Positions 1-33,672 of a stretch of DNA of 33,672 nt are shown piece by piece. Below the pieces are notes generated by a model. It did no database searches, had not been told where the DNA came from, and was given only the letters and a program-made list of their open reading frames with translations. The first letter of the stretch is position 1. Each line of letters starts with the position of its first letter. Source of the DNA: Acidobacteria bacterium RIFCSPLOWO2_12_FULL_67_14b (lineage in GTDB: Bacteria > Acidobacteriota > Vicinamibacteria > Vicinamibacterales > UBA2999); assembly GCA_001768615.1 (NCBI GenBank), contig MELE01000185.1, forward strand, positions 405-34,076. The letters run 5' to 3'. The translations under genes and the position numbers were made by a program.

Positions 1-1
1 G

Positions 2-256
2 GCGCGCCTCGGGAAGGCGGAGACCCAGCTGCGCGCCGGCCAGTTCGACCCGGCCATTGCCACCTTCAAGGCGCTTGCCGAAGAGAAGGACAGTGCGCTG
101 CCGCCGGATGCGCTGCTGATGGAGCTGGCCCGCGCCTACAAGCTCGCGGGCAAGACCGAGGACGCCAGGAAAACGCTGACCCAGGTCACCGAGCAGCACA
201 AAGACTCGCCGTTCGCCGCCGAGGCGAAGGCGGAGCTCGACAAGATGAAGGGCTAG
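2..256 (+). CDS. Tetratricopeptide-repeat protein, C-terminal part (5' end outside window)
   Basis: Open frame from position 2 to TAG 254-256: RLGKAETQLRAGQFDPAIATFKALAEEKDSALPPDALLMELARAYKLAGKTEDARKTLTQVTEQHKDSPFAAEAKAELDKMKG, with a TPR-like pattern. Confidence 0.75.
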   Translation, partial: ARLGKAETQLRAGQFDPAIATFKALAEEKDSALPPDALLMELARAYKLAGKTEDARKTLTQVTEQHKDSPFAAEAKAELDKMKG

Positions 257-1782
257 TTCTTCCGGACGCGCCTCAGGAACGTGAAGTCAGCCGAGGGGGT
301 CAGCGTGACCCCCTCGATGTTTGTACGCGACACGGCCACGTTGGTCTTGTACCAGAGGCTGATGTACGGCGCGTCCTCCGCGATGCGCCGCTGCGCCTCG
401 CCGTAAAGCCTCCGGCGATCCTCGTCGGTGGTCGCGGCCATCGCCGCGTCGATCAGCCGGTCCACCTCGGGGTTCTCGTAGTATCCGCGGTTGAATCCGG
501 TGGGCGGCATCTGCGTGGAGTGGAACACGCGGCGGAGCATGTCAGGGTCCGACACGCCGACCCATTGCAGCGTGAACAACTGGAAGTTGCCCTTGAGCAC
601 GTCGGCGTAGAGCGTGGCGAACTCGTGGGACCGCACGTCGAGGTCGATGCCGATCTGCTTGAGGTCCTGCTGGATCACCGCCGCCTGCAGCCGGATGAAC
701 TCGTTGGTCGAGACCTTCAGCGTGAGCCGCAAGCGGGGCGCCGGACCCTCGCCGTCGGGATCGGGATAGCCCGCCTCGTCCAGCAGCGCCCGGGCCTTGC
801 GCCGATCGAGGGAGAACTGGAACACGCCGGGCTCGAACGCCCACGAGGCCGGCGGCAGGATGCCGATGGCCGGCCGCGCCAGCCCGCGCCGCAGGTGATC
901 GACAATCGCCTGGCGATCCACGGCGTAGCCGATCGCGTGGCGGACGCGGCGGTCGGCCAGCACCGGGTCGCGCATGTTGACGCCGATGTAGGCGTAGTCG
1001 GTCCCGGGCGATTCGGCCACGTTCACCGACTGTTCCTCTTCGAGCTGGTGCACCACGTCCGGCGCGAGGTCGTTGACGACCATGTCGACGGTGCCCTTGC
1101 GCAATTCGAGGGCGCGCATGATCTCGTCGGGTACCACCTTCAGCACGACGCCGTCGTTCGCCGGGGCGCCGCCGAAGTAGCCGGGAAACGCCTTGAGCTC
1201 GAGCCGATCGTCCACCGCGAAACTGACGAACCGGTACGGACCGGTACCCACGGGCCGATCGCGCAGCCCGGGCCCGGCGTCCTTCGGCACCACGGGCATC
1301 ACGAGCTGGATGGGGAAGGAGCCGAACGGCTCTTTCAGCGAGAAGCGGACGGTGTAGGGATCGATCGCGGTCACGCGATCGAGCGTCCGATAGGCGCCCT
1401 TGCGCGCCGAGACAAACGCCGGATCGATGAAGCAGCTGAACGTGTAGACCACATCGTCCGCCGTCAGCTCGTGGCCGTCGTGAAAGCGCACGCCGCGCCG
1501 GAGGAAGACGTCGTAGGTCAGCGGATCGGGCTGCGTCCAGTGCGTGGCCAGCCCGGCCGACACCCGCAAGTGCTCGTCGAGCGACAGCAGGTTGTCGTAG
1601 ATCAGTTGATGCGCGCGCTGCGACGTCTCGTCGGTGCCGACGCGCGGATCGAGGCTGTTGGGCGAACTGAGCACGGCGAGCGTGACCACGCCCGGCGGGG
1701 AAGGCGGCGCTGAACAGGCGCCGAGCACCACGCACCCCAGCACCCATGCACCTATGCACCCGTGCACCCTACCCATCAACAT
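253..1782 (-). CDS. ABC transporter substrate-binding lipoprotein, family 5 (peptide/oligopeptide type)
   Basis: 509 aa ORF; N-terminal lipobox-like VLGAC; SBP_bac_5-type sequence (SLDPRVGTDETS, YDVFLRRGVRFHDGHELTADDVVYTF, GTGPYRF). No permease or ATPase genes adjacent. Confidence 0.88.
   Translation of the reverse strand: MLMGRVHGCIGAWVLGCVVLGACSAPPSPPGVVTLAVLSSPNSLDPRVGTDETSQRAHQLIYDNLLSLDEHLRVSAGLATHWTQPDPLTYDVFLRRGVRFHDGHELTADDVVYTFSCFIDPAFVSARKGAYRTLDRVTAIDPYTVRFSLKEPFGSFPIQLVMPVVPKDAGPGLRDRPVGTGPYRFVSFAVDDRLELKAFPGYFGGAPANDGVVLKVVPDEIMRALELRKGTVDMVVNDLAPDVVHQLEEEQSVNVAESPGTDYAYIGVNMRDPVLADRRVRHAIGYAVDRQAIVDHLRRGLARPAIGILPPASWAFEPGVFQFSLDRRKARALLDEAGYPDPDGEGPAPRLRLTLKVSTNEFIRLQAAVIQQDLKQIGIDLDVRSHEFATLYADVLKGNFQLFTLQWVGVSDPDMLRRVFHSTQMPPTGFNRGYYENPEVDRLIDAAMAATTDEDRRRLYGEAQRRIAEDAPYISLWYKTNVAVSRTNIEGVTLTPSADFTFLRRVRKN
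1726..1772. repeat. 8-bp CACCNNNN tandem repeat spanning the start of the SBP gene and the mutS end
   Basis: CACCCCAG CACCCATG CACCTATG CACCCGTG CACCCTAC (1733-1772), preceded by a 7-bp unit CACCACG. Confidence 0.9.
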
Positions 1783-4474
1783 CCTTCTTCAGTTCTTGCA
1801 GAATCTGGAGCGCTTCGATCGGCGTCGTCCGATTGATGTCGACCTCGCGGAGCTTCTCCTTCAGCTTCTCATCGGCCGGCGACACCGCCTGGAACAACCC
1901 CAGCTGCTGTTGCGCCACCGGCGGCGCGCCGCTCAGCGACGGCTTGCCGCCGCGCGTCAGCTCGTCCTGTTCCAGCGAGCCCAGGATGTCGCGCGCCCGC
2001 GCGATCACCGACGCCGGCAGCCCCGCCAGCCGCGCCACCTGGATGCCGTAGCTGCGGTCCGACCGTCCCGGGAGGATCTTGTGCAGGAAGATGATGTCGT
2101 CCTTCCACTCACGGGCGGCGACGTGCGCGTTGACGACGCCCGCGAGCGCGTCCGCCAGGTCGGTCAGCTCGTGATAGTGCGTGGCAAACAGCGTCTTCGG
2201 CCGCGCCCGCTGGTTGGTGGCGATGTATTCCGCCACGGCCCACGCGATGCTCAAGCCGTCGAAGGTCGCCGTGCCGCGGCCGATCTCGTCGAGCACGACG
2301 AGGCTGCGGGACGTCGCGCCGCTCAGGATGTGCGCGGTCTCCTGCATCTCCACCATGAAAGTCGATTGCCCGCGCGCGATGTTGTCGGACGCGCCGACGC
2401 GAGCGTACAGCCGGTCGATCAAGCCGACCTTGGCTTCGCGCGCCGGCACGAACGACCCGGTTTGCGCGAGCAGGCAGAGCAGCGCGACCTGCCGGAGGTA
2501 GGTCGACTTGCCGCCCATGTTGGGCCCGGTCAGGATCACGAGCTGGTGGGTCGTGCCGTTCAGCTGGATGTCGTTGGGCACGAAGGTGCCGCCGGCCAGC
2601 CGCTCGACCACGGGGTGGCGCACATCCACCGCCAGGATGTCGTCGCCATCGTGCACGTGGGGCTTGGTGTAGTTGCACTCGGTCGCCGTCTCGGCGAGCC
2701 CCGCCAGCACGTCGAGCGCGGCCACGGCACGGGCCGTGTCGAGCACGCGCGGCGCTTCGGCCGACACACGCTGCCGTAGCGCCTCGAAGATCTCGAGCTC
2801 GCGCGCGACAATGCGCTCGTCGGCGCCGAGGACCTTTTCTTCGTATTCCTTGAGCGCCGGCGTGATGTAACGCTCGCCGCCGGCGATCGTCTGCTTGCGG
2901 ATGTAGTCGGCCGGCACCGCGTGCAGGTTCGACTTCGAGATCTCGATGTAGTACCCGAACACGCGGTTGAAGCGGACCTTCAGCGAGCTGATGCCGGTGC
3001 GGGCGCGCTCGCCCGCTTCCATTTCCGCGATGACCTGCTTGCCCGATCGGCTGATGTGGCGCAGGTCGTCGATTTCCTGGTCGAGCCCGTCGCGCACGAA
3101 GCCGCCGTCGCGCGCCAGCGCCGGCGGCTCGTCCTGGATGGCCGCTTCGACCCACTGGCGCACGTCGGCCAGCTCGTCGAGCTCGCCGGCGAGGCTCCGC
3201 ACGAGCGGCGCCCGGCACCCGGTCACGATCATCGACAGCCGGGGCACCGCCGCCAGAGAGCGGCCCAGGCCGACCAGGTCGCGCGGGCCGGCGGTCGACA
3301 GGGCAATGCGCGCGATCAGCCGCTCGAGATCCTGGATCGACTTGAGCGTATCGCGCAGCTTGCCGCGGTCGGTCGTGCGCACGGCCAGCTCTTCGACGGC
3401 ATCCAGGCGATCGCGGATCGCTTCGAGCGCGGTCAGCGGCCGCAGCAGCCAGGTCCGCAGCAGGCGGCCGCCCATCGGCGTCACGGTGCGATCGATTTCG
3501 TCGAGCAGCGAGCCGGCGCGCGCGCCGCTGGTGGACTCGACGACCTCGAGGTGCTTGAGCGTGATGGGATCGATCAGCAGGCCATCGGCCGCCTGCCGCA
3601 AGCGGACGGTGCGCACGTGCGCGAGGTCGGCCTTCTGCGTGTCCCGCAGGTGGCGCACCAGCGCGCCGCCGGCGCAGACCGCGGCCTGGCGCCGCTCGAG
3701 CCCGAATCCCTCGAGGCCGCTGACGCGCAGCTGGTCGACCAGCGTTTGCCGGGCCGCCTCCAGTTCGAAGTACCAGCCGTCGATTTCGGTCACCGGCACG
3801 GCCATCTGCGCGATCTCCGGCGCCACGGCGCGAATGTCGAAGCCGGTCGCCACGACAATCTCGCGCGGGCGGAGCACGGCAATCTCCGATCGCAACGACG
3901 CGAGCCCCTCGGGTCCCAAGTACTCGGCGACGTCGAATTCGCCGGTCGACAAATCCACGAGCGCCACCCCATATTGAGTCGGCGTGCCAGCCCGTAGAGG
4001 CGGGTCTTTAGACCCGCCGGCTGGAGCGGACGTCGCCACCACCGCCATCAGGAACGCCGGCTCGCGCTCGTCGAGATACGCCGCATCGGTGAGCGTGCCG
4101 GGCGAGACCACGCGCACCACCTCGCGCTTGACCACACCCTTGGCTTTCTTCGGGTCTTCGACCTGCTCGCAGATCGCGACGCGGTAGCCCTTGCGGACGA
4201 GGCGGGCAATGTAGCCGTCGGCCGCGTGAAACGGCACGCCGCACATCGGCACGGCGGTGCCAGAGGCGTCCTTCGATCGCGACGTCAGCGTGAGGTCGAG
4301 GGCGCGCGACGCCACCAGCGCGTCTTCATAGAACATCTCGTAGAAATCGCCCATCCGGAAGAAGACGAGCGCGTGGCGGTACTGGCGCTTGGCCTCGAAG
4401 TACTGCCGCATGGCCGGCGTCAGCTGTGCGCCCGCGGGAGCAGCCGACGAAGCAGGAGATGCAGGTTGGGACAC
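1769..4474 (-). CDS. mutS: DNA mismatch repair protein MutS
   Basis: 901 aa; N-terminal TPAMRQYFEAKRQYRHALVFFRMGDFYEMFYEDA, Walker A TGPNMGGKSTYLRQ, FATHYHELTDL; start codon is GTG at 4474. Confidence 0.98.
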   Translation of the reverse strand: MSQPASPASSAAPAGAQLTPAMRQYFEAKRQYRHALVFFRMGDFYEMFYEDALVASRALDLTLTSRSKDASGTAVPMCGVPFHAADGYIARLVRKGYRVAICEQVEDPKKAKGVVKREVVRVVSPGTLTDAAYLDEREPAFLMAVVATSAPAGGSKDPPLRAGTPTQYGVALVDLSTGEFDVAEYLGPEGLASLRSEIAVLRPREIVVATGFDIRAVAPEIAQMAVPVTEIDGWYFELEAARQTLVDQLRVSGLEGFGLERRQAAVCAGGALVRHLRDTQKADLAHVRTVRLRQAADGLLIDPITLKHLEVVESTSGARAGSLLDEIDRTVTPMGGRLLRTWLLRPLTALEAIRDRLDAVEELAVRTTDRGKLRDTLKSIQDLERLIARIALSTAGPRDLVGLGRSLAAVPRLSMIVTGCRAPLVRSLAGELDELADVRQWVEAAIQDEPPALARDGGFVRDGLDQEIDDLRHISRSGKQVIAEMEAGERARTGISSLKVRFNRVFGYYIEISKSNLHAVPADYIRKQTIAGGERYITPALKEYEEKVLGADERIVARELEIFEALRQRVSAEAPRVLDTARAVAALDVLAGLAETATECNYTKPHVHDGDDILAVDVRHPVVERLAGGTFVPNDIQLNGTTHQLVILTGPNMGGKSTYLRQVALLCLLAQTGSFVPAREAKVGLIDRLYARVGASDNIARGQSTFMVEMQETAHILSGATSRSLVVLDEIGRGTATFDGLSIAWAVAEYIATNQRARPKTLFATHYHELTDLADALAGVVNAHVAAREWKDDIIFLHKILPGRSDRSYGIQVARLAGLPASVIARARDILGSLEQDELTRGGKPSLSGAPPVAQQQLGLFQAVSPADEKLKEKLREVDINRTTPIEALQILQELKKDVDG
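3987..4024. repeat. REP-like hairpin inside the mutS coding region
   Basis: Outer CCAGCC (3987-3992)/GGCTGG (4019-4024); inner GGCGGGTCT (3999-4007)/AGACCCGCC (4010-4018), perfect with a 2-nt loop; near-identical to the accA-recJ hairpin. Confidence 0.85.
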
Positions 4475-4511
4475 GGTCGGGGTTCGAAAAAGGCGTGTGG
4501 TCGAGTATACG

Positions 4512-5246
4512 ATGGCTGAGCCTCACACCGTGCTCATTCTCGCCCTCGACACCACCACCCGCGGCGGCAGCATCGCCGTCGTCCGGGAGACGGCCGTGCT
4601 CGCGCTGGTTGCCGGCGACGCCGCGCGCACGCACGGCGAGCGCCTGCCCGGCGAGATCGCCGTCGCGCTCGATCGGGCGGGCGTGCCCAGGACGGCGATC
4701 GATCTTCTGGCGGTGGCCACCGGCCCGGGCGCCTTCACTGGCCTGCGCATCGGGCTCGCCGCGATTCAGGGACTGGCCATGACGCTCGACCGTCCCGTGG
4801 CGGGGGTGTCGGCGCTGGATGCGTTGGTGAGCGAAGCGGGCGAGCCCGGCGTTGAGTTCATCGCGGCGTGGATGGATGCGCAGCGCGGCGACGTCTTCGC
4901 GGCGCTCCATCAACCGAGTGTGGCGTCCGGATTCAGCCGGACCATCGAGCTGGAACCACCCATCGCCGCGAGCCCGGTCGCCTTGCTCGATCGGTGGCGC
5001 CCGCGCCTCGAGCGGCACACCGCGCTCTTCACCGGCGATGCGGTCACCAGGGATCGCGACACGATCCTGGCCGCCGGGGGCGGCCGGTGGACCACTCGCG
5101 TCCCGGGACCACTGGCGCCGGCCATCGCCGCCCTCGGGCTGGCGCGCGCGCGCGCCGGCCTCGCCGGCCCGCCGCACGCGTTGACGCCGATCTACGTTCG
5201 ACGCCCCGACGCCGAGATCGAACGCGACCGGAGGACGGGCGGGTGA
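4512..5246 (+). CDS. tsaB: tRNA threonylcarbamoyladenosine biosynthesis protein TsaB
   Basis: MAEPHTVLILALDTTTRGGSIAVV...ATGPGAFTGLRIGLAAIQGLAMTLDRPVAGVSALDAL is the typical TsaB pattern; ATG at 4512 in the frame of ORF 4389..5246. Confidence 0.93.
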   Translation: MAEPHTVLILALDTTTRGGSIAVVRETAVLALVAGDAARTHGERLPGEIAVALDRAGVPRTAIDLLAVATGPGAFTGLRIGLAAIQGLAMTLDRPVAGVSALDALVSEAGEPGVEFIAAWMDAQRGDVFAALHQPSVASGFSRTIELEPPIAASPVALLDRWRPRLERHTALFTGDAVTRDRDTILAAGGGRWTTRVPGPLAPAIAALGLARARAGLAGPPHALTPIYVRRPDAEIERDRRTGG

Positions 5247-5713
5247 ATGGCGACATCGTGGTCGAGCGCCTGGCCTCGGCGGCGGACCTGGACGGCGTGC
5301 TCGACATCGAGGCGGCCTCCTTCAACAACCCCACGACCCGCGAGTGGTACGATGGAGAGTTGCAGCGCCCGGAGGTCTGCTTCATCTACGTGATGCGAAC
5401 CGCGGCGCACCCGGTCGCCGGCTTCTGCGCGTTCTGGCGAGTCGCCGAACAGATTCACATCAATAACCTGGCGATCCGCCCCGAGCTTCGCCGCCAGGGC
5501 CTCGGCAGTCGGTTGCTCCAGGAGGTCATCGCCGAGGCGGCCCGCCTGGGCGCCGACCGCGCCACGCTCGAAGTCCGGCGGTCGAACGTGCCGGCGCAGA
5601 AGCTCTACGAACGGGCGGGATTCGTCCAGGCGGGCGTGCGCCGGAACTACTACACCCAGCCGGTCGAGGACGCGCTCGTGCTGGTACTCAAAAGAGACGA
5701 TAGCTCCGCTTGA
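5243..5713 (+). CDS. rimI: Ribosomal protein alanine N-acetyltransferase (GNAT, RimI-like)
   Basis: GTG 5243 overlaps the tsaB end; AIRPELRRQGLGSRLLQEVI acetyl-CoA motif, EVRRSNVPAQKLYERAGFVQAGVRRNYY; tsaB-rimI adjacency. Confidence 0.9.
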   Translation: MNGDIVVERLASAADLDGVLDIEAASFNNPTTREWYDGELQRPEVCFIYVMRTAAHPVAGFCAFWRVAEQIHINNLAIRPELRRQGLGSRLLQEVIAEAARLGADRATLEVRRSNVPAQKLYERAGFVQAGVRRNYYTQPVEDALVLVLKRDDSSA

Positions 5714-5796
5714 AACCCGAAAACGCCGGTGGTAAAGTTCGCATCATAGGGGCGGTTTGCACCGACCGCGCCGACCCCGGAAGGGAGGCGGAGCAG

Positions 5797-6036
5797 ATGG
5801 CAGAGGACTTGAAACACCGACTCCTCGAGACCAACGAGGAATTCCGCGCGTTGGCCTCCAAGCACCATTCACTCGACGATCGCCTGCACGAGCTCGAAAC
5901 CAAGCTTTACCTTTCCCACGACGAACGGTTCGAAGAAATCAGCCTCAAGAAACGCAAGCTCCACATCAAGGACCGCATGGAATCCATCCTGCGGGAACAC
6001 CAAAACAGCGCCACCACTTCACGCGTGTCCGCGTAA
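5797..6036 (+). CDS. YdcH/DUF465 family small protein
   Basis: MAEDLKHRLLETNEEFRALASKHHSLDDRLHELETKLYLSHDERFEEISLKKRKLHIKDRMESILREHQ; purine-rich stretch GGGAGGCGGAG upstream of ATG 5797. Confidence 0.8.
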   Translation: MAEDLKHRLLETNEEFRALASKHHSLDDRLHELETKLYLSHDERFEEISLKKRKLHIKDRMESILREHQNSATTSRVSA

Positions 6037-6044
6037 GCCCTCGA

Positions 6045-6100
6045 CGCCGGGCGCATTTCCCCGAACACGGTTTGTTCGGGAAAATCCGTCCGGCGCCTTT
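6045..6100 (+). terminator. Candidate hairpin/terminator between the DUF465 gene and psd
   Basis: Outer stem CGCCGG (6045-6050)/CCGGCG (6090-6095); inner stem TTTCCCCGAACA (6056-6067)/TGTTCGGGAAAA (6073-6084), one mismatch; followed by CCTTTATTAT. Confidence 0.5.
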
Positions 6101-6112
6101 ATTATCAGAAGG

Positions 6113-6742
6113 ATGTTGATCGATCGGGCCGGGCTGCCGTTCATCGGCATCGCCCTGGCGCTCGCCGCCGGCGCGGGATGGGGGTTCGGCCGCGCCTGGG
6201 CCATTCCGTTTCTCGTCCTGGCCGCGTTTTTCCTGTTCTTCTTTCGCGATCCGGATCGACACGTGCCGACGGGGCCCAACCTCGTGGTCTCGCCGGCCGA
6301 TGCGCGGATCATGGTGGCGGGGGCCCCGGCCGGGCCCGGCGCCCCGCCGGGAGCGTGGCAGACCATCAGTATGTTTCTCTCCCCGATGGACGTCCACGTC
6401 AACCGCCTGCCCGTGGAGGGCCGGGTCACCCGGGTGGAGTATCATCCGGGCTCCTTCCTGCCGGCGTACCGCAAGGAGGCCGGCGAGTTGAACGAGTGGA
6501 CCGAGGTCTGGATCGATCGGCCGGGCGGACCCGTGGTGCTCCGGCAGATTGTCGGCATCCTGGCGCGCCGCATCGTGTGCCGCGTGGCGCCGGGCGATGT
6601 CGCGGTACGGGGCCAGCGCTTTGGTGTGATGAAGTTCGGATCGCGCATCGACCTGTTCCTGCCGCTGTCGGCACGGGTGCTCGTCAGGGCCGGCGACAAG
6701 GTCGTCGGTGGAGAAACCACGATTGCCACGTTGGAGCCGTAG
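6113..6742 (+). CDS. psd: Phosphatidylserine decarboxylase family protein
   Basis: 209 aa; SPADARIMVAG, FLSPMDVHVNRLPVEGRV, C-terminal VMKFGSRIDLFLP self-cleavage region; followed by pssA. Confidence 0.93.
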   Translation: MLIDRAGLPFIGIALALAAGAGWGFGRAWAIPFLVLAAFFLFFFRDPDRHVPTGPNLVVSPADARIMVAGAPAGPGAPPGAWQTISMFLSPMDVHVNRLPVEGRVTRVEYHPGSFLPAYRKEAGELNEWTEVWIDRPGGPVVLRQIVGILARRIVCRVAPGDVAVRGQRFGVMKFGSRIDLFLPLSARVLVRAGDKVVGGETTIATLEP

Positions 6743-6743
6743 T

Positions 6744-7556
6744 GTGATCAGGCGACCGTTCCGTCCCGCCCGCTTGCGCGCCGTGCCGCGCGGCCACGAC
6801 CGCCGCGGCATCCGGCGCGGCGTCTCGCTCTTGCCCAGCCTGTTCACGCTGGCCAACCTGTTTTGCGGCTGGGCCTGCGTCGTCCACGCCATGCGCGGCG
6901 AGTTCGCGACCGCCGCGCCGTTCATCGGCGTGGCGGTCGTCCTGGACATGCTCGACGGCCGCATCGCGCGCATGACGGGCACGACGAGCGAGTTCGGCGT
7001 GCAACTGGATTCGCTGGCCGACCTGATCTCGTTCGGCATGGCGCCGGCCGTGCTCGTGTTCCAGTGGGGGCTGCTGCCCCTCGGCCGTCTCGGATGGGCG
7101 ATCGGGTTCCTGTACCTGACGGCCGCGGCGCTTCGCCTCGCGCGTTTCAACATCCAGGCCAATACCGACAAGCGCTACTTCGTCGGCCTGCCAAGCCCCG
7201 CGGCCGCGGGGCTTCCCGCCGCGACGGTGTTCTATTTCCCGGAAGGGTTGGTCAGCTATCCGCAGGCGTTGCTGGGCATGACCATGCTGATCGTGCCGGC
7301 GCTCCTGATGGTCAGCACCATCCGCTTCCAGAGCTTCAAGGCGCTCGACCTTGGCATCAAGCGCGGCTACCGTGGGCTGGTGCTGGTGGCCGGGTTCATC
7401 GCGCTGCTCGCGGCGTACCCGCACGAGACGCTGATCGTGATGGCGTACCTGTATTTCGCCTCGGGTTTCATCGGGCTGTTGATGGCGAAGCTGAGGGGCC
7501 GGCCGGTCGATCACGGACACGAGCCCGACCCGCAGGACCGCCAGGAGGCGAGCTGA
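6744..7556 (+). CDS. pssA: CDP-diacylglycerol--serine O-phosphatidyltransferase
   Basis: GTG 6744; CDP-alcohol phosphatidyltransferase motif DMLDGRIARMTGTTSEFGVQLDSLADLISFG; multiple TM segments. Confidence 0.93.
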   Translation: MIRRPFRPARLRAVPRGHDRRGIRRGVSLLPSLFTLANLFCGWACVVHAMRGEFATAAPFIGVAVVLDMLDGRIARMTGTTSEFGVQLDSLADLISFGMAPAVLVFQWGLLPLGRLGWAIGFLYLTAAALRLARFNIQANTDKRYFVGLPSPAAAGLPAATVFYFPEGLVSYPQALLGMTMLIVPALLMVSTIRFQSFKALDLGIKRGYRGLVLVAGFIALLAAYPHETLIVMAYLYFASGFIGLLMAKLRGRPVDHGHEPDPQDRQEAS

Positions 7557-7607
7557 CAAACAAGGTGCGTACAGTGCGTACGGTGCCTGAGGTGCGTACA
7601 GTGCTCA

Positions 7608-7695
7608 GGTGCCTCGGTGCTTCGGTGCTTCGGTGCTTCAGTGCTTCGGTGCTTCGGTGCTTCGGTGCTTCAGTGCTTCAGTGCTTCGGTGCCAC
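7608..7695. repeat. 8-bp tandem repeat, consensus GGTGCTTC, 11 units
   Basis: Units read directly: GGTGCCTC, 3x GGTGCTTC, AGTGCTTC, 3x GGTGCTTC, 2x AGTGCTTC, GGTGCCAC. Confidence 0.95.
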
Positions 7696-7707
7696 GGGTG
7701 CTTGAGT

Positions 7708-7790
7708 TCAGCCCCGACGAATCGGCGGAATCCAGCGTGACACGCGACGCGTGTACTCGTCGTACGACGCGCCGAAATCGTCCCCGGCTT
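7708..7790 (-). pseudogene. Remnant resembling the 3' end of an isoprenylcysteine/phospholipid methyltransferase-like gene
   Basis: Minus strand encodes KAGDDFGASYDEYTRRVSRWIPPIRRG followed by TGA (7708-7710); resembles the C-terminus of small membrane methyltransferases (fGxxYxxYxxxVxRWIP). No upstream gene body. Confidence 0.45.
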
Positions 7791-7879
7791 TCCGCTCACA
7801 ACTTTCGGCTGAGACGAGCTGAAGGCTGAAGGCTGAAAGCACGGTACGCACCCTAAGGCACTGTACGCACTGTACGCAC

Positions 7880-10800
7880 CTAGCTTGTCGGCAGCGTCAT
7901 CGTCACCCTCGTCCCCTTGCCGCGCTCGGACGTGACGGCGATCGTTCCGTGGTTCGCGTCGACATTGCGCTTCGCGATCGTCAGGCCCAAACCGGTTCCA
8001 ATCGCCTTGGTCGAAAAATACGGCTCGAAGATCTTCGCGAGCGCATCGGCGTCCATGCCGACGCCCGTGTCGGTGACGCGCAGCTGCACCGTGCGGGCGG
8101 TGTTGTGGGTCGCATCCACGGTCAGCGTGCCCCCGCCCGGCATGGCGTGCAGGGCGTTTTCGATCACGTTGGTCAGCGCGCGGCCGATCAGCATGCGGTC
8201 GATCCACAGCCGCGGCAGGGTGAGGGGCACGTCGGTGACCACCGTCACGCGCCCCGCCAGGCCCGTGCGGTACGGTTCGACCACTTCGCTCACCAGCTCC
8301 GACAGGTTCGTCTCCACGGGCTTCGGCTCGGGCGACGAGGCGAAGCTGGAGAACTCCGACGAAATCTGGCGCAGCAGCCGCACCTGCCCGAGGATGTTCG
8401 AGACGCATTCGTCGATCACCCCGCCCATCGGCCGGCCCTGATCGATGTGAACGCGCCGCAAGTGCTCGGCGTTGAGCTGGATCGGCGTCAGCGGGTTCTT
8501 GATGTCGTGCGCCACCTGCCGCGCCATGTCGGCCCACGCGGCGAGCCGGTTGGTGCGCTCCAGTTCCCGGCGCTGCCGCTGAAGGTCGGCGGCCATCTGG
8601 TTGAACGCTTCGACCAGCCGCCGCAGTTCATCCGACGAGGTGGCGAGGACGCGGGCGTCGAGGTCGCCCCTGGCGATCCGCCGGGTGGCCCGCATCAGGC
8701 GGTTCACCGGGTCGGCGATGCGCTCGGCCATGTAGTACCCGATGCCGGCCCCGAGCATGATGAAGAGCAGCGCCGCAAGCAGCACGCGCCGATCGAGCTC
8801 TTCGATTTGTGCTTGCGTCTCCTGTTGCCGCGACGTCAGCGGCACCATGAGGATGGCCTCGCGGCCCTGCACGTGCACCGGCGCCGCGGCGATGAGGTAC
8901 TCGAGGTCCCCGGCGACCTCGCGCCCGAGGTACGACGGGCGGCCGTCGAGCAGGATCGCGCGGAAGGCGTCGCCGGGCGTGCGCGTCGGCAGCAGCCCGG
9001 AGGCGAACAGGTTGCGTTCGCTCGAGGCCAGCAGGTTGGCGCCGGCAAAGATGTTCACGTCCTGCGCGATCACCCGGTTCAGCCACACCATCAGGTTGTC
9101 ATCGACGAGCGGCAGCGCCGCCAGCCCGCGCTCCTGGAGACTGCCGAAATCTTCGACCACGCGGCTGGCGACGCCGGCGATGCGCGTCGCCTCGCTGGCG
9201 ATGTCGGCCAATATCAGCGACGCGATGTACGCGCGCGACACCAACGCCAGGGCCAGCACCGGCACGATCGCCGCCGCCACGAAGGCGAGGAACAGCTTGC
9301 GGTAGAAGCTCGCACGCACTTCGTCCAGCAGCGCGCGTCCCGACGCCGGCGCGCGCGCCACGAGGATGTTGAACAGCATGCCGCCGCCCACGGTGACCAT
9401 AAACACCACGAACGCCAGCGTCACCAGCTCGGCGATCGTCACCAGGTGACCGAAGGCGGTTTGCCGGGCCATCCCCAGCGTGTAGATCGCCGCGCGGTCG
9501 CTCATCACGTAGACATCTAGCCGCCCCGACTCTCCCTCCATCGTCGTCCAGAAGGGCTCGCGTGAGGCGAAGGCGCCGCGGAACACCGGCTCGGTCATCG
9601 GCGGCGCGGTGGGGCCGGAGTTGTAGAGCACGCGGCGGCTCCACCCGTAGACGGAGAGCTCGACCTCGGCGCGAAGGCGGGGCTCGGGGCGCGGCTGACC
9701 GGATCGAATCAGCGCCACGTACGGGTTCTGCGCCGAGATGAACGACAGGTTGGCGTAGTCCAGCCTGGCGCGGACCACGACCGACCCCACGCGGCGACGG
9801 CCGGTGGGCCCATCGATGCAGATGGCGCGGCCGTCATGCAGGAGGCGGCGTTCCTCGGAAAAGAACGGTGACGATTCTTCGAGGAGCTCCCATTCGCACG
9901 ACGATTCGACCCAGGGTTGCGGCGTGCCCTGGTCGGGGAGCTTCATGTTGAAGCGGCTGACCATCGCGCCCGAGGCGTTGTGGAGTTCGACACTGGACGT
10001 CATGCGCTGGGTCGCGAGGCTGGTTTGCGACCACACCAGGAACGCCGCGTCGGTCGGCAGCGGTCCCGACGCCGGCGGGTCGCTGGCCCGCACCAGGTCG
10101 TCGAGGGCGCCAATGCGATCGATCTCCGCGACCGCCTGTTGGAGCTTGAGGCGCACGTCCTGCCGTTGATTCACCACTTCCGGCGCGTAACGCGATTCCA
10201 CCAGCTGCCGCTTCGCGCGCAAGGCGGCATCGACCAGCGACGGATAGAGCGCCACGGACGGCAGCATCATCGCCAGGAACGACGCCAGCAAGCGTGTGGC
10301 TTGTGAACTGTGCCGCAGCGTGGCGCGGTAGTGATGAATGACGAGGGTGGCCACCACCGTGAAGGCCGCCGCGGCCAGCGTCGGTAGCAGGGGCGCATAC
10401 CGCTCGGCCATGCCCGGCCACCACAGGAGCGCCACCGGCGCGATCCACGCGATCACGCCGCGGGCGCGCCAGGCGCGGCCTGACTGCGGGAAGGCCCATA
10501 GCGATCGCGCCAGCAGCAGCAACAGCACCGAGAACCCGACGACCGCCGCATTGAGAGCGACCAGGCCGATCACGACCTGGAGCCGGACGGGGTCCGCCGG
10601 ATCGATGGCAAACCGCAGGATGTCCACGGGCGCCGGCGAGACCTGCGTGCGCAGGAACGATTCGTACCAGATGAGCAGCGCCAGGGCCGTGGCGCCGGCG
10701 GCGAACTGGAAGACGAGGAAGAGGGCGCCGGCCGCCGGACCGTCGACGAGCAGGACGCCGACGCCGCGGCGATGGCCCGATCGCCACAGCGCGAAGCTCG

Positions 10801-11842
10801 AGATCGCCAGCGCCAGCAGCCCCGCGGCCAGCAGGCTGGTCAACATGAAGTCGATCGGCGAGGCGAGCGCCAGCGCCGGCCAGGGCCCGAACGATGCGGC
10901 CGGCGTCAGCGGCACCGACGCGAGGTCGGTCCGCCGGACCGCGATCCAGAGCACGGCGCGCGCGGCCACCATCAGCACGGCAATCCCCGCCGTCAGCCCG
11001 GCCGCAGACGAGACGCGGCGCGACACGCGCCGCCAATCGAGCAGCGGGCCGGTCGCGAGCAGCAGGATCAGGGCGAGCAACACGAGTTCGGCGGCGAGAC
11101 GTTGCTGACGGAAGCGCAGGCGCGCGCCCTCGAGTGCGGCATCCGAGACCTCGACGGCGGCCAGGGGCTCGCCGGTCGGCGTGCGAACGAGGAAGGCGCC
11201 CGGCCCGGCATCGGCGGCGCCCTCGAACCGAAGCCGGAGCGACGCCGGCACGATGCTGGTATCGAGCACGAACGCCGGCTCGCCGATTGGCAGTTGCCCA
11301 TCGTGCGCCAACGGGGCTTCGGCGACGATGGCGCCGATATGGCGGCTGGGGTCGTCCGCGTCGACCACCGGCTGCACGCGGACCAGCTGCAGGCCCTGCG
11401 AGCTCTGCGCGAGAAACAGCGACGCCGGGCCGGTCAGCCGCGCGTCGGGGACGTCCTCGGATCGGCCGACCCACGCCACGGGCTGGTTGTTGGCGGCAAA
11501 CACCGTGACCGCCACGCCGGTGCCGCTCGAGGTGGCGCCGGCTGCGGCCTGGTCGAAGAGCCGCCGCGTGGCGGCGGCGTCGCCACGCTCGGCCAGCCGG
11601 ACCGTGGCCGCATCGAGCGTGACGCTGCGCACGGCGCGATCGAGGCGACGGCCGAGCTCCGCGAACTGCGCCGCCACCTCGGCATGCGCCCGCGCGCGCG
11701 ACGCGTTGAGATCGGACCCGAGCCGCGCGCGCTCCACCCCTTCGCCCGCCAGCCAGATGGCGGCCGCGGCCACAACTCCACCGGCCAGCAGGCGCCGCGC
11801 GGTTCGAGCGACGAAAGGAGGAACGGCCATCCGATTCGCCAT
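7880..11842 (-). CDS. Large multi-TM sensor histidine kinase, NtrY-like
   Basis: HAMP-like segment (ADPVNRLMRATRRIARGDLDARV), H-box QVAHDIKNPLTPIQLNAEHL, N-box NVIENALHAMPGGG, G-boxes DTGVGMDADALAKIFEPYFSTKAIGTGLGLTIAKR; likely start MANRMAVPPF at 11842. Confidence 0.9.
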   Translation of the reverse strand: MANRMAVPPFVARTARRLLAGGVVAAAAIWLAGEGVERARLGSDLNASRARAHAEVAAQFAELGRRLDRAVRSVTLDAATVRLAERGDAAATRRLFDQAAAGATSSGTGVAVTVFAANNQPVAWVGRSEDVPDARLTGPASLFLAQSSQGLQLVRVQPVVDADDPSRHIGAIVAEAPLAHDGQLPIGEPAFVLDTSIVPASLRLRFEGAADAGPGAFLVRTPTGEPLAAVEVSDAALEGARLRFRQQRLAAELVLLALILLLATGPLLDWRRVSRRVSSAAGLTAGIAVLMVAARAVLWIAVRRTDLASVPLTPAASFGPWPALALASPIDFMLTSLLAAGLLALAISSFALWRSGHRRGVGVLLVDGPAAGALFLVFQFAAGATALALLIWYESFLRTQVSPAPVDILRFAIDPADPVRLQVVIGLVALNAAVVGFSVLLLLLARSLWAFPQSGRAWRARGVIAWIAPVALLWWPGMAERYAPLLPTLAAAAFTVVATLVIHHYRATLRHSSQATRLLASFLAMMLPSVALYPSLVDAALRAKRQLVESRYAPEVVNQRQDVRLKLQQAVAEIDRIGALDDLVRASDPPASGPLPTDAAFLVWSQTSLATQRMTSSVELHNASGAMVSRFNMKLPDQGTPQPWVESSCEWELLEESSPFFSEERRLLHDGRAICIDGPTGRRRVGSVVVRARLDYANLSFISAQNPYVALIRSGQPRPEPRLRAEVELSVYGWSRRVLYNSGPTAPPMTEPVFRGAFASREPFWTTMEGESGRLDVYVMSDRAAIYTLGMARQTAFGHLVTIAELVTLAFVVFMVTVGGGMLFNILVARAPASGRALLDEVRASFYRKLFLAFVAAAIVPVLALALVSRAYIASLILADIASEATRIAGVASRVVEDFGSLQERGLAALPLVDDNLMVWLNRVIAQDVNIFAGANLLASSERNLFASGLLPTRTPGDAFRAILLDGRPSYLGREVAGDLEYLIAAAPVHVQGREAILMVPLTSRQQETQAQIEELDRRVLLAALLFIMLGAGIGYYMAERIADPVNRLMRATRRIARGDLDARVLATSSDELRRLVEAFNQMAADLQRQRRELERTNRLAAWADMARQVAHDIKNPLTPIQLNAEHLRRVHIDQGRPMGGVIDECVSNILGQVRLLRQISSEFSSFASSPEPKPVETNLSELVSEVVEPYRTGLAGRVTVVTDVPLTLPRLWIDRMLIGRALTNVIENALHAMPGGGTLTVDATHNTARTVQLRVTDTGVGMDADALAKIFEPYFSTKAIGTGLGLTIAKRNVDANHGTIAVTSERGKGTRVTMTLPTS

Positions 11843-11844
11843 TG

Positions 11845-11850
11845 TAGAAT
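11845..11850 (+). promoter_or_regulatory. Candidate -10 (TAGAAT) for the 11875 membrane gene
   Basis: TAGAAT lies in the 32-bp divergent gap between the kinase start (11842) and ATG 11875. Confidence 0.3.
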
Positions 11851-11874
11851 GTGAACTCTGCCGAACCACCATTC

Positions 11875-12873
11875 ATGAGCGTCCCCGGCTCGCTGAAGTT
11901 CGCGCTCAAGCGTGGCGCCCTCGTCACCGCCGCCAACTGGCCTGTCGTCCTCGTCCAGTTCGTCGCCGATTCGCTGTTCAAGACCCTGCTGGCCGTGCCC
12001 CTGGTGGGCGGCGTCCTGCTGGTCGCGCTCGTCGTCGGCGGCGACCCGATCGACCTGCTGCGGCATGAACCCGGGCAGATCGTGTCGACGATGGTGGGCG
12101 TGCTGCTCGCGCAGCCGGTGGCCCTGGCGGCGTTTCTGGCCGCCCTCGGGCTGATCCTGATCGGCGGCTCCGTGCTGATGTTCGCGATCAAGGCCGGCAG
12201 CGTCACCGTGCTCGTGGCCGGCGAGCGCGCGGCGGGCCCCATCGAGCAGCCGCCCCTGAGAATGTCGGCGCTCGAACATGTCAATCAGGCATCGATCGAG
12301 CGCTACACCAACGGCATCCGGTCGCTGTTCGGGCGCTACCTGCGGCTGGGCATCGGGTTGTCGGTGGTCTATGCGATGTGCGCCGGCGGATACCTGGCGC
12401 TCGTGTTCGGGCCGCCGCTGTCGGCATCGCTCGACTGGCCGCTCGTCGTGGCGCTGGCGTCCCTCGCGCTGATCGTCGTGATCACCCTGGTGAACTTCGT
12501 CTACCTGCTGCTGCAGATCGTGGTGGCCACCGAAGACTGCGCCGTGCACGCTGCGATTCCGCATGTCGCGCGCCTCCTGCGCCGCCGCCCGCGCGAAGTG
12601 GGGCAGGTGCTCGCGGCCATCCTGGCGCTGATGGTGATGGCGACCGGCGCCTCGATTCTCGCGACGACGGCGCTCGGCCTGATCGCCTTCGTGCCGTTCG
12701 TCGGGCTGGCCGCGATTCCGCTCCAGATTCTTGCCTGGCTCGTCCGCGGCGTGGTGTTTCAGTTCGTCGGGCTCACCGGCGCCGCCACCTACCTCCGGTT
12801 GCACCGGACGCTGCAACCGTCGGGGGTGACCGCGCCGCAATCCGATCGCCTTCACCAGGTCACCCGCGCATGA
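11875..12873 (+). CDS. Uncharacterised integral membrane protein
   Basis: MSVPGSLKFALKRGALVTAANWPVVLVQF...; several hydrophobic TM-like segments; overlaps the next gene by ATGA. Confidence 0.75.
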   Translation: MSVPGSLKFALKRGALVTAANWPVVLVQFVADSLFKTLLAVPLVGGVLLVALVVGGDPIDLLRHEPGQIVSTMVGVLLAQPVALAAFLAALGLILIGGSVLMFAIKAGSVTVLVAGERAAGPIEQPPLRMSALEHVNQASIERYTNGIRSLFGRYLRLGIGLSVVYAMCAGGYLALVFGPPLSASLDWPLVVALASLALIVVITLVNFVYLLLQIVVATEDCAVHAAIPHVARLLRRRPREVGQVLAAILALMVMATGASILATTALGLIAFVPFVGLAAIPLQILAWLVRGVVFQFVGLTGAATYLRLHRTLQPSGVTAPQSDRLHQVTRA

Positions 12874-14159
12874 CGCATTCCGGTGGCAACAACCCTCGAG
12901 GTGGCGACAAACCTTTCTTGTCCGCCGAAGCGCGGAGCGCGAAGGCGGAAGGTTTGTCGCGCTTGTCGAAGGCGGCCCGCCAATTCCAGGAGTCGGCGAT
13001 CCGCCGCACCGGCATCCTCGGCGCCGCCATCCCCGGCCTGATTTCGTTCGCCGCCGGATACCCCGCGCCCGAGATGTTCCCCTGGGACGACCTGCAGGCG
13101 ATCACGAGCGACCTGCTCGCGAAGCATGACGGCAATACGCTGCAATACGGCGCGACCCGCGGCTATCGTCCGTTGATCGAGCACCTGATCGCCCATGGCC
13201 TCAAGGACCGCGGCGTCACGGCCCGATTCGAAGACATCGTGATCACGACCGGCTCGCAACAGGGGCTGGACCTGGCGGGGCGCGTCCTGATCGATCCCGG
13301 CGATGCGGTCATCGTGGAGCTGCCGACCTACAGCGGAGCGATCGCCGCCTTTCACAACCTGCAGGCGGAGCTCGTGGGGGTGCCGCAGGATGCCGAAGGG
13401 ATCGAGCTCGAGTCGCTCGAGCGCGTCCTGACGGGCCTGAAGGCGAAGGGACAGCGCGCCAAGTTCATTTATGTGACGCCGAACTTCCAGAACCCCGCGG
13501 GCCTGCTGATGAGCGCGCCGCGCCGGCGCGCCCTGCTCGACGCCGCCCGTCGTCACGACCTGGTGATCCTCGAGGACGACCCGTATGGATCGATCTATTT
13601 CGAAGACACCACGTCGGTGGAAGACACGCGGCCGATCAAGGCCGACGACACGGACGGGCGCGTGGTCTACCTGGGGAGCTTCTCGAAGGTCCTCGTGCCG
13701 GGGTTCCGCGTGGCGTGGATGGTGGCGCCGTCCGCCATCGCCCAGAAGGTGGAGCTCGCCAAGCAGGCCGCCGATCTGTGCAGCGGCGTCTTCGACCAGC
13801 GCGTCGTGCACGGCACGCTCGATCGCGGCGTCGTGCAGGGCATCGCGCCGACGCTGCGGGCGCACTACCAGCACAAGCGCACGGTGATGGAGCAGGCGCT
13901 GCAGGCCAAGCTCGGCGACCGCATCAAGTGGACGACCCCGCGCGGCGGGTTCTTCCTCTGGATCGAGCTGCCGCCCGGAATCGACGATCTCGCGCTGTTC
14001 GATCGCGCGCTCAAAGAGAAAGTCAGCTTCGTCATCGGTAGCGCGTTCTACGTGAACGGCGCCGGCCACGAGTTCGCGCGGCTGTCGTTCTCGGGGATTA
14101 CGCCTGAGCAGATTGTCGAGGGCGTCGAACGGCTGGCTCGCGCTTGCATGGCCGATTGA
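12870..14159 (+). CDS. PLP-dependent aminotransferase (class I/II, 2-aminoadipate/MocR-type catalytic domain without HTH)
   Basis: FAAGYPAPEMFPWDD, LQYGATRGYRPLIEHL, TTGSQQGLDLAGRVLIDPGD, YVTPNFQNPAG, LEDDPYG, YLGSFSKVLVPGFRVAW. The start may lie downstream (see finding). Confidence 0.9.
   Translation: MTHSGGNNPRGGDKPFLSAEARSAKAEGLSRLSKAARQFQESAIRRTGILGAAIPGLISFAAGYPAPEMFPWDDLQAITSDLLAKHDGNTLQYGATRGYRPLIEHLIAHGLKDRGVTARFEDIVITTGSQQGLDLAGRVLIDPGDAVIVELPTYSGAIAAFHNLQAELVGVPQDAEGIELESLERVLTGLKAKGQRAKFIYVTPNFQNPAGLLMSAPRRRALLDAARRHDLVILEDDPYGSIYFEDTTSVEDTRPIKADDTDGRVVYLGSFSKVLVPGFRVAWMVAPSAIAQKVELAKQAADLCSGVFDQRVVHGTLDRGVVQGIAPTLRAHYQHKRTVMEQALQAKLGDRIKWTTPRGGFFLWIELPPGIDDLALFDRALKEKVSFVIGSAFYVNGAGHEFARLSFSGITPEQIVEGVERLARACMAD
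12904..12960. repeat. REP-like imperfect palindrome at the aminotransferase 5' end
   Basis: GCGACAAACCTT (12904-12915) versus AAGGTTTGTCGC (12949-12960), perfect 12-bp inverted repeat; inner TCCGCC (12921-12926)/GGCGGA (12944-12949). Confidence 0.85.
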
Positions 14160-14271
14160 CGGATTGAGTGATTGGTCGGCCGTAGGCGCTCAATTCACCA
14201 AATCGGCAAGTCGTGCAATCACCAAACAATCAGCCATTGGTCGATCGACAATCGCCAATGCAAGCGTCCCG

Positions 14272-15357
14272 TCACGGCACGGCCGGCGCGCCCGGGAGCA
14301 CGTCGAGGGGCATGAAGGGCGGCTCGAAGCGCAGCCCGAAGGCCTGGAGCTGTCCCTCACGGCTCACGACGATGAGCCGTGGCGCGGTCAGTCGAGCGTC
14401 CGGCCGGAGGAACGGCTGCGAACCGAGCTCGCCGGCCGCCTTGATCGTCGTCGACGGCTTGCCGGTGACCGGGTCGAAGCCGGGGATCTCGCTCGCGACC
14501 AGCGGCACCATCACGGCATCGGGCAAGCGGAGCGGCCCGCCGGCGGGGCGCGAGGGCAGCATGGCCTTCCACCGCAGGTTGCCGCTCTTGCGATCGACCG
14601 CTCGCAGCACGTTGTCGCGCGACGCAAAGTAGATCCGTTTGTCGTCGGCCGACGGCAGCCCCGCCACGTCGCCGCCGACACGCCACTTCCACCGCTCGCG
14701 GCCGCGTTCCAGATCGACGCTCTGCACCCATTTGTCCGTGGTTCCGAACACCAGCTGATCATCGAGTCCCTTCAGCGCGACGATGCGCCCGGTGAGCGTG
14801 CGGGTCCACACCGTGTCGCCGGTGGCGAGGGCGACGGCGACGAGCCGGTTGTCGGCGAGCGGCAGATACAGGCGATCCAGGGCCGGGGCCGGGGCGGCCG
14901 ACAGCGGCGCGCCGAGCGGCTGCCGCCAGACCAGCGTGCCGTCCGACGCGCGGAACGCGGCGAGGTCGCCCGACGGCGTCGACGCCAGCAGCCAGCCCGT
15001 GTCCCAGTAGAGCGGCGCCGCGGCGCCGCCGGGGAGCGGCGCCCGCCAGCGCACGGCCCCGGTGCGCGCGTCGCGCGCCTCGATCGTGTTCTCGGCCGTC
15101 GTGAAGACCAGGCCCTCGCCGGTGGCCGGCGTGAACGCGGTGGGAACGTCGAGCCGCCACCGCACGACGCCGCGATCGAGATCGACCGCCACCAGCTGGC
15201 CCCCTTTGAGCGGCACGTACGCGCCGGACGTGTCGTAGCCGGCCGGCGCCGCCGGCGGCGTGTCGAACGACACCTGCCACCGCGCATCGAGCGCTGTCAA
15301 GGACGGAGCGACGGCCTCCTGAAGTGCAAGAGCGATCGCGAGAAAGAGGGTCATCAA
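14272..15357 (-). CDS. PQQ-binding-like beta-propeller repeat protein
   Basis: Repeated blade motifs (GQLVAVDLDRGVVRWRLDVP, NTIEARDARTGAVRWRAPLP, NRLVAVALATGDTVWTRTL, NVLRAVDRKSGNLRWKAMLP); N-terminal signal-like hydrophobic segment. Confidence 0.85.
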   Translation of the reverse strand: MMTLFLAIALALQEAVAPSLTALDARWQVSFDTPPAAPAGYDTSGAYVPLKGGQLVAVDLDRGVVRWRLDVPTAFTPATGEGLVFTTAENTIEARDARTGAVRWRAPLPGGAAAPLYWDTGWLLASTPSGDLAAFRASDGTLVWRQPLGAPLSAAPAPALDRLYLPLADNRLVAVALATGDTVWTRTLTGRIVALKGLDDQLVFGTTDKWVQSVDLERGRERWKWRVGGDVAGLPSADDKRIYFASRDNVLRAVDRKSGNLRWKAMLPSRPAGGPLRLPDAVMVPLVASEIPGFDPVTGKPSTTIKAAGELGSQPFLRPDARLTAPRLIVVSREGQLQAFGLRFEPPFMPLDVLPGAPAVP

Positions 15358-15360
15358 AGT

Positions 15361-15366
15361 TATAAT
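15361..15366 (+). promoter_or_regulatory. Candidate -10 (TATAAT) for guaA
   Basis: TATAAT 24 bp upstream of GTG 15390; no clear -35 match seen. Confidence 0.4.
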
Positions 15367-15389
15367 AGCGTTCTTACCTTCAACACGAC

Positions 15390-16931
<1,542 letters not shown>

Positions 16932-16934
16932 CCG

Positions 16935-19900
16935 ATGGCGGAGTTCGTCCATCTGCACCTGCACACCGAGTTCTCGCTGCTCGACGGCGCCTGCCGCATC
17001 GACGAGCTGCTGGACGAGGCGGAGCGTCTCAAGATGCCCGCCCTTGCCGTCACCGAGCACGGCAACATGTTTTCGGCGGTGGTCTTCCACGACGCCGCCC
17101 GCAAGCGCGGCATCAATCCCATTCTCGGCTGCGAGGTCTACGTCGCGCCCGGCGACCGGCGCGACAAAAGCGGCACGCCCGGCGAAACCGCCAATCACCT
17201 CGTGCTGCTGGCCGAAAACGAGATCGGCTTCAAGAACCTGATCAAGCTGGTGTCGGCCGGCTACACCGAGGGGTTCTATTACAAGCCGCGCATCGACAAG
17301 CAACTGCTCGCGCAGCACGCCGCAGGCCTGATCGGCCTCAGCAGCTGCCTCAAGGGCGAAGTGGCGTCCGAAATCCGGGCGGAGCAGGCCAGGAAGGCGA
17401 TGGCCGCGGCCGCGACCTACCGCGACATCCTGGGCCCGAACAATTTCTTCCTCGAGATGCAGTTTCAGGGCATCGACGAGCAGCGCATCGTCAACACCGG
17501 GCTGCTGCCGATCGCGCGCGACCTGAACATGCCGCTGGTGACGACCAACGACGTGCATTACCTCCGCCACGGCGACCACAAGCCGCACGACATCCTGCTG
17601 TGCATCGGCACGGGGAAGTCGGTGAACGACGAGAACCGGCTGAAGTACCACGGCGACCAGTTCTTCCTGAAGACCGCCGATCAGATGGCCGAGGTGTTCG
17701 GCGACTATCCGGAGGCGATGAAGAACACGCTCGTGATCGCCGAGCGCTGCCACGTCACGATTCCGCAGGGCCAGAACCACCTGCCGACGTTCGCGGTGCC
17801 CGACGGCTTCACGCTGGACGCCTACTTCGAGCACGTCGTGCGCCTGGGCTACGCCCAGCGGCTCGAGCGGTTGCGGCAGCTCGAGGCGGCCGGCCAGCTG
17901 CGCCACACCATCGCCGAGTACGACGAACGCCTGGCCTACGAGATCGCGATGATCAAGAAGATGGAGTACCCGGGGTACTTCCTGATCGTCTGGGATTTCA
18001 TCCGTTACGCGCGCGAGCAGGGAATCCCGGTGGGACCGGGCCGCGGCTCGGCCGCCGGCAGCCTCGTGGCCTATGCGCTTCGCATCACCGACGTCGACCC
18101 GCTGCACTACGACCTGATTTTCGAGCGCTTCCTCAATCCCGAGCGCGTGTCGCTGCCCGATATCGACGTCGACTTCTGCGAGCGCCGGCGCAGCGAGGTG
18201 ATCGAGTACGTGACCGCCAAGTACGGCCGCGAGAACGTGTCGCAGATCATCACCTTCGGCACGATGAAGGCCAAGGCGGTGATTCGCGACGTCGGCCGCG
18301 TGATGGACATGCCGTACGCGGATGTCGACCGCATCGCCAAGCAGATTCCGCCGGCCCTCGACATGACGCTCGACAAGGCGCTGGCCGAGAACCCGGTGCT
18401 GCGCGAGATGGCGAAGAACGATCCGCGCGTGCACGACGTGCTCGAAATGGGCAAGCGCCTCGAGGGCGTGTCGCGCAACGCCGGCGTCCACGCCGCCGGC
18501 GTCGTGATCGCGCCCGGGCCGATCACCGACTACGCGCCGCTCTTCAAGAGCAACCGCGACGAAATCACGACCCAGTGGGCGATGAAGGAGGTCGAGCGCG
18601 TCGGCCTGCTGAAGATGGACTTCCTCGGCCTCAGCACGCTGACGCTGATCCAGGATGCGCTCGCCGAGATCAAGCGGACCGAGGGCATCTCTCTCGACAT
18701 CGATACGATTCCCCTCGACGATGCGAAGACCTACCAGCTGTTCATCGACGGCCAGACCTACGGCATCTTCCAGTTCGAAAGCTCCGGCATGCGCGAGATC
18801 CTGCGGCGCGCCAAGCCGCAGCGGCTCGAAGACCTGATCGCGATGAACGCGCTCTATCGGCCCGGCCCGCTCAAGGGCGGCATGGTCGACGACTACATCA
18901 ACCGCAAGGCCGGCCGCAGCCAGGTCAAGTACGAGCTGGCCGCCCTCGAGCCGATCCTGGCCGACACCTACGGCGTCATCGCCTACCAGGAACAGGTCAT
19001 GCGCATGGCGAGCGTGCTCGCCGGCTTCACGCTGGGCCAGTCCGACGTGCTCCGCAAGGCGATGGGCAAGAAGGACCCCAAGGTCATGGCCAAGCAGCGC
19101 GAGGCCTTCATGGCCGGGGCGCTGGCCAAGGGCATCAGCGAGAAGAAGGCCAGCAAGATCTTCGAGCTGATGGAGTTCTTCGCCGGCTACGGCTTCAATA
19201 AATCGCATTCCACGGCCTACGCGTTCCTGGCCTACCAGACCGCGTATTTGAAGGCGAACTTCCCGCGGCACTTCGCGGCGGCGCTGCTCACCATCGAAGC
19301 GGCCAACACCGAGAAGCTCGCGGTCTACATCAGCGAATCACGCGAGCGCGGCATCGCGGTGCGCCCGCCCGACATCAACGAGAGCCAGCTGCACTTCACC
19401 GTCGTCCCCGAAGGCGTGCGCTTCGGCCTCACCGCCATCAAGGGCCTGGGCGAGGGCGCGATCCGCAGCATCCTCGAGGTGCGGGAGCGCCTCGGCCGCA
19501 TCACCTCGATCCACCAGCTGTGTGAAGAGCTCGACCTCCGGCTCGTCAACAAGAAGGTGCTCGAAGCGCTCGTGCGGTCGGGCGCATGCGACAGCGTGAT
19601 CCCGGGCGGCGTCGGCCTCCCGGCCGGACGCGCCAAGCTGTTCGGCGCGATCGACAGCGCCATCGAGCACGGCAACCGCACGCAGCGCGATCGCGAGCAG
19701 GGCCAGGCGGATCTGTTCGGCGGCGGGGAGGAGGGCGGCCTCACCATCATCCGGCTCCCCGAGGCGCCGCCGTGGACGGAGATGGAGCTGCTGGCGCACG
19801 AGAAGGAAGCTCTCGGCCTCTACCTGAGCGGCCACCCGATCGACCGCCATGCCGGCGACCTGCGCGCGTTCGGCGCCAAGACGGTCGGGGACCTGACGAT

Positions 19901-20456
19901 GAGCGAGATTCCGTCCGGCATCGACGGCGCGCCCGGCCGGCTGATCCTCGAGGATGTCTACGTCGGCGGCATCGTCTCCGGCTTCCGCGGACTCAAGACC
20001 AAGAAGGGCGATCCGATGTGCGTCTTCACACTCGAAGACCATCAGGGCGCCGTCGAGGTCGTCGTGTTCCCCGAAATGTTCGGCCGCCACCGCGCGCTCA
20101 TCGTCAACGGCGCGCTGCTGCTCGTGCGCGGCAAGTTCGAGCGCGACGAGGACAGCTCGCGCTTCCAGAGCGCCGACATCCTGCCGCTGGCGGCGCTCAA
20201 GGAGCGGCTGTCGCGCGGGGTCAGGATCCGGTTGAAGGCCAACTGTCCGCGTGAGACGATTGAGGCGTTGTGGGCGCTGCTCGGCAAGCACCGCGGGGAC
20301 CGGCCCGTGGCCGTCGAAGTGGAAATGAACGGCGGGTCGCGCCACGTGATCGTGCGCGCCGAGGTGACCTCCTCCATACGCGTGCGGACGTCGGAGCAGT
20401 TCGTGGCCGACGTCGAGCGCATCTGCGGGCCCGGATCGGTCACGGTACATTCCTGA
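16935..20456 (+). CDS. dnaE: DNA polymerase III subunit alpha
   Basis: 1173 aa; N-terminal PHP [91 protein letters not shown]. Confidence 0.98.
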   Translation: [1173 protein letters not shown]

Positions 20457-20457
20457 C

Positions 20458-21414
20458 ATGCCAGACCTGCTGGAATTCGAAGAGCCCATCGGCGTCCTGC
20501 TGAGAGAGATCGAGGCGCTCTCCACGCTGGCGCCCAGCGAGGATCGCGACCGCGAGATCGCGCGGCTCGAGGCGCGCGTCGACGCGATCCGCGGCGAGTT
20601 GTACAAGACGCTGACGCCGTGGCAGCGCGTGCAGGTCGCCCGCCATCCGTCGCGGCCGACCACCCTCGACTACGTCGAGCGCCTCTGCACCGACTTCGTC
20701 GAGCTGCACGGCGACCGCCGCTTCGCCGACGATCACGCCATCGTCACCGGCACGGCCTTGTACAAGGGCCAGCCGATCCTCGTGGTCGGCCACCAGAAGG
20801 GCAGCGACACCAAGCAGAAGATCTTCCGGAACTTCGGCTACGCCCGGCCCGACGGCTACCGTAAGGCGATGCGGACGATGGAGCTGGCGCAGAAGTTCAG
20901 CCGGCCGATCCTGTGCTTCGTGGACACCCCGGCCGCCTACCCCGGCATCGAATCGGAGGAGCGGGGCGTGGCCGAGGCGATCGCCGTCAACCTGCGCGAA
21001 ATGGCGATGCTCGAGGTGCCGGTGATCGTGATCGTGCACGGCGAGGGCGGCAGCGGCGGCGCGCTGGGCCTCGCCGTCGGCGATCGTATCCTGATGCACG
21101 AGTTCGCCATCTACAGCGTCATCCCGCCCGAGGGCTGCGCCGCCATCCTGTGGCGGGACGCCGGCAAGAAGATGGAGGCCGCCGAGGCGTTGAAGATCAC
21201 GGCGCCCGACTTGCTTGCGCTCGAGGTCATCGACGAGATCGTGATCGAGCCGGTGGGCGGCGCCCATACGAATCCGGAACAGGCCGCCGCGCTCCTGGAC
21301 GTGGCGCTGCAACGGGCGCTGGCCGAGGTCTCGGCGCTCGACGTCGAGACCCGCCTCGAGCAGCGCTATCAGAAGTTCCGCAAAATGGGATCCGTCGGGA
21401 TCATCGAAGTGTAG
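20458..21414 (+). CDS. accA: Acetyl-CoA carboxylase carboxyltransferase subunit alpha
   Basis: LYKTLTPWQRVQVARHPSRPTTLDYV, GYARPDGYRKAMRTMELAQKFSRPILCFVDTPAAYPGIESEERGVAEAIA; dnaE-accA adjacency. Confidence 0.97.
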   Translation: MPDLLEFEEPIGVLLREIEALSTLAPSEDRDREIARLEARVDAIRGELYKTLTPWQRVQVARHPSRPTTLDYVERLCTDFVELHGDRRFADDHAIVTGTALYKGQPILVVGHQKGSDTKQKIFRNFGYARPDGYRKAMRTMELAQKFSRPILCFVDTPAAYPGIESEERGVAEAIAVNLREMAMLEVPVIVIVHGEGGSGGALGLAVGDRILMHEFAIYSVIPPEGCAAILWRDAGKKMEAAEALKITAPDLLALEVIDEIVIEPVGGAHTNPEQAAALLDVALQRALAEVSALDVETRLEQRYQKFRKMGSVGIIEV

Positions 21415-21436
21415 GGGCGGGTCTCCAGACCCGCCC
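21412..21436. repeat. REP-like hairpin GTAGGGGCGGGTCTCCAGACCCGCCC overlapping the accA stop codon
   Basis: Perfect 10-bp stem GGGCGGGTCT (21415-21424)/AGACCCGCCC (21427-21436) with a 2-nt loop; accA TAG is 21412-21414. Confidence 0.85.
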
Positions 21437-21442
21437 ATCCCC

Positions 21443-23152
21443 ATGGCCGTACCACCAATCTGGAACACGAAGCCCTTCGACCAGGCACAAGCCCTGGCCC
21501 TGTCGCGCGCGCTCGGCGTGTCGCCGGTCACCGCGCGGCTGCTCGTCATCCGGGGGCTGGTCGATCCCGATGAGGCCTCGCGCTTCCTCAAGCCGTCACT
21601 CGATCAACTGCTCGATCCCTCCCGGCTCACCGATCTCGACAAGGCCACCGACCGGCTGCTGGCCGCCGTGGCCGCGCGGGAGCGCATTGCGGTCCACGGG
21701 GATTACGACGTCGACGGGATCACGTCCACCGTGATCCTCCGGCGCGCGCTCGAGCTGCTCGGCGCCGATGTCGGCCACTTCATTCCGGAACGGCTGACCG
21801 ACGGCTACGGGCTTCAGGCCGGCACCATCGACCGGCTGCACGCCGAGGGCGTCAAGCTGATCGTCTCGGTCGACTGCGGCATCCGCGGCGCTGAAGCGGC
21901 GCGGCGGGCCCGCGAGCTCGGCGTGGATCTCATCATCACGGACCACCACGAGCCGGATGCGGAGCTGCCCGACTGCTGCGCGGTCGTGAACCCGAAGCGC
22001 CACGACTGCACCTATCCGGACAAGAACCTGGCGGGCGTCGGCGTGGCCCTGAAAGTCGTGCAGGCGCTGTGCCGCAAGTCGGCGAAGACGGCGTGGCTGC
22101 CGGCCTTCGTCAAGATCGCCGCGATTGGGACGCTGGCCGACGTGGTGCCGCTCGTCGGCGAGAACCGGGTGATCGCCAAGCTCGGCCTGGAGATGCTGAC
22201 GAAGGGCCCGCACAAGGTCGGCCTCCGCGCGCTGTTCGAAGCCGCCGGCCTCACCGGCAAGACGATCGACAGCTACCACATCGGCTTCATGGTGGCACCC
22301 CGCATCAACGCCGCCGGCCGCATGAGCACCCCCGACATCGCCACGCGCCTGCTGCTCGCGTCGGACGAGGGGATGGCCGGCGAAGCGAAGGCGCTGGCCG
22401 AGCAACTGGAGTCGGAGAACACGCGGCGCCGGCAGGAGGACCAGGACATTCTTGCCAAGGCGAAGAAGTCGGTGGAGGCCGACCCCGATATCGGGTCGCG
22501 GAGCGTGCTGGTCGTGGCCGGGGAGGGCTGGCATCGCGGCGTGATCGGCATCGTCGCCGCCAAGCTCGTCGACGCGTTCTACCGGCCGGCCATCGTGTTG
22601 TCGACCGACGGCGAGGTCGCGCACGGCTCGTGCCGCAGCATTCCCGGATTCGACATGCTCGCCGCGCTCGAATCCTGCGCGCCGATCCTGTCGCGGTTCG
22701 GCGGGCACAAGCAGGCCGCCGGGCTGCAGTTGCTCTCGTCGCGCGTGAGGGAGTTCCGCCAGGCCGTCAACGCCTACGCCGACACCTGCCTCGGCCCCGA
22801 CGACCTGCGGCCGCGGCTCTGGCTCGACGGGCCGCTGGCCTTCGGCGAGATCACCGATCGCGTGGTCGCCGAGTTCAACGCGCTGGCACCGTTCGGCCCG
22901 GGCAACCCGAAGCCGCGTTTCCACACCGGGCCCGTGACCGTCGTCGACGGGCCGCGGATCCTGAAAGACCGCCACCTCAAGATGAGCATGAAGCAGGACG
23001 GCCGCGTGCTGCGGGCGATCCAGTGGAACGCCGCCGAGCGTGAACACCGATTGCTCGCGCAGAAGGATGGCGTCGAGATCGCGTACACCGTGGAGGAGAA
23101 CGAGTTTCGTGGTGAGCGGTATGTGGAACTCAGATTGGAAGACTTTCGATAG
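21443..23152 (+). CDS. recJ: Single-stranded-DNA-specific exonuclease RecJ
   Basis: VHGDYDVDGITSTVILRRALE, DCGIRGAEAARRARELGVDLIITDHHEP, GWHRGVIGIVAAKLVDAFYRPAIVLS, RFGGHKQAAGLQL. Confidence 0.97.
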   Translation: MAVPPIWNTKPFDQAQALALSRALGVSPVTARLLVIRGLVDPDEASRFLKPSLDQLLDPSRLTDLDKATDRLLAAVAARERIAVHGDYDVDGITSTVILRRALELLGADVGHFIPERLTDGYGLQAGTIDRLHAEGVKLIVSVDCGIRGAEAARRARELGVDLIITDHHEPDAELPDCCAVVNPKRHDCTYPDKNLAGVGVALKVVQALCRKSAKTAWLPAFVKIAAIGTLADVVPLVGENRVIAKLGLEMLTKGPHKVGLRALFEAAGLTGKTIDSYHIGFMVAPRINAAGRMSTPDIATRLLLASDEGMAGEAKALAEQLESENTRRRQEDQDILAKAKKSVEADPDIGSRSVLVVAGEGWHRGVIGIVAAKLVDAFYRPAIVLSTDGEVAHGSCRSIPGFDMLAALESCAPILSRFGGHKQAAGLQLLSSRVREFRQAVNAYADTCLGPDDLRPRLWLDGPLAFGEITDRVVAEFNALAPFGPGNPKPRFHTGPVTVVDGPRILKDRHLKMSMKQDGRVLRAIQWNAAEREHRLLAQKDGVEIAYTVEENEFRGERYVELRLEDFR

Positions 23153-23154
23153 GG

Positions 23155-23206
23155 ATGACGCAGATTTCCAGACCACGGCCGCAGATCACGCAGATGACGC
23201 AGATCT
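23155..23206. repeat. Solo ACGCAGAT-type iteron cluster just after recJ
   Basis: GATGACGCAGATTTCCAGACCACGGCCGCAGATCACGCAGATGACGCAGATCT; GCAGAT at 9-bp spacing after a GGCCGCAGAT end-like motif. Confidence 0.7.
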
Positions 23207-23251
23207 AAAGCCCAAGCCTGCGTTCACGGCCCGTGAATTCCAGGAGACGGT

Positions 23252-23344
23252 ATGGACGCACAGTCGCTCTTCACGGCGTTCTGGACGAACGAATCGAAGA
23301 CCACCCGCAACGTGCTGGCGAGTAGCCGCAGATTGCTTTCTTGA
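23252..23344 (+). pseudogene. 5'-end remnant of a DinB-family gene
   Basis: CAGGAGACGGT then ATG: MDAQSLFTAFWTNESKTTRNVLA, resembling DinB-family N-termini; breaks into repeat-derived sequence (SSRRLLS*) at about 23322. Confidence 0.5.
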
Positions 23345-24028
23345 AATACGGCCGCAGATTAAACACAGATTAGACACAGATTCTCTTTTTTGAAGACCCA
23401 CACCGATCTATGGCTCGCTCATCACAAACCGGCGGTACTCGAGCGACGGCCGCCCGAAGTTGAGTAGCAGCGCCGTCTGATGGCCGCTGAGAGCCAGGTA
23501 GTTCAGGACCTGCGCATGATCAGAGGGGCCCGTTACCGAACTGGCCTTCACCTCCACAACCACCTCGTCGAAGCACACGAAGTCGCACTTGTAGAAGCCG
23601 CCGAGACGCTTCCCCTTGTATTCGACCGAGCATGGCACTTGGGCAACGAATGGGATGTCACGAAGTGCGAACTCGTGAGCCAGCGCCTCGCTGTAGATCA
23701 CTTCGAGGAATCCTCTGTGGAGAATCCGGTGAACCTCCATCGCGGCGCCGATGATCGCGAATGTTCTCTCGTCTCTACCCGGGTGCGGAATGTTCATGCG
23801 AAGCACCTCATCCAATCCGTATGCCGCGCGCATCGGGCGTTCGCGATCAGCGGAAGTCCCTGTCCAGGCTCGCGCGGGCACACCGACACGCTTGGCGCGT
23901 TGTTTGAGAGTCGCAGTTTCTTCGATGGCACAGGCCATCTGGTCTGGCAATTCCTGCCACGTGAGCATCCGTGAAGACTGGAGGGAGTAATCTGCGTCCA
24001 ATCGGCGTCGAATCTGCGGCTGTATTTC
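23343..24028. mobile_element. Candidate iteron-bounded element, unit 1, carrying an intact GxxExxY gene
   Basis: Left end GAAATACGGCCGCAGATTAAACACAGATTAGACACAGATT (23343-23382) versus the reverse complement of 23989-24028, 33/40 identical as inverted repeats. Confidence 0.5.
23408..23797 (-). CDS. GxxExxY protein (PDDEXK_3-like)
   Basis: MNIPHPGRDERTFAIIGAAMEVHRILHRGFLEVIYSEALAHEFALRDIPFVAQVPCSVEYKGKRLGGFYKCDFVCFDEVVVEVKASS...; GFLEVIY signature and D...ExK (CDFVCFDEVVVEVK). Confidence 0.88.
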   Translation of the reverse strand: MNIPHPGRDERTFAIIGAAMEVHRILHRGFLEVIYSEALAHEFALRDIPFVAQVPCSVEYKGKRLGGFYKCDFVCFDEVVVEVKASSVTGPSDHAQVLNYLALSGHQTALLLNFGRPSLEYRRFVMSEP

Positions 24029-24184
24029 GTCTCAGTCAATCTCAGGCTGGTACCAATCCCCAGAGCCCGCGACTCGCGGAGCATTGATCACGTAGCCACC
24101 GATTGCCCTTCCTGAAATACAGCCGCAGATTAGCGACCCACAGATTAGACACAGATTCTCTTCTTCACGGACACACACCCATCT

Positions 24185-24247
24185 ATGGCTCGCTCAGCAC
24201 AAACCGGCGGTACTCGAGCGACGGCTTCCCGAAGTTTGAGCAGCAGC
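24185..24247 (-). pseudogene. C-terminal remnant of the GxxExxY gene in unit 2
   Basis: Encodes SNFGKPSLEYRRFVLSEP, matching the SLEYRRFVMSEP end of the intact gene; upstream catalytic region deleted. Confidence 0.8.
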
Positions 24248-24431
24248 ACCTCATCCAATCCGTGTGCCACGCGCATCGGGCGTTCGCGATCAGCGTCAGT
24301 CCCTGTCCAGGCTCGCCCGGGCACACCGACACGGTTGGCGCGTTGTTTGAGAAACGCAGTTTCTTCGATGGCACAGGCCATCTGGTCTGGCAATTCCTGC
24401 CACGTGAGCACCCCGTGAGGATTGGAGAAGT

Positions 24432-24492
24432 AATCTGCGTCGAATCTGCGTCGAATCTGCGTCGAATCTGCGTCGAATCTGCGGCTGCATTT
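24432..24492. repeat. 11-bp iteron array AATCTGCGTCG x4 plus terminal AATCTGCGGCTGCATTT
   Basis: Units at 24432, 24443, 24454, 24465, then 24476. Confidence 0.95.
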
Positions 24493-24515
24493 GGTCTGAA
24501 TCAATCTGAGGCTGG

Positions 24516-24521
24516 TACAAT
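24516..24521 (+). promoter_or_regulatory. Candidate -10 (TACAAT) for the lptC/lptA-like gene
   Basis: GGTACAATCGG located 8 bp upstream of GTG 24529; lies within the sequence shared between units 1 and 2. Confidence 0.3.
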
Positions 24522-24528
24522 CGGTGGC

Positions 24529-26636
24529 GTGAGTCCCTGGCAGAAACACGCCCGCGCCGTGCTCGCCGTGATCGTGCTCGGCGTGATCGGCGTCGTCGGC
24601 TACACGCTGCGGCCGCGCGATGCGCGCGTGGCGCCGCCGCCGGTGGAGAAGTTGAAGCCCAAGGTCATGGTCGTGACCACGGGCGGCGATGCCATCCAGT
24701 TCAAGAGTGCGAGCCGCGATCTGCGGGTTGAGTTCGAGCGGCAGGAAACCTACGAGGACGGCCAGACGCGGCTCTTCGGTGTGAAGATCAACGTCGACAA
24801 TCGCGGCGGCCGCAACTACACCGTCACCGGCAAGGAAGCGAGCATCGGCAAGGACCAGAGCTCCTTCGACGTGACCGGCGACGTCCACCTCGAGACCAAC
24901 GACGGCCTCACCGCCTTCAGCCAGAGCGCGGGCTACACCGAGGCCGAGAAGGTCGTCAGGGCGCCCGGGCCCGTGACCTTCACGCGCGGCCGCATGTCCG
25001 GCTCCGGCGTCGGCTTCACCTACGACGAACAGCGCAACACGCTGTGGCTCCTCGACCAGGCGGTCGTCCACTTCGCGCAGGACGGCGACGCCGAGCCGAT
25101 CGATGTGACCGCCGGTGCCTTCGGCTTCGCCCGCGCCGACCGCTACATGCGCTTCGAGCGGACCATGCACATGGTGCGGGAGGGGCAGGTGACCGACGCC
25201 GGCGAGGCCACCGTGCACCTGTTTCCCGATCGCGACGAGCCCGACCGCGTTGAACTCCGTGGCAACTCGAAGGTGACCGGCGGCGCCGGCATGGGCGCCC
25301 TGCAATCGATGTCGGCGCGCGACATGAACCTGGATTACCGCGACGACGGCCGGACGTTGGAGCAGGCGACGCTGGCGGGGCAAGGCGACATCCACCTCGC
25401 TGCCAAGGCCGCGTCGGCGGGGCAGCGGCTGATGGGCGAGAACATGACCATCGCGCTCGCCCCCGACGCCTCGGTGAGCAGCCTTGCCGCGCGCGGCAAG
25501 GTCGAGGTCAGCCTGCCCGCCACCGGCGACACGGCCGCGCGGACGATCCGCTCGACGTCGCTGACGGCCTCCGGCGCGGCCCAGGGCCTCGACAAGATGG
25601 AGTTCACCGAAGGCGTGAGCTACGACGAGGCGGCCACCAAGGCGCATGGCCCGCGCACCGCGCGCGCCCGCACCCTCGAGGCCGCGCTCGATCCCGCGGC
25701 GGGCACCCTGCAGGACGCGCATTTCATCGGCGCCTTTCGCTTCGAAGACGGCGCGCTCGTAGCCACCAGCGCCGACGCGCGCTACCGGATCGCCGCCGGC
25801 ACCCTGGACCTGTCGGGCAAGGACGGCACTACCGTCCCGCAGATTCGTAACGAGTCGCTGACCATCGATGCCGACCAGATCGACGTGACGCTGTCGCCGC
25901 GGGTGATGGTCGCCAGCGGGAAGGTGCAGAGCGTGCTGCAGCCCTCGAAGAAGCCGGCGGGCAACGCCGCGGCCGCCAGGCGGCCCGGCCTGCTGGCCGA
26001 CAAGGACCCCGTCAACGTGATCGCCGACCAGCTCACCTACGACGAGGCCTCGCGCACGGGGGAGTATTCAGGACAGGCGCGGCTGTTCCAGGGCGACACG
26101 CAGATCAACGGCGAGACGATCACGCTCGACGAAACCAAGGGCGACCTGATCGTGAAGGGCAAGGTGATCACGACGCTGCCGATCGCCGACAAGAAGGCCG
26201 CCGCCGAACCGGGCGCGAAGCCGCAGCCGATGGTAGGCACCGCCGGCTCGTTCACCTACACGGACCAGACACGCCGCGCCACCTACCAGACACTGGCACA
26301 CCTGGTGGGCAGCCAGAGCGACCTGCACGCCGACACGCTGGACCTGTTGCTCGCCAAAGACGAGAACACGCTCGAGCGCCTCGAAGCCACGGGCGCCGTC
26401 AGGGCCATCGTCGACAAGCGCACCGTCACCGGTACGAAACTGGAGTACGCGCCGGCCGACGACAAGTACGTCGTGCTCGGCGCGCCGGTGCGCATGGTCG
26501 ACGCCGCGTGCCAGGAAACCACCGGCAAGACGTTGACCTTCTTCAAGTCGTCCGATAGAGTCATCGTCGACGGCAACAACGAGATCCGCACGCAGAGCAA
26601 GGGCGGCGGCAAGTGTCCCTCCACGCCCCCCAACTG

Positions 26637-26637
<1 letters not shown>
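24529..26637 (+). CDS. LPS-transport protein with LptC-like and LptA/OstA-like regions
   Basis: N-terminal TM ([18 protein letters not shown]) followed by long beta-rich OstA-like repeats; directly upstream of lptB. Confidence 0.8.
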
Positions 26638-27365
<728 letters not shown>

Positions 27366-27381
27366 GATGTAAGAGACGGTC

Positions 27382-28815
27382 ATGGCCATCCAGCAGAAGC
27401 TTCAAACGAAGCTCGCACAGAAGCTGATCCTCACGCCTTCGCTCCAGCAGGCGATCAAGCTTCTCCCAATGTCGACCTTGGAACTGGCCGACCTCCTCAA
27501 CCAGGAGGTCGTCGAGAATCCGCTGCTCGAGGAAGTTCCGACCGAGGAGCTTCAGGCGGCGGAGGCGGTCCCGGCCGCCGAAAAAGAGGGCGAAGACAAG
27601 GCCAAGGCCGACAAGACCGATTCGTGGGACGACGCCGATTACGAGTACTTCTTCGGCGACTACCTGGATGACGGCTACCGGCCGCGGGCCCCGCAGGAAG
27701 TCAAGGAACTGCCGCCGATCGAGAACACCCTGTCGACCAGCTCGTCGCTGACCGACCACCTCGAATGGCAGCTCTCGCTCCAGACCGACGTCGACCCGAT
27801 CCGCGAGATCGGCGAGGCCATCATCGGCAATCTGGACGACGACGGCTACCTGGTGGCGTCGGTGGACGAGATCGCGTCGATGGGCCCCTGGCCGGTGGAC
27901 GAAGTCGAGCGGGCGCTCCGCCTGATCCAGAGCTTCGACCCGATCGGCGTGGCGGCGCGCGACCTGCAGGAATGCCTGACGCTGCAGATCCGGCACCTGC
28001 GGCTCGACGGCACGCCCACCGAGAAGATCGTGACCGAGCACCTGCGGCTCCTGCACAACCACCAGATGCCGGACCTTGCCCGCAAGCTCGGGCTCAGCAT
28101 CGAAGAGCTCAAGCACCACGTCGAGATCATCCAGCACCTCGACCCCAAGCCCGGCAGCCGCTTCAACCCGCAGCCGTCGCAATACGTCATCCCCGACGTC
28201 TACATCGTCAAGGTCGAGGATCAGTACGTGGCGGTGCTGAACGAAGACGGCCTGCCGCAGCTGCGCATCAGCCCGACCTACCGCCGGCTGCTCGACAAGG
28301 GCGCCGCCGAGAACAGCGACGAGACCCGCGCCTACGTCAAGGACAAGTTCCGCTCGGCGCTGTGGCTGATCAAGTCGGTGGAGCAGCGGCAGAAGACGAT
28401 CCACAAGGTCGCCAGCAGCATCTGCAACTTCCAGCGCGACTTCCTCGACCACGGCATCGAGCACCTGCGGCCGCTGGTGCTGCGCGACGTCGCCAACGAC
28501 ATCGGCATGCACGAATCCACCGTGAGCCGCGTCGTCACCAACAAGTACATGCACACGCCCCAGGGCGTGTTCGAGATGAAGTACTTCTTCCACAGCGGCA
28601 TCAGCAGCTCGTACGGCGACGCCGTGTCGTCGGTGACGATCAAGAACCGCATCAAGAAGATCATCGAGGGCGAGGATCCCAAGAAGCCGTTGAGCGATTC
28701 GAAGATCGTGAACATCCTCCAGCGTGAGGGGTTGATGCTGGCGCGGCGCACGATCGCGAAGTACCGCGAGGAGCTGAAGATCCCGACGTCGAACCAGCGG
28801 AAGGTGCTCTTCTAA
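27382..28815 (+). CDS. rpoN: RNA polymerase sigma-54 factor
   Basis: Glutamine-rich N-terminus KLAQKLILTPSLQQAIKLLPMSTLELADLLNQEVVENPLLEE; C-terminal RpoN box ARRTIAKYREELKIPTSNQRK. Confidence 0.98.
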   Translation: MAIQQKLQTKLAQKLILTPSLQQAIKLLPMSTLELADLLNQEVVENPLLEEVPTEELQAAEAVPAAEKEGEDKAKADKTDSWDDADYEYFFGDYLDDGYRPRAPQEVKELPPIENTLSTSSSLTDHLEWQLSLQTDVDPIREIGEAIIGNLDDDGYLVASVDEIASMGPWPVDEVERALRLIQSFDPIGVAARDLQECLTLQIRHLRLDGTPTEKIVTEHLRLLHNHQMPDLARKLGLSIEELKHHVEIIQHLDPKPGSRFNPQPSQYVIPDVYIVKVEDQYVAVLNEDGLPQLRISPTYRRLLDKGAAENSDETRAYVKDKFRSALWLIKSVEQRQKTIHKVASSICNFQRDFLDHGIEHLRPLVLRDVANDIGMHESTVSRVVTNKYMHTPQGVFEMKYFFHSGISSSYGDAVSSVTIKNRIKKIIEGEDPKKPLSDSKIVNILQREGLMLARRTIAKYREELKIPTSNQRKVLF

Positions 28816-28821
28816 TCGTCG

Positions 28822-29820
28822 ATGTCCATCACCCCGACAATCACGGTTCGCGGCCTGCTCGACGCGCGACCCGAGTCGGTCGGCCTGACCATCGATTTGC
28901 TCGCCGGGGCGCGCGGCCTCGAGCGGCACATCACCAGTCCCTACATCCAGAAGACCGGCCTCGCGCTGGCCGGGTTCCATGAATACCTGCAGGCCGGCCG
29001 CATCCTGCTGTTCGGCGACAGCGAGGTCCGGTTCCTCGAGAGCCTGGATTCCGCCGCCCGCCGGCGGGCGCTCGCCAACTCGTTTGCGGCGCACTTGCCG
29101 TGCCTGCTCGTCACCGGCGGGGCGGAGCTGCCGCCCGAGGTCGAGATCGAAGGCGAGCTGGCCGACGTGCCGATCCTGCGCACGCCGGTGCCGACGGCGA
29201 CCGCCATCGGCAAGCTCACCGCCATCCTCGAAGACCGGCTCGCCGTCCGCGAGGTCATCCACGGCGTCCTGCTCGACATCCTCGGCCTCGGCGTCCTGAT
29301 CGTCGGCGAGAGCGGCATCGGCAAGAGCGAGTGCGCGCTCGACCTCGTGGTCCGCGGCCACCGGCTCGTCGCCGACGACACGGTGGAGGTGCGGCGCCGC
29401 GCCGAATCGATCGTAATCGGCGCCTGCCCCGAGCTGACGCGCCACCACATGGAGGTCCGCGGCCTCGGCCTGATCAACATCCGCGACCTCTTCGGCGTCG
29501 CCTCGACGCGGACGTCGAAGCGCGTCGAGCTGGTCGTGCAACTCGACCGCTGGGACCAGGACCGCGAATACGATCGCCTGGGCCTGGACGATGCGTCGTA
29601 CGAGCTGATCGGATTGAAGGTGCCGCTGCTCCGCATGCCGGTGGGTCCGGGGCGCAACCTCGCGATCCTCGTCGAGGTCGCCGCCCGCAACCAGTTGCTC
29701 CGCATGCGCGGGATCAACGCCGCGCGCGAGCTGGTCAAGCGCCTCGACGAAAGCCTGACCGGCACCCAGGCCCCCAAGCACCTGAGCACCCAGGCACCCG
29801 AAGAGGACGAAGAACTGTGA
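28822..29820 (+). CDS. hprK: HPr kinase/phosphorylase
   Basis: Walker A GESGIGKSECALDLVVRGHRLVADD; EVRGLGLINIRDLFG signature. Confidence 0.97.
   Translation: MSITPTITVRGLLDARPESVGLTIDLLAGARGLERHITSPYIQKTGLALAGFHEYLQAGRILLFGDSEVRFLESLDSAARRRALANSFAAHLPCLLVTGGAELPPEVEIEGELADVPILRTPVPTATAIGKLTAILEDRLAVREVIHGVLLDILGLGVLIVGESGIGKSECALDLVVRGHRLVADDTVEVRRRAESIVIGACPELTRHHMEVRGLGLINIRDLFGVASTRTSKRVELVVQLDRWDQDREYDRLGLDDASYELIGLKVPLLRMPVGPGRNLAILVEVAARNQLLRMRGINAARELVKRLDESLTGTQAPKHLSTQAPEEDEEL
29763..29802. repeat. 8-bp CACCNNNN tandem repeat within the hprK 3' end
   Basis: CACCCAGG CCCCCAAG CACCTGAG CACCCAGG CACCCGAA, 5 units in exact 8-bp phase. Confidence 0.85.
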
Positions 29821-30710
29821 GCAAGTCGCGGCGACGGCCGACCGACGCGCGCTTCATCGTGCTGACCGGGCTGTCGGGATCCGGAAAGTCGCAGGCCATC
29901 CGCGCGCTCGAGGACCTGGGCTACTACTGCGTCGACAACCTGCCGGTGTCGCTGCTGCCGGTGATGGCGGAGCTCAGCGAGCGGCAGTCGGAGCATTCCC
30001 GCGTGGCGGTGGTGATGGACATCCGCGAGCCCCGCTTCGTCAGTGACTTCCCGAAGGTCTATCGCAAGCTGAAGACCCACAAGCGGCTGCTGCCGCGGCT
30101 GATCTTCCTCGAGGCGGACCACGCCGAGCTGGTCCGCCGTTTCAGCGCCTCCCGCCGCCCGCATCCGCTGGCGCCGGACCGCCCGGTCACCGAAGGCCTC
30201 TCCGAAGAACGCGCCAAGCTGCGCGGCATCCGGGCGCTCGCCGACAAGGTGATCGACACGACGAAGCTGAACGTGCACGAGTTGCGGCAGGCCCTGCTCG
30301 AAATGGTGAGCGGGAAGAAGCAGGCCTCGAAGCTGGTGCTGACGTTCCTGAGCTTTGGTTTCACGTCCGGCCCGCCCGCCGAGGCCGACCTGATGTTCGA
30401 CGTGCGGTTCCTCAAGAACCCGCACTGGGTGCCGGCCCTGCGGCCGCAAACCGGCAAGGACCCGGCCGTGGCGGCGTACATTCGCCGCCAGCCGACCGCG
30501 CGGGCGGCGATCAAGCGATTCTCGTCGCTGCTGCGCTGGATCGTGCCGCTGTACGTGCAAGAGGGGAAGAGCTATCTCACCGTGGCGATCGGCTGCACCG
30601 GCGGCCGCCACCGGTCGGTGTATTTTGCCGAAGCGCTGAAACGGGAACTCGCCGGGATCGCAGGGGTCCAGACGCGCGTGCGCCACCGCGACCTCACGGG
30701 GGAACGATGA
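29817..30710 (+). CDS. rapZ: RNase adapter protein RapZ
   Basis: GTG 29817 overlapping the hprK stop; FIVLTGLSGSGKSQAIRALEDLGYYCVDNLP; IGCTGGRHRSVYFAEAL. Confidence 0.97.
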   Translation: MSKSRRRPTDARFIVLTGLSGSGKSQAIRALEDLGYYCVDNLPVSLLPVMAELSERQSEHSRVAVVMDIREPRFVSDFPKVYRKLKTHKRLLPRLIFLEADHAELVRRFSASRRPHPLAPDRPVTEGLSEERAKLRGIRALADKVIDTTKLNVHELRQALLEMVSGKKQASKLVLTFLSFGFTSGPPAEADLMFDVRFLKNPHWVPALRPQTGKDPAVAAYIRRQPTARAAIKRFSSLLRWIVPLYVQEGKSYLTVAIGCTGGRHRSVYFAEALKRELAGIAGVQTRVRHRDLTGER

Positions 30711-31132
30711 TCGGTGTCGTCGTCGTCACGCACGGCCAGCTCGCCACCGAACTGGTGAACGCGGCCGAGACCATCGTCGGCGACCTGCCGAACTTCTCGG
30801 CCGTCTCGATCGGATGGCACGAAGACGTGCAGGACGCGCGCGACGAGATTGCCGCGGCGATCGAGCGCGTCAAGGCGCCCGGCGGCGTGCTGATCGCCAC
30901 CGACATGTTCGGCGGCACGCCCTCGAACCTCGGCATCACGTTTCTCGCCGAAGACGCGGTCGAGGTCGTGACCGGCGTCAACCTGCCGATGCTGATCAAG
31001 GCCGCCAGCCTGCAGGACGGCGCGCGGCTCACCGACATCGCGCGCCTGCTGCGGGAGCACGGCCGCAACGCGATCTGGGTGGCCTCGGATCTGCTGAACG
31101 AAGGTCCCGGTGGCGCCGGACCGGCCGAATGA
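30707..31132 (+). CDS. PTS EIIA component, mannose (EIIA-Man) family
   Basis: MIGVVVVTHGQLATELVNAAETIVGDLPNFSAVSIGW...VLIATDMFGGTPSNLG. Confidence 0.93.
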   Translation: MIGVVVVTHGQLATELVNAAETIVGDLPNFSAVSIGWHEDVQDARDEIAAAIERVKAPGGVLIATDMFGGTPSNLGITFLAEDAVEVVTGVNLPMLIKAASLQDGARLTDIARLLREHGRNAIWVASDLLNEGPGGAGPAE

Positions 31133-31407
31133 CCGCGCGCCAATGTGTGATTCGCAACCGTCTGGGGCTGCACGCGCGTGCGGCGGCGAAGTTCGTCCGT
31201 ACCGCGACCAAATACGTCTCGCAGATCCGCGTCTCGCGCGACGGGCGGGCCATGGACGGCAAGAGCATCATGGGGATCCTGCTGCTGGCCGCGGGCCCGG
31301 GGGCGACCATCGTGATTACCGCTGACGGGCCGGACGAGGTCGAGGCCGCCGAGACGCTGTGCCACCTCGTCGAAGCCGGGTTTGGAGAAGACGCGTGGAG
31401 CGCCTGA
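31129..31407 (+). CDS. ptsH: Phosphocarrier protein HPr
   Basis: NRLGLHARAAAKFVRTATKY (His site), AMDGKSIMGILLLAAGPGATI (Ser site region). Confidence 0.96.
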   Translation: MTARQCVIRNRLGLHARAAAKFVRTATKYVSQIRVSRDGRAMDGKSIMGILLLAAGPGATIVITADGPDEVEAAETLCHLVEAGFGEDAWSA

Positions 31408-33134
31408 CCGGCATCGGCGTCTCGCCCGGCGTCGTGCTCGGCCGCGCGGTCGTGCTGACGCAGCGCACCGAGGTCATGCGCTTTCCGATCCCGCCCGATC
31501 GGGTCGAGCGGGAAGTGGCGGCGCTGACGCGCGCGCAGGCCGATTCCCGCCAGCAGTTGCTCGACATCCGCGGCCGGCTCGATCAGGGCCGCGGCTCCGA
31601 GCTCGCGGCGCTTTTCGACGCCCAACTGCTCATGCTCGACGACCCGATGCTCGTGGGCCGGGCCGAGCAGATCATCCGCACCGAGCGCGTCAACGCGGCG
31701 TGGGCCGTGCATCGCGCCTACGAGGAGCTGTACCACGTCTTCATGTCGATGGAAGACCCGTACCTCCGCGAGCGCGAGAACGACGTCGCCGATGTCGCCG
31801 GGCGCCTCCGGTTGAACCTGCGCCACGGCGCGAAGGGGCCGAAGGAGCTCCTCAGCCAGATCGATGGGCCGTCGGTGCTGATCGCCGATGAGCTCACCGC
31901 GTCGGTGGCGGCGCAGCTCGACTGGAGCCGCGTGCAGGCGTTTGCCACCGACGCCGGCAGCCGCACCTATCACACCGCGATCCTCGCCCGCTCGCTGAAG
32001 GTGCCGGCCATCGTCGGCCTGCACGACGCCTCGATCCGCATCGCCGCCGGCACGCCCGTGATCCTCGACGGGACCACCGGCGAGCTGATCGTCGCGCCCT
32101 CGGCCGACCAGATCGACGAGGCGCACCGGCGCGCCTCGCGGCCGCGAAAGCGCGGCCTGTCGTCCGCCGAGTCGGGTCCGGTCTCGACGACAGACGGCGT
32201 GCGCATCCGGCTGGAGGCCAACATCGAGCTGCTCGAGGACCTGCCGTTCCTCAACGAGCATGGCGCCGAGGGCGTCGGGCTCTATCGATCGGAGTTCATG
32301 CTGTCGGGCAAGTCGATCGAGGCGGCCACCGAAGACAAGCAGTACGCGCTCTATCGCAGCCTGATCGAGCAGGTCGCGCCGCGGCCGGTCACGATCCGGA
32401 CCTTCGACCTCGACGAACGGCAGTTCGGGCCCACGCACGGCCCCGAGCGCCGGCGCACGCGCCCGGGTCTGCGCGGCCTGCGGCTGGGCCTCGCCAACCC
32501 GGAGGTACTGCGCACGCAGCTCCGCGCCCTCGTGCGCGCCTCCGCGCACGGCCCGCTGCGCATCATGTTCCCGTTCGTGACGGCGGTGGAAGAGGTCCGC
32601 GAGGCCAGGGCATTGCTGTCGGTGGCGATGCGCGACCTGGGCGTCGACGCAAGCGGGCGAATCAAGGTCGGCGCCATGATCGAGGTGCCCTCCGCCGCGC
32701 TCGCCGCCGACCTGCTCGCGCCCCACGTCGACTTCTTCACGATCGGCACCAACGACCTGATCCAGTTTTGCCTCGCCGTGGACCGCACCGACGATCGCGT
32801 GTCGGACCTCTACGAGCCGCTGCATCCGGCGGTGCTGCGGTTGATCCGCCAGGTCCGCCGCGCCGCGGCGCGGCAGAAGATCCCCGTCTCGCTCTGCGGC
32901 GAGATGGCGTCGGACCCGGCGCTGGTGGGCCTGCTCGTGGGCCTCGGCCTCACCGAGTTCAGCATGACGCCCGGCGCCATTCCGATCGTCCGCCAGGTGA
33001 TCCAGGAGCTGAGCGCCGCCGACGCGCGCAAGCTGGCCGGACACGCCTTGCTGCTGCCGACCGCCGCCGAGATCGAGCAGTATCTCTTCGACGCGCTCGC
33101 CGCGTCGGCCGTTCAAAGGAGTCCGTCACCGTGA
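31395..33134 (+). CDS. ptsI: Phosphoenolpyruvate-protein phosphotransferase (EI)
   Basis: LTGIGVSPGVVLGRAVV; TDAGSRTYHTAILARSLKVPAIVG; GVGLYRSEFML; FFTIGTNDLIQFCLAVDR. Confidence 0.96.
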   Translation: MERLTGIGVSPGVVLGRAVVLTQRTEVMRFPIPPDRVEREVAALTRAQADSRQQLLDIRGRLDQGRGSELAALFDAQLLMLDDPMLVGRAEQIIRTERVNAAWAVHRAYEELYHVFMSMEDPYLRERENDVADVAGRLRLNLRHGAKGPKELLSQIDGPSVLIADELTASVAAQLDWSRVQAFATDAGSRTYHTAILARSLKVPAIVGLHDASIRIAAGTPVILDGTTGELIVAPSADQIDEAHRRASRPRKRGLSSAESGPVSTTDGVRIRLEANIELLEDLPFLNEHGAEGVGLYRSEFMLSGKSIEAATEDKQYALYRSLIEQVAPRPVTIRTFDLDERQFGPTHGPERRRTRPGLRGLRLGLANPEVLRTQLRALVRASAHGPLRIMFPFVTAVEEVREARALLSVAMRDLGVDASGRIKVGAMIEVPSAALAADLLAPHVDFFTIGTNDLIQFCLAVDRTDDRVSDLYEPLHPAVLRLIRQVRRAAARQKIPVSLCGEMASDPALVGLLVGLGLTEFSMTPGAIPIVRQVIQELSAADARKLAGHALLLPTAAEIEQYLFDALAASAVQRSPSP

Positions 33135-33487
33135 GCGAACCGTTGCATCGGGTGGAGAAGCCGTGGGGCTACGAGGTGTGGTGGGCGCGGACCGACCGCT
33201 ACGTCGGCAAGCAAATCCACATCAACAAGGGCCACGCGTTGAGCCTGCAGTACCACAACAAGAAGGACGAGACGATCTTCGTGTGGTCCGGCCGGATCTT
33301 GTTCGAGCGCGAAGTCGGCGGCACGCTCGTCGCCACCGAGATGGGGCCCGGCCAGGCCGTGCACGTGACGCCGCCCACGGTCCATCGCATGACCGCGATC
33401 GAAGATTCGGATGTGATGGAAGTCTCGACGCCTGAAACCGACGACGTGGTCAGGCTGGAAGATCGCTACGGAAGGAAAGGGACCTAG
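33131..33487 (+). CDS. Cupin protein, mannose-6-phosphate isomerase type II-like
   Basis: VEKPWGYEVWWARTDRYVGKQIHINKGHALSLQYHNKKDETIFVWSGRILFE...VHVTPPTVHRMTAIEDSDVMEVSTPE. Confidence 0.88.
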   Translation: MSEPLHRVEKPWGYEVWWARTDRYVGKQIHINKGHALSLQYHNKKDETIFVWSGRILFEREVGGTLVATEMGPGQAVHVTPPTVHRMTAIEDSDVMEVSTPETDDVVRLEDRYGRKGT

Positions 33488-33501
33488 TCGGGCTCCGGGA
33501 T

Positions 33502-33552
33502 CCGGGCTCCGGGCTCCGGATCCCATGACGGATCCCGGCGCCCGGAGCCCGG
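33502..33552. terminator. Strong hairpin in the convergent gap between the cupin gene and ssb
   Basis: CCGGGCTCCGGGCTCCGGATCC (33502-33523), loop CATGAC, GGATCCCGGCGCCCGGAGCCCGG (33530-33552); stem with one mismatch and one bulge. Confidence 0.6.
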
Positions 33553-33558
33553 CTCACG

Positions 33559-33672
33559 TTAGAAAGGAATGTCGTCGTCGGTGACGGGCGCGGCGTCCTT
33601 CATCGGATCCTGGTAGCCGCCCTCACCCCGATCGACCTGGCGATCGCCGCTACCACCGCCGCGGCCGCCGCC
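33559..33672 (-). CDS. ssb: Single-stranded DNA-binding protein, C-terminal part (5' end outside window)
   Basis: Minus strand encodes GGGRGGGSGDRQVDRGEGGYQDPMKDAAPVTDDDIPF then TAA; Gly-rich linker and acidic DDDIPF tip are diagnostic. Confidence 0.93.
   Translation of the reverse strand, partial: GGGRGGGSGDRQVDRGEGGYQDPMKDAAPVTDDDIPF

Follow-up and report, generated by a model that had tools for sequence, protein, structure and literature searches.

The interval between recJ and lptC in Acidobacteria bacterium RIFCSPLOWO2_12_FULL_67_14b contains two similar units bounded by inverted arrays of short repeats (iterons), one of which encloses a gene for a GxxExxY protein. The question raised by this locus is whether gene and arrays belong together, and whether the nuclease-like protein moves the unit that carries it. 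A reading of the window (the whole stretch of 33,672 nucleotides that was analysed; contig MELE01000185.1) from its sequence alone had proposed a nuclease-mobilised element, with an autonomous copy (unit 1), a deletion derivative (unit 2) and solo ends.

Structure of the recJ–lptC interval

The features of the interval are listed in Table 1. The inverted ends of unit 1, for which 33 matches in 40 positions had been claimed, were recovered as 40 nt arms with 83% complementarity. Each arm is an array of AATCTGYG units facing outward with a distal AATCTGCGG. The iteron formula given for the ends of both units is correct in general and fails in two details: in unit 1 an iteron has the form AATCGGCG, and for the right end of unit 2 the sequence is GGCTGCATTTGG instead of GTATTTC. 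Across the genome of the window AATCTGCGGC was counted 43 times and the reversed pattern six times, which exceeds chance.

Table 1. Parts of the recJ–lptC interval (positions in the window).
Feature	Position	Strand	Basis or remark
recJ	end ~23152		Neighbour of interval; Pfam
Partial or solo ATCTGCG array of a different sub-flavour, adjoining the recJ stop	23154–23206	-	Sequence; direct-repeat family D5
Unit 1 left iteron array; outward order AATCTGTG, AATCTGTG, AATCTGCGG-CCGTATTTC	23343–23382	-	Inverted repeat I1, 83% over 40 nt
GxxExxY / PDDEXK_3 nuclease gene, 129 aa	23408–23797	-	ATG at 23795–23797
TTG-start version of the GxxExxY open reading frame	extends to 24001	-	
Unit 1 right iteron array: AATCTGCG, AATCGGCG, AATCTGCGG-CTGTATTTC	23989–24028	+	Inverted repeat
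Native lptC upstream flank, copy carried with unit 1	24029–24058	+	Direct repeat D3; related genomes
Unit 2 left array	24114–24157	-	Repeat analysis
Unit 2 interior, remnant of unit 1 interior	24158–24431	-	Direct repeats D1 + D2, 90% identity
Unit 2 right array, grown to five iterons, 11-bp period	24432–24492	+	Sequence
lptC	start ~24529		Other neighbour of interval; Pfam

Unit 2 was compared with unit 1 within the window and is 90% identical to it across 98 + 217 nt. It retains both ends and lacks ~340 bp of unit 1 (~23462–23801) corresponding to the nuclease core, in agreement with the loss of the catalytic region described earlier; the deletion junction shows a short AGCA-type microhomology. 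The homology had also been said to extend past the inverted repeats, and it does run on into the right flank (24029–24058 / 24493–24523). In the related genomes G001, G007 and G008, CTGCGGCTGGTACAATC or a close variant is found immediately before lptC. The shared flank is thus native lptC upstream sequence, which points to a tandem duplication of the units. The pair is best read as the product of a local duplication in tandem, after which one unit lost part of its interior, in place of an autonomous copy and a non-autonomous insertion. Two independent insertions were considered and rejected, since both units share the native lptC flank.

The GxxExxY protein

The gene in unit 1 was described as intact, and profile searches agree: it matches TIGR04256 (5e-36, 123.6 bits, curated cut-off 35) and PF13366 (PDDEXK_3; 4e-32, 111.5 bits, cut-off 22). 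The PD-(D/E)XK-like D...ExK pattern recognized in it consists of D72 and E82-x-K84. In an alignment of 51 sequences D72 and K84 are invariant, E82 is present in at least 90% and the Q96xxxY100 pair is conserved. No cysteine occupies an invariant or nearly invariant column of these 51 sequences, unlike the residues of the Cas4 Fe–S cluster. At least 540 GxxExxY relatives were confirmed in one scan. In searches of the open reading frames of the window unit with Pfam and NCBIfam profiles, the nuclease was the only match and no transposase or recombinase was found.

A model was calculated with AlphaFold2 from the 51 sequences (pLDDT 91.7). In structure comparison its best match in the PDB was Cas4 SSO0001 (E = 2.6e-4), with further matches to RecE, LHK-Exo and lambda exonuclease; a viral library gave one more match, to a PD-(D/E)XK nuclease from Halogranum tailed virus 1. 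The predicted fold is Cas4/RecB-like. The similarity to the Cas4 profile is weak, and a sequence search for a solved structure of a GxxExxY relative gave none.

Generality and specificity of the arrays

For the generality sample, 80 named GTDB GxxExxY loci were used, and the 600 bp upstream and downstream flanks were compared with each other (score >= 30). Control positions were taken from the same contigs. Inverted repeats surround the gene at 58 of the 76 testable loci and at 15 of 507 control positions; the association of GxxExxY genes with inverted iterons thus far exceeds that seen in controls. Some of the off-target control matches proved to be further GxxExxY genes when the same contigs were scanned more densely. 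A motif count gave outward chains on both sides at 47/75 loci and inward chains at 2/75 (control positions, 4/607). By record title, the sampled loci come from Acidobacteria, Verrucomicrobia, Planctomycetes, Bacteroidetes, Chloroflexi, Cyanobacteria and Proteobacteria.

The standard arm consists of about three outward 7-mers NTYNGYG, ~9 bp apart, with a G after the last one. Counts in 100 loci that have both arrays gave three iterons in 137 of the 200 arms and a spacing of 8–11 bp, with 9 bp the commonest. A G comes after the terminal iteron in 161/200 arms and after an internal one in 25/369 cases. The arrays are near the gene on either side, at a median distance of 37 bp from the domain. The motif was framed after the first loci had been seen; the Asticcacaulis and phylum sets, which came afterwards, conform to it (arrays at 15/25 and 20/25 loci, respectively), with 20–40% of the loci in these later sets having no detectable arrays on both sides.

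The genome of the window contains four PDDEXK_3 matches. Inverted arrays also surround locus L001 and the truncated L004, in flavours other than that of the window (CTCTGTG, CTTCGTG), and at L002, which lies at a contig end, an array is seen on one side only. Solo arrays and gene-less pairs also occur elsewhere in this genome, bearing out the solo ends and derivatives proposed earlier. The link of iterons to GxxExxY holds from the side of the gene and is looser from the side of the repeat, since a number of other arrays in the genome have no gene between them. Three of 72,556 plasmid records and none of 50,697 phage records contained GxxExxY.

PIN and GIY-YIG genes from the same or related genomes, which are also small and often multi-copy, were used as controls for specificity. 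NTYNGYG arrays flank 52/73 GxxExxY loci and 0/48 PIN and GIY-YIG loci (Fisher p = 2e-17), and they were found at 1/50 loci of the four-helix-bundle family PF05635. The controls led us to reject arrays as a general trait of small multi-copy genes.

Co-variation of iteron and protein

The two ends of a single locus match each other, with a mean Hamming distance of 0.34 of 7 positions (1.95 when permuted). Iteron flavour correlates with protein distance overall (Mantel r = 0.45), within 16 Asticcacaulis loci (r = 0.70) and within 18 loci of the window's family (r = 0.61), with p <= 0.0002 in each case. Because the correlation holds within single taxa, host background cannot easily explain it. Base 1 of the iteron requires six changes on the protein tree, compared with at least 27 when labels are shuffled, and residue 20 is the protein column most strongly tied to it. 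A one-residue recognition code (M20–A, I/L20–C) was considered from the first set, where M accompanies A in 40/41 and I/L accompanies C in 25/26 loci. The code is kept only as a lead: it failed partly in new loci (I/L with C in 17/17, F with C in 4/4, M with C in two of seven), and there are too few independent changes on the tree (only two concordant pairs in a tree-independent test). The co-variation as a whole is compatible with a protein that recognizes its ends, but much the same signal would arise if gene and ends had descended together.

Presence, absence and movement

Varying presence among close relatives had been expected of a mobile unit and was found at two intervals in related species. 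Between recJ and lptC in the window's genus, the unit itself is present in G000 and an other-flavour unit in G004; gene-less mini-arrays are found in G002, G003 and G005, a single-sided array beside other open reading frames in G006, and only remnants in G001, G007 and G008. The G007 interval (L199) also contains an ABC permease C-terminal-like fragment between an expanded left array and the right end remnant; this is possibly host DNA captured between arrays.

The GxxExxY gene is present in 13 of 25 Asticcacaulis genomes. In A. currens (G055) the unit lies between convergent genes that we take, from our own reading of their translations, to be garR and hemB. Two genomes with flanks 90–91% identical to these (G080 and G067) have no unit and have a short intergenic hairpin instead. 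At this one pair of filled and empty sites no target-site duplication was found; the unit replaces the hairpin and the insertion is not clean. Precise excision of a unit was not found in the Asticcacaulis filled/empty comparison. The garR–hemB interval is a variable spot. In three further species it holds a different open reading frame of ~550 bp (L257, L258 and L260 in G068, G076 and G074, respectively).

At the same interval the arrays of G055 and G077 are identical over ~30 nt (100%). Identity of their GxxExxY genes at codon positions 1, 2 and 3 is 0.86, 0.94 and 0.42, indicating purifying selection on the protein, and the 42% at third positions compares with 68% in the left flanking gene. 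Identical arrays together with this difference suggest that the gene diverged fast or was exchanged between constant ends. At two other orthologous sites the GxxExxY genes are only 65–70% identical. Different Asticcacaulis species also carry related units at sites that are not homologous (L288/L298/L310 and L289/L304); their genes are 79–84% identical and their arrays near-identical. In G071 two copies lie 17 kb apart; their genes are 98% identical, but the stretch from gene to right array is dissimilar, which looks like duplication and gene conversion.

Many near-identical copies were seen in one genome only (G178, L341–L356), where they lie inside a repeat that is presumably IS5-like, judging from our reading of its translated transposase. 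The nuclease gene copies within it show differing internal deletions. These copies were rejected as proof of transposition in trans; the unit is a passenger, spread by the insertion sequence. In the loci compared here neither direct movement nor a transposase was found for GxxExxY units. The description as a nuclease-mobilised element was thus too strong.

Comparison with known systems

In RAYT–REP systems the gene lies between two inverted short repeats, the repeats vary with the enzyme and bare repeats occur elsewhere (PMC2817692). The GxxExxY gene likewise has an inverted cognate repeat on each side, whose sequence varies with the enzyme, and the RAYT–REP pair is its closest working analogue. 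The parts differ: by Pfam and NCBIfam the enzyme is a Cas4/RecB-like PD-(D/E)XK nuclease and not an HUH/Y1 transposase, and the ends are direct arrays of about three 7-mers, whereas a REP is a single imperfect palindrome.

With Cas4, RecB and lambda-exonuclease nucleases the GxxExxY protein shares the fold, D...ExK and QxxxY; it differs from Cas4 in having no conserved Fe–S cysteines, in its length of 129 aa and in being bounded by iterons. A Cas4-like nuclease is not known to act as a transposase by itself. Inverted ends and gene-less derivatives are shared with MITEs and classical insertion sequences, but GxxExxY units have no transposase and no target-site duplication at the one site compared. 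The 23S rRNA intervening sequence with an S23/IVP open reading frame (PF05635) is similar in being an element of ~430 nt with inverted ends and a small open reading frame; its protein and iteron class are different, and the window unit lies between recJ and lptC, not in rRNA. The GxxExxY unit departs in at least one tested feature from RAYT–REP, Cas4, insertion sequences and 23S intervening sequences alike. In the open-access literature (most subscription journals and all preprints being outside this scope) GxxExxY is mentioned incidentally only, and no account of the flanking arrays was found.

Discussion

At the level of sequence comparison, the architecture, the specificity for the gene family, the matched ends and the co-variation of iteron and protein are established. 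We are confident that GxxExxY and its arrays form a cognate nuclease–repeat unit, and such a unit is probably mobile on evolutionary time. That it is moved by its own nuclease is a closer question, on which we lean slightly towards no. Points against movement of this kind are the missing target-site duplication and precise excision, the near-absence from plasmid and phage records, the fact that a Cas4-like nuclease is not known to transpose DNA by itself, the spread of the G178 copies by an insertion sequence, and the later-set loci with no detectable arrays. In the mechanism proposed, the nuclease, or a complex containing it, would recognize the iterons and cut at or near the terminal G. Host recombination would mend the breaks with a further copy as template, which would spread units and bare arrays and allow cassettes to be swapped between identical ends. 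The life-style would be selfish, organized like RAYT–REP pairs with unrelated parts. We are inclined to see in the window a compact nuclease-plus-iteron unit that spread in this manner, present as one copy together with a damaged tandem duplicate. A broader and more tentative proposal is that such units form a new class of selfish DNA. A Cas4-like nuclease acting alone, with no transposase, would make cuts at its iteron triplets, and repair of the breaks by the host would spread units and bare arrays; the PF05635 elements might be a parallel class with other iterons.

The iterons might instead serve regulation or self-recognition: the nuclease would bind them to control its own expression or to mark its locus, and the unit would be passed on vertically or by ordinary horizontal transfer, with no self-movement. 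Toxin–antitoxin or defence genes are examples of such self-regulating or self-marking loci. The short distance of the arrays from the gene on both sides would suit this role, as would their stricter conservation relative to the gene, the weak similarity to the Cas4 profile and the missing target-site duplication at the compared site. Gene-less mini-array pairs and solo arrays away from the gene are harder to reconcile with it, the terminal G at the far side of each array and the symmetric, outward-facing arms resemble the ends of an element and not operators, and sister species carry related units at sites that are not homologous; we consider this explanation unlikely, while giving it some weight. 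The arrays could also be passive, that is, unrelated substrates of recombination or replication slippage that tolerate GxxExxY and are spread by insertion sequences or homologous recombination. The IS5-like carrier in G178, the tandem duplication in the window and the growth and shrinkage of arrays (the right end of unit 2, the left end in G007) are what such substrates would give, but the specificity for one gene family, the fixed orientation, the matched ends and the tracking of protein phylogeny would be unexpected, making passive arrays improbable.

A role in RNA was also weighed, in which the inverted arrays are transcribed and form a long RNA hairpin, to be processed in the way of 23S intervening sequences, the protein being a by-product. 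Analogous inverted short arrays of another class accompany the PF05635 (23S IVS) proteins, and the Coxiella 23S intervening sequence has three tandem heptamers upstream of the S23p open reading frame (PMC4990558). The GxxExxY units examined, however, lie in intergenic DNA and not in rRNA, and the codon-position identities given above indicate selection on the protein; we regard this role as very improbable.

The cognate nuclease–repeat unit gives a widespread family without an assigned function an immediate candidate substrate in its DNA sites and accounts for a class of short intergenic repeats. Its several iteron flavours offer a natural series of matched nuclease/site pairs for studies of DNA recognition. 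If the units are self-mobilizing, a Cas4-type nuclease alone can sustain a mobile element.

Other repeat-bounded loci

Stand-alone PF05635 genes (23S IVS four-helix bundle) were found to have inverted short arrays of their own, of another and mostly pyrimidine-rich class, with units such as CTTCCCT, AACACCG and TCAACTG in several phyla (L135–L163, L357–L386). Inverted repeats with a score >= 30 were found at 20/22 of these loci in the window's family and at 21/29 loci of other genomes. Some contigs with GxxExxY loci also carry RAYT-like (Y1 transposase) genes that have REP-type inverted repeats (L029, L062, L075). At L064 (149–1159) a HEPN-like open reading frame lies between inverted CTCTGTG-type arrays with no GxxExxY. 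In the window itself, positions 7552–7892 between convergent genes hold a gene-less block with inverted 41-nt arms (88% complementary) and an interior of about ten head-to-tail 8-bp TTCGGTGC/TTCAGTGC units, which looks like another iteron-type mini-element.
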